A stretch of DNA of 58,334 nucleotides, taken from positions 1 through 58,334 of the forward strand of contig JAIPJT010000012.1 in assembly GCA_021733985.1 (NCBI GenBank), in the 5' to 3' direction. Numbering within the stretch: the first letter of the stretch is position 1; each line of letters begins with the position of its first letter. Origin of the DNA: Victivallales bacterium. Its GTDB lineage: Bacteria; Verrucomicrobiota; Lentisphaeria; Victivallales; GWF2-38-69. The position numbers and the translations under genes are program-made. The notes below the pieces were generated by a model, which was not told the DNA's origin, ran no database searches, and worked only from the letters and a program-made list of their open reading frames with translations. Of the stretch, positions 1 through 58,334 are shown piece by piece.

Positions 1-3
1 GAC

Positions 4-93
4 GTTGGAGTTCACACTTTAGTGTGTTAGGCAGAATATTCAGCCAGACAAGCTAATCACGTCATTCGACACGACAAGAGCTTGAACTCCAAC
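4..93. repeat. Palindromic intergenic repeat, copy 1
   Basis: The ends are perfect inverted repeats of 11 bases: GTTGGAGTTCA at 4-14 and its complement at 83-93. Directly inside the left end is the hairpin CACACTTTAGTGTG (13-26). A related copy lies at 49156-49213, with the same GTTGGA start and a hairpin at the same place but a different stem sequence. This is a non-coding dispersed element; its function is unknown. Confidence 0.5.
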
Positions 94-121
94 CATACAC
101 TAAAATTTGATGCTCAATTTC

Positions 122-138
122 TTAATTCAATGACATTG
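122..138 (+). repeat. Solo terminal repeat of the 219-bp element
   Basis: TTAATTCAATGACATTG is identical to the right terminal inverted repeat at 39605-39621. The roughly 30 bases before it are only loosely similar to the element, so this looks like a decayed or end-only copy. A second partial copy of the CATTGATCA sequence follows at 155-163. Confidence 0.45.
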
Positions 139-500
139 ATCAGCTATCCAGTGTCATTGATCAATGATCGGTTATTGAGTCTTAAGAAACCTTAAACCCA
201 AATTATGCAGATTTCAGATAAACAGCGAAATTCAAGGAACAAAATATACAAACCCGTTAATACATTAAAATGCGAGGATCGGGTGTCTGAATATTCAGTA
301 GACATTGCATGCAGAAATTTTAAATATATTGAGCCGTATAATGGCGTTTTTTTTAGCTGTTTCCTGTCTTTTCTAAACAAAACAATACAGCAGCACCTGA
401 AAGTTAAAGAAAAAAACGGAACCGTCGGCAGAATAATCTTCCGCAAGGCGTGTATCTTTTCATATAACGGGCATTAACTGACGATCCTATATAAAAAATC

Positions 501-1802
501 CTATATTTTCCCTTTCAGCCCTTCGAGCTCACTGTAAACAATCTCACCGCCAACAACTGTACATACGGCTTTGCCTTTTACTTTTTTTCGGTTAAATGGT
601 GTATTTCTGGATTTGCTGTAAAAATTATGTTTATTAACAGCGTGTTCCTTTTCCACATCAAGCACAGTTAAGTCAGCCTGTAACCCGATTTCAATAGTCC
701 CAAGGTCATCGCGTCTTAAAACTTCAGCGGGGCCTGTAGTAAATTTAGCTACAAGTTCACTCAATGAAAGCACGTCTCTGTGGTAGAGTTCTGTAAGTAC
801 AATCGGAACAGCCGTTTCCAAACCGATCATTCCGAAAGGTGCATAGGCAAATTCCTTCAGTTTATCTGTTTCGGCATGCGGTGCATGGTCGGTTGCTATT
901 ACATCTATAGTATTGTCTTTCAATCCTTCTATCAGAGCCTGTCTGTCAGTCTCGGTTCTCAGCGGGGGATTAACTTTATATCGCGTATCGAAGTTTTTTA
1001 TACAGTCATCAGTCAGCGACAGATGATGCGGAGTAACTTCAGCCGTAACATTTATCCCTCTTTTTTTCGCATCTCTTATTAGATAAACACTTTCATCAGC
1101 ACTCACATGCTGAATATGGACAGTTGTTTCAGCTTCTTTTGCAAGGGCAATGTCCCTTGCAACCATTATCGCTTCGGCGGATTTAGGGATACCTTTCAGC
1201 CCGTTTACAGCAGCCCAGTATCCGTCATGAGCATGGCCGTTTTCCGCCAATGAATCCTCTTCGCAGTGTTCAAGAACCGGCATATTAAATGTTTTCGCAT
1301 ACTCGAGAACATGCAGTAAAAGATCGGAATTCTGCACACATCTGCCGTCATCAGTAACGGCAACGACACCGGCTTTACTGAAACTACCGATACCGGTCAT
1401 ATCTTTACCCTCGCTGTTTTTAGTAATAGCCGCAGCCGGGAGTACATTTACAACTGCTGTTTTTTGAGCTTTTCTCCTCAGATATTCAACTGCAGCGGTG
1501 GAATCGACGACAGGAGAGGTATTAGGCATGGCAACAACTGTAGTAAAACCGCCGGCGGCGGCGGCCATTGTTCCGGTTTCAATTGTTTCCCTGTCTTTTC
1601 CGCCGGGATCTCTTAAATGGACATGTAAATCGATAAAACCGGGGGTTAGAACTTTGTTTTTAAGATTTATCACCTCAGCATTGTTAAGAGTTTTAGGATC
1701 AGTAAAAATGCCGTTTGATACTCCTATATCTATAACAGAGTCTATCTTCTTTTTAGGGTCAATTACCCTCGCCCCTTTAAATATGTAGCTTTTTGTTTTC
1801 AT
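501..1802 (-). CDS. pyrC: Dihydroorotase
   Basis: Catalyses the reversible cyclisation of carbamoyl-aspartate to dihydroorotate, the third step of pyrimidine synthesis, in the cytoplasm. The 433 residues fit the class I bacterial type. The metal-binding HVH lies at 60-62 within HVHLRDPG, further conserved histidines occur near 179 (EHCEE) and 232 (QHVSA), and the catalytic aspartate is in the DHAPH motif at 305-309. D152 (VTDDGR) occupies the region where class I enzymes place a metal-ligand acid. The gene is last in pyrR-pyrB-pyrC, 54 bases after pyrB, all on the minus strand. Regulation by PyrR is inferred from the operon. Nothing appears truncated. Confidence 0.95.
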   Translation of the reverse strand: MKTKSYIFKGARVIDPKKKIDSVIDIGVSNGIFTDPKTLNNAEVINLKNKVLTPGFIDLHVHLRDPGGKDRETIETGTMAAAAGGFTTVVAMPNTSPVVDSTAAVEYLRRKAQKTAVVNVLPAAAITKNSEGKDMTGIGSFSKAGVVAVTDDGRCVQNSDLLLHVLEYAKTFNMPVLEHCEEDSLAENGHAHDGYWAAVNGLKGIPKSAEAIMVARDIALAKEAETTVHIQHVSADESVYLIRDAKKRGINVTAEVTPHHLSLTDDCIKNFDTRYKVNPPLRTETDRQALIEGLKDNTIDVIATDHAPHAETDKLKEFAYAPFGMIGLETAVPIVLTELYHRDVLSLSELVAKFTTGPAEVLRRDDLGTIEIGLQADLTVLDVEKEHAVNKHNFYSKSRNTPFNRKKVKGKAVCTVVGGEIVYSELEGLKGKI

Positions 1803-1856
1803 TTTAATACTTTTCTGTCCTTAATTTATTCTTAGATACGGTATATCAATCTTTTA

Positions 1857-2792
1857 TCAATTCCCTAAACAGCCGGCTATCAGATACAATACTCCCATTC
1901 TTACGGCAAGGCCGTTGGTAACCTGTTCAAGTATAACTGACTGAGGCCCGTCAGCAATGTGAGATTCGACCTCGACGCCCCTGTTTATCGGTCCCGGATG
2001 CATAATTAAAGCATCAGGCTTTACATATTTTATAGTTTCACTGTTGATACCGTATATAGAAGCATACTCACTAATACTTGGAAAATATGAAGCCTGCTGC
2101 CGTTCCCTCTGTATACGGAGCATATTAATAACATCGGCATTTTCTATAGCATTCCTTAGGTTATCGCATACTCTTACGCCAAGTTTTCTGAATTCTCTCG
2201 GCAGCAGTGTTGCCGGCCCGCAGATAGTAACTTTTGCCCCCATCTTCAGCAGTCCGATAATATCGCTTCTTGCAACCCTGCTGTGAAGTATATCTCCTAC
2301 AATAGCAACATTAAGCCCTTCAAGGCTGCCTTTTTTCTCTCTCATTGTAAAAATATCGAGCAGAGCCTGTGTCGGATGTCCGTGGGCACCGTCTCCGGCA
2401 TTGACAATACCGCAGCTGAGCCTTTCTGATAAAAGTTTATGTGCTCCGGAGGCAGCATGGCGCATAACTATAATATCAACCTGAAGTGATTCTATATTCT
2501 TAAGGGTGTCAAGAAGAGTTTCCCCTTTTATAAGACTGCTTGTCGAAGAGGTCATATTTATTATATCGGCACTGAGCCTCTGTTCCGCAAGCTCAAAGGA
2601 AACTCTTGTTCTTGTACTTGGTTCAACAAAAAAGTTTACAACTGTTTTACCTCTCAGTGCAGGAACTTTTTTGACTCTTCTTCTATTAACCTTTTTGAAT
2701 TCTGCAGCAGTATCGAGAATCAGGGTAAGTTCATCAGCTGTTAACTCACTTAAACTGATTAAATCTTTTTTAGTCCAAAGTTTTTCTATCAT
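1857..2792 (-). CDS. pyrB: Aspartate carbamoyltransferase catalytic subunit
   Basis: Condenses carbamoyl phosphate with aspartate, the committed step of pyrimidine synthesis. The 311 residues are the usual catalytic-chain length. The carbamoyl-phosphate motif STRTR is at 59-63, the mobile-loop lysine lies in SSLIKGE (85-91), HPTQ is at 139-142, and HPGPINRG near the C-terminus is typical. No regulatory pyrI chain is present in the window, so the enzyme probably belongs to the unregulated or PyrR-controlled kind. It starts 13 bases after the pyrR stop, consistent with one transcript. Confidence 0.95.
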   Translation of the reverse strand: MIEKLWTKKDLISLSELTADELTLILDTAAEFKKVNRRRVKKVPALRGKTVVNFFVEPSTRTRVSFELAEQRLSADIINMTSSTSSLIKGETLLDTLKNIESLQVDIIVMRHAASGAHKLLSERLSCGIVNAGDGAHGHPTQALLDIFTMREKKGSLEGLNVAIVGDILHSRVARSDIIGLLKMGAKVTICGPATLLPREFRKLGVRVCDNLRNAIENADVINMLRIQRERQQASYFPSISEYASIYGINSETIKYVKPDALIMHPGPINRGVEVESHIADGPQSVILEQVTNGLAVRMGVLYLIAGCLGN

Positions 2793-2805
2793 TTTTTCAA
2801 GATCC

Positions 2806-3354
2806 CTATAAGTATTTAACTAAAACAGCGTCTTCATCATCGCACTCTTCAAGGTTCACATAAACTCTTTTATTGTCAGGGACTGCATATTTCATTCCAA
2901 CAAAGTCAGAATGAATGGGGAATTCTCTGCCTTTTCTCTCGACGAGGACAGCCACTTTGATTGATTTTGGCCGACCATAATCAGTAATTGCATCAAGTGC
3001 AGCTCTTATTGTTCTGCCGCGCCAAAGAACATCATCTACAAGAATTATATCTTTATCATTGACGTCAAAAGGGATACTCGTTTCCAGGATTACCGGAAGA
3101 GTTTTTCTCATACCAATATCGTCCCTGTACATACTGGTATCAAGTGTTCCGGATTTAGGTTCATAACCTGTAAATTCCTTAAGTTTAGCGCATAACCTTT
3201 TGGACAGAGGGACCCCCCTTAACTGAATACCGATAAGTATCAGTTCAGAAAGTTCTTCTCCGGGAAATGCTTCAGCAAGCTCAAAGGCAAGTTTGTCTAT
3301 CGCGCGTTTTATTGCACTCTCTGTCATGAGATGGTTCTTTCGGTTGGAACTCAT
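2806..3354 (-). CDS. pyrR: Pyrimidine operon regulator / uracil phosphoribosyltransferase PyrR
   Basis: PyrR binds UMP and pyrimidine mRNA leaders to favour termination, and usually also has uracil phosphoribosyltransferase activity. The 182 residues contain the PRPP-binding motif IILVDDVLWRGRT at 103-115, the signature of this phosphoribosyltransferase family, and an N-terminal segment typical of PyrR. It is the first gene of pyrR-pyrB-pyrC. I could not identify a standard PyrR-binding loop in the leader upstream, so the mode of control (RNA attenuation or only the enzymatic role) is open. Confidence 0.92.
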   Translation of the reverse strand: MSSNRKNHLMTESAIKRAIDKLAFELAEAFPGEELSELILIGIQLRGVPLSKRLCAKLKEFTGYEPKSGTLDTSMYRDDIGMRKTLPVILETSIPFDVNDKDIILVDDVLWRGRTIRAALDAITDYGRPKSIKVAVLVERKGREFPIHSDFVGMKYAVPDNKRVYVNLEECDDEDAVLVKYL

Positions 3355-3579
3355 TTTAAAATTCGTCGCCTTCTAATCATAGTTTTCAGTTAAAATCTGC
3401 AGCTGTTTATAAAAAAAATAAAACCGTTCAGAATATTTTTCAGCATTTCAGATTTTGTTTATTTTATAACATATGCATAAACCCGTTTAATTTAATTATT
3501 AATCTTAAATCTTTCAAGGCTCTGCTTTCACATTTACTTATTATTTAAACTTTAGCACTGTTTTATTGTTTAATGATAG

Positions 3580-3657
3580 CAGATTGAACGCTCCAAAGCC
3601 TGTAATTTCAAGCTACAGTAAAAAGAGAAACCGGACCGGCAGTTTGTCGGTCTTTTT
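3580..3657 (+). ncRNA. Candidate small RNA with intrinsic terminator
   Basis: On the plus strand a small hairpin (CTGTA 3600-3604 with TACAG 3614-3618) is followed by an 8-bp stem (3634-3641 with 3645-3652, one G-U pair) and five T residues (3653-3657). No protein gene precedes this terminator on that strand, so a short transcript of roughly 75 bases is the simplest reading. A -10-like TAATGATA is at 3571-3578, but the -35 is poor. It could instead be a leftover terminator. Confidence 0.35.
3634..3657 (+). terminator. Intrinsic terminator
   Basis: GACCGGCA pairs with TGTCGGTC around a three-base loop, then TTTTT follows. On the minus strand the U tract is displaced by about ten bases and is less convincing. 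Confidence 0.55.
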
Positions 3658-3701
3658 CCATAATAAACTGCTGATTAGCGTCTTAAAAAAATTTGGTTTT
3701 T

Positions 3702-3773
3702 AAAATTCAGCATGATTCCGGTTAAGACCGATAGGCTGTCCGGGTGCTAATCACCCGACGTTTAGGGAATTTT
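3702..3773 (+). promoter_or_regulatory. Branched RNA leader candidate
   Basis: Two hairpins, CGGT-TAAG-ACCG (3719-3730) and CGGGTG-CTAAT-CACCCG (3741-3757), are enclosed by the complementary segments AAAATTC (3702-3708) and GAATTTT (3767-3773); ATTCC/GGAAT inside can pair as well. The layout is a three-way junction about 120 bases upstream of the adaptor gene start. It does not match any riboswitch consensus I know. It may be a leader RNA or a DNA palindrome cluster. Confidence 0.4.
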
Positions 3774-3891
3774 GAAAACAGAATAATTCAAAAGAAATTA
3801 AACTGCACCGCTATTGAAATCTTTATTCTCTTTTATTAAAATGTTGTAAACATCCCTGTCAGTGAATAAATAATAACAGAAAGGAAGCACT

Positions 3892-5496
3892 ATGAAATCA
3901 ATTTTTACGAAAATCTGCTGCCTGACAGTTTTTCTAATCCCGCTGTCTTTGTTTGCGGAGGAAAAACCGTTACCGGTAACAGTCCAGGAACTCAAGAAAA
4001 TTTCACCTTCAACCACACAGATCCCTGCGAAAGTAGAGCCTACAGCCAGCGGAAATCTTTTAACGATGCATCCCGGCAGAATAGTATATGTAGCTTCTAT
4101 CGGCGATATAGTATATTCACATGTTAAAGATGAACATGGGAATATTATAAGAAAAGGTTCTCCGGTAGCAATACAGGATACCTCATATAAGGAAAAAGAA
4201 GTTGAACAGGCCAAACTTGCATTAACAGAAGCACTTACAGATTTAAAACTTGCTCAGGAAAATTTTGAAAGGGACAAGAAGCTGGTAAAGAGCAGCGCTG
4301 TATCTGTAAAACAGATGCAAACTACTACTGAAAATTATCAGTCAGCAAAGATCAATGTAGTTAAGTGTGAGACAGCACTTAAAGAAGCCAGGGAACATCT
4401 GGAAAACTGCTATATTTACCCTGATTATACAGGCCAGGTTCAGGAGGTGTATGCTACGCCGGGCGAATTTATGGATAAACACAAGAAAGTGGCTAAAGTA
4501 ACTATATTGAATCCTGTATATGCAAAATTGAAACTGCCTATAACCCTTACCGATAAAATCAACATAGAAAATGAAGTGAATGTTTATACGGAAGGGTCGG
4601 AAAAACCTGAAAAAGGGGTACTTGCAATAAACCCTACCGATCCGACTATTGTTAATGTACTTTTCACTAATCGCCTTATAGACATGTCTATAAGAAACCT
4701 GAACCCGGAAGAACAGAAATTGCCTGTTGTTACTGATTTAAGGTTTGTAGGGCATATTTACGGCACAAAGAAAATGTTTGAAAAAGGGGAGTTTGATTCT
4801 ACAAAAATAAATCTGGGTGTCCCTCAAAATGCGATTAAGAAAGATGAAAAAGGATATTTTGTCTGGAAAGCGGAAGGACAGCGCGGTATAACGGGAAAAA
4901 TTAATTATAAATTCAAAATTAAAAAGGTCTATGTAACACCCGGAGACATAACCCGCGATGTTACTATGCTGTTCAATTTGTCCAGCTATTACAGGTCCAT
5001 TAAAAAATGTGACAACCTGAAACCCCTCAGTATCATTATTCCCAATCCTCCCAAAAATGTAAAGGACGGGGATATGGTTATATACAAAAGAACAAAGTGG
5101 AAATTCTCAATTAACCAGAAGGTATGGATAGTTATAAAAGGCCTTTCCAGCCCGGGAATATACGTACCCGAAAACTCTGTATTCGATATTTATTTCGGAC
5201 AGCCGAAAGTGTGTCTTGTAAAAGATGGAAAAATCGAATATGCAAAAGTTAATCTGAAAGGTTATCACGACCATTATGTAAAAATAACCGGCCCCAAGAT
5301 AAAAGAGGGTGAGCAGGTTTTAATACATAAAGATAATATTTTCAAAGAAATCTATGATGGAAGAAAAGTTAAAGTCACCGACCAAATAAGAGTACCGCAT
5401 AGGCTTTCCAAGGATGTTATAACAATTTATAACCCGATTAAAAGCTGCGGTCATAAAAACCCGGAATTTTCAGCAAAAAGCAGTCTGGAAAAATAG
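3892..5496 (+). CDS. Periplasmic adaptor-like protein of an efflux system (HlyD/RND type)
   Basis: A secreted or periplasmic adaptor that would bridge an inner-membrane pump and the outer membrane. A signal peptide covers about residues 1-22 (hydrophobic core, then FAEE). Residues about 100-170 form a lysine- and alanine-rich coiled-coil segment (KEVEQAKLALTEAL onward) flanked by lipoyl-like halves ending near DYTGQVQEVYATPGEF, the usual adaptor hairpin. At 534 residues it is longer than typical adaptors; the C-terminal 300 residues are less recognisable. No pump gene sits beside it, which is unusual: it may work with a pump elsewhere. The start follows GAAAGGAAG, a good ribosome site. It ends just before a shared terminator. 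Confidence 0.7.
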   Translation: MKSIFTKICCLTVFLIPLSLFAEEKPLPVTVQELKKISPSTTQIPAKVEPTASGNLLTMHPGRIVYVASIGDIVYSHVKDEHGNIIRKGSPVAIQDTSYKEKEVEQAKLALTEALTDLKLAQENFERDKKLVKSSAVSVKQMQTTTENYQSAKINVVKCETALKEAREHLENCYIYPDYTGQVQEVYATPGEFMDKHKKVAKVTILNPVYAKLKLPITLTDKINIENEVNVYTEGSEKPEKGVLAINPTDPTIVNVLFTNRLIDMSIRNLNPEEQKLPVVTDLRFVGHIYGTKKMFEKGEFDSTKINLGVPQNAIKKDEKGYFVWKAEGQRGITGKINYKFKIKKVYVTPGDITRDVTMLFNLSSYYRSIKKCDNLKPLSIIIPNPPKNVKDGDMVIYKRTKWKFSINQKVWIVIKGLSSPGIYVPENSVFDIYFGQPKVCLVKDGKIEYAKVNLKGYHDHYVKITGPKIKEGEQVLIHKDNIFKEIYDGRKVKVTDQIRVPHRLSKDVITIYNPIKSCGHKNPEFSAKSSLEK

Positions 5497-5518
5497 TTAT
5501 AACTTAAATTTCAAATAT

Positions 5519-5548
5519 AAAAGCCTTCCCACTGCGGGAAGGCTTTTT
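5519..5548. terminator. Bidirectional intrinsic terminator
   Basis: A perfect 8-bp stem GCCTTCCC / GGGAAGGC (5523-5530, 5536-5543) with loop ACTGC is flanked by AAAA on the left and TTTTT on the right, so it can stop transcription from both sides. It serves the convergent adaptor gene (plus) and the Hsp20 operon (minus). Confidence 0.92.
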
Positions 5549-5587
5549 GTTTCAATTAGTCATTTGAGTAAAAAATAAGCCTGTATT

Positions 5588-6097
5588 TTATTTATTTACA
5601 GCTATCTTTTTTACTTCAGTTTTTTTCTTTTCTGTTTTTGGCAGAGTTACAGAAAGCTCACCATTTTTAAAGTTTGCCTTAACATTTTCTACATCTACAT
5701 CTTCTGAAAGCTCAAAGGCCCTTTCGAACTTACCGAATGCTCTTTCAGAGACATAGTAGTTTTTCTTTTCCTCTTCTTTTTCAGTTTCCTTTTCCCCTTT
5801 TATGGTTAAAGTGCTTCCGTCAATAGATACGTCTATATCCTTTTCAGTCATTCCAGGAAGCTCTGCTTTAACCTCATAAGATTCATCTGATTCAACTACA
5901 TCAAACTTAGGGTTGAAAGATGTATTCTTTCGTTCAAGAGAAAAAGAAGAACCAGTCATAAAATCGTTAAAGAAATTGTTTACATGATTTTGAAATTCTT
6001 CAAACATTTCATTTGGATTAAAATTTTTTAATCCATGAAAACCTTTTTTGGGTACCAGTCCTTTTTTCATTTCAATCACTCCTTTCCTTGTTTTCAT
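5588..6097 (-). CDS. Small heat shock protein Hsp20 (third of three)
   Basis: ATP-independent holdase of the alpha-crystallin family, keeping unfolded proteins soluble in the cytoplasm. The alpha-crystallin domain covers about residues 60-160: NPKFDVVESDESYEVKAELPGM at its start and the strand ending in GELSVTLPK. The long N-terminal arm includes FNPNEMFEEFQNHVNNFFNDF, like the first member of the cluster. A short KKTEVKKI C-terminal tail carries the usual I-x-V-like region only weakly. The upstream ATG (MKTRKG) and the ATG at residue 10 (MKKGL) are both possible starts. It is the distal gene of the three-gene operon, 43 bases after the middle one. Confidence 0.88.
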   Translation of the reverse strand: MKTRKGVIEMKKGLVPKKGFHGLKNFNPNEMFEEFQNHVNNFFNDFMTGSSFSLERKNTSFNPKFDVVESDESYEVKAELPGMTEKDIDVSIDGSTLTIKGEKETEKEEEKKNYYVSERAFGKFERAFELSEDVDVENVKANFKNGELSVTLPKTEKKKTEVKKIAVNK

Positions 6098-6140
6098 TTA
6101 TAATCAAAGTAAGAGCAGTGCACTTCTGTGCACTCTCAAA

Positions 6141-6539
6141 CTATCCAATTTCAACATTTATTTTTTTGGGTTTTACTTTTTCAGATTTCGGCAGAACAAC
6201 CCTTAATACGCCGTCTCTGATTTTGGCACTTATACCCTCAACATTAATATCAGTCAAAAGTGTAAATGATCTTTTAAACATACCTGTTACAAATCCTCTG
6301 TTTACAATCTGCTTACCTTCAACAGATTCCATATTTTCCTGAGTTCCCATAAGCGTTATTACATCATCTTCGTAAGAGACTTCAACACTTTTTTCACTGA
6401 CCCCTGGCATATCACAGAGTATCACTATAGAATCTTTCTCCTCATAAATATCTGTAGGAGGAGTCATCACCGGTATATTTTTTGCCATTTCAGCATTTTT
6501 GCTGTTTTCCGTTTCCTGTAAATTTTCCTTATTATTCAT
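6141..6539 (-). CDS. Small heat shock protein Hsp20 (middle, divergent)
   Basis: Alpha-crystallin family chaperone, 132 residues. The N-terminal arm is short and polar (NNKENLQETENSKNAEMAKN) and lacks the phenylalanine-rich segment of its neighbours. The crystallin domain runs from about residue 30 (PPTDIYEEKDSIVILCDMPG) to DGVLRVVLPKSE. The missing hydrophobic arm suggests a partner subunit that joins mixed oligomers rather than a stand-alone holdase; that is inference. It lies between the two other hsp20 genes, with a good ribosome site (GAGGTGGAATT) just before its ATG. Confidence 0.88.
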   Translation of the reverse strand: MNNKENLQETENSKNAEMAKNIPVMTPPTDIYEEKDSIVILCDMPGVSEKSVEVSYEDDVITLMGTQENMESVEGKQIVNRGFVTGMFKRSFTLLTDINVEGISAKIRDGVLRVVLPKSEKVKPKKINVEIG

Positions 6540-6595
6540 AATTCCACCTCATTTTTAAAATTTGTCATTATAAAGCTTAAACAATTAAAACAACT

Positions 6596-7018
6596 TTATT
6601 CAGTTAAAACTTTAATTTTCTGCGGTTTAGATGTTTCGGCCCGCGGAAGCGTTACCTCCAGAATACCTTTTTTATATTTTGCAGTAATCTTTTCGTTTTC
6701 CACATCGTAAGGCAAACTGAAAGTCCTGATGAACTTACCATATCCCCTTTCTTCTCTGTGTACGACATTTTCCTTGTTTTCCTCTTTTTTCCGTTCTCCT
6801 TCAATTGTCAGTTTGTCACCCTGAACAGTTAAATCTATATCCTCTTTTTTAATACCCGGGATTTCTGCAAGAACTGTAAGTTCTTCTTCATCACCGTAAA
6901 TATTAACTGCCGGATAGGCCTGAGTGGAGGATCCATAGCTGTTAAAAAGCTTATTAACCTCACTGTGCAAATTACGTAATTCCCCGAACGGGTTATCGAA
7001 GTTTAAAAGATTCCACAT
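6596..7018 (-). CDS. Small heat shock protein Hsp20 (first of operon)
   Basis: Canonical class of bacterial Hsp20, 140 residues. The arm MWNLLNFDNPFGELRNLHSEVNKLF is followed by the alpha-crystallin domain from about residue 38 (YPAVNIYGDEEELTVLAEIPGI) to KGILEVTLPRAE, and by a C-terminal PQKIKVLTE tail with the I-x-V motif used in oligomer assembly. A strong AGGAGG ribosome site is seven to eight bases before the ATG. The gene leads the operon; the region upstream has no CIRCE element, so heat control, if present, works another way. Confidence 0.92.
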   Translation of the reverse strand: MWNLLNFDNPFGELRNLHSEVNKLFNSYGSSTQAYPAVNIYGDEEELTVLAEIPGIKKEDIDLTVQGDKLTIEGERKKEENKENVVHREERGYGKFIRTFSLPYDVENEKITAKYKKGILEVTLPRAETSKPQKIKVLTE

Positions 7019-7425
7019 TTTGAACCTCCTTTTTTTTTAAAATTAAATCTTGTTTTCAAAAGAACGCTTTTATATTAGAGCATACACTATGCCAAAACCT
7101 TATATTATTTACTGTTTAGACTATATCAGTTCAAAAAGACAGAAATGCTTTATACAGAAGAGTCTTTTTGTCTCTATTTGCAGCGTTAATAAAATGTGCC
7201 ATATTTACCCTATGTATATTTTGGTATTTTTTTAAACAGTTATTTTTGTTTTTTCTGAATTTTTGCTGTATTTTAATAATTTTCACGGCGGCTGCATGAA
7301 AAACTTTTAGTGAACATTTAGGTAGATTCTCATACACTTAATTAAAAGCTATTTATACTGTAATCCCCTCATGACAGTTCGACACGCAATATTTGAATTC
7401 GAAATAAGACAAGGAAAAGCTGTAA
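7019..7425. other. Divergent intergenic region hsp20 / amidohydrolase
   Basis: About 400 AT-rich bases. An inverted repeat GCATA-CAC-TATGC (7080-7092) lies 62-74 bases upstream of the first hsp20 start and could be an operator. A possible minus-strand promoter has TTGAAC and TAAATA separated by 17 bases between about 7103 and 7131. No CIRCE palindrome is present. Between 7140 and 7400 I see only AT-rich sequence without genes. Confidence 0.5.
7080..7092. promoter_or_regulatory. Short palindrome upstream of hsp20 operon
   Basis: GCATA and TATGC are perfectly complementary around CAC, at a distance that suits an operator for the hsp20 promoter. The protein that might bind is unknown, and a chance occurrence in AT-rich DNA is possible. 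Confidence 0.25.
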
Positions 7426-8514
7426 ATGAATAACTCATATATTGAAAAGATTTTTGCATATCTCCATCAAAACCCAGAAAAGGGATTCAAAGAGTATAAA
7501 ACATCTGAATATATTTCTGAAAAACTATTAGAAATGGGCTTTAAGGTTGAAAGAATTACCGGAACTGGAATAAAGGCTGTATATGATTCAGGTAAATCCG
7601 GTCCGAATTTTGCAGTTAGGGCAGATATAGACGCCCTTCCTTTTATTACAGAAAATAATACTGAAACAGTCATCCACGCCTGTGCACATGATGCACATAC
7701 CGCTATTGTACTGGCAGCAGCTAACAAAGCTCTAAGCGAAGGTATAAACAAAGGAAAACTGATACTTTTATTTCAACCCGGAGAAGAAACAGGACTCGGG
7801 GCTGAATCCCTGATAGAAACCGGAAAACTTAATGACATAGATGAACTTGTCGGTTTTCATCTGCGTCCCTTCGAAGAATTAAAACTCGGTGAAGCCACAC
7901 CGGCCCTTATCCATGGGGGCGGACACACTTTAACTGTGAAAGTAACCGGAAAAGCCACTCATGCTGCAAGGCCTCATCTGGGCGTAAGTTCTATTGATGC
8001 CGCAATTCTTGCAGCAAATGCAGTAAATAATATAAGGATAAATCCTTCATACCCCCATTCAATAAAACTTACACAGTTTAAATCTTTAAGTAATGCCGAC
8101 AATACCATTCCTGAAATAACAAATTTGTGCTTCGATATTAGAGCTTCACAAAACTCAATACTTGAACAACTTATAGATAAAGCTAAAACTGCAATAAAAA
8201 CAGCCGTCAAAAGCATAGGTGCCGAAGCCGAAATTGATGAATTCGGCACTCCGGCTGCGGATTATGACGAAGAATTAATAAATTCAGCGAAAGAGTCAAT
8301 CACAAAGGTACTCGGTAAATGCTGCGATATACACCGCACTAACGGATGTGATGATTTTCATCATTATACAAAAAAGCTGAAAATAAAAACAGCTTTCCTC
8401 GGTATAGGTGCCGATCTCAAGCCCGGACTGCATTCGCCGAATATGACTTTTAACCACAAAGCAATGGAGCATGGTAGAGATATTATTTCGGATATTATCA
8501 GCAGAAAATTATAA
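7426..8514 (+). CDS. M20-family amidohydrolase (N-acyl amino acid / hippurate hydrolase type)
   Basis: Zinc or manganese metallopeptidase that removes acyl groups from amino acids or cleaves aromatic amide conjugates in the cytoplasm. The 362 residues match the M20D group: metal ligands in CAHDAH (86-91), the catalytic glutamate pair in PGEE (118-121), a histidine near 145 (GFHLRP), and the terminal LHSPNM motif. The dimerisation domain with GGGHTLTVKVTGKATHAARP sits in the middle. It is followed 50 bases later by a sugar/carboxylate-type transporter, suggesting uptake and hydrolysis of one compound. The natural substrate cannot be told from sequence. Confidence 0.85.
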   Translation: MNNSYIEKIFAYLHQNPEKGFKEYKTSEYISEKLLEMGFKVERITGTGIKAVYDSGKSGPNFAVRADIDALPFITENNTETVIHACAHDAHTAIVLAAANKALSEGINKGKLILLFQPGEETGLGAESLIETGKLNDIDELVGFHLRPFEELKLGEATPALIHGGGHTLTVKVTGKATHAARPHLGVSSIDAAILAANAVNNIRINPSYPHSIKLTQFKSLSNADNTIPEITNLCFDIRASQNSILEQLIDKAKTAIKTAVKSIGAEAEIDEFGTPAADYDEELINSAKESITKVLGKCCDIHRTNGCDDFHHYTKKLKIKTAFLGIGADLKPGLHSPNMTFNHKAMEHGRDIISDIISRKL

Positions 8515-8564
8515 AAGTAGAGTTTTTCAGAAATATTTAAACAATAAAAGTAGGACATTTTACA

Positions 8565-9854
8565 ATGACAAACGAAAAAAGAGATTTTTTCAGAGTGTTA
8601 ATAGCATCATCAATTGGCGGTATAATGGAATTTTATGATTTTGTTCTGTTCATCCTGTTTGCCGGAATAATTTCTCAGGTGTTTATTTCACCGGAACAAA
8701 GCCCGTTTTTAGCCTTACTGATGACTTATACTATGTTTGCTGTAGGCTATTTCGTCAGGCCGCTTGGGTGTACAATACTTGCTCATTTTGGGGATAAGTA
8801 CGGGAGAAAGAAAATCTTTACTTTGACTGTATTTTTAATGGCTGTTCCAACTTTTCTTATAGGTGTTCTGCCTACCTACAGTCAGATAGGCCCCATGGCC
8901 ACAATTCTGCTTTTAATTTTACGTATATGCCAGGGATTGGCTGTAGGAGGAGAAATCCCCGGTTCCTCAACTTTTGTTTATGAACACATGGCAAATAACA
9001 GAAAAGCTATAGGGCTGTCATCTCTTTTCAGCGGCCTAGTAGGAGGAGTTTTGCTCGGGTCGCTTATCGGGGCCTTAATTACACATACAGTTTCCAAAGA
9101 AGTGTTAATAACATGGGGCTGGAGAATTCCTTTTCTTTTAGGCGGAGTAATGGGACTGATAGGGATTTATATAAGAACAAAACTTTCCGAATCACCGACA
9201 TTCAAAGCAATGGAAAAGTTTAAACAGCAGTCTAAGATGCCGTTTATTGAAGTTTTTAAAGAACATAAAACTTCATTGTTCTCCGGTATTTTCACAACCT
9301 TGTTTATAGCGTCCAGTTTTACTACCTTTTATATGTATACAACTTCATATATGACTAAAATTTTTCATTATAGTTACTCCTTAGTTTTAACATTCAATAC
9401 CCTGGGGCTTGTACTTTTCATCTTAAGTATGCTTATCTGGGCTGTTTTTATTGACAAGTACGCGATTAATATTAAAAAACCGTTTATTCTTTCCGGTTTA
9501 ACCGTAATTATTTTATCGATACCGTTTTTCATGATATTCAAAACTGAAAATAATTTATTAATAGCTTTAATGTATCTAATTTTTGCTGCCGGTTTCGGTC
9601 CCGGTGTAGGAATTTTCACCCTGCTGCTTACCAAATCATTTCCTGCAAAAGTTCGTTTTACCGGGGTAAGCATTTCATATAATGTATCTTTCGCTGTTTT
9701 CGGAGGATTAACTCCAATTATTAACTCTCTGTTATTTAAGAAATTCGGCGTAATCCAGGCCCCTGCATATTATGCTATTCTGGCTGCAATAATCGGCATT
9801 ATAGCATGTTTTACAACGAAATTTATTAATGAAGAAGAGAATCAAAAGATTTAA
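8565..9854 (+). CDS. MFS transporter, metabolite:H+ symporter (MHS) type
   Basis: Inner-membrane symporter with about 12 hydrophobic segments over 429 residues. The N-terminus GGIMEFYDFVLFILFAG is typical of the ProP/ShiA/KgtP subfamily, as are the loop motif FGDKYGRKK and the YFVRPLG stretch. Such proteins carry osmolytes, dicarboxylates or aromatic acids. Its position between an M20 amidohydrolase (50 bases upstream) and a small P-loop kinase (47 bases downstream) suggests co-expression. The particular substrate is not evident. Confidence 0.85.
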   Translation: MTNEKRDFFRVLIASSIGGIMEFYDFVLFILFAGIISQVFISPEQSPFLALLMTYTMFAVGYFVRPLGCTILAHFGDKYGRKKIFTLTVFLMAVPTFLIGVLPTYSQIGPMATILLLILRICQGLAVGGEIPGSSTFVYEHMANNRKAIGLSSLFSGLVGGVLLGSLIGALITHTVSKEVLITWGWRIPFLLGGVMGLIGIYIRTKLSESPTFKAMEKFKQQSKMPFIEVFKEHKTSLFSGIFTTLFIASSFTTFYMYTTSYMTKIFHYSYSLVLTFNTLGLVLFILSMLIWAVFIDKYAINIKKPFILSGLTVIILSIPFFMIFKTENNLLIALMYLIFAAGFGPGVGIFTLLLTKSFPAKVRFTGVSISYNVSFAVFGGLTPIINSLLFKKFGVIQAPAYYAILAAIIGIIACFTTKFINEEENQKI

Positions 9855-9901
9855 AAAACTAAGTAAAAACTTATTATGAATAATAAATACAATAGCCGAT
9901 A

Positions 9902-10390
9902 ATGAATGAAACGACCTGCACAATTTATGCAATATGCGGTCAGATAGGGGCCGGAAAAACAACCTTTGCAAGGAAGCTCGAAAAAGAAACCGGAGCCATT
10001 CGCTTCACCCCTGATGAATGGATACTTGAATTATTCAGTAAACTCCCTTCAAATGAAGAATTTGACGATTATTATTTCAGGTGCTGCAATATAGCCTGGA
10101 AAATAGCAGAAAATGTTTTAAAAAGAAAAATAAGCGTAATTCTTGATTTCGGTTTCTGGAAAAAAAGTGAAAGAGATAAATACTTCAATATCGCTTCTGA
10201 AAAAGGATGCAGTTTCAAGCTTTATCATGTACAATGCAATACAGAAGAAATAAAAGATAGACTGAAAACAAGGAATATCGAACAACAGGCAGGTTCTATT
10301 GTTATTGACGAAGAAGCTTTTGACTTTTTCTCACCGCAGTTCGAACCGCCAAATAAAAATGAAAAAGCAGAAATAATTGTTAATAGTTAA
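9902..10390 (+). CDS. Small P-loop kinase (AAA_33/zeta-like)
   Basis: A 162-residue nucleotide kinase-like protein. The Walker A motif GQIGAGKT (13-20) is clear, followed by the hydrophobic strand AIRFTPDEW, in which the aspartate sits where zeta-toxin and polynucleotide-kinase-like proteins hold their catalytic acid. A second strand ISVILDFGFW looks like Walker B. Proteins of this sort phosphorylate small metabolites, antibiotics or UDP-sugars. No antitoxin lies beside it, so a toxin role is not supported. It is placed between two transporters and may act on an imported compound. Confidence 0.7.
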   Translation: MNETTCTIYAICGQIGAGKTTFARKLEKETGAIRFTPDEWILELFSKLPSNEEFDDYYFRCCNIAWKIAENVLKRKISVILDFGFWKKSERDKYFNIASEKGCSFKLYHVQCNTEEIKDRLKTRNIEQQAGSIVIDEEAFDFFSPQFEPPNKNEKAEIIVNS

Positions 10391-10503
10391 TTGCTTAATT
10401 TTTAAAGGATTATGTCGATTGCGGTAATAGCAAAAAAGCAAGTTTGAGAATAAATTTATTATAAATCAGAACAAGAAACCATAAAAGAACAGGAGCAATA
10501 TAT

Positions 10504-11976
10504 ATGAAAAAATTTTCTGTGCCAAGCGCTTACACAATTGCAGTCATTTTCATTTTTCTGGCTGCGGCTCTGACCTGGATATTACCTTCAGGGAGTTACA
10601 ACTATAAAACAGAATCTACAGGGAAAGTAATTCCCGCCTCGAAAGTCAAATCTTATTCCGGTCCTGAAAGATTACTTCCCGTTCCGAATACCTATTCTAA
10701 AATAAAACCAAGCCATCAGGGAATAACAGACATTCTCCAGGCACCGATCAAAGGCTTTTACGGTTCTGTAAATATTGTCGCATTTATACTGTGTATAGGC
10801 GGATTTTTAGGAGTTATGAATTACACAAAAGCGCTTGATTCCGCAATTACAAATCTAATTCTTAAATTAAAAGGCAAGGAAAACTACTTAATAGCAGTTC
10901 TGACAATATTATTCGGGCTTGGCGGAGCATCTTTCGGTATGGCTGAAGAAACTTTCGCATTTTTCCCCCTTCTCATTCCAATATTGTTAATGGCCGGATA
11001 TGACACCTTTACAAGTATTCTGATTATTCTCCTCGGATCAGGTTTAGGCTGCCTTGCAAGTGTAGTAAACCCGTTTGCAGTAGGCATAGCAAGTAATTTT
11101 ATAGAAATCAGTATCGGAGACGGAATTGTTACCAGAATCATCCTCTTTGTTGTCTGTATTGCAACAGCCATAATCATAATACTCAGATATGCCGGCAAAG
11201 TAAAAAAAGATCCATCAAAATCAATTGTAGCAGATAAAAAAGAAGAACTTGAAGCTCACTTTTTACATAATAAAGACACTAATGATATACCTGAATTTAC
11301 AGTAAAAAGAAAAATCGCACTCACTATATTTATCGGCACATTTTTAGTTTATATTTATGCTGTAATACCGTTTTCAAGCTTAGGCTTGACTTTTATACCC
11401 AGTTTAGGCTGGTCATTTACACAAATGAGTACATGCTTTGTTACCAGTTCAGTCATCATGGGCCTTTGTTACAGAATGAGAGAAATTGAAATTATAGACA
11501 ATTTTCTTGCAGGTGCGAGAGATTTCCTGGGTGTAGCTATTATCATTGGTATAGCCAGAGGAATATCTATTATATTAATAAACGGCCTTATTATTGACAC
11601 TATACTGCACAGTTCAGTCGCTCTGATTAAAAGCTATTCTTCTTACACATGCCTGTCTCTTATATATTTTATGCATATAGTACTGTCTCTGTTTATAACT
11701 TCAACTTCAGGGCTTGCAACAATTACAATGCCTATCATGGGGCCGTTAGCTTCTTTTATACATATACCTAAAGACCTTGTGGTAACTGCTTATGCTACTG
11801 CATCAGGGCTGGTGAATATGTTCGCACCGACATCTGCAGTTGTCATGGGGTGTATAATTATCGGCAAAATACCTTACACAAGATTCTTAAAATACATTAT
11901 CCCTAAATGCCTGATTTTCTTTTTTATTACATTAGCTGTAATGTTAATCAGTTTATACGTAAAACTTCATTTCTAA
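10504..11976 (+). CDS. YfcC family transporter (C4-dicarboxylate/arginine-type carrier)
   Basis: A 490-residue inner-membrane protein with about 11-13 hydrophobic segments. It opens with FSVPSAYTIAVIFIFLAAALTWILPSG, which is the family hallmark, and carries the conserved segments GFLGVMNYTKALD, GASFGMAEETFAFFPLL and STSGLATITMPIMGPLASF. YfcC/DcuC-like proteins move arginine, ornithine, basic peptides or dicarboxylates in anaerobes. A strong AGGAG site precedes the ATG. The DEAD-box gene starts 13 bases after its stop, so the two are probably co-transcribed. Confidence 0.85.
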   Translation: MKKFSVPSAYTIAVIFIFLAAALTWILPSGSYNYKTESTGKVIPASKVKSYSGPERLLPVPNTYSKIKPSHQGITDILQAPIKGFYGSVNIVAFILCIGGFLGVMNYTKALDSAITNLILKLKGKENYLIAVLTILFGLGGASFGMAEETFAFFPLLIPILLMAGYDTFTSILIILLGSGLGCLASVVNPFAVGIASNFIEISIGDGIVTRIILFVVCIATAIIIILRYAGKVKKDPSKSIVADKKEELEAHFLHNKDTNDIPEFTVKRKIALTIFIGTFLVYIYAVIPFSSLGLTFIPSLGWSFTQMSTCFVTSSVIMGLCYRMREIEIIDNFLAGARDFLGVAIIIGIARGISIILINGLIIDTILHSSVALIKSYSSYTCLSLIYFMHIVLSLFITSTSGLATITMPIMGPLASFIHIPKDLVVTAYATASGLVNMFAPTSAVVMGCIIIGKIPYTRFLKYIIPKCLIFFFITLAVMLISLYVKLHF

Positions 11977-11989
11977 ACAGAAAGGATTC

Positions 11990-13318
11990 ATGAAAAAATT
12001 ATTAAAGTCAATATTCAGCATCAAAACCAGTAACAGCAAACAACCCTCTCTAAAACCCAAACCCTTAACCGCAAAAAACCCGAAACACAGGAAAAAATTC
12101 ACAAAACTGGACTTATCAGATGATATTTTAAAAGCACTGGAAGAACTTGGTTACAGGGAAATGACTCCTATACAGGAGCAGACATACCCTATTATCAGTT
12201 CCGGAAAAGATTTATGCGGCCTGGCAGAGACCGGATCAGGAAAAACTGCGGCATGTATAATTCCTGTTGTCCCAAAGATAGATCAGAATCTAAACTCACT
12301 GCAGGCCCTGATAGTCGTCCCCACCAGGGAGCTGTGTCTCCAGTATGTTACGGAAATAATGAACATATCAAAAAATACCGGCATTAAACCTTTTGCCGTA
12401 TACGGAGGTGCTGACAAAGAAATACAAACTGCAAAAATTAGACATGAAGTTCATATTCTCGTTGCCACGCCGGGCCGCCTTATAGACCTTATATATGACG
12501 GTGTCATAAATATGTCGGATATAAAATGCCTAATTCTTGACGAAGCGGACGAACTTCTCAACGAAGGATTCCTTGAAGATATTGAGTTTCTGATGTCATG
12601 CATTATAAATAAACACCAGACTTTAATGTTTTCAGCAACAATGCCTGAAGATATAAAAAAACTGGCTGACAAATACATGAATAAGCCTGAATTCATATCT
12701 CTGATCAGCGATACACCCACACCCAAATCTATAGAGCACCGTTTTGTATACCTTTCAAATCACCGAAAACATTCCAAATTCGCAGAACTGTTAAAAAATG
12801 AAGATATTGAACAGGCAATAATATTCAGTAATTCCCGTCTTTATGTGGATAAGCTTTTCAGAAACCTTAAGGGTAAGCTTGAAAAGCTTGAATACATACA
12901 TGGGGGCTTAAACCAGGATTTAAGATCCAGTATTTTCTGGAAGTTTAAAAATAAAAAAATCAAATATCTGATTACTACGGATGTAACAGGCCGCGGAGTT
13001 GATTTCTCACATGTGACACATATTTTCAACTGGGACATGCCTAAAACCGCCGAACAGTATACACACAGAACAGGTAGGACGGGCCGAATGGGAAAAGATG
13101 GCAAAGCAATAACTTTTGTTACCCAGAAAGATATTTTTACACTGAAAAAGATATTAAGCATAAAGGATATTAAGCCTGTATGGCTCGGTCATAATCCCCT
13201 GTTGTCCAATGTAACTGACCGACAACAGAATATGAAGAATAAAAAGTATAAAAATTATAAAAACAGAAAGAATAAACAGCAATCCGGACAGAATAAGCAT
13301 AAACCGGCAGGTAAATGA
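11990..13318 (+). CDS. DEAD-box ATP-dependent RNA helicase
   Basis: Unwinds RNA duplexes, typically in ribosome assembly or RNA decay. Motifs in order: Q-motif region F..LDLSDDILKALEELGY, Walker A AETGSGKT (79-86), PTREL (111-115), TPGR (160-163), DEAD (184-187), SAT (215-217), and HRTGRTGR in the second RecA domain. The lysine-rich N-terminal 35 residues and C-terminal basic tail (KNKKYKNYKNRKNKQQ) would bind RNA non-specifically. At 442 residues it is a compact RhlE/CshA-like form. It overlaps the next gene by four bases (ATGA), indicating translational coupling with the radical-SAM/methyltransferase fusion. Confidence 0.95.
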   Translation: MKKLLKSIFSIKTSNSKQPSLKPKPLTAKNPKHRKKFTKLDLSDDILKALEELGYREMTPIQEQTYPIISSGKDLCGLAETGSGKTAACIIPVVPKIDQNLNSLQALIVVPTRELCLQYVTEIMNISKNTGIKPFAVYGGADKEIQTAKIRHEVHILVATPGRLIDLIYDGVINMSDIKCLILDEADELLNEGFLEDIEFLMSCIINKHQTLMFSATMPEDIKKLADKYMNKPEFISLISDTPTPKSIEHRFVYLSNHRKHSKFAELLKNEDIEQAIIFSNSRLYVDKLFRNLKGKLEKLEYIHGGLNQDLRSSIFWKFKNKKIKYLITTDVTGRGVDFSHVTHIFNWDMPKTAEQYTHRTGRTGRMGKDGKAITFVTQKDIFTLKKILSIKDIKPVWLGHNPLLSNVTDRQQNMKNKKYKNYKNRKNKQQSGQNKHKPAGK

Positions 13319-15222
13319 GTAAACCCCATATCCCTTATTACAGCTTTAAAGAATATCTACTGGATTATTACAATGCTTCTTTTTACAGAGTTCCTATTGA
13401 CCTGTCATTGTCATGTCCGCACAAAACAACAAAATCGGACGGTTGTATTTTCTGTGCAGAGGATGGTGCACGGGCAGTGCACCTCTCTAAACATTTAAAT
13501 CTCAGGCAGCAGGTTAAAGACGGGATAAATTATATTGAAAAAAGATACAGTGCAAAGGGCAATTACATTGCATATATCCAATCATATACCGGAACTAATT
13601 CGGATGTAGATACGTTAAGGAAACTTTACTATGAGGTCCTTAAACACGCTGATTTTAAAATATTAATTATATCTACAAGACCTGACTGTCTGCCGGAAGA
13701 TGTATTAGATCTTTTATCCGAGCTTAATAATATATATGAACTCTGGATAGAGCTTGGTGTCCAATCTGCAAATGATACGACGTTGCAGAAAATAAACAGA
13801 GGACACGACTTTAAAGCAGTTCGGGATTCCTCAATTAAACTTAATTCACGCGGCATTAAAACCGTTGCACATATTATACTTGGACTCCCGGATGAAACAT
13901 ATAAGAACTACCGCTGCACAGTACAGCAAATAAACGATCTGCCATTCTATGCCTATAAAATCCATAATCTGCTTATCCTGAAAAAATCACCCCTTGCCCG
14001 CTTATACAGCAAAGCAAATATATCGAAAAAGAACGGCGATATATTTATTCCTGAAATTGGAACGGTTAAACTGATGAATGAATTCGAATATGCCGGAATA
14101 ATTATAGATTTGATCAGAAGGATACCTGAAAATCGCCCCCTGCTCAGACTTACTGCCGACGCTGATGAAAAAAATATTATCGGCCCTAAATGGCAGCTGT
14201 CAAAGGGTCAGTTTATAGAACTTGTGAAAAATACTATGATTGATAACGGGTTCAGGCAGGGTGACCTGGTACGGAATATAGGTAAAGCCGGGGACTATGA
14301 TCAGAATAAAGAGAAAGAAAAAAGCTTAGGCCGGGACAATGATCGTGCCTGTTGTAAAATGGGAGAAACGGAAAACTGCATCAGTACCCCCCTCGCCTAT
14401 CTCAGGATAAAAACTGACGATGATTCCTACACTTTTTATAATCCAGTATACAAAGAAAATTATCACTCGCTTGCCGGAGCCGTCTCAGAAGCAGAATACA
14501 AGTTTATAATTCCGTCAAAATTAAAGGAAAGATTACTTCGGACAGATAAAGTTAAAGTTATGGATATAGGATTCGGGCTCGGTTACAATGCTTTATCAAC
14601 TCTGAAAACCTCCATCTCATACGGAACTAACCTTTCTATTACTTCATTTGAGTCTGACATTAATACTCTTAACATGGCGTTAAACCTTTATTCACTAAAT
14701 ACAATTGAACATATTATACTTTCAACTTTATCAGAAAAATATTTATGGGAAAACGGTAAAAATAAATTAAGACTGATTATAGGTGATGCCAGAGAAAAAA
14801 TTGCCGACTATCCAGAAAATGATTATGACATTATATTCCTGGATGCCTTTTCTCCCCGGAAAAATCCTGAACTCTGGACTTACGATTTTATAAGAATACT
14901 ATCCAGTAAAATAAAACAAAACGGCATTCTTGTAACTTATTCGTCCGCTTACCCCGTTAGAGGAGCAATGCTCAGATGCGGATTTTATGTTGGGACTACT
15001 AAACCTTTCGGCAGAAGAAAAGGCGGCACGACCGCCTCAAAACAAAAATCCAACATTGAATTTCAACTGCCGGTAAAAGAGTATAATATTATAAAAAAGT
15101 CTACAGCCGGGACACCGTTCAGAGACCCGGAATTAAAACTTCCCGGCAAAAAAATACTCTCCGATAGAGATAAACTTGTCAGAAAACTTCGCTTAAAAGG
15201 CATCCCGAAATGGTATAGATAG
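13315..15222 (+). CDS. Fusion of YtqA/YhcC-type radical SAM protein with MnmC2/MnmD-type tRNA methyltransferase
   Basis: The 635-residue protein has two domains. Residues 1-310 form a radical SAM domain of the TIGR01212 type: iron-sulfur cysteines C34, C44 and C47 in a CPHKTTKSDGCIFC pattern, then VAHIILGLPDETY. Residues about 355-600 match the MnmC2 (DUF752) methyltransferase: SAM-binding DIGFGLGYN (417-425), E446, D491, and the FLDAFSPRKNP signature (508-518). In Escherichia coli, MnmC2 is fused to an FAD oxidase and makes mnm5U at the tRNA wobble position; in Bacillus, the radical SAM protein YtqA acts earlier on the same route. This suggests a single-chain version, which is inference. A 45-residue charged linker separates the domains. 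Coupled by ATGA overlap to the helicase. Confidence 0.85.
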   Translation: MSKPHIPYYSFKEYLLDYYNASFYRVPIDLSLSCPHKTTKSDGCIFCAEDGARAVHLSKHLNLRQQVKDGINYIEKRYSAKGNYIAYIQSYTGTNSDVDTLRKLYYEVLKHADFKILIISTRPDCLPEDVLDLLSELNNIYELWIELGVQSANDTTLQKINRGHDFKAVRDSSIKLNSRGIKTVAHIILGLPDETYKNYRCTVQQINDLPFYAYKIHNLLILKKSPLARLYSKANISKKNGDIFIPEIGTVKLMNEFEYAGIIIDLIRRIPENRPLLRLTADADEKNIIGPKWQLSKGQFIELVKNTMIDNGFRQGDLVRNIGKAGDYDQNKEKEKSLGRDNDRACCKMGETENCISTPLAYLRIKTDDDSYTFYNPVYKENYHSLAGAVSEAEYKFIIPSKLKERLLRTDKVKVMDIGFGLGYNALSTLKTSISYGTNLSITSFESDINTLNMALNLYSLNTIEHIILSTLSEKYLWENGKNKLRLIIGDAREKIADYPENDYDIIFLDAFSPRKNPELWTYDFIRILSSKIKQNGILVTYSSAYPVRGAMLRCGFYVGTTKPFGRRKGGTTASKQKSNIEFQLPVKEYNIIKKSTAGTPFRDPELKLPGKKILSDRDKLVRKLRLKGIPKWYR

Positions 15223-15366
15223 GAATAGTGGGGTCGGTTTAAAAGTTGATAGGTAAAATGTGGTATGCAAAAGCGTATTTGTGTGAAATGAGAAAAAACA
15301 TTTTCCCATAACAAATAATGCTGTTGCATCGACACACCAAGTTTCAGAATGCAGCCACTATACCGG

Positions 15367-17256
15367 TTATCTGTTTAAGCTGCCGGTTTCCATAAAAGTT
15401 TCATAATCTTCTACAGTCCCTTCGTCAAGACAGCATTCTATTATATCGCGCCCAGTTTTATCCAGATCAGGCTGTAAATATTTTTTTAATTCGTTATGGA
15501 AAAAGTCAGTTAGTTGTTTAGCCCCAATATCAAAGGTTTTCTTTCCTATTTCCGGCTGTGTGTCAACCTGAAGGAACCATCTGGGGATTATATGTCCTTC
15601 AATCCTCATGTTTTGCATTGAATATCCAAGTAGCGGACATCTTGAAGGTACGATCTGTTCTCTTTTGAATTTTGCATGCCCACGGCGCGCGAGGTAATCA
15701 CGTACAAGCCATTGCGGCATAAAACCTGTCTTCCATGCTCCTATATGCTGATTTGGTATTAATACATACAGAGTATGCGGAGTTTCAGTCAACTGTTTTA
15801 AAAGCAGGTTGGCCTGAGCAACTTTTTTACCGGGGGTAAAAGGCCAGTAACTGCCGACGCCCTCACTACTCATATTCCCATCATCTACAATGCTTGGATT
15901 TGCATACCCTCTTGGCGCGACGAGTCTCCAAAGCCATGCAAGAGAAGGCGGCAAAATATGCATCAGTCCAAGAATTCCATAGCTTGGACTATCTGAAGTA
16001 CACAAAGGAGTTCTTACTCCAAAAGAGCGGATATCAACCTGTACTTCTCCATCCACACAGTCCGGTACAATATGCCTTGGTATTACAACCCTTGGATTTG
16101 GACAGCGCTGGCCCGGTGCATCCTGTATGTGTTCCCATATCAATGCAGTCCCTCCGGTTACAGTGTCTATATTCAGAAACAGCTGAGATTCTTTGGGATG
16201 GATAGTCAGGTGCTCCAGGTCCGGATCGGTACCATATTCGGTAATGTGGTCTACTCGAACAAACCAGGCATCTTCAGCATCGACCAGTGTTAGTTTCCCG
16301 TTGTTTTTCTGGATTTTTGGATGGCATAAACCCATATCGTCACAGACAGGATTAAGATCGCATGTTCTCGGTATTTCCAAATGCCTTTTTTCGCCGGTAA
16401 CAGCATTTTGTCCAATCAGAAGCCTGCCGTCAAGCAGTCGGTGAGGCTGCTGCAGCATTTCGCTTTTTCCGCCTCCGCTTGCTCCTTCATGCATAAAAGT
16501 TACAGTGTTATCATATGGTGTTACTACCTGAACTGCAGAGCAGTGAGCCGTAACCCAGCCTTCCTGTTCTCCTAATTCAATAAGGGCTCCGTATACACCT
16601 TTCTTTGCACTCGGGCCAGGATAAAGATTATAAGAAAATATTTCATGTATTTCACCTCTGTCATGAACTACTGCCTGTTTGCCTTCAAAATGTGTATGTC
16701 TAAAGGGAGGAGCCACATAGATTATAGTTTTCGGATCAAAAGTTCTATCTATGCTTTTTATATCAATAATGCCCTGAAGCAGCCCCAGGCCGAAAGCAAA
16801 AAAACCGGCATTGGCGGGACAGATCGCCAATGCATCAACTCCAAGGCCGGGCTGCCCCATTTCAAAACAGAAAACTGCAAGTTCCTGTTTTTTTAGCCAG
16901 CTATAGGTTTCAGCCTTTAAATCCGAAAAATCGTATTTATATTTATCAATAAATCGTGGCTTGTCAGAAGGCTTGTTATCCGCAATAACCATGCATTCAG
17001 GATCTCTCCTGCGCATGTATGCTTCTCTATAATTTGCAACAACACCGTTCCTTACACGTGAGACATCCACTTCATCAACAATTCTCCCGCTTGGAAGCTT
17101 ATATGTAACTGTTGCAGTCTGTACGTATTTACTTACACATGCCAAATCTTCAAGTTCAGATATATTTGATGCTACTGACACCCTTGGCGCACTTCTCAAA
17201 ATATCTTCAAGCTCCTCTGTTAAATTTGCCAATTCTAAAAATTTCTCTATCTGCAT
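15367..17256 (-). CDS. DUF4914 family protein with PEPCK-like P-loop
   Basis: A 629-residue cytoplasmic protein that I recognise as DUF4914, whose core resembles PEP carboxykinase. The glycine-rich loop GASGGGKS (258-265) would bind nucleotide. Other conserved stretches are YMRRRDPECMVIADNKPSDKPRF (80-102), PPFRHTHFEGKQ (183-194) and YNLYPGPSAKKGVYG (209-223). Biochemical function is not established, so no symbol is given. It differs from classical GTP-PEPCK, which has a different kinase loop. The ATG follows GAGG in the leader. A structured RNA with a terminator lies 157 bases or more upstream, between this gene and the dehydrogenase gene, and may control it. Confidence 0.8.
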   Translation of the reverse strand: MQIEKFLELANLTEELEDILRSAPRVSVASNISELEDLACVSKYVQTATVTYKLPSGRIVDEVDVSRVRNGVVANYREAYMRRRDPECMVIADNKPSDKPRFIDKYKYDFSDLKAETYSWLKKQELAVFCFEMGQPGLGVDALAICPANAGFFAFGLGLLQGIIDIKSIDRTFDPKTIIYVAPPFRHTHFEGKQAVVHDRGEIHEIFSYNLYPGPSAKKGVYGALIELGEQEGWVTAHCSAVQVVTPYDNTVTFMHEGASGGGKSEMLQQPHRLLDGRLLIGQNAVTGEKRHLEIPRTCDLNPVCDDMGLCHPKIQKNNGKLTLVDAEDAWFVRVDHITEYGTDPDLEHLTIHPKESQLFLNIDTVTGGTALIWEHIQDAPGQRCPNPRVVIPRHIVPDCVDGEVQVDIRSFGVRTPLCTSDSPSYGILGLMHILPPSLAWLWRLVAPRGYANPSIVDDGNMSSEGVGSYWPFTPGKKVAQANLLLKQLTETPHTLYVLIPNQHIGAWKTGFMPQWLVRDYLARRGHAKFKREQIVPSRCPLLGYSMQNMRIEGHIIPRWFLQVDTQPEIGKKTFDIGAKQLTDFFHNELKKYLQPDLDKTGRDIIECCLDEGTVEDYETFMETGSLNR

Positions 17257-17583
17257 ATAACCTCGTTTCTAATTTTTTAATATAAAACCTGATTTCGTGA
17301 GATAATTTATAAAAAATATTCTTCTCACCTAAAAGGTAAAAGTATATAGTTATTGTCTAAACTGCTTTTCTTATTTTGAGTTATTTTGTTCTGGAGTATC
17401 GAATTTTTTCGCAAAAAAAGGGAAACGCCCAAAAGAATGGCCGCCCTGAAGATCCAGTCGTATAATGCCGGTTTCCTGACTTATACGATCAGCCATATAA
17501 GTCTCCACGGCGCATTCTTGCAAAAATCGGAACTGTTCGCCTTTTTGCAAGCCCAGGAGAGTTAAACCATTTCAGTACAGCAA
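17257..17583 (-). other. Intercistronic region with structured RNA
   Basis: About 327 bases between the dehydrogenase stop and the DUF4914 start. From 17413 to 17575 it folds into alternative structures (next entry). From 17257 to 17400 it is AT-rich; a short inverted repeat ACCTAAAAGGT lies near 17328-17338 and related sequence (ACCTTATAGGT) occurs near 21824. Confidence 0.6.
17413..17575 (-). ncRNA. Two-state structured RNA with intrinsic terminator
   Basis: Read on the minus strand it begins right after the dehydrogenase stop. Stem 1 is perfect over 10 bp (17542-17551 with 17517-17526). Stem 2 pairs GACTTATA with TATAAGTC (17496-17503 with 17478-17485). In the alternative fold, TCGTATAA (17481-17488) pairs with TTATACGA (17458-17465), and AUGGC (17492-17496) pairs with GCCAU (17437-17441), destroying the terminator stem. 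The terminator arms are 17439-17447 and 17419-17429, then seven U residues (17413-17419). This is the plan of a riboswitch or attenuator. AGTCAGGAAACCGGC inside resembles a cobalamin B12 box, but the rest of that consensus is absent. A stand-alone small RNA is also possible. Confidence 0.55.
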
Positions 17584-18795
17584 TTAATTATTCACAAAAT
17601 CTTTCAGATAAGAAAATTTTTCGGTTAAAAAACCGTTTGAAGCAATTGTTGCATCTGAAATAACTCTGTTTTTACGGCCTGAAATAAGTAAAGGTATTAT
17701 TTGTTTCAGCAGAATGCTTCCAAAGTCATTAGAAGTATCTCTTGGAAGCTCTCCAGGAAGATTATCAACTGCCATAACTGTAACAGCAGAAGGATCAGAA
17801 ACATCTACTTCCTTCTTTAAAAAAGGATTATAGCCGTATAAAGGTTCCCTGATTGTAGCCGGCCTGACAGTTGAAGGTATCGAGCCGTTTATATCACATG
17901 TAACATCTGCGATTACAGAAATCTTAAAATCTTTATTCAGCATATCATCCGGAGTAAAAAGAACCGGAGAATTAGGATCCCAGAAATGACATGCTATTAA
18001 AATATCCGAAACGTCCGAATATTTTTTAAAGTTGGATGAAAAAGTTTTCGGATGCCTAAAAAAATCTTTCAGGGTAAAAGGCTTCCTGTCGTTTCTTATC
18101 ACATATTTTGTCGGATCGAGAATTGTATATACAGGGTGATCGTACTGTTCTGTTAAAAAATTTTGAGATGAAACTTTCGGAATATTCATATAATCCAGAA
18201 TTTCAGCGGCCCCCATACCAGCTTTACCGTGGCCTGTTATGACAATTTTGAGAGGGGGCAGTTTAACTTTGTCCAATTCCCTGAACAGCCCATTGATACC
18301 AGACATCTGACTTGCCGGTTTCAAGCTATAAGAATTAGTTTTTTTCCCGTAAGCTATAAAGGCATTATAGCAGCCGATAATTCCGGCCCACTTGCTAAAT
18401 GCAATAATTCTGTTTCCGTTATCATCCACTAAATACTCATAATCTACAAGTGTAATATTTCTATTCAGAATCTCTTTTAGTAAAATTTTATTATAAAGCT
18501 GCTTTTTAGCTGTATGTGAAAAGAAAAAATAAGTTTTATTCGGGACCAGCAATTCCTCTTTGACTTCCTTCACACCAATAAGAATATCGCAAAATTCAAC
18601 ACTGTCAGTCACCTTCACTCCGAGTACTTCATATTCAGCATCGCTATAACATCTAATATCGCTTGATTGCACATAAACCTGGACATTAGAATATTTATTA
18701 TTAATCTCGTGTGCCTGTAACGGAGTTATTGCAACTCTTTTATCCGGTGGTGTTTTTGTTTCTTTTAAAACTCCAATCTTAATCTCATCTTTCAT
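17584..18795 (-). CDS. Saccharopine dehydrogenase (NAD+, L-lysine-forming)-like protein, AlaDH/PNT family
   Basis: A 403-residue NAD-dependent dehydrogenase of the alanine dehydrogenase/transhydrogenase fold. The N-terminal KIGVLKETKTPPDKRVAITP, the segment FFFSHTAKKQLYN, and the nucleotide-binding loop ITGHGKAGMGAAEIL agree with the lysine-forming saccharopine dehydrogenase group found in Bacteroidota. The family also includes proteins of unproved substrate, so the reaction is a prediction. AAAGG precedes the ATG. The start lies about 100 bases after the end of a dispersed repeat (18892-19053). The stop is directly followed by the structured RNA before the DUF4914 gene. Confidence 0.75.
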   Translation of the reverse strand: MKDEIKIGVLKETKTPPDKRVAITPLQAHEINNKYSNVQVYVQSSDIRCYSDAEYEVLGVKVTDSVEFCDILIGVKEVKEELLVPNKTYFFFSHTAKKQLYNKILLKEILNRNITLVDYEYLVDDNGNRIIAFSKWAGIIGCYNAFIAYGKKTNSYSLKPASQMSGINGLFRELDKVKLPPLKIVITGHGKAGMGAAEILDYMNIPKVSSQNFLTEQYDHPVYTILDPTKYVIRNDRKPFTLKDFFRHPKTFSSNFKKYSDVSDILIACHFWDPNSPVLFTPDDMLNKDFKISVIADVTCDINGSIPSTVRPATIREPLYGYNPFLKKEVDVSDPSAVTVMAVDNLPGELPRDTSNDFGSILLKQIIPLLISGRKNRVISDATIASNGFLTEKFSYLKDFVNN

Positions 18796-18891
18796 ATTCT
18801 TCTATTTACCTTTAAAATAATTGCTTAAATCCTAAAACTTTAACTCGGTACGAAATAAGGATTGTTTTATTAAACCCTTTGCGTGCGACAT

Positions 18892-19053
18892 CTCCCCTGA
18901 AACAAAAATTACTATACAGTCAAATATTGCATTAAATCGTATAATTTTATTATACATTTAACAATAATGCTGTATTGCGGCGCGCTCGGAGATCGTGCCC
19001 TACCTTTTGTTTCAGAAAAGATTAAACTTCGTCGAACGAAGATCAACGCTAAT
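18892..19053 (-). repeat. Intergenic repeat, inverted copy
   Basis: Read on the minus strand this is nearly identical over its full length to 29318-29521, apart from a 41-base block found only there. It starts at the stop codon of the glycosyltransferase gene (ATTAGCGTTGATCTTCG) and ends in TTTCAGGGGAG about 100 bases before the saccharopine-dehydrogenase start. It contains a GATCTTCG...CGAAG palindrome and a GC-rich hairpin. Both copies sit between co-directional genes. Confidence 0.85.
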
Positions 19054-20887
19054 CATTAAAAATAAAGATTCTTGATACCAGTTCAGCACTAATATTTTTA
19101 TTATTAACTGCTGTTCTGTTGTAATTCCGCTGCCTGTCAACAATACAGCAGGCTTTACCTTTTATCTTAATTATTTTAATATATATTTTTAAAGTTTCTC
19201 TATTTGTTTCAGATATATTTAAATATTTGAGGTCCTTTAAATTGCACGTTAATTCGACCTTCTCTTTTTTTTGGGAGACAACAGTATAATTTGACCCGTT
19301 AATTCCAATAACTATATAACCTGTTTCAGTAAAAATCACAGGCATTTCAAAAATTATATTATTAAATTTTTTAATACTATTTAAACTGAATTTTTTTTCT
19401 ACTACAATACCTTCCTTTAACGGAAGGAGGTCCCATGAACCATACAACAGAGGACCGTTGTCGGCTATCATGCTTTTATCTCCAAGACTTACTTCGGTGC
19501 CCCAGGGCCTGACATAACGCATTACTTTTTTCTCTAAATAAAACCGATAATAATCGTAGGAGAAGAAACTGATAAAAGTAAACAATATTATGAGAAAAAA
19601 GGCAGTAAGCAGATTTATATATTTTCTCCCGGAATAACTAAAGAGATATGCAGTAAACGCACCTGCATAAACAGAATAAACAGGCAGTAAAGGGGCCCTG
19701 AACCTACAGAGATTATAAAATAAGGCTATGCTGAACCAGTATGCAATTATAATATAAAGCGGTATAATCAATTCAGATTTTTTTCTAAAAATTGAAGGTA
19801 TAAAGAAAACCAGGCCGGCACCTCCGAGTATTAAAAATATAAAAGAGGGTATAATACCTAAATATCTTAGAGTCTTACAATTATTTAAACTCATATAAAT
19901 ATTTGTATTATTCGGTATTTCGCGACTGTCCCAGAATAGAAGAAGCTTTCTAAAAGTTAACTCGATAAATGCAAGGGGCTTCCTGCTCCAGTATGAATAT
20001 ATCCTTTCGGGTATTGAAACTCTGTCTGAAAATTTATTCCAGTATTTACCGGACTCTGTAGGTTTCATAAGCCCGGCACCGTATACCGCTTCGTTCCCGC
20101 CCGGCGGAGAGAGAGGCGTGTTGCCGAATAATAAGACCGCCCCTGCAGCAGTAGATGGTCCTGTAAGTCTGCCGCTTTTCTCACTGTTAATATAAATAAA
20201 CGGCAACATCGGTGCTATTAAAAAAAATAAAAATAAACACATTGGCAGTGTTCTTTTTATTATACTCCCGTTCCTAAAACAGCTAAACCCTTTTACAAAT
20301 GACAAAATAATAAACCCGGGTACTAATATCCACATATTGCCTCTTGTTAGGATGGAACACCCCAGTATAAAGCCGACAAACATCCAGTTAATGGTTTTCC
20401 TGCTTCTAAACGCCCTTATTGTAAAATATAATAAAACTGACAGCCAGAACGCCTGTATTGTAACAGGAAGAAGATAAGAGGAATAATAAATTAAAACCCG
20501 ACTGAATAATAGTAGAAAAGCTGTAATCAGCCCTGCTTTCTCTGACCAGAGCTTATTAGCGGACTCAGCTGCAAAAAAAACTGTCAATGCACCGATAAAG
20601 GCCTGAAAAATAAAAACAGCGATCATGTTTTCCGTAAAGAACCGGAACACGGTTCCAAGAAATACAGCATAATAAAAAGGCTGATAATAAAATAACTGAT
20701 GAAAAGTCCCTTCGGCAATTTCTTTACCAAGCTTATAGTATGTAGCCATATCCGTAGCCGGAGGTGGAAAAAGGACATTTAAATCAGTTTTTACCAGTGC
20801 ACAAATTACAACCAGCCTGATGATAAAAGCGGCGGATACTAATAATACAAGTAACAAATAATATTTTTTATCTTTGAAGAAGTTCAT
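19049..20887 (-). CDS. Membrane glycosyltransferase, ArnT/GT39-like
   Basis: A 612-residue protein with about 10-12 hydrophobic segments in the N-terminal 430 residues and a C-terminal soluble domain of about 170. The first loop includes an acidic pair region (PPATDMATYYKLGKEIAEG), where lipid-linked sugar transferases of the GT39/GT83 superfamily keep their catalytic aspartate. It probably moves a sugar from a polyprenyl carrier to lipid or protein on the outer face of the inner membrane. The acceptor is unknown. The start is 21 bases after a 15-bp perfect hairpin. The stop codon lies inside a dispersed repeat. Confidence 0.65.
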   Translation of the reverse strand: MNFFKDKKYYLLLVLLVSAAFIIRLVVICALVKTDLNVLFPPPATDMATYYKLGKEIAEGTFHQLFYYQPFYYAVFLGTVFRFFTENMIAVFIFQAFIGALTVFFAAESANKLWSEKAGLITAFLLLFSRVLIYYSSYLLPVTIQAFWLSVLLYFTIRAFRSRKTINWMFVGFILGCSILTRGNMWILVPGFIILSFVKGFSCFRNGSIIKRTLPMCLFLFFLIAPMLPFIYINSEKSGRLTGPSTAAGAVLLFGNTPLSPPGGNEAVYGAGLMKPTESGKYWNKFSDRVSIPERIYSYWSRKPLAFIELTFRKLLLFWDSREIPNNTNIYMSLNNCKTLRYLGIIPSFIFLILGGAGLVFFIPSIFRKKSELIIPLYIIIAYWFSIALFYNLCRFRAPLLPVYSVYAGAFTAYLFSYSGRKYINLLTAFFLIILFTFISFFSYDYYRFYLEKKVMRYVRPWGTEVSLGDKSMIADNGPLLYGSWDLLPLKEGIVVEKKFSLNSIKKFNNIIFEMPVIFTETGYIVIGINGSNYTVVSQKKEKVELTCNLKDLKYLNISETNRETLKIYIKIIKIKGKACCIVDRQRNYNRTAVNNKNISAELVSRIFIFND

Positions 20888-20908
20888 TTTACTGTTTATT
20901 TATAACAA

Positions 20909-20940
20909 ACCAGGGAACAAAATGAATTTTGTTCCCTGGT
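20909..20940 (-). terminator. Long hairpin between frr and glycosyltransferase
   Basis: A perfect 15-bp stem (20909-20923 with 20926-20940) with a two-base loop. On the minus strand it follows frr and is trailed by TTTGTTAT, a weak U tract. It probably ends frr transcription, although it lies only about 20 bases before the next start on the same strand. Confidence 0.65.
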
Positions 20941-21024
20941 AAAAATTAATTTAAAGTTATATATCCTGCGGACTATTTTCAATGTCGGATATTGGGCATG
21001 ACTGCAATATTACGTTAACATATT

Positions 21025-21594
21025 TTATATACTCATTAACTCTTTTTCTTTCGCTTTTAAAATCCTGTCTATCTCCTCTATATTGCTGTCTGTAAGGTCC
21101 TGTATTTCCTTTAATGAGACTTTTAAATCATCTTCAGTAATTTCGCTGTTTTTCTGTGCCTTTTTAATTTTATCATTACCTTCTCTACGAATATTTCTTA
21201 TTGCCACCCTTGCCTCTTCAGCCCTTTTATTTACCTGTTTAGCTAAAGAGTTTCTTCTCTCCTCACTTAATTCCGGTATTGGGAGGCGCAAAATTTTTCC
21301 GTCACTGACAGGGTTTATCCCTATGCTTGAAGTTGATATAGCCTTTTCAATGGTGCTGACAGAATTTGGGTCATAAGGCTGCACAACCAGAAGCCTTGGC
21401 TCCGGAGTCGTAATTCCGGCTATTTCCTTAAGCCGAGTCTGTGTTCCGTAATAGTCAATGAGAATATTTTCGACAAGCGCCGGAGATGCTTTTCCTGTTC
21501 TGTAACCGGCAAAATCATTGTTCATATGCTCTATTGTTTTATCCATTTTTTCCATTAATTCTTCCATTAGACTGTCAACATCTATTCCGCTCAT
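21025..21594 (-). CDS. frr: Ribosome recycling factor
   Basis: With EF-G, splits the post-termination ribosome so subunits can be reused. The coiled-coil three-helix domain and the small beta domain are evident: FAGYRTGKASPALVENILIDYYG at the start of the family core and LPIPELSEERRNSLAKQVNKRAEEARVAIRNIRRE at its end. The second ATG (21594) is preferred: AAAGG lies nine bases before it and it gives 189 residues, near the usual 185. The first ATG at 21609 would add MKGLK. The gene appears alone, since pyrH and tsf, common neighbours, are not here. Confidence 0.95.
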   Translation of the reverse strand: MSGIDVDSLMEELMEKMDKTIEHMNNDFAGYRTGKASPALVENILIDYYGTQTRLKEIAGITTPEPRLLVVQPYDPNSVSTIEKAISTSSIGINPVSDGKILRLPIPELSEERRNSLAKQVNKRAEEARVAIRNIRREGNDKIKKAQKNSEITEDDLKVSLKEIQDLTDSNIEEIDRILKAKEKELMSI

Positions 21595-21609
21595 TTTTAA
21601 ACCTTTCAT

Positions 21610-22166
21610 TGATTTATTAATAGTATCTTTCAGAATATAAAATATAGAGTTCTTACAAATAATTCAAGACAAGTTTCCTTTCAGAAGTATTGATTTTTAA
21701 TTTAAAAATTAAAAGCTCCAATTCTACCGGTTCCGGATAATTTGTACCTGAATCCTTGAGATGGCTTATAAAAAATAAGTTTATTTTATTTACAATAAGT
21801 TTTTTATATAAAATTTCATATCTCACCTTATAGGTAAAAAGAATATTTTTTATAAATTAACCAGTAACCCGCAAAAGGCTTTCTGCAGCACTGTATCTAC
21901 TTGTCATTAAACCACTGGAGTAGTTACTACGCTGCGTGTTTGAATGCCTACGCATCTGCAGCGCTGCAAAAAGCTCACGGAATCAGATTGTACTTAACTC
22001 AACATACTGATTTGATTATTGGAATTTATTTGCTATCTGGAATTTTATACTTGATTATGATATAGTAATACCTTATCATCTATTAGAAAGAAATTATTCA
22101 TGTAAAAATCTTTTATTGATTAAGGATTGAGTCTTATGAAAACAGTAAAAAAATCGGGAGACTATA
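21610..22166. other. Divergent intergenic region frr / korD
   Basis: About 550 bases without a gene. It contains an AT-rich near-palindrome near 21700, the inverted repeat ACCTTATAGGT near 21824, a GC-richer block with several short inverted repeats (about 21880-21985, including GCAGCGCTGC), and a copy of the ACTCAAC..CTGATTTGATTAT repeat at 21994-22030. Promoters for frr and korD must be here but were not identified. Confidence 0.55.
21994..22030 (+). repeat. AT-rich dispersed repeat, copy 1
   Basis: ACTCAAC, then ACTGATTTGATTAT, is shared with 27344-27390 and 51283-51340 in the same orientation. All three lie in intergenic DNA. The conserved part is about 25-30 bases; flanks differ. Confidence 0.5.
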
Positions 22167-22385
22167 ATGGGTAAACCTAATAAAAAGTTTGCCATCAATG
22201 TTAATGAAATTTGGTGCAAAGGTTGTAACATATGTGTACATTTTTGTCCAAAAAATGTACTTTCTATGACAAAAATGGGAAAAGTAAAAATCGATAAGCC
22301 TGACGACTGTACAGGATGTAAATTATGTGAACTTAGATGTCCTGACCTGGCTATCACTATTTCAGAATGCAAAAAAGAAGACTAA
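22167..22385 (+). CDS. korD: 2-oxoacid:ferredoxin oxidoreductase delta subunit (ferredoxin-like)
   Basis: A 72-residue two-cluster ferredoxin that carries electrons in the KOR complex. Two CxxCxxCxxxC motifs are visible: CKGCNICVHFC at 18-28 and CTGCKLCELRC in the C-terminal half, each for a 4Fe-4S cluster. It is the first gene of korDABC; korA starts nine bases after its stop. The layout korD-korA-korB-korC is the one seen for 2-oxoglutarate:ferredoxin oxidoreductase in anaerobes. Confidence 0.93.
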   Translation: MGKPNKKFAINVNEIWCKGCNICVHFCPKNVLSMTKMGKVKIDKPDDCTGCKLCELRCPDLAITISECKKED

Positions 22386-22394
22386 GGTTTTAAT

Positions 22395-23543
22395 ATGAAG
22401 AAAAGAATTAGATTTGTACAGGGAAATGAAGCTGTAGTAGAAGGTTCGCTGTATGCCGGAGCAAGCTTTTTTGCCGGATATCCCATCACTCCTTCAACAG
22501 AAATAGCAGAACATTTTTCTGTTAGGCTTCCGCAGGTAGGCGGTAAATTCGTTCAAATGGAGGACGAGCTTTCAGCCATGTGTGCAATTGTCGGTGCTTC
22601 ACTAACAGGAAATAAAAGTATTACTGCAACAAGCGGACCGGGTTTTTCACTCAAACAGGAGGCCCTTGGTTTCGCGGTAATGGCGGAAATCCCGTCAATA
22701 ATAGTAAACATTCAGCGAGGGGGCCCTTCTACAGGCAACCCGACCCATGGTGCGCAGGGAGACGTAATGCAGGCCAGGTGGGGAACGCACGGTGACCATT
22801 CAATGGTTGTTATGACCGCATCTTCGATACAGGATGTTTTCAGAGTTACAATAGATGCATTCAATATTGCCGAAACTTTCAGAACTCCGGTCATACTGCT
22901 GCTCGATGAAGTTGTAGGACATATGAGAGAAAAGCTTGTTATCCCCGAACCCGGAGAGATACCGATCATCGAAAGATTAAGAACTTCTGTCAGAACAGGG
23001 GTAGATTATCACCCCTACCAGCCGAGAGAAGATGGACGCCTTCCTATGTCTGATTTCGGCGGAAAACACAGGTATAATGTTACTGGACTTTTCCACGACA
23101 TGTGGGGATTCCCTACTACAAAACCGCATATGGTTAGAAAACTTTTAAGGCATATGGTCGATAAAATCGAATGTTATTCAAACAGAATATGCCAATACAA
23201 AAAATATTATATAGAAGATGCTGAGACATTACTTATTTCCTATGGTTCTTCTGCGAGAACTGCAATGGAAATGGTCTCCTACTCAAGAAAACGCGGCAGA
23301 AAAGTAGGCCTCCTTGAACTCCAGACCTTATGGCCTTTCCCTGCTGAAGTTGTTCGTCATTCATGTATTAATCCCGCCAGCGTTGTCGTTGTGGAAATGA
23401 ATATGGGCCAGATGGTCCAGCAGGTCAAAGCCGCTGTCGATGACCCCGGAAAAATCTACCTTTGCAACAGATATGACGGAGAAATGATAAATTTTGAAAA
23501 TGTTAAAGATACATTGCGAATTATACAAGGGAAAGGAATTTAA
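22395..23543 (+). CDS. korA: 2-oxoglutarate:ferredoxin oxidoreductase subunit alpha
   Basis: The pyrimidine-binding and transketolase C-terminal part of a TPP-dependent 2-oxoacid:ferredoxin oxidoreductase. The N-terminal RFVQGNEAVVEGSLYAGASFFAGYPITPSTEIAEHF and the TSGPGFSLKQEALG segment are typical for KorA without a fused gamma domain, which is encoded separately downstream. Length 382 fits. Likely reaction: CoA-dependent interconversion of 2-oxoglutarate and succinyl-CoA, with ferredoxin as acceptor; related 2-oxoacids cannot be excluded. The next start is three bases after its stop. Confidence 0.92.
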   Translation: MKKRIRFVQGNEAVVEGSLYAGASFFAGYPITPSTEIAEHFSVRLPQVGGKFVQMEDELSAMCAIVGASLTGNKSITATSGPGFSLKQEALGFAVMAEIPSIIVNIQRGGPSTGNPTHGAQGDVMQARWGTHGDHSMVVMTASSIQDVFRVTIDAFNIAETFRTPVILLLDEVVGHMREKLVIPEPGEIPIIERLRTSVRTGVDYHPYQPREDGRLPMSDFGGKHRYNVTGLFHDMWGFPTTKPHMVRKLLRHMVDKIECYSNRICQYKKYYIEDAETLLISYGSSARTAMEMVSYSRKRGRKVGLLELQTLWPFPAEVVRHSCINPASVVVVEMNMGQMVQQVKAAVDDPGKIYLCNRYDGEMINFENVKDTLRIIQGKGI

Positions 23544-23545
23544 GA

Positions 23546-24370
23546 ATGTCATTTAAGGATTATATAAGAAAAAGATTCTTCCCGCATATATGGTGTCCGG
23601 GATGCGGACATGGAACGGTTCTACACGGCATGCTTTCAGCAATCGAAGAACTTGGCCTTGATAAAAATGAAATTGTAATGGTTTCCGGAATAGGCTGTTC
23701 CTCAAGAGTCGTTGGATATGTTGACACCCATACACTGCATACACTCCACGGCAGAGCACTAGCTTTTGCCACCGGTGTGAAATTCAGCCGCCCCGCCTTG
23801 AGATGCATTGTACCAATGGGAGATGGCGATGCTACAGCAATAGGAGGGAATCATTTCATCCATGCCTGCCGACGCAATATTGATATTACCGCCATAGTAA
23901 TGAACAATAGAATTTACGGAATGACAGGCGGCCAGTATTCTCCACTTACAGGCACCGGAGCTTATGCGACCACCGCTCCCTACTCAAATATTGACTATGA
24001 TTTTGATATTGTGGAACTGGCAAGAGGCGCCGGAGCATCATTTGTTGCAAGAGGCACAACATACCACACCCGTGAAATGATCAACATTCTGAAAAAAGCT
24101 GTTATGCATAAGGGCTTTTCAGTTGTTGAAATATTCTCTCAGTGCCCGACATATTTCGGCAGAAAAAATAATATAAAAAGTCCTATTGAAATGCTCGAAT
24201 GGATGAAAGACAAAACAACACCCATCGGCTCAAAGGCAAAACAGGAAAATCCCGACCTGATAGAACGCGGAGTTTTCGTTCAGAACGAAAAAGAGGAATA
24301 CTGTGATAGGTATGACAAAGTTATCGAACTTGCCATGAACAGAGCACTTAAAGAAAAAGGAGAAAAATAA
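23546..24370 (+). CDS. korB: 2-oxoglutarate:ferredoxin oxidoreductase subunit beta
   Basis: The TPP-binding subunit, 274 residues. It begins with the cluster or metal site WCPGCGHG (C17 and C20), followed by the TPP/magnesium motif GDGDATAIGG...N..IYGMTGGQYSPLT. This motif and length are diagnostic for the KorB/PorB fold. One start-stop junction (24370) is shared with korC, showing tight translational coupling. Confidence 0.92.
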   Translation: MSFKDYIRKRFFPHIWCPGCGHGTVLHGMLSAIEELGLDKNEIVMVSGIGCSSRVVGYVDTHTLHTLHGRALAFATGVKFSRPALRCIVPMGDGDATAIGGNHFIHACRRNIDITAIVMNNRIYGMTGGQYSPLTGTGAYATTAPYSNIDYDFDIVELARGAGASFVARGTTYHTREMINILKKAVMHKGFSVVEIFSQCPTYFGRKNNIKSPIEMLEWMKDKTTPIGSKAKQENPDLIERGVFVQNEKEEYCDRYDKVIELAMNRALKEKGEK

Positions 24371-24918
24371 TGGACAGAGAATCATATAGAATTATTTTTT
24401 CCGGTTCAGGAGGCCAGGGTGTTATTACAGCGGCCATTGTTATGGCGGAAGCAGCTGCTCTTCATAACAATCTTTATGCTATCCAAACCCAGTCATATGG
24501 TCCTGAGGCACGCGGAAGCGCAACCAGGTCGGACGTAATTATTTCATCTTCTGAAATATATTACCCTAAGGTTATCAATCCTCATATTCTCGTATGCTTA
24601 ACACAGGAAGCCTATACTAAATTTTCAGACACAATCATAGCCGGTGGACTGATTATTTATGATCCGTATTTTGTAAAGCCGGCTCTGTCTTCCGATGCTG
24701 TTCAACAGCCCTATCCAATGTACGATTCTATAGTAAGTGAACTGAATGCTCCAATAACGCTTAATATTTGCATGCTCGGTGCATTTACAGAGAGGACAAA
24801 AATTATTTCTGAGGATTCAATGCTTAAAGTTATAGAAAAAAGGATGCCGCCCAAATTTATAGAATTAAACAAATCAGCATTCAAAATCGGTGTAAAACTG
24901 GCTAAAGAAGTAAGTTGA
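24370..24918 (+). CDS. korC: 2-oxoglutarate:ferredoxin oxidoreductase subunit gamma
   Basis: Gamma subunit of 182 residues, which in this family completes the CoA-binding site. The start YRIIFSGSGGQGVITAAIVMAEAA and the central QTQSYGPEARGSATRSDVIIS are conserved signatures. It overlaps the korB stop by one base. A long hairpin lies eight bases downstream and probably ends the operon. Confidence 0.93.
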   Translation: MDRESYRIIFSGSGGQGVITAAIVMAEAAALHNNLYAIQTQSYGPEARGSATRSDVIISSSEIYYPKVINPHILVCLTQEAYTKFSDTIIAGGLIIYDPYFVKPALSSDAVQQPYPMYDSIVSELNAPITLNICMLGAFTERTKIISEDSMLKVIEKRMPPKFIELNKSAFKIGVKLAKEVS

Positions 24919-24925
24919 AAGACAG

Positions 24926-24958
24926 TTAAACGCGGACTCTTATAAGTCCGGGGTTTAA
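24926..24958 (+). terminator. Hairpin after korC
   Basis: TTAAAC and CGGACT (24926-24938) pair with AGTCCG and GTTTAA (24945-24958), with small bulges. There is no U tract, so it may be an mRNA 3' stabiliser or a weak terminator. Confidence 0.45.
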
Positions 24959-25153
24959 TGTTTAGGTAATCCGGCTGTAATCGCGAGCAGCTGCACCGCT
25001 GTTAGCTATGTTTATATAATTTTTATTTGTATGTAGATATAAAAATGACTGCAATAATTATTAACATAACAAGCCGGGCTACCGTAAATATTGAGATAAA
25101 ATATTTATATCATTCGCAATAAATGATATCAAAAAAAACAGGAGAAAACAGAT

Positions 25154-27283
25154 ATGTCTTGCAATAAAAATAAATGGGAAGATGCTGCAGTAAAACAGTT
25201 AAAAGGGAAACCTCTGGAAAACTTAAACGTTATGACTCCCGAAGGAATAGAGATCAAGCCCCTGTATACTGCAGAAGATTTAGAAAAACTCGATAATACT
25301 AATTCCTTTCCCGGCATGGCTCCTTATATTAGAGGGCCTTATCCCACAATGTATGCCGGCAGGCCCTGGACTATCCGTCAGTATGCCGGCTTTTCAACAG
25401 CTAAAGAATCAAACGCTTTTTATAGAAAAAATCTTGCTGCGGGACAGAAAGGGCTTTCTGTAGCATTTGACTTGGCCACACACAGAGGATATGACTCGGA
25501 TAATCCCAGAGTAGCCGGTGATGTGGGTAAAGCAGGAGTTGCTGTTGACAGTGTGGAGGATATGAAAATTCTTTTTGACCAGATCCCGCTTGATCAGATG
25601 TCGGTTTCAATGACCATGAACGGGGCTGTTATTCCAATTATGGCTAATTATATTGTCGCTGCGGAAGAACAGGGTGTTTCTCAGGAAAAGCTTAAAGGTA
25701 CAATTCAGAACGATATCCTTAAAGAGTTCCTCACCAGGAATACTTATATTTACCCTCCCGCCCCTTCTATGAGGATAGTTTCAGATATTATAGATTACTG
25801 TTCGGGCCACATGCCTAAATTTAATACAGTAAGTATCAGCGGTTACCATATGATGGAAGCCGGCGCAAACAGTGTACAGCAGACCGCTTTCACTATCGCC
25901 GACGGTATAGAATATGTAAAATCAGCTACAGCAGCCGGGCTTAATGTTGATGATTTTGCTCCCAGACTCTCATTCTTCTTTGGGATTGGAATGAACTTCT
26001 TTATGAATATAGCAATGCTGAGAGCCGCAAGATACCTCTGGCATCAGGAAATGAAGAAATTTAATCCAGCTAATTCCAAGTCATGTATGTTGAGGACTCA
26101 CTGTCAAACTTCAGGCTTCAGTCTTACTGAACAGGATCCTTATAACAATATCATCAGGACTACTATTGAATGTATGGCCGCAGTACTCGGAGGAACCCAG
26201 TCACTGCATACAAATTCTTTTGATGAAGCTATAGGGCTCCCGACTGAATTCTCTGCCAGAATAGCAAGAAACACACAGATAATTGTGCAGGAAGAAACTC
26301 AGATACCTAAAGTTATCGACCCTATGGGCGGAAGTTACTATGTTGAAAGCCTGACAAATTCAATTATAAGAGAAGCAGAAAAACTTATCCGTGAGATCAA
26401 TAAACTCGGTGGAATGGCCAAAGCTATCGAATCCGGAATGCCTAAAAAAATGATAGAGGAAGCCGCAGCAAGAACACAGGCAAAAATTGAACAGGGTAAA
26501 GATGTTATAGTCGGTGTTAATAAATACAAAATCCAGGATGAGAAAGAAGTACCTGTCCTGGAAATTTCTGATGAAGTAAGGATCGAACAGGTAAACGGCC
26601 TTAAGAAAATCAAAGCGGACAGGAACCAGGAAGAAGTAAATAAAACCCTTAAAAATCTTACAGAGGCGGCTGAAAACGGCGGAAACCTGCTCGAAGCTGC
26701 AATTCCGGCTGTAAGAGCCAGAGCTACTGTTGGAGAAATTAGTAACGCTATGGAAAAATCATTTGGAAGATACAATGCAAAGACAGAGCTGATCTCAGGT
26801 GTTTACTCTTCTGAATACAAAGAAGAAAATACAGATTTCGGTCAGGTTAAAAAACGTACTGCTGATTTTGCTGAAAAAGAAGGAAGAAGGCCGAGAGTCC
26901 TTATAGCCAAGATCGGACAGGACGGCCACGACAGAGGAAGCAAAGTAGTTGCTACAGCTCTGGCGGATATGGGATTTGACGTTGACCTCAGTCCTATGTT
27001 TGTGACTCCGACCGAAGCCGCAAAAATGGCTGTAGAAAATGATGCTCATGCCGTAGGTGCTTCTTCTCTTGCTGCCGGACATAAATATATCGTTAAAGAA
27101 CTTATAAGTGAATTGGACAAGCTTGAATGCCCTGAAATCAAAGTTTTCATAGGTGGAGTAATCCCACATCAGGATTATGAAGAGCTGTATAAATCCGGCG
27201 CAGCGGCAGTATTCGGCCCCGGAACAAATATTGTAGAAAGTGCAAATAAAATACTTGATATACTTGAAAAAGAATCAGGTTAA
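25154..27283 (+). CDS. Methylmalonyl-CoA mutase
   Basis: Adenosylcobalamin-dependent isomerase converting succinyl-CoA and (R)-methylmalonyl-CoA. The 709 residues include the catalytic TIM-barrel domain ([28 protein letters not shown] near the start) and, at the C-terminus, the B12-binding domain with the DGHDRG motif at 590-595, H592 being the cobalt ligand. Catalytic and cobalamin domains are on one chain, as in the MutB/ScpA large subunit. No small subunit or MeaB chaperone is nearby. Together with korDABC just upstream, it puts succinyl-CoA at the centre of a propionate or reductive-TCA-type route, which is inference. A clear terminator follows. Confidence 0.93.
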
Positions 27284-27300
27284 ATTTTCATTATTTTCGA

Positions 27301-27340
27301 AAACGTGTGCCGGTTCAATTAAAATGGTACACGTTTTTTT
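27301..27340 (+). terminator. Intrinsic terminator after methylmalonyl-CoA mutase
   Basis: An 11-bp stem (27301-27311 with 27326-27336, one G-U pair) overlaps into seven T residues (27334-27340). Confidence 0.9.
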
Positions 27341-27343
27341 ATA

Positions 27344-27390
27344 ACTCAACTTTCTGATTTGATTATATACAAACTATTTGATGGTATTTA
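27344..27390 (+). repeat. AT-rich dispersed repeat, copy 2
   Basis: ACTCAACTTTCTGATTTGAT and following bases match 51283-51340 and 21994-22030. It lies directly after the terminator. Confidence 0.5.
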
Positions 27391-27445
27391 TTTACCTTTT
27401 CACTTTCATGCGTTTTGATCCATTGTAATTTATTTGATAATTAAA

Positions 27446-28309
27446 ATGAAATTAAGTACTCCCGTTAACATAAAAAAACCTGAATTTAAACTAACTGTAG
27501 ATTCTGTAATTACCGGAATAGGCTCCTGTTTTGCAGAATATGTTATGGATCAGTTCAGCCGTTTGGGTTTTAACATTTCATACAATCCGAATGGAATTGT
27601 TTACAATTCTCATTCCATTTTAAAATCCATCGAGCACATTGTAGACAACAATGATTATTCAGAGGAAACCTTTGTTTATCAAGATGATCTATGGCATAGC
27701 TGGCTGCACCATGGCTCATTTTCCTCAGGATGTAAAGATGAGCTAAAAAAAAACATAAGAAACAGGGCCGAGACCTTTAAAAAAAAATTATCCGAATCAG
27801 ATTTAATTATTGTCACTCCTTCGTCTTCTGTTGTTTACTGTCTGAAAGATAATAGCCGCATCGTTGCAAACTGCCATAAATATCAAGGATATAATTTTTA
27901 CAGAAGACTTCTAAGTGTGGAAGAAAATCATAAATATCTTTATAAAACCATTAAACTTATTAAAAATTTAAATCCGGATATAAATATTATTATAACATTA
28001 TCACCGGTCAGGCATTACCCCGGAAACCTTACTTTAAATTCTGTAAGTAAAGCAAATCTACTTTCTGCAATCAATATATGCCTTGATGAAAATCCTTGTC
28101 TTTATTATTTTCCTTCCTATGAAATACTACTTGATGAACTTAGAAGTTACAGATTTTATGCGGAAGATATGCTGCACCCCAGTGAAATGGCAAGAAAAAT
28201 TATTTTTAAAAAATTCATTTCCGCAGTAATGGACGAAAAAAATCTTGAAACAGTAAAAAAAAGAGAAAAAGAAGTTAAAAAATCTTACCACAGGCAAATA
28301 AAAAAATGA
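27446..28309 (+). CDS. GSCFA domain protein
   Basis: A 287-residue protein (291 with the TTG start at 27434) of the GSCFA family, part of the SGNH hydrolase-like group. The defining GSCFAEYVMDQFSRLGF motif is near the N-terminus, followed by NPNGIVYNSHS; LSPVRHYPGN and YFPSYEILLDELRSYRFYAEDMLHPS follow in the typical order. GSCFA proteins are often linked to cell-wall or capsule modification; the substrate is unknown. Neither possible start has a clear Shine-Dalgarno site, so the start is uncertain. It lies alone between the mutase terminator and the DUF2807 gene. Confidence 0.85.
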   Translation: MKLSTPVNIKKPEFKLTVDSVITGIGSCFAEYVMDQFSRLGFNISYNPNGIVYNSHSILKSIEHIVDNNDYSEETFVYQDDLWHSWLHHGSFSSGCKDELKKNIRNRAETFKKKLSESDLIIVTPSSSVVYCLKDNSRIVANCHKYQGYNFYRRLLSVEENHKYLYKTIKLIKNLNPDINIIITLSPVRHYPGNLTLNSVSKANLLSAINICLDENPCLYYFPSYEILLDELRSYRFYAEDMLHPSEMARKIIFKKFISAVMDEKNLETVKKREKEVKKSYHRQIKK

Positions 28310-28398
28310 AGTTTTTTAAAAGACAGCTTATACTGTGTTGTAAAAAATAACTGTCCTAATAAAATAAAGGACTGGGTTTTAATAAAAAGGAAACTAAT

Positions 28399-29322
28399 AT
28401 GAGTATAGGAAAAAAGACACTCGCCATAATTTTTGTATTTTTTATTTTTATCGCTACTTCTGTATCAGGTAAAAATTCTGAAAAAGATATTAAACTGGAT
28501 CCCTTTTCTAAAATAAATCTTGAATGCATTGCATTATTACATATTAAGAAGGGTACGAAAAATATGCTGAAAGTTAAAGCAGACACTAAAATTATAGACT
28601 CCGTTCAGGCCAGGGTGAAAAATGATACTCTTACCATTTCATCAAATGGCCAAACAAAAAGCCGGTTAGGTGTAATATCTGATTCTACAAATAAAAAAAA
28701 TATTAAACTTGAACTGATTTTAAAAAATTTACAAAAGCTTTCTACTACTAGTTTCTCGACTATTAATATCGACTTCAACATAAAAGCAGAAAAATTTGTT
28801 GTTAATAATATCGGTAATTCAACCATAAAACTGAAAGAAATCAGAGTTAAGGAATTTATTTCAAAAATGACCGGAGCCGGGTTATTGAAAGCTGATTTAA
28901 TAAATGCTGAAAAAAAAGCGTATGTATCTGTTTCCGGCAGCGGTATTGTGAATCTTCATAATATTAAAACCCCTACAGCCGACCTTGAAATTTTCGGAAC
29001 AAGCACTCTTAATATCAGAGAAAGCAAAATAGACAAAATCAACGCTTTAGTTATCGGCAGCGGTACTGTAAGTTTTGACGGGAAGGCCGGATATCAAAGC
29101 CTGCAGGTCAAAGGAACCGGACGTTATTACAGCGGCTCACTGATTTGTGAAAAAGCAGATATCAAAGCAATAGGTTCTTCAAATATTGTAGTCAATGTAA
29201 AAAAGGAACTCTCAATTAATATTGTGGGAAATTCCATTATAAATGTAGCTGATAATCCGGAAATAAAATCAAAAAAAATACTGGGAAGCGGTTCTCTGAT
29301 TTTAACCCGCAGCACTAATTAG
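28399..29322 (+). CDS. DUF2807 (GIN domain) exported protein 1
   Basis: A 307-residue exported beta-helical protein. Residues 1-24 form a signal peptide (hydrophobic core ending at SVSG). The rest matches DUF2807: repeating strands with G-S-G and N-I-x-G turns (VSGSGIVNLHNIK, VIGSGTVSFDGKA, GSGSLILTRS). Such proteins are often outer-membrane-associated and of unknown role. A paralogue of exactly the same length occurs at 34202-35125 beyond an ABC exporter. AGGAAAC precedes the ATG. The stop codon lies at the beginning of the dispersed repeat 29318-29521. Confidence 0.8.
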   Translation: MSIGKKTLAIIFVFFIFIATSVSGKNSEKDIKLDPFSKINLECIALLHIKKGTKNMLKVKADTKIIDSVQARVKNDTLTISSNGQTKSRLGVISDSTNKKNIKLELILKNLQKLSTTSFSTINIDFNIKAEKFVVNNIGNSTIKLKEIRVKEFISKMTGAGLLKADLINAEKKAYVSVSGSGIVNLHNIKTPTADLEIFGTSTLNIRESKIDKINALVIGSGTVSFDGKAGYQSLQVKGTGRYYSGSLICEKADIKAIGSSNIVVNVKKELSINIVGNSIINVADNPEIKSKKILGSGSLILTRSTN

Positions 29323-29521
29323 CATTGATCTTCGCACGACGAAGTTTAATCTTTTCTGAAACAAAACGGTAGGGTTCGATCTCCGACCGTGTGAGCCATA
29401 GCCCCGCTACTCCTGGGCGACGGCTTAGCGCGCCGCAATACAGCATTATTGTTAAATGTATAATAAAATTATACGATTTAATGCAATATTTTACTGTATA
29501 GTAATTTTTGTTTCAGGGGAG
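29318..29521 (+). repeat. Intergenic repeat, direct copy with a 41-bp insertion
   Basis: Same sequence as the minus-strand copy at 18892-19053, beginning at the upstream gene's stop codon in both cases (ATTAGCATTGATCTTCG) and ending in TTTCAGGGGAG. Bases 29387-29427 are absent from the other copy and include the hairpin AGCCATAGCC...GGGCGACGGCT. The rest is close to identical, so the two copies share a recent origin. Confidence 0.85.
29387..29427. repeat. Nested REP-like hairpin insertion
   Basis: Compared with the copy at 18892-19053 and the tandem copy at 29531-29654, this 41-base block is an extra. It can fold via AGCC (29394-29397) with GGCT (29422-29425). Its sequence resembles hairpins at 39538-39573, 51908-51935 and 57530-57570. 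Confidence 0.55.
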
Positions 29522-29530
29522 AAGCTGTTT

Positions 29531-29654
29531 GAAACAAACCGGTAGGGCGCGATCTCAGAGCGCGCCGTGAATACAGCACTATTTATAAATGTGTTATATT
29601 TTTACAATCAAATAGAAAATTTACCCTGTTATAATAATTGATATTTCAGGAGAG
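29531..29654 (+). repeat. Diverged tandem copy of the intergenic repeat
   Basis: GAAACAAACCGGTAGGGCGC and the following bases match the central part of 29318-29521 (which reads GAAACAAAACGGTAGGG), ending with ATTTCAGGAGAG, but with more differences. It carries the strong hairpin GGCGCG-ATCTCAGAG-CGCGCC (29546-29566) and no insertion. Confidence 0.65.
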
Positions 29655-29667
29655 AAAGTAAAGGAAT

Positions 29668-30387
29668 ATGGAACAAAATAAAAAGGAAGTTGAAATATCC
29701 TTAAGAGGCATTACAAAAACCTATATCATGGGCGAAGTCAAAGTACCCGTCCTGCATGGTATAGACCTGGATATCTATAAAAGTGAACTTACTGTTATTC
29801 TCGGTTCCTCCGGTACAGGAAAATCTACGCTGCTTAACATTATCGGAGGGATAGATACTGCTACCAGCGGACAATATTTCTTCAGAGACAAGGATATCTC
29901 TTCTGCTTCAGATAAAGAACTTACTAAATTCAGAAGAGATAATATCGGTTTTGTATTTCAGTTCTACAACCTTGTCCCTACTCTGACTTCAAAAGAAAAT
30001 GTTGAAGTATCAACTGAAATCAGTAAAGATCCTATGGATCCGCTTGAGTCCCTTGAACTTGTTGAAATGAAAGAAAAAAAAGATTTTTTCCCTTCTCAAA
30101 TGTCCGGAGGCCAGCAGCAGCGCATATCTATCGCAAGAGCCCTGGCGAAAAAACCCGCTCTAATGTTATGCGATGAACCTACAGGCGCTCTCGATTTCAA
30201 AACAGGACAACAGGTAATAAAAACACTGAACGATTTAAACGAGAAACTCGGAACTACAATAATTATAATAACTCACTGTGCTCCACTGGCTGATATGGCC
30301 CACCGTGTAATCCATCTCGGACGCGGAGTCGTATTGGATTCCAAATACAATAAAACAAGGCGACCTCCGGAGGAAATTGTCTGGTGA
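29668..30387 (+). CDS. ABC transporter ATP-binding protein, MacB/LolD type
   Basis: A 239-residue ATPase that powers the FtsX-type permease encoded next. Walker A GSSGTGKST (46-54), the Q-loop FQFYNLVPTLT, the signature SGGQQQRISIARAL, Walker B LMLCDEPTGALD and the switch histidine ITHCAPLAD are all present. This pattern is characteristic of the MacB/LolD/FtsE branch. GTGA overlap with the permease gene shows translational coupling. The operon continues with a HlyD-like protein and a DUF2807 protein. Confidence 0.93.
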   Translation: MEQNKKEVEISLRGITKTYIMGEVKVPVLHGIDLDIYKSELTVILGSSGTGKSTLLNIIGGIDTATSGQYFFRDKDISSASDKELTKFRRDNIGFVFQFYNLVPTLTSKENVEVSTEISKDPMDPLESLELVEMKEKKDFFPSQMSGGQQQRISIARALAKKPALMLCDEPTGALDFKTGQQVIKTLNDLNEKLGTTIIIITHCAPLADMAHRVIHLGRGVVLDSKYNKTRRPPEEIVW

Positions 30388-32765
30388 CCGTTCTAAACAA
30401 AAAATTAAAAAGAGACCTTTTTCTTTCAAAAGGAATGCTTGCTGCTATTATAACACTGATAGCCATAGGAACCGGCTTCCTGGTTGGAATGGACGGTACA
30501 TATAATAACCTGCACAATGCGAAAATGGCATATTATTCAAGATGCCGTATGCCCGACTTTTGGATAAACCTAAAAAAAGCCCCTGTCGTGGATGTAAAAA
30601 ACCACCTAAACAAAGTTAAGGGCATATCTGAAATCAGGAACAGGATAGTCTATCCGGCAATGGTGGATCTGGAAGGTGTAAATAAACCTATTACAGCTAC
30701 TGCAGTTTCGCTTCCCGGAAAAGATAATTCTGTAATAAACAACTTATATATTAAAACCGGAAGTTATTTTTCTCCCGGAAATAAAAAACAGGTCATAGTA
30801 TCCTATAAATTTGCAAAAGCAAGAAATATAAGGCCAGGGTCTTATATTTCACTCATAATTAAAGGACGTAAAAAAAAGCTGTATGTGATAGGCACTGCTA
30901 TAAGCAGCGAATATGTCTTTACTATCCCGCCGGGTTCAATGTGCCCAGACTCTGAAAATTACGGTATTTTCTGGGTAAAAGACAAATTTGCACAGAATAC
31001 TCTGGGATACGATGGTGCATGTAATAATATTGTAGGGCTCTTCAATCCGAACGGCAAGGTCAATCCTAAATTAACACTTGACACTTTTGCCAAAACCCTT
31101 GACCAGTACGGGGTATTCACAAGCACACTCCTTAAAAATCAACAGTCTAATCTTTCATTAAATTCTGAACTAAGCGGAATTCAGATGATGGCTACCATGC
31201 TTCCGATTATATTTCTTTCCGTGGCTGCTCTTGTTCTTAATGTAATTATGACAAGACTTGCAGAACAGGAAAGAGTTATAATAGGGACACTGAAAGCTCT
31301 TGGAGTTAAAAACAATGCAATCTTTTCATTTTACCTGAAGTACAGTTTGTTTGTAGGGATTAGCGGCGGGGTACTCGGCTGTCTTGTGGGCTATTGGCTT
31401 TCGCAGCAGATGACTCAAATGTATACTGGTATATTTACTTTTCCGCATCTGATTAATCATATCTATCTCAAACCAATGCTTGCAGGTATTATTATTTCAG
31501 TATTTTTTGCAGTCATAGGTACAGTAAAGGGTGTTAAACTTATGATTTCCCTGAATCCTGCAGAAGCTATGCACCCTCCCCCGCCTGCAAGCGGTAAACC
31601 AATTCTCCTTGAACGCTTTAAAACATTATGGAAACATTTCAGCTTCCGAACACAAATCGTAATGCGCGGGATATTCCGTAATAAGATAAAATCAATTATC
31701 GGCATTACAGCCGCAGCTTTGGGGTCTTCTCTGGTTTTGATGAGTCTGGGTATGATGAACTCAATAGACTACATGGTAATGTTCCAGTTTAAAAATGTTC
31801 TTCATAATAATTACTCTCTTCATTTTAAAACACCGCTGGGATACAGTGCTCTTTACGAAGCACAAAGGCTTCCCGGTGTAACTTACGCAGAACCGCAATT
31901 AAAACTTTCAGTTAACTTCAAAAACGGCCGATTTACAAAGAAATGCCAGCTAACCGGTATATTACCGAATAGCAAACTAGTTACTCCATGCGATTCAAAA
32001 GGCAGAAGAATCAGGATACCCCAAAACGGTATTGCAATGACTAAACGGCTGGCAAAAAAACTTCACGTAAAACAGGGTGAATATATTACTTTTTCTACAA
32101 TCAAAGGTGACCGCACACCGCATAAAGTAAAAATCGCAAGCACTGTCAAAAGTACTCTCGGAATTCCGGTATATATTAATTATAAATATTTCAACAGGCT
32201 CTTAGGAGAAGATCATATAATCACCAATATTCTTTTAAAAACAGACCAGACATCCGTACAGAAAAAAGAGTTTCTTAAAAAACTGAAAAAATTTCCTATG
32301 CTGACATCCTATAACAATAAGGAAATAACCCAGGACTCAATGGATAAAGAATTGAACGGAGCTTACAGCTCTATGGTTTATACTATGATTTTTTTCGCGG
32401 GAATAATATTTTTCGGATCAATCCTGAATTCTGTCCTTATCTCTATAGCTGAACGAAAAAGAGAAATAGCTACATTCAGGGTATTAGGGTATAAGCCGCT
32501 GGAAGTCGGATCACTGTTTCTCAGAGAAATTCTGGCTGTTAATATTATAGGATCCCTGCTGGGGCTTCCGCTTGGCTACCTGCTGCTGTTCGGCATGTGT
32601 TTTTCGTTCACAAACGATATGTATGCCATGCCTTGTTATATTTCTTTATCTTCATATGTCCTGACTTTGATTCTATCGCTTTTTTTTATGATAGGATCTT
32701 ATTTAATTATACAGCGAACAATAAATAAACTTGACTGGCCTCAGGCTTTAAATGCAAAACAATAA
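30384..32765 (+). CDS. FtsX-type ABC permease (two FtsX domains)
   Basis: A 793-residue inner-membrane protein. An N-terminal transmembrane segment is followed by a large extracytoplasmic domain (about 45-265), an FtsX unit with segments near 270-390, a linker, then a second half with its own periplasmic domain and FtsX unit near 670-780. This duplicated layout is known from macrolide/lipoprotein-type exporters with eight or ten transmembrane helices. GTG start at 30384 lies within the ATPase stop and is preceded by GGAGG. Together with the ATPase and the HlyD-like adaptor it would form a tripartite-like mechanotransmission exporter; the cargo is unknown. Confidence 0.88.
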   Translation: MTVLNKKLKRDLFLSKGMLAAIITLIAIGTGFLVGMDGTYNNLHNAKMAYYSRCRMPDFWINLKKAPVVDVKNHLNKVKGISEIRNRIVYPAMVDLEGVNKPITATAVSLPGKDNSVINNLYIKTGSYFSPGNKKQVIVSYKFAKARNIRPGSYISLIIKGRKKKLYVIGTAISSEYVFTIPPGSMCPDSENYGIFWVKDKFAQNTLGYDGACNNIVGLFNPNGKVNPKLTLDTFAKTLDQYGVFTSTLLKNQQSNLSLNSELSGIQMMATMLPIIFLSVAALVLNVIMTRLAEQERVIIGTLKALGVKNNAIFSFYLKYSLFVGISGGVLGCLVGYWLSQQMTQMYTGIFTFPHLINHIYLKPMLAGIIISVFFAVIGTVKGVKLMISLNPAEAMHPPPPASGKPILLERFKTLWKHFSFRTQIVMRGIFRNKIKSIIGITAAALGSSLVLMSLGMMNSIDYMVMFQFKNVLHNNYSLHFKTPLGYSALYEAQRLPGVTYAEPQLKLSVNFKNGRFTKKCQLTGILPNSKLVTPCDSKGRRIRIPQNGIAMTKRLAKKLHVKQGEYITFSTIKGDRTPHKVKIASTVKSTLGIPVYINYKYFNRLLGEDHIITNILLKTDQTSVQKKEFLKKLKKFPMLTSYNNKEITQDSMDKELNGAYSSMVYTMIFFAGIIFFGSILNSVLISIAERKREIATFRVLGYKPLEVGSLFLREILAVNIIGSLLGLPLGYLLLFGMCFSFTNDMYAMPCYISLSSYVLTLILSLFFMIGSYLIIQRTINKLDWPQALNAKQ

Positions 32766-32798
32766 CAAAATAATAAAATATTCCAAATGGAGGATAGA

Positions 32799-34181
32799 AT
32801 GAACAAAGAAGCTAAGCAAAACAAAAAACCGAAGTTTAAGAAAAAGAGAACCTGGATCATTGCGATTGCAGTATTTGTTATAATAGTCTTTTTCTTTACT
32901 TTTCATACTTCGCCCGGCACAGTGGTTAGAACGGCCAAAGTTAAAAAGTCAAATATAAAATCCTATATTTCCAATAAGGGTAAAACAAACCTCCCTAAAA
33001 TATATAAAATCACAATGCCGTACAGTTCAAGAATCCTGCCGGTTACAATTAAAACAGGAGCAAAAGTAAAAAATGGGGAAGCTGTTGCATCTCTGGATCT
33101 CAATGAAATTAAGACAAAGGTAAAGGTAGCTGAAGCAAAACTTAAAAACATTGAAGGGCAGATAAAACTTAATGAATATAGAGAATTTTGGAAAACAGCA
33201 CTCAATGAATCATCTAAATGGACTAAAACGATGGAAGAACTGCTGAAGATGACAAAAATCGAAATTACAGCAAATCAGCACGTACTTGATTATGCCATTC
33301 AGCATAAGAATGCCCTGATCCAGTCAGGAAGAGCTGTCAGCAGAATTAATAAGAATGAAGCGGAAATGCAGGCTGCGGTAAAAGAAGTTGAGCTACAAAA
33401 GTCAAGGTTCGCCAATAGGGCTATGGATATTATTACTAAAATTTTCAAACTCTGTCCTGTATATATCAGCGAACATTTAAAATCCCTGAATATCGAAAAA
33501 GGTGTTTTATCCGCTCAACAGGATGAAGCTGCCGCTGAACTTAAACTTGCAAAAATACATTTCAATATGGCAAAGCTTAAAAGCCCAGTAGACGGTGTTA
33601 TCTTGAATAAATATATTAAAAATGAACGTTTCCTGCAAGCAGGCACTGAAATCCTTGATATAGGCATCATGAAAAATTTGGAAGTATCCTCAAATATACT
33701 GACAATAGAAGCTATTAACATTAATAAAGGTGATGAAGTAGATATTTACGGTGAAGTGATCGGAACCCACCCTATCAGAGGGAAAGTAACTAAAATAGAA
33801 CCCAGAGGTTTCACAGATATATCTTCTCTCGGAGTAAAACAGCAGAAGGTAAAAGTTAAAATAGCTATTGAAAAATCTGCATTAAAAAAACTTCTGAAAA
33901 ACAGAAAACACCTTGGTGTCGGGTATAGAGTTTATGTAAGAATATATACTTCAGAAGCTAAAAATACTTTAGTTGTTCCAAGGACTGCCCTGTTTAAAGG
34001 CAGCGGAGGACAATGGGATATTTTTATTGTAAAAGACGGAAAATCTTATCTCAAAAAAGTTACAGTCGGAATTATGAATGACAAACAAGTACAAATCACT
34101 TCAGGGTTAAAAGTTGACGACAAAGTTATAATTGCACCTCCGACAAGCCTGAAAAACGGTTCTAAAGTGTCGGTACTATAA
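32799..34181 (+). CDS. HlyD/MacA-like membrane fusion protein
   Basis: Adaptor of the ABC exporter, 460 residues. An N-terminal transmembrane anchor (TWIIAIAVFVIIVFFFTFHT) is followed by a lipoyl half (SSRILPVTIKTGAKVKNGEAVASLD), a helical hairpin of about 150 residues, a second lipoyl half (LKSPVDGVILNKYIKNERFLQAG) and beta domains. The ATG at 32799 is preferred because GGAGG lies five bases before it; the ATG at 32787 is itself part of that site. Twenty bases separate its stop from the second DUF2807 gene. Confidence 0.9.
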   Translation: MNKEAKQNKKPKFKKKRTWIIAIAVFVIIVFFFTFHTSPGTVVRTAKVKKSNIKSYISNKGKTNLPKIYKITMPYSSRILPVTIKTGAKVKNGEAVASLDLNEIKTKVKVAEAKLKNIEGQIKLNEYREFWKTALNESSKWTKTMEELLKMTKIEITANQHVLDYAIQHKNALIQSGRAVSRINKNEAEMQAAVKEVELQKSRFANRAMDIITKIFKLCPVYISEHLKSLNIEKGVLSAQQDEAAAELKLAKIHFNMAKLKSPVDGVILNKYIKNERFLQAGTEILDIGIMKNLEVSSNILTIEAININKGDEVDIYGEVIGTHPIRGKVTKIEPRGFTDISSLGVKQQKVKVKIAIEKSALKKLLKNRKHLGVGYRVYVRIYTSEAKNTLVVPRTALFKGSGGQWDIFIVKDGKSYLKKVTVGIMNDKQVQITSGLKVDDKVIIAPPTSLKNGSKVSVL

Positions 34182-34201
34182 ATTAACCGGAGGATACTTC
34201 T

Positions 34202-35125
34202 ATGAAATACAGAAATGGACTTCTGCTTGCTGCCTTTGCAGTTCTTTTACCTTTAACTTTCAGTACCCAGGCAGGTACTAAAGAAAAAACAGTCCCCATC
34301 AAAGATAAATTTAATATTATTAAATTAAAAGCCAATTCAACTTTACATATTAAAATCGGAGGTAAAAATGAGCTTCGGATCAAAGCAGATAAAAAGTATA
34401 TTAATAATATAAATGCTTCTGTGGATGAAAGCACACTCATAATTTCCGGTAAGAAACACAAAAAAAAGTCCTGGGATGTCGCAAATGTCATTACCCCGAA
34501 AGAAAAAATCAAACTTCATCTTACGGTAAAACAGTTAAACAAACTCTTTATTACCTGTTCAGGTAAAGTTTTTATCGATAGCAATATAACCGGGGATAAT
34601 TTCTCTATATCAAACTTCGGTACTGCAAATATCAACACAAAAGACATTGATGTACATAGTTTTCAAATAAACATTTTAGGAAGCGGGGACTGTAAACTGG
34701 GAAATATCAAGGCCGAAGAACCGGTCATAATAACTTCTTTAGGAAACGGCTTTATAAAAATCAATAAAATATCCGCTCCTCAAACTAATATTAACATCAC
34801 TGGTAACGGGTCCTTAACTGTTGAAAAAATTAAAACCGATAAGCTTAAAGGCAATATTAATGGAAGCGGTTCAGTGACAATAGAGGGAAAAGCCGAAGTA
34901 CAAATGCTTAATTTAGTCGGCACAGGCAATTACAATGCCGAGAAATTACATACAAAAAACACCTATGTTGAAACTTTCGGCGGAAAAAGTATTGAGATTT
35001 ATGCGACAGATACTGCTTCAATTAATATGTACGGAAGAGGAACTGTGACTTTAGCCGGTCGCCCCGAAAATAAAAAATGGAACATCTTAGGCAACGGCAG
35101 AATTTATATCCATGAAGAATACTAG
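34202..35125 (+). CDS. DUF2807 (GIN domain) exported protein 2
   Basis: A 307-residue paralogue of the protein at 28399-29322, with signal peptide 1-24 (LLLAAFAVLLPLTFSTQAG). The body is a repeated beta structure with similar turns (LGSGDCKLGNIKA, ITGNGSLTVEKI, GSGSVTIEGKA). The first 90 residues of both paralogues align well (LHIKxGxKNxLxxKAD). The gene is the last of the exporter operon, with GGAGG before its ATG, and its stop overlaps the convergent epimerase gene by four bases. Co-location with the exporter suggests that it is a partner or product of it. Confidence 0.8.
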   Translation: MKYRNGLLLAAFAVLLPLTFSTQAGTKEKTVPIKDKFNIIKLKANSTLHIKIGGKNELRIKADKKYINNINASVDESTLIISGKKHKKKSWDVANVITPKEKIKLHLTVKQLNKLFITCSGKVFIDSNITGDNFSISNFGTANINTKDIDVHSFQINILGSGDCKLGNIKAEEPVIITSLGNGFIKINKISAPQTNINITGNGSLTVEKIKTDKLKGNINGSGSVTIEGKAEVQMLNLVGTGNYNAEKLHTKNTYVETFGGKSIEIYATDTASINMYGRGTVTLAGRPENKKWNILGNGRIYIHEEY

Positions 35126-36138
35126 ATCGCTTTAAGTCCAAGACCGGGAAGTTCGGAAAGAGTAATTTTCCCGAAATTATTCGAAATACCTGTAAAGGGA
35201 TCATTCGAAATGAGAATATTCGCGTCAAGGTCTGCATAGTCGGTTAATGCAGCAATATTTGCTCCTGCAGCAGTCCCGACTGAACTTTCGAGCATCATGC
35301 CTGCCATAACCTGCAATCCGAATGTTCTTGCAGCTTTAACCATTTTTAATGCTTCCCTAATCCCGCCGCATTTCATTAATTTAATGTTGATTCCGTCCAC
35401 ACAGCCGACTAAGTTCGGTATATCTTTGCTGTCAACAGAATCTTCATCCGTAATTACAGGTATATTAACATTATCCTTTATCTTTTTAAGCCCTTCATAG
35501 TTGCCTTTAGCTATAGGCTGTTCTATAAATTCAATATCATATTTTTCCATTTCATTTATCATATCAACAGCCTCATTAACTTCCCATCCTGTATTTGCAT
35601 CGACTCTAATTTTTGCTTTGGTATTCTCTCTTACTGTTTTTATTATTTCCATATCATTTTCAAGCCCCGCCTTAAGTTTTATTATGGGGAAACCCTCAAG
35701 TTCTTTAAGTTTCCGAATCATAACATGAATTTCATCCAGGCCTACAGTTATACTTGAAAGCGGTATCCTTTCCGGATTTACTCCGAGATATTTATACAGG
35801 GGGACACCTAATATTTTAGCTGCTAAATCATGTAAAGCTATATCAATTCCCGCTACAGTCGCGGGCGCATAATAGTATTTTTCTTTAAGTTCGGAAGTTA
35901 TATCTTCTATTAAAAACGGATCATCGCCGATAATATTCAAAGCAGATTTTAAAACTTGCCCGGAAACTTTAAAGGTTTCATTATAATAATACTCTTGGGG
36001 CCTTATTTCGCCTATACCTGTATATCCTTCGTGTTCCAAATACACATATAATGAATCAGTTAAAACTCTCGGAGCCTTTCTTGAGGTGGTAAAAGGATGT
36101 TTCAGTTTCAAAGTCCTAAATTCAGTTAAAAGTTTCAT
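35122..36138 (-). CDS. Dipeptide epimerase (enolase superfamily)
   Basis: Epimerises dipeptides such as L-Ala-D/L-Glu released from peptidoglycan. The 338 residues show the acid/base pair of the muconate-lactonizing subgroup: the KLK motif in FPIIKLKAG, metal ligands in RVDANTGW, EFIEQPI and ITDEDS, and the second catalytic lysine in INIKLMKCGG. A capping-domain start (RTLKLKHPFTTSRKAP) is normal. Exact specificity varies in this family. It is convergent with the DUF2807 gene and shares four bases with it. Confidence 0.82.
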   Translation of the reverse strand: MKLLTEFRTLKLKHPFTTSRKAPRVLTDSLYVYLEHEGYTGIGEIRPQEYYYNETFKVSGQVLKSALNIIGDDPFLIEDITSELKEKYYYAPATVAGIDIALHDLAAKILGVPLYKYLGVNPERIPLSSITVGLDEIHVMIRKLKELEGFPIIKLKAGLENDMEIIKTVRENTKAKIRVDANTGWEVNEAVDMINEMEKYDIEFIEQPIAKGNYEGLKKIKDNVNIPVITDEDSVDSKDIPNLVGCVDGINIKLMKCGGIREALKMVKAARTFGLQVMAGMMLESSVGTAAGANIAALTDYADLDANILISNDPFTGISNNFGKITLSELPGLGLKAI

Positions 36139-36263
36139 TTCCTCCCTTTCAGGATTTATTTCCTTAAAGTTGTCTAATAGTTCTTTGATATTCTACTCAT
36201 TTAACATAAATTAATGATAACTTATCGTCTATAAATATATATACAAACCGGAGAATTATTTAA

Positions 36264-37967
36264 ATGTTATTAGAACAAACAAAATTTGCTAAGACATATA
36301 AAAATATAATCCGTTATAAACAAATTATAGCTGTACTTATCAAACACGGCTTTTACGATTTTGTTGAGAACAGCAAACTTCTTCAGCACCTTCACCCTAA
36401 GGACAAGCAGGGCATACCCACGCCGAATGAGGCTGTTACAACTCCAGGAACAAAGACACACTGGGAAAGAGTCAGGCTTGTACTTGAAGAACTCGGCCCA
36501 ACTTTTATTAAACTTGGTCAGTTCGCAAGCAACCGTCCCGACCTTATCCCCGATAAACTTTGTGTTGAATTACACAAATTACTGGATCATGTCCCCCCAT
36601 TCAGCGATGAAGAAGCCGCAAACCTTATTGAAACAGAACTCGGCGATGAAATAGAAAATGTTTTTGATCAATTTGCTGCATCTCCCGTTGCATCCGCATC
36701 AATAGCACAGGTTCATATAGGAGTTCTGAAAAACGGAAAAAAGGTTGCCGTTAAAATCCAGAGGCCCGGAATCAAAAAAGTCATTCTTTCTGATCTCGAA
36801 GTAATGTTTCATATTGCAGCTCTTATAAAAAAACATGTGAGTGCTGCACAGGTGATTGACCCTATTGCTATAGTAGAAGAATTTAAAGAGGGAATACTTG
36901 CCGAAATAGATTTCAAAAACGAGTCACTTAATCTGGAAAAATTTAAAAACCTCTTTTCTGAGAACCCGAATCTGATCGTGCCTGATATATACAAAGAGTA
37001 TTCTACCGAACGTCTTATGATAATGGAGTATATTGAAGGACACAACCTTTCAAATCTGTCTCCTGACTCGCCCCCCGAAGGCGTTGTATATTCCAGAGTC
37101 ACTAAAAACTGCGCACAGATCGTTCTGCAGCAAATTTTTGAATACGGTTATTTTCATGCAGACCCTCACGCAGGAAACATCATTATATGTGAAAATAACA
37201 AAATATGCCTGGTTGATTTCGGCCTTATGGGCATACTCCCACCAAAACATAAGTCCTATTTATGTCAAATGATCTACGGCCTTGTTGATAACAATACTGA
37301 ACAGATTGTACGGGCTATACTTAAAATCTCTTTAAACAAGGAAGTAGAAAATAAGAACGTCCTCGAGAATGAAGTTTTTAAAATAATTGATTCTTATGTA
37401 CATCTTCCACTGAAGGATATTAACATAAGCCATTTCCTCAGGGATATAATAAGTACTATTGTAAAGAATAAAATCTCTTTACCGTCAAACATGTATGTTT
37501 TAATGAAAAGTATGGTTTCTCTCGAAGGGACAGCAAGAAAATTTAATCCGGATTTTAATATGCTGTCTCATATAGAACCTTTTGTAAAGAGAATGATGTA
37601 CGAAGACACAAGTCCGGGAAAACTTATGAAAGAGCTCTACACATCAAGCTTTGCATATATAAGGCTTATTAGAGACCTGCCTGTCGAGATTCAGGACATC
37701 CTGGACCTAATAAAAAATAAAACTTTGAAGATGCAGTTTGAGCATAAAGGCCTTGAACCGATGCTTGAAAAGCATGACCAGATTGTAAACAGACTGTCTT
37801 TTGCGGTGGTCACAGCATCGATGCTTATCGGTTCCGCAATCCTCCTTAAAGCCCATATACCGCCGAAGATTGGAAGTATTTCCTTATTCGGGGCCGGGAC
37901 ATTTCTGTTTTCACTTTTTATGGGATGCATCCTCTTAATATCTATTTTGAAACACGGCAAGATGTGA
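36264..37967 (+). CDS. ABC1/UbiB atypical kinase-like protein
   Basis: A 567-residue member of the UbiB/ADCK family of membrane-associated atypical kinases. KxGQ lies in PTFIKLGQFASNRPDLIP, the alanine-rich loop in ASIAQVHIG, the lysine in AVKIQRPG, the catalytic loop as HADPHAGNI, and the metal motif as VDFGLMG. Two hydrophobic C-terminal helices anchor it. In quinone-using bacteria it helps ubiquinone synthesis; in an anaerobe it may act on menaquinone or lipids. No quinone gene is adjacent. Confidence 0.87.
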   Translation: MLLEQTKFAKTYKNIIRYKQIIAVLIKHGFYDFVENSKLLQHLHPKDKQGIPTPNEAVTTPGTKTHWERVRLVLEELGPTFIKLGQFASNRPDLIPDKLCVELHKLLDHVPPFSDEEAANLIETELGDEIENVFDQFAASPVASASIAQVHIGVLKNGKKVAVKIQRPGIKKVILSDLEVMFHIAALIKKHVSAAQVIDPIAIVEEFKEGILAEIDFKNESLNLEKFKNLFSENPNLIVPDIYKEYSTERLMIMEYIEGHNLSNLSPDSPPEGVVYSRVTKNCAQIVLQQIFEYGYFHADPHAGNIIICENNKICLVDFGLMGILPPKHKSYLCQMIYGLVDNNTEQIVRAILKISLNKEVENKNVLENEVFKIIDSYVHLPLKDINISHFLRDIISTIVKNKISLPSNMYVLMKSMVSLEGTARKFNPDFNMLSHIEPFVKRMMYEDTSPGKLMKELYTSSFAYIRLIRDLPVEIQDILDLIKNKTLKMQFEHKGLEPMLEKHDQIVNRLSFAVVTASMLIGSAILLKAHIPPKIGSISLFGAGTFLFSLFMGCILLISILKHGKM

Positions 37968-38069
37968 CAGAACTCAACCAAACTGAGATTTTGATAAATT
38001 TATGATTTTTCAACCACCTCAACCACCATCCGCCATCAACAACACTCAAACAACTTTTTTGTGTATCTT

Positions 38070-39368
38070 CTAATTATTTTTATGCTTAACTTCATTTGTA
38101 TCCTTCCCCAGGTCTGCAAGATAACCCAACCTCTTCAAAATAGACGGATGAGAATAATTAAATGCCTCATATATCGGATGCGGATATAAATTTGATAAAT
38201 TATCAGTGGAGAGTTTTATCAGTGCACTCTTAAGACTGCTTGAATCGTTGAGCAGATCAACGGCAAATCTGTCTGCCTCATATTCATGCTTCCTCGAAAA
38301 ATAATGCATAACAGGTGTAAGCGGAAATAGTACAATTCCAAATAAAAAGTAGATCAGGAACAGTTTTACGGAACAGTAATAAACGTCCGGTACGGAAGAA
38401 AGAGTACCAATATCAAATATGCTCATGAGCAGATCTGTTTTTATCAGACAGTAGGCTGCAAAGAAAAATATAAATGTAATTATTTCCAGTACTATTATAT
38501 TTTTAATAACATGTTTCTTTTTCCAGTGTCCGGCTTCATGTGCAATAACAGAAACTATTTCATCGTTGTCCATCTTCTCCATCAGAGTATCAAAAAGCAC
38601 GATACGCTTAACATTTCCTATACCGGAGAAGTAGGCGTTAGTATGCATTGTTCTTTTAGATGCATCAATTTTTAGAACTTTGTTGATTTTAATGCCGACA
38701 CTGCTCATCAGATTCTTAAGTTTTACTATAAGCTCTTCATCTTCTACAGGGTTGAACTTGTTAAAAAGCGGCTCCAAAATATATGGAGAAATATACATCA
38801 TAAACATTGTAAAAACAAAAAATATCAGCCAGCTCCAAAGCCACCAGGTATGGACAAAATTTGTGATAGTATATAACACGGCAAAAACAAGCCCTGTAAT
38901 TATAGCAGATGAAATAATAACTGTTTTTAAAAAATCAACGAGCCATAGCTTAAATGTCATCGTATTAAAGCCGTACTTTTTTTCCAGTTTAAAAGTTTTA
39001 TACAGATCAAAAGGAATTTCAAGAAAAGAGTAGGCTATAACAATGAGCAGGTAAAAAAGGATTGCAGTCACGTAATATGAAAGGTTAAATCCAATAAGAA
39101 AATCATTATACCACTCTATAATTCCGCAAAACACAAATGAGATCATTATGATGGAAGAATAAACTGTATTGTAAATTCCGATTCTAATTTTTTCCACAGT
39201 ATAATTATTAATCTTTTCCATCTTTTCGCTGTCTATAAGCTGCCTGAATTCCGGGGGAATTGTTGTACTGTACCTTTTTAAATGTTTGAAATTCAGAAAT
39301 TCCAGCCAGCAGCTGAAGATTTTAACTCCTAAATAAAGAATAAGGATTATCTGGAAAACTATATCCAT
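38070..39368 (-). CDS. M48-family membrane metalloprotease (CAAX prenyl protease 1-like)
   Basis: A 432-residue integral membrane zinc protease. The N-terminal half has about five hydrophobic segments typical of the M48 N-terminal domain; HEAGH (277-281) is the zinc motif, and YEADRFAVDLL downstream holds the third ligand. This is the Ste24 layout found in bacteria, where it is thought to act in membrane protein quality control. AAGAGAG is near the start. The start lies 34 bases from a 219-bp mobile-like repeat. Confidence 0.88.
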   Translation of the reverse strand: MDIVFQIILILYLGVKIFSCWLEFLNFKHLKRYSTTIPPEFRQLIDSEKMEKINNYTVEKIRIGIYNTVYSSIIMISFVFCGIIEWYNDFLIGFNLSYYVTAILFYLLIVIAYSFLEIPFDLYKTFKLEKKYGFNTMTFKLWLVDFLKTVIISSAIITGLVFAVLYTITNFVHTWWLWSWLIFFVFTMFMMYISPYILEPLFNKFNPVEDEELIVKLKNLMSSVGIKINKVLKIDASKRTMHTNAYFSGIGNVKRIVLFDTLMEKMDNDEIVSVIAHEAGHWKKKHVIKNIIVLEIITFIFFFAAYCLIKTDLLMSIFDIGTLSSVPDVYYCSVKLFLIYFLFGIVLFPLTPVMHYFSRKHEYEADRFAVDLLNDSSSLKSALIKLSTDNLSNLYPHPIYEAFNYSHPSILKRLGYLADLGKDTNEVKHKNN

Positions 39369-39402
39369 TCTAAACTCTCTTGTATAATGATTAATTGTTA
39401 AT

Positions 39403-39621
39403 CAATGTCATTGAATTAAGGATTATGCTTTCGGAATCATCAGCCGTCGTACAGAAGTTGCTGTACTATGGCCGACACAGAAGGATTGATTCCCTCCACA
39501 AAATACAGAATTCGTGGTGGAGAGAACAAGTCTTCCAGTGTCTTGGCGTAGCTTCAGTCGAAGACAGATGGTTCCGTAGACTAAGCAAAATCAATAATTT
39601 TGTTTTAATTCAATGACATTG
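39403..39621. repeat. 219-bp MITE-like element with 17-bp terminal inverted repeats
   Basis: The left end CAATGTCATTGAATTAA (39403-39419) is the exact complement of the right end TTAATTCAATGACATTG (39605-39621). Inside are GTACAG-AAGTT-G-CTGTAC and TGTCTT...AAGACA stems. A second copy is at 51779-51985, nearly identical over the first 75 bases, and end-only versions occur at 122-138 and 51413-51454. No open reading frame is credible. Target duplications are not clear. Confidence 0.8.
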
Positions 39622-39683
39622 GTTGTTAAATGCTGATACTGCACAAAAGCTCCAAAGCGATCAGCAATCAGTTAAAAGAAAGT

Positions 39684-39705
39684 GGCCGCCCCCCTCCGGG
39701 CGGAC
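39684..39705 (-). terminator. Hairpin terminator after RNase G gene
   Basis: CCGCCC (39686-39691) pairs with GGGCGG (39698-39703). On the minus strand the stem is followed by CCACTTTCTTTT, a U-rich run, so it would end transcription of the rng-fmt operon. Confidence 0.6.
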
Positions 39706-39772
39706 CTTAACCGCGACTTTATCCGTAATGCTGCTGATACTGAAACTGAATAATTTTGGAGCCGGGCATTGA

Positions 39773-41308
39773 CTAAGATTTTGTATATTCTAAAAGATCC
39801 TCACCTGTATTCGGGTCGACTACTTTAAATTTTTCAATATGTATGCTGGGTTCACTTCTGAAAGTCAGGTCCCTCCCGTATTGATCCTCAAGTTCCTTTA
39901 GGAAAAGGTCATCTTCATTTTTCATTCTGGCAAAAACGGCCGGATGCATAATTACACGGACTTCAAGCGACTTATCCCAGGTTTTTCTTTTTAATATTTC
40001 TTTTAGGACACGCTGTATATCCACGCTTACAGAAAGCGGCGACTTGACCTTTCCGCTCCCGTTACAATAGGGACAGGAAGAATAAATTCTGTCAAAAAGG
40101 CTTTCCTGGTCCCGCTGCCTGGTCATTTCCATCAGGCCGAGCTGCGAAATAGGCAGTATTCTTGTTTTGGCCCGGTCATTACGCATAAGCCTGCGCATTC
40201 TTTTTACAACAGTCTCTCTGCTTTGCAGCGAGCGCATATCAATAAAATCAATAACAACCAAACCGCCGATATCCCTGAGCCGTAACTGTCTTGCAATTTC
40301 ATCTGCAGCTTCAATGTTTGTATTTAGAATAGTTTCTTCCATTTCAGTTTTCGACTTTGTGCTGCCGGTATTGATATCAATAGCTATCATGGCTTCAGTT
40401 TCATCTATACAGATATGACCGCCGCTCGGCAGGTATACCTTTCTGTCAAAAATTTTATTAATTTTCCTGTTTATTCCGTAATACTCAAAAATAGGTGCGG
40501 CTTTCTGGTAAAGTTTAATATTCTTTGTCAGATTTTTATTAACAGCATTTCCAATAAATTCGCGTATGAATTCATAAGATTTCTTATCATCGACCATAAC
40601 ACAGTCAATATCTTCAGTAAGGAAATCCCTCATACTTTTTTCTACCAGCGACATTTCTCTGTATAAGCATACCGGACGCTTATTTTTTTTAGTTTTTTCC
40701 TCTATATCATTCCAGAATTTAAGAAGCATTTTCAAATCACGCTGGAAAAACAGAGCCTTTCTCCCCTCACCTACGGTTCTGCATATACACCCCATACCCT
40801 GCGGAATTTTAAGTTTCATCAAAATCTTTTTTATTCTGTCTCGTTCTTTTTTATCTTTTATTCTTTTTGAAATACCGACATGGTCAGAGTAAGGCATTAG
40901 AACTAAATATCGGCCTGGTAAAGATACATTTGAAGTAACTCTGGCTCCTTTTGTTCCAATAGGACCTTTTGTTACCTGTACCGGCAAATAAGAACCCACG
41001 GGAAAAAGTTCAGGGATATCCTCCACAGTTATCTTTTTTTCTTTGCTGGTTTTTCTTATATTCGATTCTTCATAAGTAGCCGGAAGCATATCATAAAAAT
41101 GCATGAACGCATTTTTATCCGTACCGATATCCACAAATACAGCATTAAGGCTGTGCTGGATACCTTCAATTCTTCCCCAGTAAATGGAACCGGTTACAAT
41201 ATCACGGGTTTTACGTTCAACCTGATACTCTTCAAGCTGGTCGTTATTTAAAAAAGCTACTCTGGTTTCAAGTTTCTCACAGTTAATAACTATTGTTCTT
41301 CCGCTCAT
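39773..41308 (-). CDS. rng: Ribonuclease G / RNase E-like endonuclease
   Basis: Single-strand endoribonuclease for rRNA and mRNA processing. The 511 residues hold an S1 domain (about 38-125, GSIYWGRIEGIQHSLNAVFVDIG), the 5'-sensor/RNase-H-like region, DNase-like catalytic acids in MIAIDINTG and VVIDFIDM, and the zinc-link CPYCNGSGK. Length and lack of a long C-terminal scaffold fit RNase G. It overlaps fmt by four bases (ATGA); fmt and rng are therefore co-translated. A hairpin with U-rich tail ends the operon. Confidence 0.93.
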   Translation of the reverse strand: MSGRTIVINCEKLETRVAFLNNDQLEEYQVERKTRDIVTGSIYWGRIEGIQHSLNAVFVDIGTDKNAFMHFYDMLPATYEESNIRKTSKEKKITVEDIPELFPVGSYLPVQVTKGPIGTKGARVTSNVSLPGRYLVLMPYSDHVGISKRIKDKKERDRIKKILMKLKIPQGMGCICRTVGEGRKALFFQRDLKMLLKFWNDIEEKTKKNKRPVCLYREMSLVEKSMRDFLTEDIDCVMVDDKKSYEFIREFIGNAVNKNLTKNIKLYQKAAPIFEYYGINRKINKIFDRKVYLPSGGHICIDETEAMIAIDINTGSTKSKTEMEETILNTNIEAADEIARQLRLRDIGGLVVIDFIDMRSLQSRETVVKRMRRLMRNDRAKTRILPISQLGLMEMTRQRDQESLFDRIYSSCPYCNGSGKVKSPLSVSVDIQRVLKEILKRKTWDKSLEVRVIMHPAVFARMKNEDDLFLKELEDQYGRDLTFRSEPSIHIEKFKVVDPNTGEDLLEYTKS

Positions 41309-42270
41309 ATTACAGCCATATCCCCCTTTTTTATTCTGCAGCCTCTTAAAAATTCGGCACCGCTCATCTCTTTTTTACCTTCCGGGATCAATTTATCAAT
41401 CATTAAAGCGCCCTCTCCGCATGCAATAATCCATTCTCTTTTATTCGCTGAAACTAACTTTCCGGGTTTTTCATTTATATTATCACAAACCGAAGCTGAA
41501 GTAATTGTAATCTGTTTCTGCCTGTCACTTAAAACTAAATTAAAATATGCCCCCGGCCAGGGATAATAGCCTCTTACCATCCTTTCTATCTTCTGCGCCT
41601 TTTCTGTCCAGTTAATTTTACCGTCGTGTTTCCTGATTTTTGGAACATAGGTAGCTTTGTCATGCTTCTGGGCTTTCGGCTTTATTGTCCCGTTGAAAAT
41701 ACCGAGAAGTGTTTCAACGGCATTCCGGCCGGCGGTTTCAGCCAGTATCTTTTCCAGTTCTTCAGTAGTTTCTCTAAAGTTCATCTGATATTCGCATTGT
41801 TTATAGATCGGACCGCTGTCTACACCTAATTCAACTCCCATAAAGGTTATGCCGGTTTTCCTGTCACCGTTCAGTATTGATGAAGTAATAGGCGATGCAC
41901 CCCGGTATTGAGGAAGCAGTGAAGCATGAATATTGACACAGTCAACTTTAGGAATCCGTAAAAATTCTTCTTTGAATATCTGCCCGAAAGATGCCACAAA
42001 AAAAATATCCGCTTCCAGATCTTTAAGATATTTTAAAGACTCGGCTGAATTAACTGATCTGAATTTATCAACTTTCAAATTTCTCTTTTCAGCCCATATT
42101 GCAACCGGGGTTGGAACCAGATTTCGTTTTCTCCCGCCGATTTTATCAATCTGCGTACCAATACCGACAAGTTCTATTAAGGGACTCCTGTGGATCGCTT
42201 CTAAAACCGGTATTCCTACCTCGCCTGAACCGAAAAAATAAACTCTGCATTTCTTATTATTTAAATTCAT
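41305..42270 (-). CDS. fmt: Methionyl-tRNA formyltransferase
   Basis: Formylates initiator Met-tRNA using 10-formyl-tetrahydrofolate. The 321-residue protein has the formyltransferase core with VNIHASLLPQYRGASPI (catalytic N-x-H) and GITFMGVELGVDSGPIY, then the OB-like C-terminal domain (KIERMVRGYYPWPGAYF). The ATG at 42270 is preferred: AGGAA lies 4-5 bases upstream. The longer frame to 42291 would start at TTG. It overlaps rng, and folK is divergent from it. Confidence 0.94.
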   Translation of the reverse strand: MNLNNKKCRVYFFGSGEVGIPVLEAIHRSPLIELVGIGTQIDKIGGRKRNLVPTPVAIWAEKRNLKVDKFRSVNSAESLKYLKDLEADIFFVASFGQIFKEEFLRIPKVDCVNIHASLLPQYRGASPITSSILNGDRKTGITFMGVELGVDSGPIYKQCEYQMNFRETTEELEKILAETAGRNAVETLLGIFNGTIKPKAQKHDKATYVPKIRKHDGKINWTEKAQKIERMVRGYYPWPGAYFNLVLSDRQKQITITSASVCDNINEKPGKLVSANKREWIIACGEGALMIDKLIPEGKKEMSGAEFLRGCRIKKGDMAVI

Positions 42271-42433
42271 ATATTTTCCTTGTAATATCAATTATTCAGT
42301 GTTCAGATAACTGCCGGCCGGACATTAAAATCAACTGCCGGCCGTTAAATTATCATGCTTGACTTTACTTGTAATACATGTAATTTCAATTTATTTTTAA
42401 TATTAAATACAAAAATAGAATTGTCATATCCTT

Positions 42434-42973
42434 ATGCAAATTAGTGAAAAAGTAGCAATTGCACTCGGCGGAAATACAGGCGATGTTGTCAGTAATTTCA
42501 GAAAAGCTCTAAAGTATCTTTCACAGAACGGATTAAATATAAATAAATTTTCCTCGCTCTACACAACACCTCCGGTAAACTGCGAACCCGGTGCTGATGA
42601 TTTTTATAACTGTGTTGTATCAGGCTGCTGGGAAGGAACTGCAGATGACCTTCTCAATTTAACTCAGAAAGCGGAACTCCTCCTCGGGCGGCCCGCCGAA
42701 CACTCCAGCTTTGAGTCAAGGATAATAGATATCGATATAATCCTGTTCGGGAACAAATCAATCAAAACCGACAGGCTGACCGTTCCCCACACCGCTGCAC
42801 AAAAAAGGCTTTTTGTACTGATCCCGCTTAACGAAATCGAACCTTTGTGGAAATTCCCCGGAATCGGTCAGACAGCTTCGGTTCTTATGGAAAAATTGAA
42901 AAAAAAAGAACCGAAAACTTTTGATAAAATAAACTCGACCGCAGAACCCAAAAGGTATAAATTTAATTACTGA
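42434..42973 (+). CDS. folK: 2-amino-4-hydroxy-6-hydroxymethyldihydropteridine pyrophosphokinase
   Basis: Transfers pyrophosphate from ATP in folate synthesis. The 179 residues show ALGGNTGDVVSNFRKAL at the N-terminus, the SSLYTTPPV loop, and LLGRPAEHSSFESRIIDIDIILFG, the family signature with DIDI. The C-terminal 20 residues are basic and variable. It is alone here; other folate genes are not adjacent, although fmt, which uses a folate cofactor, is divergent from it. Confidence 0.92.
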   Translation: MQISEKVAIALGGNTGDVVSNFRKALKYLSQNGLNINKFSSLYTTPPVNCEPGADDFYNCVVSGCWEGTADDLLNLTQKAELLLGRPAEHSSFESRIIDIDIILFGNKSIKTDRLTVPHTAAQKRLFVLIPLNEIEPLWKFPGIGQTASVLMEKLKKKEPKTFDKINSTAEPKRYKFNY

Positions 42974-43039
42974 AGTTTCGGATTTCATATTGTTTCTATA
43001 CTATACATTAAAAAAAAGCCGATTAAATTTATTTATCCA

Positions 43040-43057
43040 TCATACCATACGGTATGA
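43040..43057. promoter_or_regulatory. Palindrome upstream of GGDEF gene
   Basis: TCATACC-ATAC-GGTATGA is a perfect 7-bp inverted repeat. No U tract follows, so it looks more like an operator or a short mRNA hairpin than a terminator. Confidence 0.3.
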
Positions 43058-43331
43058 CCTGTATCGAATGATAAGGTCGAAAATTAGTGAAAAAATATAT
43101 TGAAAACTTCCAGGATACAAGTAAACTTTTTAAAGTACCGTCTTTTGTATTTAATATTTCTCAAAAATCAGAGATTTTTTCAAAACCGGAAGAAACAAAC
43201 TAAGCAATAAACATGAATACAAAAAAAAGAAACAAGAAAACAAACTAACAACTAAACGATTATTTGATATAGAAACAACAGAAAGAGTCTCTTCCAGTTC
43301 AATAGATGCAATATCTTCCAATCCTATATTA

Positions 43332-44081
43332 TTGAAGGAATATTTAGAGGCTTCTTTAACAAATACCTTTTCTGAACTTATTTACCGTTTAACACAAGAA
43401 AGATATACAGAAGAAAAAGCTATCAAGCTGTGGGAAGGAATATCTACACATAGGAAAAAACTTGAAAAACTACTTAATCGTGATGTGGGTTTACTCGTTG
43501 CTACATTAGACTATCTAACCAATATAACCGAAGATATGTTAAACCCCAAGGTTATGGATGATTTAAGAATCGAAGAAGCTGCTACTATGGCAACTAAAGA
43601 TTTTTTGACTGGATTATACCTGCACTGGGTCTTATACTTCTCTCTGGAAAGGTCAATTCAAGAACATTATAGAAAAAACAAAAATATTTCTCTTATCATG
43701 ATGGATATTGATGAATTTAAAAAAATAAACGATCAGAATGGACATCAGGCTGGAGATAAAATCTTAAAGAAGATTGGTGAAATTATATTTAATTCCATCA
43801 GGAAAGCAGACCTCCCTGTACGTTATGGAGGCGATGAATTTGCAATTATTTTACCTGAAACCTCTATTGAGCAAGCTGACGTTGTAATTAATAAGTTATT
43901 AAGAAATGTAAAACATGCTTTTGACGAAAAGAAATACTGTTCGCCAATTACTGTTAGCATAGGAGTATCCTCTTTTAACGTTTCCAATAGAGTAACGGCA
44001 AAAGAGCTTGTTTTTCAGTCTGACAATGCTTTGTCTCAGGCAAAAAATAAAGGAAAAAACAGAGTAGAAAAATATTATTGA
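43332..44081 (+). CDS. GGDEF diguanylate cyclase with N-terminal helical domain
   Basis: Makes cyclic di-GMP. The catalytic motif GGDEF follows VRY, and the inhibitory I-site RKAD lies exactly five residues before it. The N-terminal 90 residues are helical and unrecognised. The frame as given starts at TTG (43332), which is suspicious: in this frame, coding-like sequence (TTERVSSSSIDAISSNP) runs from about 43242 without an ATG, while an ATG at 43213 in another frame reads MNTKKRNKKTN. A one-base slip in the A8 run at 43221-43228 or the A4 run nearby would join them. The true start is therefore probably 43213. An unrelated short frame at 43087 lies before it. Confidence 0.85.
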   Translation: MKEYLEASLTNTFSELIYRLTQERYTEEKAIKLWEGISTHRKKLEKLLNRDVGLLVATLDYLTNITEDMLNPKVMDDLRIEEAATMATKDFLTGLYLHWVLYFSLERSIQEHYRKNKNISLIMMDIDEFKKINDQNGHQAGDKILKKIGEIIFNSIRKADLPVRYGGDEFAIILPETSIEQADVVINKLLRNVKHAFDEKKYCSPITVSIGVSSFNVSNRVTAKELVFQSDNALSQAKNKGKNRVEKYY

Positions 44082-44684
44082 AGCAAGTTTATTAATTCCC
44101 GCTTAATCTACCGCCATTTTTAATCTCTTCTGGAGAGTATTCGTTTTCATGTTTTCAAACAGAGTATTTGTATCTCCCAGCGTACTTTTAGCACTGAATC
44201 ATATCAGTGACTGTAGTGACAAAGGCTCGTGTGTGAGAAAAATCGGATAAATCAAAAAGATAAGATTTTCCGTCTTGTTTATTCAATCAATTTGCCCTTT
44301 TTTTAAGCCTGATTTCTAAATATATTATACAAAAGCGAGGGCAAATTTTCTACTGAATATTTGATAATAATTAAGAACGCTTAAACGAAAATTCTTTTCA
44401 TGCATCTAATTATGGAGTCTTGACTGCACAAGAAAATTCATACTCCCCGGCCTGTTATTAAATGTGTTTTCCGCTTTTTCTTAAAATTAATTTGCAATCA
44501 CGGTTTTTATACGTTAAACTTTTAAAATATCGATTCAAATATTTTCCCTTTCTTGTTTCAAAAGAAGGATTTACAGTAAAGCGGCCTTGCTGCGTGTTTT
44601 AAAAAATCTCAATCTATAAAAGTCCGACGAAAAACCGCCGGTGCTTTAATATAACGATTAAAAATATGAAAGGAAGTAAAAGCT
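44082..44684. other. Intergenic region upstream of amino-acid permease
   Basis: About 600 AT-rich bases without a convincing gene. Complementary segments TTTGCCCT (44291-44298) and AGGGCAAA (44338-44345) flank a 39-base loop, the latter followed by TTTT. No T-box or other known leader was recognised. A 29-residue minus-strand frame ending near 44104 is noted under rejected items. AAAGGAAG precedes the permease start. Confidence 0.55.
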
Positions 44685-45935
44685 ATGGAAAAAAACGACT
44701 CTAAGCTAACATTTACTATTGCGCTGTTAGTAACCGGAAACCTGATTGGAGCAGGAATATTAGGTATTCCTGTAACAGCCGGCCTTGCGGGAGTATATCC
44801 TACAATTGTCGTCATGGTGATTTGTTTAATTGCAATGTATTATTCAGCAGTTGTTCTCGCTAATGAATCAATTGAAACATGCGATGAAGTATTTAACTAT
44901 CCCAGTTTATACCAGTATTACTTAGGAACAGCCGGTAAATGGATTGCTACATTTGCAAATATGATTATCCTTTACGGGCTGCTCATCGCTTACCTTGCAG
45001 GCGGTGCCACTATAGCAAGCAAATTATTCGGTATTGAATCTACCTTAATAAACAAATTACTCCTCGTTGTGTTCTTTTTTATTATTACGACCCTAACTGT
45101 TAAGGGAATAGAATTAATAAAAAAATGTAATACTATACTAATAATACTTTTATGGATTGCCTTTTTTGTTATAACGTTCATAGGCCTTGAGTATGTCGTT
45201 CCTTCACACTTTCAAAATGTCAATCTTTTAATGATTCCTCTCTCCGCCCCTATACTTATAACTTCCTTTCATTTCCATAATATTATTCCGAATATATCTC
45301 AGGATTCCGGGTGGAACAGAAAAATAGTTTATAAAGCTATGCTTATAGGTATGATTATAGGCTTTATTTTAAATGCTGTATGGCTTATAGTCGGCGTAGG
45401 CGTACTTCCTCTGAACCAGGGCAGTGCTAGCATCGAATACTCATATTTACATAATATTCCCGCTCTGACCCCGCTCGCAAAAGTAATTACAACTAAAATG
45501 TTTCTGACCTTCTCCCTTACATTCGGTTTTATTGCAATAATAACTTCCTATTTCGCAAACGGCTTAGGCTTGATGGGCTTCTCAAAAGACCTGCTCTTTA
45601 ACTATTTTAACAGTAAATCGAAAGCGCTGGTTGTATTTATTACTTTTGCTCCGCCTCTTATAATTTCGTTAATTGATCCAAGCATCTTCCTCAAAGCAAT
45701 AGATATTGTCGGCGGGATCGGCATTGTTCTTCTTTTCGGAATTCTCCCGAGCATTATAACAATAATCAAACCTAAAGTTAAATTTTCTATGAAAATTATT
45801 TCAGTAATAATGCTTCTTATATTCCTCAGTGTATTCATGTTTGAAGTGGTACAGAAAACAGGACTTGCCCAGATAAACCTGCCCAATATGGTATGCCAGT
45901 CAGTAAAACCGGGCCCGTTAAATGCAGCTAAATAG
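44685..45935 (+). CDS. Aromatic amino-acid permease-like transporter (HAAAP family)
   Basis: A 416-residue inner-membrane symporter with about 11 hydrophobic segments. The first segment contains GNLIGAGILGIPVTAGLAG, the sodium- or proton-coupled pore signature seen in Mtr/TyrP proteins. A histidine- and asparagine-rich region (FHFHNIIPNIS) matches segment six of these permeases. The substrate could be tryptophan or tyrosine, or another hydrophobic amino acid. A strong terminator follows 45 bases after the stop, so it is a single-gene unit. Confidence 0.82.
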   Translation: MEKNDSKLTFTIALLVTGNLIGAGILGIPVTAGLAGVYPTIVVMVICLIAMYYSAVVLANESIETCDEVFNYPSLYQYYLGTAGKWIATFANMIILYGLLIAYLAGGATIASKLFGIESTLINKLLLVVFFFIITTLTVKGIELIKKCNTILIILLWIAFFVITFIGLEYVVPSHFQNVNLLMIPLSAPILITSFHFHNIIPNISQDSGWNRKIVYKAMLIGMIIGFILNAVWLIVGVGVLPLNQGSASIEYSYLHNIPALTPLAKVITTKMFLTFSLTFGFIAIITSYFANGLGLMGFSKDLLFNYFNSKSKALVVFITFAPPLIISLIDPSIFLKAIDIVGGIGIVLLFGILPSIITIIKPKVKFSMKIISVIMLLIFLSVFMFEVVQKTGLAQINLPNMVCQSVKPGPLNAAK

Positions 45936-45980
45936 AGGCGCACGAAAAAAGTTTTTCACCAAATTTAATTTTCTCAGTAA

Positions 45981-46008
45981 GCAGCTGTTACAAAACAGCT
46001 GCTTTTTT
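45981..46008 (+). terminator. Intrinsic terminator after permease gene
   Basis: A perfect 9-bp stem GCAGCTGTT / AACAGCTGC (45981-45989 with 45994-46002) with loop ACAA is followed by TTTTTT (46003-46008). Confidence 0.92.
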
Positions 46009-46083
46009 ACGTATTGAACCTAATCATAATCTGTGAGATATACACCCTCAGAACCCGTTCTTCCCTGAAAAAACAGCATCCAC

Positions 46084-46290
46084 CTAACCATAACAATAGA
46101 GCAGGTATTCTATAAAATCTGTTGTTACAGTATTAGCTTTCAACTTTTCTTTTTTAATTTCTTCTATTGTTAAATTACTGCTTTTGATTTTATTAAAATC
46201 TTTTAAAATTTCATGCTGCAGTTCCGGCGGTAGTTTAAGAAACTCATTCATTTTCCACCGTCGTAATTTCATATATTCATTGTTATTCAT
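46084..46290 (-). CDS. Small hypothetical protein (68 residues)
   Basis: Unrecognised. Rich in charged residues and leucine, with predicted helices (MKLPPELQHEILKDF-like amphipathic pattern: FLKLPPELQHEILKDFNKI). A good AAGGAT site lies before the ATG at 46290, and this ATG directly follows the TAA of the broken prepilin frame (46300-46302), which suggests that the two were once one transcription unit. No membrane segment or signal peptide. Confidence 0.5.
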   Translation of the reverse strand: MNNNEYMKLRRWKMNEFLKLPPELQHEILKDFNKIKSSNLTIEEIKKEKLKANTVTTDFIEYLLYCYG

Positions 46291-46299
46291 AGATTATCC

Positions 46300-46428
46300 T
46301 TATTCGTACCATGTTTTTAACGCGGGATTGTTCTCTGTACCGCAGCGGTATTTTATGCGGTGGGAAATCATACCCTTCCGATTTGTTTCATCAGACAGGG
46401 TTATAATTTCAGTTGTTCCACGATCATT
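46300..46428 (-). pseudogene. Detached C-terminal part of the prepilin gene
   Basis: After the prepilin stop, another frame encodes 42 coherent residues beginning NDRGTTEIITL and ending KTWYE, then TAA. Joined to the upstream frame by replacing the TGA (46433-46435) with a tryptophan codon and removing one base, the junction would read GSVHW-L-NDRG, a natural prepilin C-terminus (the usual ending has D/S-G-x-V-x-W). Two lesions therefore seem to have split the gene. Confidence 0.55.
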
Positions 46429-46432
46429 CTAA

Positions 46433-46960
46433 TCAATGGACCGACCCGGAAAAGTATAAATGGATAACCTGTGCCGGATAACGGTTTGAATAAGTCGCTA
46501 ATATAGCGACTTTTGACATATTTTTCAGTTTAAAGGAAAGCGCCTGACTGTCCGAAGTATCTGCCTCAGACGTATAAAGCGGAGAATACGCAAAGCCGGG
46601 GACCGGGGTGGAAGCAGGATTGGAAATTACAGTATCATAAATAGCTTCCCCATCCATCTCCTTCTTGGTCGGAGATAATACTTTTGTATTATAATTCACA
46701 TACGGAAGCAGGAGCCAAAGGGTTTTTGACCTGTTCGATGTTCCGGCTATTGAATCTATATACGGCATGTATTCATCATAATCCTGGCTGTATGATAAAA
46801 TCGCAGTATAGATCTGTTTTAGATTATTCACATCATTTGTCATATTCGCCCTTGTCCTCGCCTTTTGGACAAAAGGAAGAAGAATGGCCGCCAGCAAAGC
46901 TATCAATGCAATGGTAATAAGTATTTCTATTAATGTAAATGTTCTTTTGTATTTTTTCAT
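46433..46960 (-). CDS. Prepilin-type N-terminal cleavage/methylation protein (probably truncated)
   Basis: A type II secretion / type IV pilin-like protein, 175 residues. The leader is cut in K-R-T|FTLIEILITIALIALLAAILLPFVQKARTRA, with the E at +5 of the mature protein. The globular part has the DDVNNLKQIYTAILSYSQDYDEYMP segment typical of the DUF1559-like/Lentisphaera prepilins. GAGGAGG precedes the ATG. The stop after GSVH is in mid-domain and the next bases continue the protein in another frame, so this copy is likely damaged. Function: surface pseudopilus or sheath protein; unknown cargo. Confidence 0.8.
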   Translation of the reverse strand: MKKYKRTFTLIEILITIALIALLAAILLPFVQKARTRANMTNDVNNLKQIYTAILSYSQDYDEYMPYIDSIAGTSNRSKTLWLLLPYVNYNTKVLSPTKKEMDGEAIYDTVISNPASTPVPGFAYSPLYTSEADTSDSQALSFKLKNMSKVAILATYSNRYPAQVIHLYFSGSVH

Positions 46961-47871
46961 AATACTTTCCTCCTCAATTGGTTATATAGCTATAAAGATT
47001 TAATTATACACAAATTTTTACGTTTTTAGAGATTTTTCTACGATGCCCAGTCCAAAATCTGACAGCATTTCTCGCCACGGCTGTTCAACGTGGATAAATA
47101 AAAATAAATCGTCTGGGGTATAGTAACTTCATATTTTGCAGTTAACATACCGCATTTTATAAGAAAGCTTATTTACCGCGGCAAACAAACAAAGGGCGGG
47201 TAAAATGCCCGTCGGAAAGTTCGTTTTACGTTGCCGCTATACGACATAACAGGAGCATGTATGTTCCGACAAATCCAAAATAATGCATTGCCTGATTATA
47301 ACTAAATTTAAACCTGTTAAAATGAGGCCGGCATTAAAGCTAAACCAATCAAAACTGAATTTATTATTGTTATTGCAACCCTTGATATATTACCGGAACT
47401 TACATCTCCTGTCATGTCGGATGACGTATGGTTGTTTTGGTTTATTTAGTATTTATTTAACAATAATATTGTTTTAAATTATTATTTAAATATAAAGGTG
47501 TTGTTGTTTAAATAAAACATGCATTTTTTAAAAGGATAAAATTTCCCCTTTTCTTTCCCTTTAATGGGAAATATGCTTTCGCATTTCGGAAAAAAGAACT
47601 TTAAAAAAATTGCTTCAGAAGAACTTCGGGGTTTAAACTTTCATTGCTATGCCGGCCTGGTGGACTTTATACCGGACACTGCTGTATTTCAAGAGCAGCA
47701 TTTAAAAAGAAAAATCTTTATAATAAACTATTATATTATATTGATGGGCAGATGCAATATTGATTCACTTTTTGTTTTAATTATTTGCTGTACAGGGAAA
47801 AGAGAAGTTAAATGAGTATTCTTCTATCACGATTACTATTTAGTTCCAGTGAAGATTTAAGAAATTATGCG
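46961..47871. other. Long intergenic region
   Basis: About 900 bases. It contains the pseudoknot-like element 47178-47237 (separate). Short open frames at 47283 and 47564 have no signs of coding (no ribosome site, no family resemblance) and are left out. The rest is AT-rich. The prepilin promoter should lie near 47000. Confidence 0.55.
47178..47237. ncRNA. Compact pseudoknot element
   Basis: The outer stem GCGGCAA / TTGCCGC (47178-47184 with 47231-47237) encloses GGGC (47194-47197) pairing with GCCC (47207-47210). The loop of that hairpin holds GTAAAA (47200-47205), which is complementary to TTTTAC (47224-47229), giving an H-type pseudoknot. The same pairing is possible on either strand. It lies about 220 bases upstream of the prepilin start on the minus strand. 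No known riboswitch or ribozyme consensus was recognised. DNA palindromes are the alternative. Confidence 0.45.
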
Positions 47872-48780
47872 TCAGATATAATTAATACAGTTCTTCCCGG
47901 ACTGTTTACTCAATTTCAATTGATTTCCCAGAGTCTTTAAGATCTCGGAAAAAGTTATGAATTTGTTCCCGTTATCTATTATGGTAACAATGCCGCTCAC
48001 AGTTATAAATAAATCATTTTTTACCTGGATTTTAGAAACTTCATTTCTCAGTTCCTCGCTTATTTTTATCCCGTTTCCCATATCCACACCGGGCAGTAAA
48101 ACCATAAACTCATCCCCGCCTATCCTTGATACAATATCGGTCTCCCTAAGACGATTTTTTATTGCATTAGAAACTCTTTCCAGAACTTTGTCCCCGGTAC
48201 TGTAACCGTATTTATCATTTATCATTTTGAAATTATCGCAGTCAAAAAGGATAGCACAGAGAGGGTTTAATCTTCTCTTCTGCAATTTATTAATTTTCCT
48301 TAAACTGACTTCCAGTCCGCGCCTGTTATATACTTCTGTCAGCGGATCCTTTTCAGACAGATTCCTGAGCCCCCAGTTCTGCCTTCTCAATTGTCTCAGC
48401 TTATCAAATCTTTTCATTGAAAATAAAATACTTTTTTCCAGATTATCAATATCAAGGTTATCCTTGTCCAAACAGTCCTGAGCTCCGATTTTAATCATTT
48501 TCTCACTGGTCAGTTCACTTTTTTTACATAATATGATAACAGGTTTTTTATCACAAAATTTTTCTATATTTTTATACCCGTCTGAATTACAATTTTCAAT
48601 GACTTCACTTTCCATGATAATAATATTAATATTGTTTGGCTTGAACAGCTTAAGCCCATCGGCCATTTTATCAGCATAAACCAGTTCAACTTTTTCCCGT
48701 TTACTGAAACGGGTTTTAAGTATCATTTCCTTATATAATGAAAATGTACTTGCTCTATTTGTTATAATTAAAATTTTCAT
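47872..48780 (-). CDS. GGDEF protein with degenerate receiver-like domain
   Basis: A 302-residue protein. Residues 1-125 resemble a response-regulator receiver, but the phosphoacceptor aspartate is replaced: the strand reads IIIMESEV (53-60) with glutamate at 57, and the acidic pair normally near residue 8-10 is missing (IITNRAST). The C-terminal half is a complete diguanylate cyclase: RETD I-site, five residues, GGDEF. This suggests a constitutively active or otherwise controlled cyclase. Upstream is a large AT-rich gap with repeats. Confidence 0.85.
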   Translation of the reverse strand: MKILIITNRASTFSLYKEMILKTRFSKREKVELVYADKMADGLKLFKPNNINIIIMESEVIENCNSDGYKNIEKFCDKKPVIILCKKSELTSEKMIKIGAQDCLDKDNLDIDNLEKSILFSMKRFDKLRQLRRQNWGLRNLSEKDPLTEVYNRRGLEVSLRKINKLQKRRLNPLCAILFDCDNFKMINDKYGYSTGDKVLERVSNAIKNRLRETDIVSRIGGDEFMVLLPGVDMGNGIKISEELRNEVSKIQVKNDLFITVSGIVTIIDNGNKFITFSEILKTLGNQLKLSKQSGKNCINYI

Positions 48781-49155
48781 AAATAATGATATAGTATTAA
48801 TCCTTTTTTTATATAAATTGTTCGCTTTAATAATTAATGAAACACTTTTTATGTAAAAACATTAAAATTTACCTTTATATTTCACATTATTGAGTAATTC
48901 CATTTCCCATTTTATGCATTTTATTATTATCTTACGTCTTTTACTTGAAATTTTTTGTGGACTTATACCTTGAATACAAGGTCTAAGGTTGTAAAGTAAT
49001 TTCCGTTGATTTTCTTTCGACGGATTTTATTTCAAGATGTTTTTATAATCCTTGGCCTAATTTCTGAGGCGTTTTGTTAGAGTCCGTCTAAAAAGGTAAA
49101 CAGGACACTTTGAGTAGAAAATTTCTAAAATATAATTACGCAATTATTGTTTTAA

Positions 49156-49213
49156 GTTGGAATTGAAGCTGTAGCTTGTCTTCAGGACTGAGTTATGCAC
49201 ACTAAAGTGCAAC
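49156..49213. repeat. Palindromic intergenic repeat, copy 2
   Basis: Starts with GTTGGAATTG and the hairpin AAGCT-GT-AGCTT, and ends with CACACTAAAGTGCAAC. Compare with 4-93: the GTTGGA start is shared, and the first hairpin there has a different but still complementary stem. The second half shares CACTTTAGTGTG in the opposite orientation. Confidence 0.4.
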
Positions 49214-49280
49214 CTTGATATCAATCATGGATAAATACTACAACAGAAACTTTTACTCAAAGATTCACTATCATATTTGC

Positions 49281-49319
49281 AAAACCCTTTTCAGACATGT
49301 CTGGTTATACATGGGTTTT
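49281..49319 (+). promoter_or_regulatory. Palindrome and flanking inverted repeat
   Basis: CAGACATGTCTG (49292-49303) is a perfect 12-bp palindrome, enclosed by AAAACCC (49281-49287) and GGGTTTT (49313-49319). It is about 100 bases before the XRE-PAS gene and may be its operator, or a leader hairpin, since TTTTT follows. Confidence 0.4.
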
Positions 49320-49416
49320 TATGGTACAGAACCGAACTTTAGGGCCCCATGCAGCCTCAACAGCGATAGAGACTTTTCGTACAACATCCAGTAAACAATT
49401 TTTATAAGGACTGTAA

Positions 49417-51255
49417 ATGAAGTTCAATAAAGTACAATTTGAATACCAAAGAAAAAAACTGCGATGGTCCTATGCAGCCATTGCCCGTAAAATGTCCGTA
49501 AACCGTAAAACTGTCTCCAACTGGGAAAAGGGCATCACAAAACCTTCTGAAAAAAAAATTCTTCAACTGGCAAAAATACTTAAAATACCTGTTGGCAAGA
49601 TTTCCGATCTGGGACCTAAAAACAGCACTCCGCTGGATCTGAATAATATAACCGAATCCTGGATGTCCCTTTTCAAGCTGGAACAGAAAGAAGATGCTGA
49701 AAAAAAAGTGGATTACATATCTTATTCATTAAGGGATTTATATAAAAAACTGAATAATGCCTCCATAATTATAAACGCCATTCTTAATTCAATCAACTTT
49801 CCCGTCTACATTAAAAATAAAAGTAATAATTTCATCATGGTAAATAAAGCCTTTCTGGATAATATCTCATATGACACAGAAGACTTAAGCTTTACTAAAT
49901 TCAAAAGAAACGATGAAAATTTTTTTACAAAAGATGAAGCCAAAATTAATTTTACAGAAGACATGGAAGTTATGATTAACAAAACCCCTGTTTTAGGTAA
50001 AGAGGATTTTATTCCCGGTACAAGGAAAAAGAGATGGGGCATGATAAATAAGATTCCTATAAGTGAGGAAAGCGGTAATATTGTAGGCCTTATTGGAGTG
50101 TTTTTTGATATTACAAGAAGGAAAAATGAAGAAAAGCGCAGACTTCTTATGGAAAACGCTTTAAATAATATTCCGCTGTTTGTTTGGCTGAAGAATATTG
50201 AAACAGATAAATTTCTTTTTGTAAATGATCATCTTGCAGATTTCTTTAACATTGACAAATCAGAAGTATATTCAAATACTAAAAAATGGAACAGTATTCG
50301 TAATTCGAATTTACTGAAAGAACGAATGGAAAAACTTAATAAATGCAGGACTTTCCCCGCCACACTGATTTATAAAGCAAACCTGGGAGAAGAAAAATAT
50401 TTCAGAGAAAGCATTTTCAAATATAAAGATATCTATATGACAGGTGCCTGTGAAGATGTTACAGACAGATACAGGCTTTATGAATTAAAAGATAATTTAA
50501 ATAAGCTTTTTGATATATCAGATGAAGCTGTTGTTCTGAGACAATTCAATGAAATAGATAATAAGTGGCAGAATATTTATATTAACAAAGCCGTTTACAA
50601 AATTACCGGGTTAAATCCTGACAAACTAAAGAATGACAGCACATCTTGGCATAATATTTTACATCCGTTCGACAGACAGAATGTTTTATCCTGGCTGAAT
50701 GAGGAAACAGTTTATCCGCGAGAAAAAGAATACCGGATTATACATTTTGAAACTAACAATACCGTATGGATACATCATAAGCTCTACCGCTTTAAAAATA
50801 AAATATATTCTATAATTTCTGATATAACAAAACGGAAACAACTGGAAAATAAAAACCTGAATCTCCTTGAATATAACGAATCACTTGTAACTTATCTTGA
50901 CAGTACTATAGACGGTTTTTTTATACAGGAGATAAAGCCTGAAATAAAAATGCTCTATGTAAGTGACGGCTATGCCGAACTGTACGGCAGGCCCAAGGAG
51001 GATTTCTATAATAACCCCCACTTATGGGAAGAGTTTATCCATCCCGACGATAAGGAAGAAATACTTAAAAAATCACATTTTTATCTGGAATCTTATCAAA
51101 AAAATATATTTAAAGAAAAATATTTTAACTATCGCATAATTAATTCAAACGGGGAAACAGCAAAAGTTGGATGCATATTTAATATCCTCGCTAAAAAAGA
51201 AGAAAAACCTGTAATATTCGGGTATATCAGACGAATTGATGATTATAACAATTGA
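49417..51255 (+). CDS. XRE-type HTH regulator with tandem PAS domains
   Basis: A 612-residue protein. Residues about 1-60 form an HTH of the XRE/Cro class (LRWSYAAIARKMSVNRKTVSNWEKG), followed by a linker and about four PAS/PAC-like units (boundaries roughly 105-215, 225-335, 340-455, 465-605), each ending in motifs such as GLIGVFFDITRRK, GACEDVTDRYR and SIISDITKRKQ. There is no kinase, GGDEF or EAL domain. Thus it is a DNA-binding sensor whose PAS domains may bind a ligand or redox group. No cysteines in a cluster pattern were seen. Autoregulation through the palindrome upstream is a guess. Confidence 0.82.
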   Translation: MKFNKVQFEYQRKKLRWSYAAIARKMSVNRKTVSNWEKGITKPSEKKILQLAKILKIPVGKISDLGPKNSTPLDLNNITESWMSLFKLEQKEDAEKKVDYISYSLRDLYKKLNNASIIINAILNSINFPVYIKNKSNNFIMVNKAFLDNISYDTEDLSFTKFKRNDENFFTKDEAKINFTEDMEVMINKTPVLGKEDFIPGTRKKRWGMINKIPISEESGNIVGLIGVFFDITRRKNEEKRRLLMENALNNIPLFVWLKNIETDKFLFVNDHLADFFNIDKSEVYSNTKKWNSIRNSNLLKERMEKLNKCRTFPATLIYKANLGEEKYFRESIFKYKDIYMTGACEDVTDRYRLYELKDNLNKLFDISDEAVVLRQFNEIDNKWQNIYINKAVYKITGLNPDKLKNDSTSWHNILHPFDRQNVLSWLNEETVYPREKEYRIIHFETNNTVWIHHKLYRFKNKIYSIISDITKRKQLENKNLNLLEYNESLVTYLDSTIDGFFIQEIKPEIKMLYVSDGYAELYGRPKEDFYNNPHLWEEFIHPDDKEEILKKSHFYLESYQKNIFKEKYFNYRIINSNGETAKVGCIFNILAKKEEKPVIFGYIRRIDDYNN

Positions 51256-51282
51256 AACGAAAATTCATTTTGTACAGCTTCC

Positions 51283-51340
51283 CTACCCAACTTTCTGATT
51301 TGACTATATGCTGAAACTACTTAACTGTATTATGGTTATC
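51283..51340 (+). repeat. AT-rich dispersed repeat, copy 3
   Basis: CCAACTTTCTGATTTGACTA and the following bases correspond to 27344-27390. Confidence 0.5.
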
Positions 51341-51412
51341 TTTTCAAATTTCAATCGTTGTACTAACCAAAATACCAAATAACAGCTAAGCAACAAATAC
51401 CAAAAAACAAAT

Positions 51413-51454
51413 CAATGCTGTTGAATAAGGATTATGTTTAATTCACTGACTTTG
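51413..51454. repeat. End-to-end remnant of the 219-bp element
   Basis: A left end (CAATGCTGTTGAATAAGG, 51413-51430) followed after six bases by a right end (TTTAATTCACTGACTTTG, 51437-51454), with the whole interior missing. Both ends have several substitutions, so it is old. Confidence 0.5.
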
Positions 51455-51584
51455 AGAAACAAATTCCTAACAGAATCCTAACAATAATTTCCTTGTATAA
51501 CATTATTCAGCAGTTAGTTTTTAACATTAAATAAATGCATTAAAAAATAACATTTAAAAAATTTAAACTTTAAAGGAGTCCAAA

Positions 51585-51779
51585 ATGCAAATTGTTACAT
51601 TTAAATCCGCATTCGGTAACAACGTCGAAATACCTGCAGGCAAATGCTATAAATTTAAAGACAAAATCAGCAGCAGTGAAGTGAAATACTATATTGAATA
51701 CTTCAATATTGACAGTCCGACATATAAAAAAGAACTGAGTGAAGACGAATACCACAATCTAATTTGCAGAAATGTATAA
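51585..51779 (+). CDS. Small hypothetical protein (64 residues)
   Basis: Unrecognised. A strong GGAG ribosome site lies nine bases before the ATG, which supports a real gene. The protein is short, charged and with no membrane segment: MQIVTFKSAF then FKDKISSSEVKYYIEYFNI. The coding region ends at the edge of a MITE-like repeat copy; the stop TAA at 51777-51779 directly precedes the repeat's AAGGATTATG start. The repeat insertion may therefore have cut or reshaped the C-terminus. Confidence 0.55.
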   Translation: MQIVTFKSAFGNNVEIPAGKCYKFKDKISSSEVKYYIEYFNIDSPTYKKELSEDEYHNLICRNV

Positions 51780-51985
51780 TAAGGATTATGCTTTCGGAAT
51801 CATCAGCCGTAGTACAGAAGTTGCTGTACTACGACCGACATAGAAGAATTGATTCCCTTCTGCGCAAATAAAGAATGCGTGGTAGAGAGAACCTTTTCCC
51901 CCTGTATGTATCGGCCGTAGTTCTTAGAGCGTAGACTGATGATTCCGCAAACGAAGCAGAATAAATAATTTTGCCTTAATCAAAT
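51779..51985 (+). repeat. Second copy of the 219-bp element
   Basis: Nearly identical to 39415-39495 for its first 75 bases (beginning AAGGATTATGCTTTCGG) and diverging later; the end TTAATCAAATGAACATTG corresponds to the right terminal repeat with changes. The hairpin GTAGTACAG / CTGTACTAC is longer here than in the other copy. Confidence 0.75.
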
Positions 51986-52085
51986 GAACATTGGTGTACA
52001 GAACATTAATAATAAGGAGTTCAGCTAAAAAATCTATTGTACTGGATATATTCTGTATTCAAATAAAATATCAGACCGGTTTAAT

Positions 52086-53318
52086 CTATATATCCATGTG
52101 AAGGACCTTATCAATTTTCTCCATAGCCCAGTCAATATCATTTTTCCTGATCACCAGAGGCGGGGCAAATCTGATCACATTGTCATGTGTTTCTTTACAT
52201 AGAATCCCTTCATCTTTCAATGCCTCGCAGAACTGTCTGGCACCGCCGAGGTCATTAAAAAGTTCGACTCCCAACATCAAACCTTTGCCCCTGATTTCCT
52301 TAACGTACGGACTGTTAACTGCTTTCAGCTGTTCCGCAAAGTAGCTGCCAAGTTTTGCCGAATTTTCTATCATCCCCTCCTCCACAAGAACTTTTAATGC
52401 GGTTCTGGCAACAATGCTTGCAAGTGGATTTCCTCCGAAAGTACTGCCGTGGTCACCGGGATGGAAAACGCTCAGTACTTCTTTATTTGACAATACAGCA
52501 GAAACAGGATACATACCTCCTGACAAAGCTTTTCCGATTACAGTGACATCCGCCTGTATACCATAATGTTCTTCACATAAAAGCTTTCCTGTCCGCCCCA
52601 GACCTGTCTGAATTTCATCTGTAATGAGAATAACATTGTTGTCATCACATATTTTTCTGGCTTTTTTCAGATAATCATCGGGAGGTACATTTATACCGCT
52701 TTCGCCCTGGATCGGCTCAACCAGAAACGCAACTGTATTAGAATTAATCGCTTTCTCAAGAGCATCGGCATCTCCGAACGGTATTGATTTAAAACCGGGA
52801 GAAAAAGGTGCATAACCGTCACGATACTGTTCTTCGGAATTAAACCCTACTATTGTAACTGTCCGGCCATGGAAATTGTTATCGCAGACAATTATCTCGG
52901 CTTTCCCGTAAGGAACTTTCTTTTCATAATATCCCCATTTTCTTACAGCTTTTATAGCGGATTCGACAGCCTCGGCTCCGCTGTTCATGGGCAGAACCAT
53001 ATGAGAATCAGTCATTTCACAAAGCTCCTTATACAGCAGGCCAAGCTGTTCATTCCGGAAAGCTCTTGAAGTTATAGCAAGTTTTCTGGCCTGTCCGATC
53101 ATGGCCTCTACGATCCTGGGATGGCAATGCCCCTGATTTACAGCAGAATAAGAAGCGAGACAGTCCATATACTTTTTTCCTTCAACATCCCAAACCCAGA
53201 TACCTTCACCTCTGGTTAGAACAACATCCAAAGGTTTATAGTTTCTTGCACCGTATTCATTTTCCAAAGCGATAAACTGCTCTGTGGTTTTAGGTATTCC
53301 TGATTCCTGTTCCGTCAT
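52086..53318 (-). CDS. rocD: Ornithine--oxo-acid aminotransferase
   Basis: PLP enzyme moving the delta-amino group of ornithine to 2-oxoglutarate, giving glutamate-semialdehyde. The 410 residues show [31 protein letters not shown] near the start, GNNFHGRT-type [21 protein letters not shown] and the PLP lysine in VIGKALSGG. This sequence pattern and length match RocD rather than acetylornithine aminotransferase. Role: ornithine/arginine breakdown, linked to proline or glutamate. No other arginine genes adjoin it, though a YfcC transporter is elsewhere in the window. Confidence 0.9.
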
Positions 53319-53635
53319 CTTTTTTGTACCCTTTCATTATTTATTATTGTTCATTTTATAATTTGTTAATTCAGTGTACTATAATGAAATATTAAGGAGC
53401 ATTTATTTCAAATAATTATTAGCAATTATAATTAAGATTTATAATTCATTAAAGTGTTTAACTAAAAAATTTCTGATATTATGTTAATTTTCAAAATTTG
53501 AATTATATTCTGTATATATACAGTAAAAAAAAATTATTTTTATAAAGAAACAAGTTCATTTGAGATTCATACCAATGCTCAGCCATTCCGGATGAATTTG
53601 TTTTACAATAACCAGATTTTAATAAGGAACTGAGA
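53319..53635. other. Divergent intergenic region rocD / tyrS
   Basis: About 317 AT-rich bases with the palindrome CTGTATATATACAG (separate entry). No T-box leader was recognised upstream of tyrS. Confidence 0.55.
53510..53523. promoter_or_regulatory. AT-rich palindrome CTGT-N6-ACAG
   Basis: CTGTATATATACAG is a perfect 14-bp palindrome. It resembles a LexA-type box (CTGT-N8-ACAG) but with a spacer of six, so LexA binding is doubtful. It lies between rocD (192 bases) and tyrS (113 bases). Confidence 0.3.
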
Positions 53636-54925
53636 ATGCGCAATAACAAATGTTTTGAGGATATGGACAGCCGGGGTTTTTTTTATCAGCTGACCGACAC
53701 AGAAGCTGTTAACAAAGCATTAAACAGCAACAAGATATTTTTTTATGTAGGATTCGATCCGACTGCCGACAGCCTTCACATAGGTCACCTGCTTCCTGTG
53801 ATGGCTGCAAGGTTTTTACAGCAGTCAGGCCATATCCCTATAATACTTGTAGGCGGTGCAACCGCACTCGTCGGGGATCCGTCGGGCAAACAGGAAGCAA
53901 GGCCGGTTTTACCCAGAGAAACTGTAGCAGAAAATGCGGACAGCATAAAGAAGCAGCTGGGAAATTTTATTAATTTTGAAGAGAACAATGCATTATTTGT
54001 CAATAACGCCGACTGGCTCTGCGATATTAATTATATAGACATGCTGCGCGATATCGGAAAGCATTTCAGTATAAACAGAATGCTTTCTATGGATTCGGTA
54101 AAACAGAGAATGGATACCGGCATAACCTTCCTGGAATTTAATTATATGGTACTTCAGGCCTATGACTTTCTGCACCTTAATAAAAAATACAACTGCACAC
54201 TTCAGATAGGAGGACAGGACCAGTGGGGAAACATTGTTTCGGGAGTCGAACTTGTCAGAAGAATTGCCGGTACCCAGGTATACGGAACCACATTCCCGCT
54301 TTTAACAGACAGCAGCGGTAAGAAGTTCGGCAAAACTGCAGCAGGGGCTGTTTGGCTTGATCCCGCTCGTACTCCTGTATTTGATTACTACCAGTTCTGG
54401 AGAAATGTTGAAGACACAGAAGTGGAAAAACTTTTACTCCTTTTCACCTCTCTCCCGACTGAAGAAATAAAACAGCTCGGTAAACTGAAGCCGCCGGAAA
54501 TAAACAGAGCCAAAGAAATACTGGCATTTGAAGCTACCAAGCTTGCTCACGGTGAAGAACAGGCTGCAAAAAATTTTTTAGCCGCCGGAAGCAAATTCGG
54601 CTTTTCAGACCCTGACAACAGGATAGAAACATCAAGCTGTATTGTCAAATATAAACCCTCAAAAGCTTCACAGGATCTACCCTGCTTTAAAGTTAAATCG
54701 GAAGAATTGGAAAATGGAGGCAAATGGATAGTAGCTCTCCTGTCTGAGTCGGGCTTATGCGGCAGCAACAGCGAAGCAAGACGTCTAATCAAAGGCGGCG
54801 GAGCATACATAAACAACAAACGCGTTACAGATATGAATTGTAAAGTCAGCAAAACCGATATCAAAAACGATGATTTAATACTTAAAGCCGGAAAGAAAAA
54901 AATAAAAAGAATAATGATGGAATAA
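53636..54925 (+). CDS. tyrS: Tyrosyl-tRNA synthetase
   Basis: Class I synthetase charging tRNA-Tyr. The HIGH-type motif is at 48-51 (LHIGHLL), the KMSKS-type loop is KFGKT at 230-234, and an S4 RNA-binding domain (LLSESGLCGSNSEARRLIKGGGAYINNKRV) ends the 429 residues. The KFGKT form puts it in the TyrS type with short loop. Eleven bases separate it from ftsA, so tyrS-ftsA-ftsZ is probably one transcript, an unusual link of translation and division. Confidence 0.96.
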   Translation: MRNNKCFEDMDSRGFFYQLTDTEAVNKALNSNKIFFYVGFDPTADSLHIGHLLPVMAARFLQQSGHIPIILVGGATALVGDPSGKQEARPVLPRETVAENADSIKKQLGNFINFEENNALFVNNADWLCDINYIDMLRDIGKHFSINRMLSMDSVKQRMDTGITFLEFNYMVLQAYDFLHLNKKYNCTLQIGGQDQWGNIVSGVELVRRIAGTQVYGTTFPLLTDSSGKKFGKTAAGAVWLDPARTPVFDYYQFWRNVEDTEVEKLLLLFTSLPTEEIKQLGKLKPPEINRAKEILAFEATKLAHGEEQAAKNFLAAGSKFGFSDPDNRIETSSCIVKYKPSKASQDLPCFKVKSEELENGGKWIVALLSESGLCGSNSEARRLIKGGGAYINNKRVTDMNCKVSKTDIKNDDLILKAGKKKIKRIMME

Positions 54926-54936
54926 GTTTTAATTAG

Positions 54937-56184
54937 ATGAGAAAAAGAACTCAGGTCATAACAGGAATAGATATAGGGACTTCTAACATTAGGGTTCTTA
55001 TCGGTGAATATGATTACAATACCGAGAATATAAAAATAATAGGTTACTCTGAAAAAAAATCAGAAGGTGTAATTAAAGGGGAAATTTCCGACCTCTTAAA
55101 AGTAAGCGTTATACTTGAGGAAGCCGTGAAGGAAGCAGAGCATGTTTCAAACAAAGTTATCTCTTCGGAGCACCTGTATACAGCTGTTACCGGCAGCCAT
55201 ATCAGGACTTCTGAAGGCAACGGTACTATTCTGATCAACAGCGAAAACAAAGTTGTTACACAGCAGCATATATCTGAAGTTTTAAAGTCCACCAGAAGCC
55301 AGTTTGCTCCGCCGGACTGTATAATGCTTGATACTATCGACGGCAGTTTTATCATAGATAACACATACCATGTCCTTGACCCTGCGGGCCATTCAGCATC
55401 AAAACTCGAAGCCCATACACACATCATCTATGCAAATAAAAACCGGGTTGAAAGCTATGTAAACCTGATTAAAGACCAGGGGTTTGAAACCGTTATCCCT
55501 GTTTTCAGCGGCACTGCAACAGCCCTGTCTGTCCTTACTTCAGATGACTTCGACCACGGAACCCTCGTTATTAATATGGGAGGAGGTACTACAGAGTATA
55601 CAGTTTTTAATAATTATACTGCCACGGTAAGCTCCGTCTTAAGCGTAGGGATAAACCATATAATTAACGATCTTTGCCTGGGGCTGGAAATAGATTTTCC
55701 TTTCGCCAGAGAAATTTTTTCTTCAGGTATTGTCCAGGATAAGAAAAAAAACGGTGAAGAGTATATTGAAAAAAAAGGAACTTTGAAAACCAGAAAAATA
55801 CCTATTGTGAGTATCGAAAAAATAATAGAATTACGCCTTAAGGAAACTTTTGAAATTATCTATGAAAAGCTCGAAAATAACTATCAGATAAACACCCTTA
55901 ATAATGGAATTATTTTATGCGGCGGTATTTCCAGTGTTCCAGGGATACACAATATCGTCAGTGATGTCTTTGATATGCCGGTAATAACAGGCACCGCACA
56001 AAATTTTAGCGGACCTGAAAATATAGTTAATAATTCCGGGTTCCTTACCGCAGTCGGACTTTTGCGTTACGGCGCACATGAAATAGAAAATTCCAGACAG
56101 ACTACTAAATCTGTTATCAGAAACATTGACCATAAGCTTTGGTCCTTCTGGAAAAAAATCTGGAGGGCATTAATAAATGAATGA
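54937..56184 (+). CDS. ftsA: Cell division protein FtsA
   Basis: Actin-like ATPase tethering FtsZ to the membrane. The 415 residues start with the phosphate loop GIDIGTSNIRVLIGE; the 1C domain carries TGSHIRT; the second nucleotide motif is NMGGGTTEYTVF; the adenosine motif is ILCGGISSVPGI. The C-terminal amphipathic helix HKLWSFWKKIWRALIN is the membrane-targeting sequence. The ftsZ start overlaps the stop by eight bases (56177-56184), which couples their translation. Confidence 0.93.
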   Translation: MRKRTQVITGIDIGTSNIRVLIGEYDYNTENIKIIGYSEKKSEGVIKGEISDLLKVSVILEEAVKEAEHVSNKVISSEHLYTAVTGSHIRTSEGNGTILINSENKVVTQQHISEVLKSTRSQFAPPDCIMLDTIDGSFIIDNTYHVLDPAGHSASKLEAHTHIIYANKNRVESYVNLIKDQGFETVIPVFSGTATALSVLTSDDFDHGTLVINMGGGTTEYTVFNNYTATVSSVLSVGINHIINDLCLGLEIDFPFAREIFSSGIVQDKKKNGEEYIEKKGTLKTRKIPIVSIEKIIELRLKETFEIIYEKLENNYQINTLNNGIILCGGISSVPGIHNIVSDVFDMPVITGTAQNFSGPENIVNNSGFLTAVGLLRYGAHEIENSRQTTKSVIRNIDHKLWSFWKKIWRALINE

Positions 56185-57403
56185 ACAGAAACAAAATAAT
56201 ACTGTCCGGAAAAACTCAGAAAATGAATCAGGTAAAGTTTTAGTAATCGGTTTAGGAAGAGCCGGTATAAGAATAATCAACCAATTGAACACCCCCGGCA
56301 GGATGGAAAGACTGGAACTTGCAGCTGTAGATACTGATAAAAGGGATACAGAATTATCCCGGGTTGACAGCTTCATTATCGGTGAAGAATGGACTAACGG
56401 CAGAGGCTGCGGCGGCAATGTTATTAAAGGAGAAAGAGCTGTCGCACATAAAAGTAATACTCAAATCAGAAATATCATAAAAGATGTTTCTCTTTTAATA
56501 ATAGTAGCCGGCTTCGGTCGCGGCACCGGAACAGGCGGTGCACCCGTGATAGCAAGAATTGCCAGGGAAAAAAATGTCCCGACAATAATAATAGCAACTC
56601 TTCCCTTTACTTTCGAAGGACACGGTAAAAGAGAAATTGCGGAAAAACAAATCAGCGCCCTGATTAAAACAACAAATACCGTTATACCGGTCCCTAACGA
56701 CCTGCTTTACAGCCGGCTGCCCTCAACCGCATCTTTTGAAGAAGCTTTCAAACTCTCAAATAAGTATATATCAAAAGCTGTTATCGGTATCACCGAACTG
56801 CTCCATTATGATAATATGCTTTCCGTAGACCTCTGCGCACTGCACAATATTCTCTGCAATCAAAAAACTGAATGCGGAATAGGTATTGGTCAGGATACTT
56901 CAGCAGATAACAATTCAAGGATCCGCAATGCACTCAAAAATTTATTTGACTCTCCGCTTATGGGAGGGCAGCCACGTTTAAAAACCGCTGATGCAATAAT
57001 AATGTCCGTAACAGGCGGTGAAGACTTAACAATCGGAGAAGTAAAATATGCCCTCGAAACTATAACTTCAATTGCTGATAAAGATGCCGAAATTATAGCA
57101 GGCGCCAATACAAACACTGAATTTAACAACAAAGTACAAATTACAGTTCTACCTATAAAATCAGAAAATTCAGTTAAACCTTCAGCCGAATTCCCCAATA
57201 AAATACATTTAGCTAAACAGGCTTCAAAAACTGCTATAATCCGGGATGTACATAAACTGAAAGAAGAAGCTATACAGCTTGAACTGCCATTTAAGACCCA
57301 GAACAGAGGAATTTTTACAAATACAACTCCGACAATTCACAAAGGGGAGGATCTTGATATCCCTACTTTCCAGAGAAAGGATATTCATGTTGACACCGGA
57401 TAA
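56177..57403 (+). CDS. ftsZ: Cell division protein FtsZ (divergent)
   Basis: Tubulin-like GTPase that forms the division ring, 408 residues. The GTP motif is GFGRGTGTG at 112-120, with arginine in place of one glycine of the usual GGGTGTG, and the loop normally TRGLGAGANP reads NGRGCGGN at 74-81. In the T7 loop the usual N-V-D-F-A-D appears as SVDLCA (216-221): the first acid (D218) is kept, but the second is alanine (A221) and the asparagine is serine. The C-terminal FtsA-binding peptide DIPTFQRK is present near 394-402. The N-terminus fits the family. GTP turnover is thus predicted to be slow or to need a partner; this is inference. Confidence 0.92.
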   Translation: MNEQKQNNTVRKNSENESGKVLVIGLGRAGIRIINQLNTPGRMERLELAAVDTDKRDTELSRVDSFIIGEEWTNGRGCGGNVIKGERAVAHKSNTQIRNIIKDVSLLIIVAGFGRGTGTGGAPVIARIAREKNVPTIIIATLPFTFEGHGKREIAEKQISALIKTTNTVIPVPNDLLYSRLPSTASFEEAFKLSNKYISKAVIGITELLHYDNMLSVDLCALHNILCNQKTECGIGIGQDTSADNNSRIRNALKNLFDSPLMGGQPRLKTADAIIMSVTGGEDLTIGEVKYALETITSIADKDAEIIAGANTNTEFNNKVQITVLPIKSENSVKPSAEFPNKIHLAKQASKTAIIRDVHKLKEEAIQLELPFKTQNRGIFTNTTPTIHKGEDLDIPTFQRKDIHVDTG

Positions 57404-57466
57404 TCATAACAAAAGAAAAATAAAAACCACTACAACTGCCAATATTATTCCGAAGCTTACACCGCC

Positions 57467-57496
57467 GGTATGATGCTGCAGTAGCTACTGCATACC
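57467..57496 (+). terminator. Palindromic hairpin after ftsZ
   Basis: TGCAGTAGCTACTGCA (57477-57492) is a perfect 16-bp palindrome; GGTATG (57467-57472) and CATACC (57491-57496) can extend the stem. No U tract follows, so it may slow or end transcription only weakly. Confidence 0.35.
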
Positions 57497-57529
57497 AGTC
57501 ATGCGACGGTACTTGAATTGCTGTTAACG

Positions 57530-57570
57530 ACCTGTCCGCTATAGCTCGGTGAGCGACGGCGGGAACAGGT
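57530..57570. repeat. REP-like hairpin
   Basis: ACCTGT-CCGC (57530-57539) pairs with GCGG and ACAGGT (57565-57570). The loop CTATAGCTCGGTGAGCGACGG resembles the inner parts of 29394-29425 and 39538-39573. Such hairpins occur widely in draft genomes of this kind. Confidence 0.5.
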
Positions 57571-57905
57571 AAAGTGCAATGCGTAATCCCGCAGGGTTTG
57601 AATTTTACAAATTAATAAATTTTTTTTACTTAAAACCTTTGTAAAGTTCAAATGCATATAATTTGGGTTAAAAAAACGGCATTGACCTGCAAATGACAGT
57701 CAGAACCGTATATGTTCTAAAAAAACATAAGGCGCCGGAAGTTTAAAGGGAAGCTTTTCCAGCCTTGACTCTCGGAAAATTCGAATATCTTAATAAAAAA
57801 TTGGGTTCCGCATATTGATTTCTATTACCTTTTTCTGTAAAATTTAAATAAAGTCATGTTTTTTTCAGGTCAAGTAAAAAATATTAACTTTAAAGGAGAA
57901 ATCTC

Positions 57906-58334
57906 ATGAAAAGACTGATTATTGCGATTTTACTCGTCTGCAGTGTATTGTTTATCGCGAATACTGCTTTTGCTGAAAAAACTGAAGCTAAAGAGTCAAG
58001 CCTTCTCAGACTCTGTATCTGGCCGGGATTATGGTCATGGCCTACAGATCAAAATATATATGGACTTCAGCTTGGTATCCCTGTTTCATTTAATAAAAAA
58101 AACACTGTTGCAGGAGTTGATGCCGCACTGGGCGTAAGTATGGCCGAATGCGTAAAAGGACTGAGAGGTTCTTTTCTGTTGAACATGGGCCATGATTCAA
58201 GCGGAGTAGAGTTTTCCACAGTTAATATTTCAAAAAACTTTAACGGTGTTTCCTGTGCTTTCTTTAACCAGGCAAGGAAAAAATCTGCAATTTTACAGCT
58301 TGGTATAGTTAATCAGGCGCAGGATTCAAAAGGA
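57906..58334 (+). CDS. LA_2272-type surface repeat protein (5' part)
   Basis: The window cuts this gene at its 3' end; 143 codons are seen. Residues 1-23 are a signal peptide ending TAFA. The body has the family pattern of short units: IYGLQLGIPVSF, then GVDAALGVSMAECVKGLRGSFLLNMGHDSSGVEFSTVNIS, then ILQLGIVNQAQDS, each with G-x-x-hydrophobic-G. These proteins are thought to be outer-membrane or surface exposed; function is unknown. AGGAGAAATCTC precedes the ATG at 57906. It is placed after a long non-coding gap downstream of ftsZ. Confidence 0.75.
   Translation, partial: MKRLIIAILLVCSVLFIANTAFAEKTEAKESSLLRLCIWPGLWSWPTDQNIYGLQLGIPVSFNKKNTVAGVDAALGVSMAECVKGLRGSFLLNMGHDSSGVEFSTVNISKNFNGVSCAFFNQARKKSAILQLGIVNQAQDSKG

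Follow-up and report, generated by a model that had tools for sequence, protein, structure and literature searches.

A protein joining an MnmL-type radical SAM domain to an MnmC2-type methyltransferase in Victivallales, a candidate bifunctional enzyme of the tRNA wobble uridine

A single open reading frame of a Victivallales bacterium (assembly GCA_021733985.1) joins a radical SAM domain of the MnmL/YtqA family to an MnmC2-type methyltransferase. The product is probably a bifunctional wobble-uridine enzyme, in which the N-terminal half would convert cmnm5U34 to nm5U34 and the C-terminal half nm5U34 to mnm5U34; both reactions, the order of the steps and the substrate tRNAs are part of the proposal. 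The window analyzed here is a stretch of 58,334 nucleotides of contig JAIPJT010000012.1. The fusion gene, delimited by the open reading frame and domain scans, occupies positions 13315–15222 of the forward strand, opens with ATG, contains no internal stops and encodes 635 amino acids. The first-pass annotation had described one open frame with a TIGR01212-like radical SAM domain and a DUF752 methyltransferase, and this description was borne out by the profile searches.

The N-terminal half (residues 8–318; 13336–14268, forward strand) was recognized by domain scans, with an Elp3 fold indicated by Foldseek. It matched TIGR01212, for which the current NCBIfam name is ‘tRNA modification radical SAM protein MnmL/YtqA’, with 234.7 bits (E = 1.2e-69; the equivalog cut-off is 180), which places it inside the family, as the first-pass annotation had proposed. 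In Pfam the protein matched PF04055, PF16199 and PF05430, each above its gathering score, with the radical SAM C-terminal domain PF16199 located inside the N-terminal half (residues 214–308). Cysteines C34, C44 and C47, the predicted [4Fe-4S] ligands (C34-X9-C44-X2-C47; 13414–13455, forward strand), lie in the sequence CPHKTTKSDGCIFC, which conforms to the radical SAM CX9-11CX2C motif. An interdomain linker (residues 319–363; 14269–14403, forward strand), defined by alignment with relatives and by AlphaFold pLDDT, follows; its residues 323–361 are predicted to be disordered (pLDDT < 50), and it exceeds the linkers of the relatives in length. The C-terminal SAM-dependent methyltransferase domain (residues 364–635, with the PF05430 core at 478–577; 14404–15219, forward strand) was identified by domain scans and structure matches. 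It scored 106.9 bits with PF05430 (gathering score 22) and 122.9 bits with the MnmC2 model NF033855 (residues 375–576), slightly below the equivalog-domain cut-off of 136. The fusions of Victivallis and Desulfogranum gave 115.9 and 106.6 bits with the same model, so that all three scanned fusions fall under 136, and the C-terminal half is filed here as a PF05430 family member of MnmC2-like sequence. The domain scans found neither an FAD-dependent MnmC1 domain (TIGR03197) nor an MnmM domain (PF06962) in the fusion protein.

The predicted catalytic apparatus of both halves is complete. The three cysteines are invariant in 98 of 98 homologous radical SAM halves, E. coli YhcC among them, and so are Q89, R122, D124, E146, the GxPxE motif (190–194), K215 and H217. 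In the methyltransferase half, the SAM-site glycines G421 and G423 are present together with the D510/F512/W521 active-site motif, and D510, F512, W521, Y542 and G571 are invariant in 85 of 85 MnmC2 halves, which comprise the fused or separate domains of the clade. D510 and F512 belong to the FLDAFSPRKNP motif (residues 508–518; 14836–14868, forward strand), which, like the cysteines, lies exactly where the first-pass annotation had put it, and their counterparts in E. coli MnmC are D178 and F180, which we take to be active-site residues. The AlphaFold2 model of the protein has a pLDDT of 85.3 and a pTM of 0.79, with values below 50 just at residues 51–58, 237–239 and in the linker (323–361). 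In Foldseek searches the N-terminal half of the model matched the radical SAM domain of Elp3, and the C-terminal half matched Aquifex MnmC2 and E. coli MnmC. Aquifex aeolicus MnmC2 (DUF752; PDB 3vyw) was also the best PDB sequence match of the C-terminal half (E = 4.6e-39), which makes it the best match in both sequence and fold.

In the pathway that we propose, MnmE and MnmG would produce cmnm5(s2)U34, which the N-terminal radical SAM domain would convert to nm5(s2)U34 by taking off the carboxymethyl group, and the C-terminal MnmC2 domain, using a second SAM, would methylate the free aminomethyl group to give mnm5(s2)U34. The most likely chemistry of the middle step would be abstraction of a hydrogen from the glycine-derived CH2 by a 5'-deoxyadenosyl radical, followed by oxidation and hydrolysis. 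The fusion would thus take the role that MnmC has in E. coli, a radical SAM half that does not depend on oxygen substituting for the FAD oxidase half.

The gene content of the host agrees with this scheme. The host genome, a draft of 71 contigs that is 95.9% complete, encodes MnmG (750.9 bits) and MnmE (339.3 bits), and its single TIGR01212 protein above cut-off and its single PF05430 protein are both the fusion. No MnmC1 above cut-off was found in it; the best match was an FAD oxidoreductase with 57.6 bits versus the required 174.2. A hidden MnmC1 was rejected, as only FAD oxidoreductase matches far below the cut-off were present, and a hidden MnmM was likewise rejected, none having been found in the genome search. 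The presence of MnmE and MnmG and the absence of MnmC1 were among the checks that the first-pass annotation had named. Among 40 relatives of the host, there was also neither an MnmM (PF06962) nor an MnmC1 above cut-off.

The same pattern of replacement extends over the phylum, which was sampled with 388 genomes. MnmC1 scored above cut-off in five of them, all from one family of the window's class and each with a complete canonical MnmC, and these five contained neither the fusion nor MnmL at the threshold used. MnmM occurs in 61 genomes, none of which carries the fusion (hypergeometric P for zero overlap = 7e-7 over the 388 genomes, with relatedness ignored). Stand-alone MnmL accompanies stand-alone MnmC2 in six of seven genomes. 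In the 13 genomes with MnmL and without MnmC2, MnmM is present in five, and neither methyltransferase was detected in eight (G132, G229, G281, G316, G334, G074, G366 and G387; loci L188–L192, L220, L222 and L225). In these eight the pathway may end at nm5U, a different methyltransferase may take over, or the genomes may be incomplete. Three Bacilli have an MnmM gene (PF06962) immediately behind MnmL and overlapping it by 1–4 bases; the radical SAM protein comes first, as it does in the fusion. The radical SAM family and nm5U methyltransferases are therefore paired in three ways: fused, as separate genes in one genome, and in an operon. Since the family is coupled in these ways with two different nm5U methyltransferases, the pairing suggests that it acts at the nm5U-forming step.

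The fusion is widespread in Lentisphaeria and in a few other, mostly anaerobic lineages. Searches with a profile built from the two-domain proteins of 18 relatives gave matches in 96 of the 388 phylum genomes: 74 contain single-frame fusions, 2 contain copies cut by contig ends, 19 have stand-alone MnmL and 1 has stand-alone MnmC2 only. The recurrence of the domain pair across PVC genomes, which the first-pass annotation had suggested searching for, is thereby established. The two-domain protein is present through most of the order Victivallales, as the search of the 40 relatives showed, and 17 aligned relatives carry the two-domain frame at 42–51% identity to the window protein. Beyond Lentisphaeria, it was found in Kiritimatiellales, Pontiellaceae and Desulfobulbales (Desulfogranum mediterraneum DSM 13871, Desulforhopalus and Desulfobulbus), and in one metagenome-assembled genome labelled Gemmatimonadetes. 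Victivallis and the Desulfobulbales, whose physiology is known, live anaerobically, as would suit a radical SAM half that is sensitive to oxygen. Isolates or complete chromosomes with the fusion include Victivallis vadensis DSM 14823, Lentisphaerota strain zth2, Lentisphaerae WC36 and D. mediterraneum DSM 13871. The window genome is itself a 71-contig draft, and a join of two neighboring genes by sequencing error or misassembly was considered; it was rejected as extremely improbable, because the same single frame recurs in more than 70 genomes, isolates and complete chromosomes among them. Three fusion copies contain one in-frame stop each within the matched region (TAG in G217:C4:3465–5195, locus L136; TAA in G061:C29:20719–22467; TAG in G059:C3:118198–119934), which may represent sequencing error, a pseudogene or an alternative end.

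Membership in TIGR01212 does not by itself prove function, because E. coli K-12 encodes YhcC (L234:5122–6051), which scores 472.9 bits with TIGR01212, beside a complete MnmC (L235:1765–3771). The family must therefore have a further role as well or act redundantly, and the NCBI name MnmL/YtqA reaches wider than the proven function. YhcC shares the cysteine motif of the fusion but is a stand-alone protein, and to our knowledge its function is not established. In addition, MnmEG of E. coli can yield nm5U directly by the ammonium route, so the methyltransferase is not strictly dependent on a decarboxymethylating partner. Together these points give some weight to a reading in which the C-terminal half methylates nm5U made by MnmEG from ammonium, and the radical SAM half carries out a different reaction on U34 or elsewhere in the anticodon loop, as YhcC would unless it is redundant. 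The eight phylum genomes with MnmL and without MnmC2 or MnmM would suit it as well. We nevertheless regard it as unlikely: in the 388 genomes the fusion is never found together with MnmC1 or MnmM, the operon of Bacilli pairs MnmL with the nm5U methyltransferase MnmM, and a 2025 review (PMC12548931), citing genetics, places MnmL beside MnmC for nm5s2U. It is also rather improbable that, in place of cmnm5U cleavage, the radical SAM half modifies the wobble uridine by some other radical chemistry, either ahead of methylation or following it, in which case these anaerobes would contain an undescribed wobble nucleoside.

A further alternative is that the fusion serves only expression or tRNA binding, with one of the halves degenerate in the host. 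The long, disordered linker of the window protein and its divergence (about 50% identity to the nearest relatives) would be compatible with such a loss, but its catalytic motifs are all intact and are invariant in relatives, and the genome has no second copy of either domain, which leaves this explanation with very little probability. The case for the bifunctional wobble-uridine enzyme rests on partnership and mutual exclusion. The substitution of the FAD oxidase by a radical SAM domain, with both steps in one chain, as proposed in the first-pass annotation, thus passed the tests that could be computed, although TIGR01212 membership is weak evidence when taken alone.

E. coli MnmC is one of the known systems closest to the fusion. 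Like the fusion, it combines in one chain a decarboxymethylating domain and an MnmC2 methyltransferase for U34, and it needs MnmE/MnmG upstream. However, it has an FAD oxidase (MnmC1, TIGR03197) where the fusion has the radical SAM domain, and the domain order is reversed (MnmC2-MnmC1 in E. coli), so that the methyltransferase is C-terminal in the fusion. The operon of Bacillus MnmL (YtqA) and MnmM (YtqB) shares with the fusion a TIGR01212 protein followed by an nm5U methyltransferase in identical order, but it consists of separate genes, and its methyltransferase is MnmM (PF06962), whereas that of the fusion is MnmC2 (PF05430). Aquifex aeolicus MnmC2 stands alone, fused to neither an oxidase nor a radical SAM domain. 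Elp3, the nearest solved fold of the N-terminal half, is only ∼16% identical; it is the cm5U34 radical SAM enzyme and acts on C5 of U34, and its acetyltransferase domain is absent from the fusion.

Both enzyme types of the fusion have been linked to the mnm5U pathway before. The abstract of Jaroch et al. 2024 (J Bacteriol) reportedly refers to MnmL (YtqA) by name and speaks of ‘the occurrence of fusion proteins’, and the genetics in that work is said to tie MnmL to the mnm5U route. The fusion has therefore probably already been noted, at least in outline. In the papers that our literature search covered, we found no description of an MnmL-MnmC2 fusion, and we know of no reconstitution of the MnmL reaction so far. 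Cho et al. 2023 identified MnmM, which makes mnm5s2U from nm5s2U, and the authors considered it likely that, where MnmC2 is an orphan, the organism possesses an MnmC1-like enzyme yet to be identified, a question left open also for MnmM organisms (PMC9976899). As judged from the six of seven stand-alone-MnmC2 genomes of the phylum that carry it, MnmL is a candidate for the missing enzyme in some of these organisms. In the 2025 review (PMC12548931), nm5s2U is attributed to MnmL with reference to Jaroch et al. 2024. The first-pass annotation had expected direct support for the role of the radical SAM family; the pairing is indeed found, but the link is not new, given the NCBIfam name MnmL and this review. 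Since the substrate of the methyltransferase (nm5U) is known, the fusion connects the radical SAM family with the reaction immediately before methylation, and it provides one chain in which to test whether MnmL turns cmnm5U into nm5U.

Phylogenies of the two halves differ in what they imply for the origin of the fusion. In the radical SAM tree, the window half lies in a clade (100/100) that mixes fused proteins and separate MnmLs, and the sister of this fusion-containing clade (86/84) is an MnmL clade with five of its six members from MnmM-bearing genomes. In each of the half-trees the fusions fall into two groups, one from Lentisphaeria, which includes the window protein, and one from Kiritimatiellales/Desulfobulbales. 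Fused and separate proteins are intermingled in the radical SAM tree, where the starred branches force at least 3–4 changes, so fissions or repeated fusions must have happened. The methyltransferase tree is compatible with one fusion origin, and a single origin is, on the two trees, neither shown nor excluded. In the methyltransferase tree, the MnmC2 halves of the fusions lie a long way from canonical MnmC of the window's class, so the fusion did not arise in this lineage by the exchange of one half of MnmC. It combines an MnmL with an Aquifex-like MnmC2, the C-terminal half being nearer to Aquifex MnmC2 in the PDB sequence comparison.

In the window, the fusion is preceded by a DEAD-box RNA helicase gene (11990–13318, forward strand), the stop of which overlaps the start of the fusion by 4 bases (ATGA), so that translational coupling is possible. 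A conserved operon context was rejected: the helicase, the DcuC carrier, the MFS transporter, the DUF4914 protein and the alanine-dehydrogenase-like gene of the window do not adjoin the fusion at any of 86 other loci, and no mnm genes were recognized in the inspected clusters of frames flanking it. The DUF4914 protein, encoded downstream on the opposite strand (15367–17256; 978.9 bits), belongs to a conserved family without an assigned function.

A different combination was observed in phylum families f25 and f41, in which a complete queuine tRNA-ribosyltransferase carries a divergent MnmC2-like domain fused to its C-terminus (Tgt fusions; L226:416–2530, L227:328–2427, L228:316–2589 on the reverse strand and L229:1000–3198 on the forward strand). 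No paper on this fusion was found in the literature search. The two Tgt fusions that were scanned gave 442.5 and 422.6 bits for Tgt and 78.9 and 64.6 bits with the MnmC2 model, and a stand-alone relative of the MnmC2-like domain is present in L230. Since Tgt acts on the wobble G34 and preQ1 bears an aminomethyl group, these proteins may be N-methyltransferases of preQ1 or of the wobble base.
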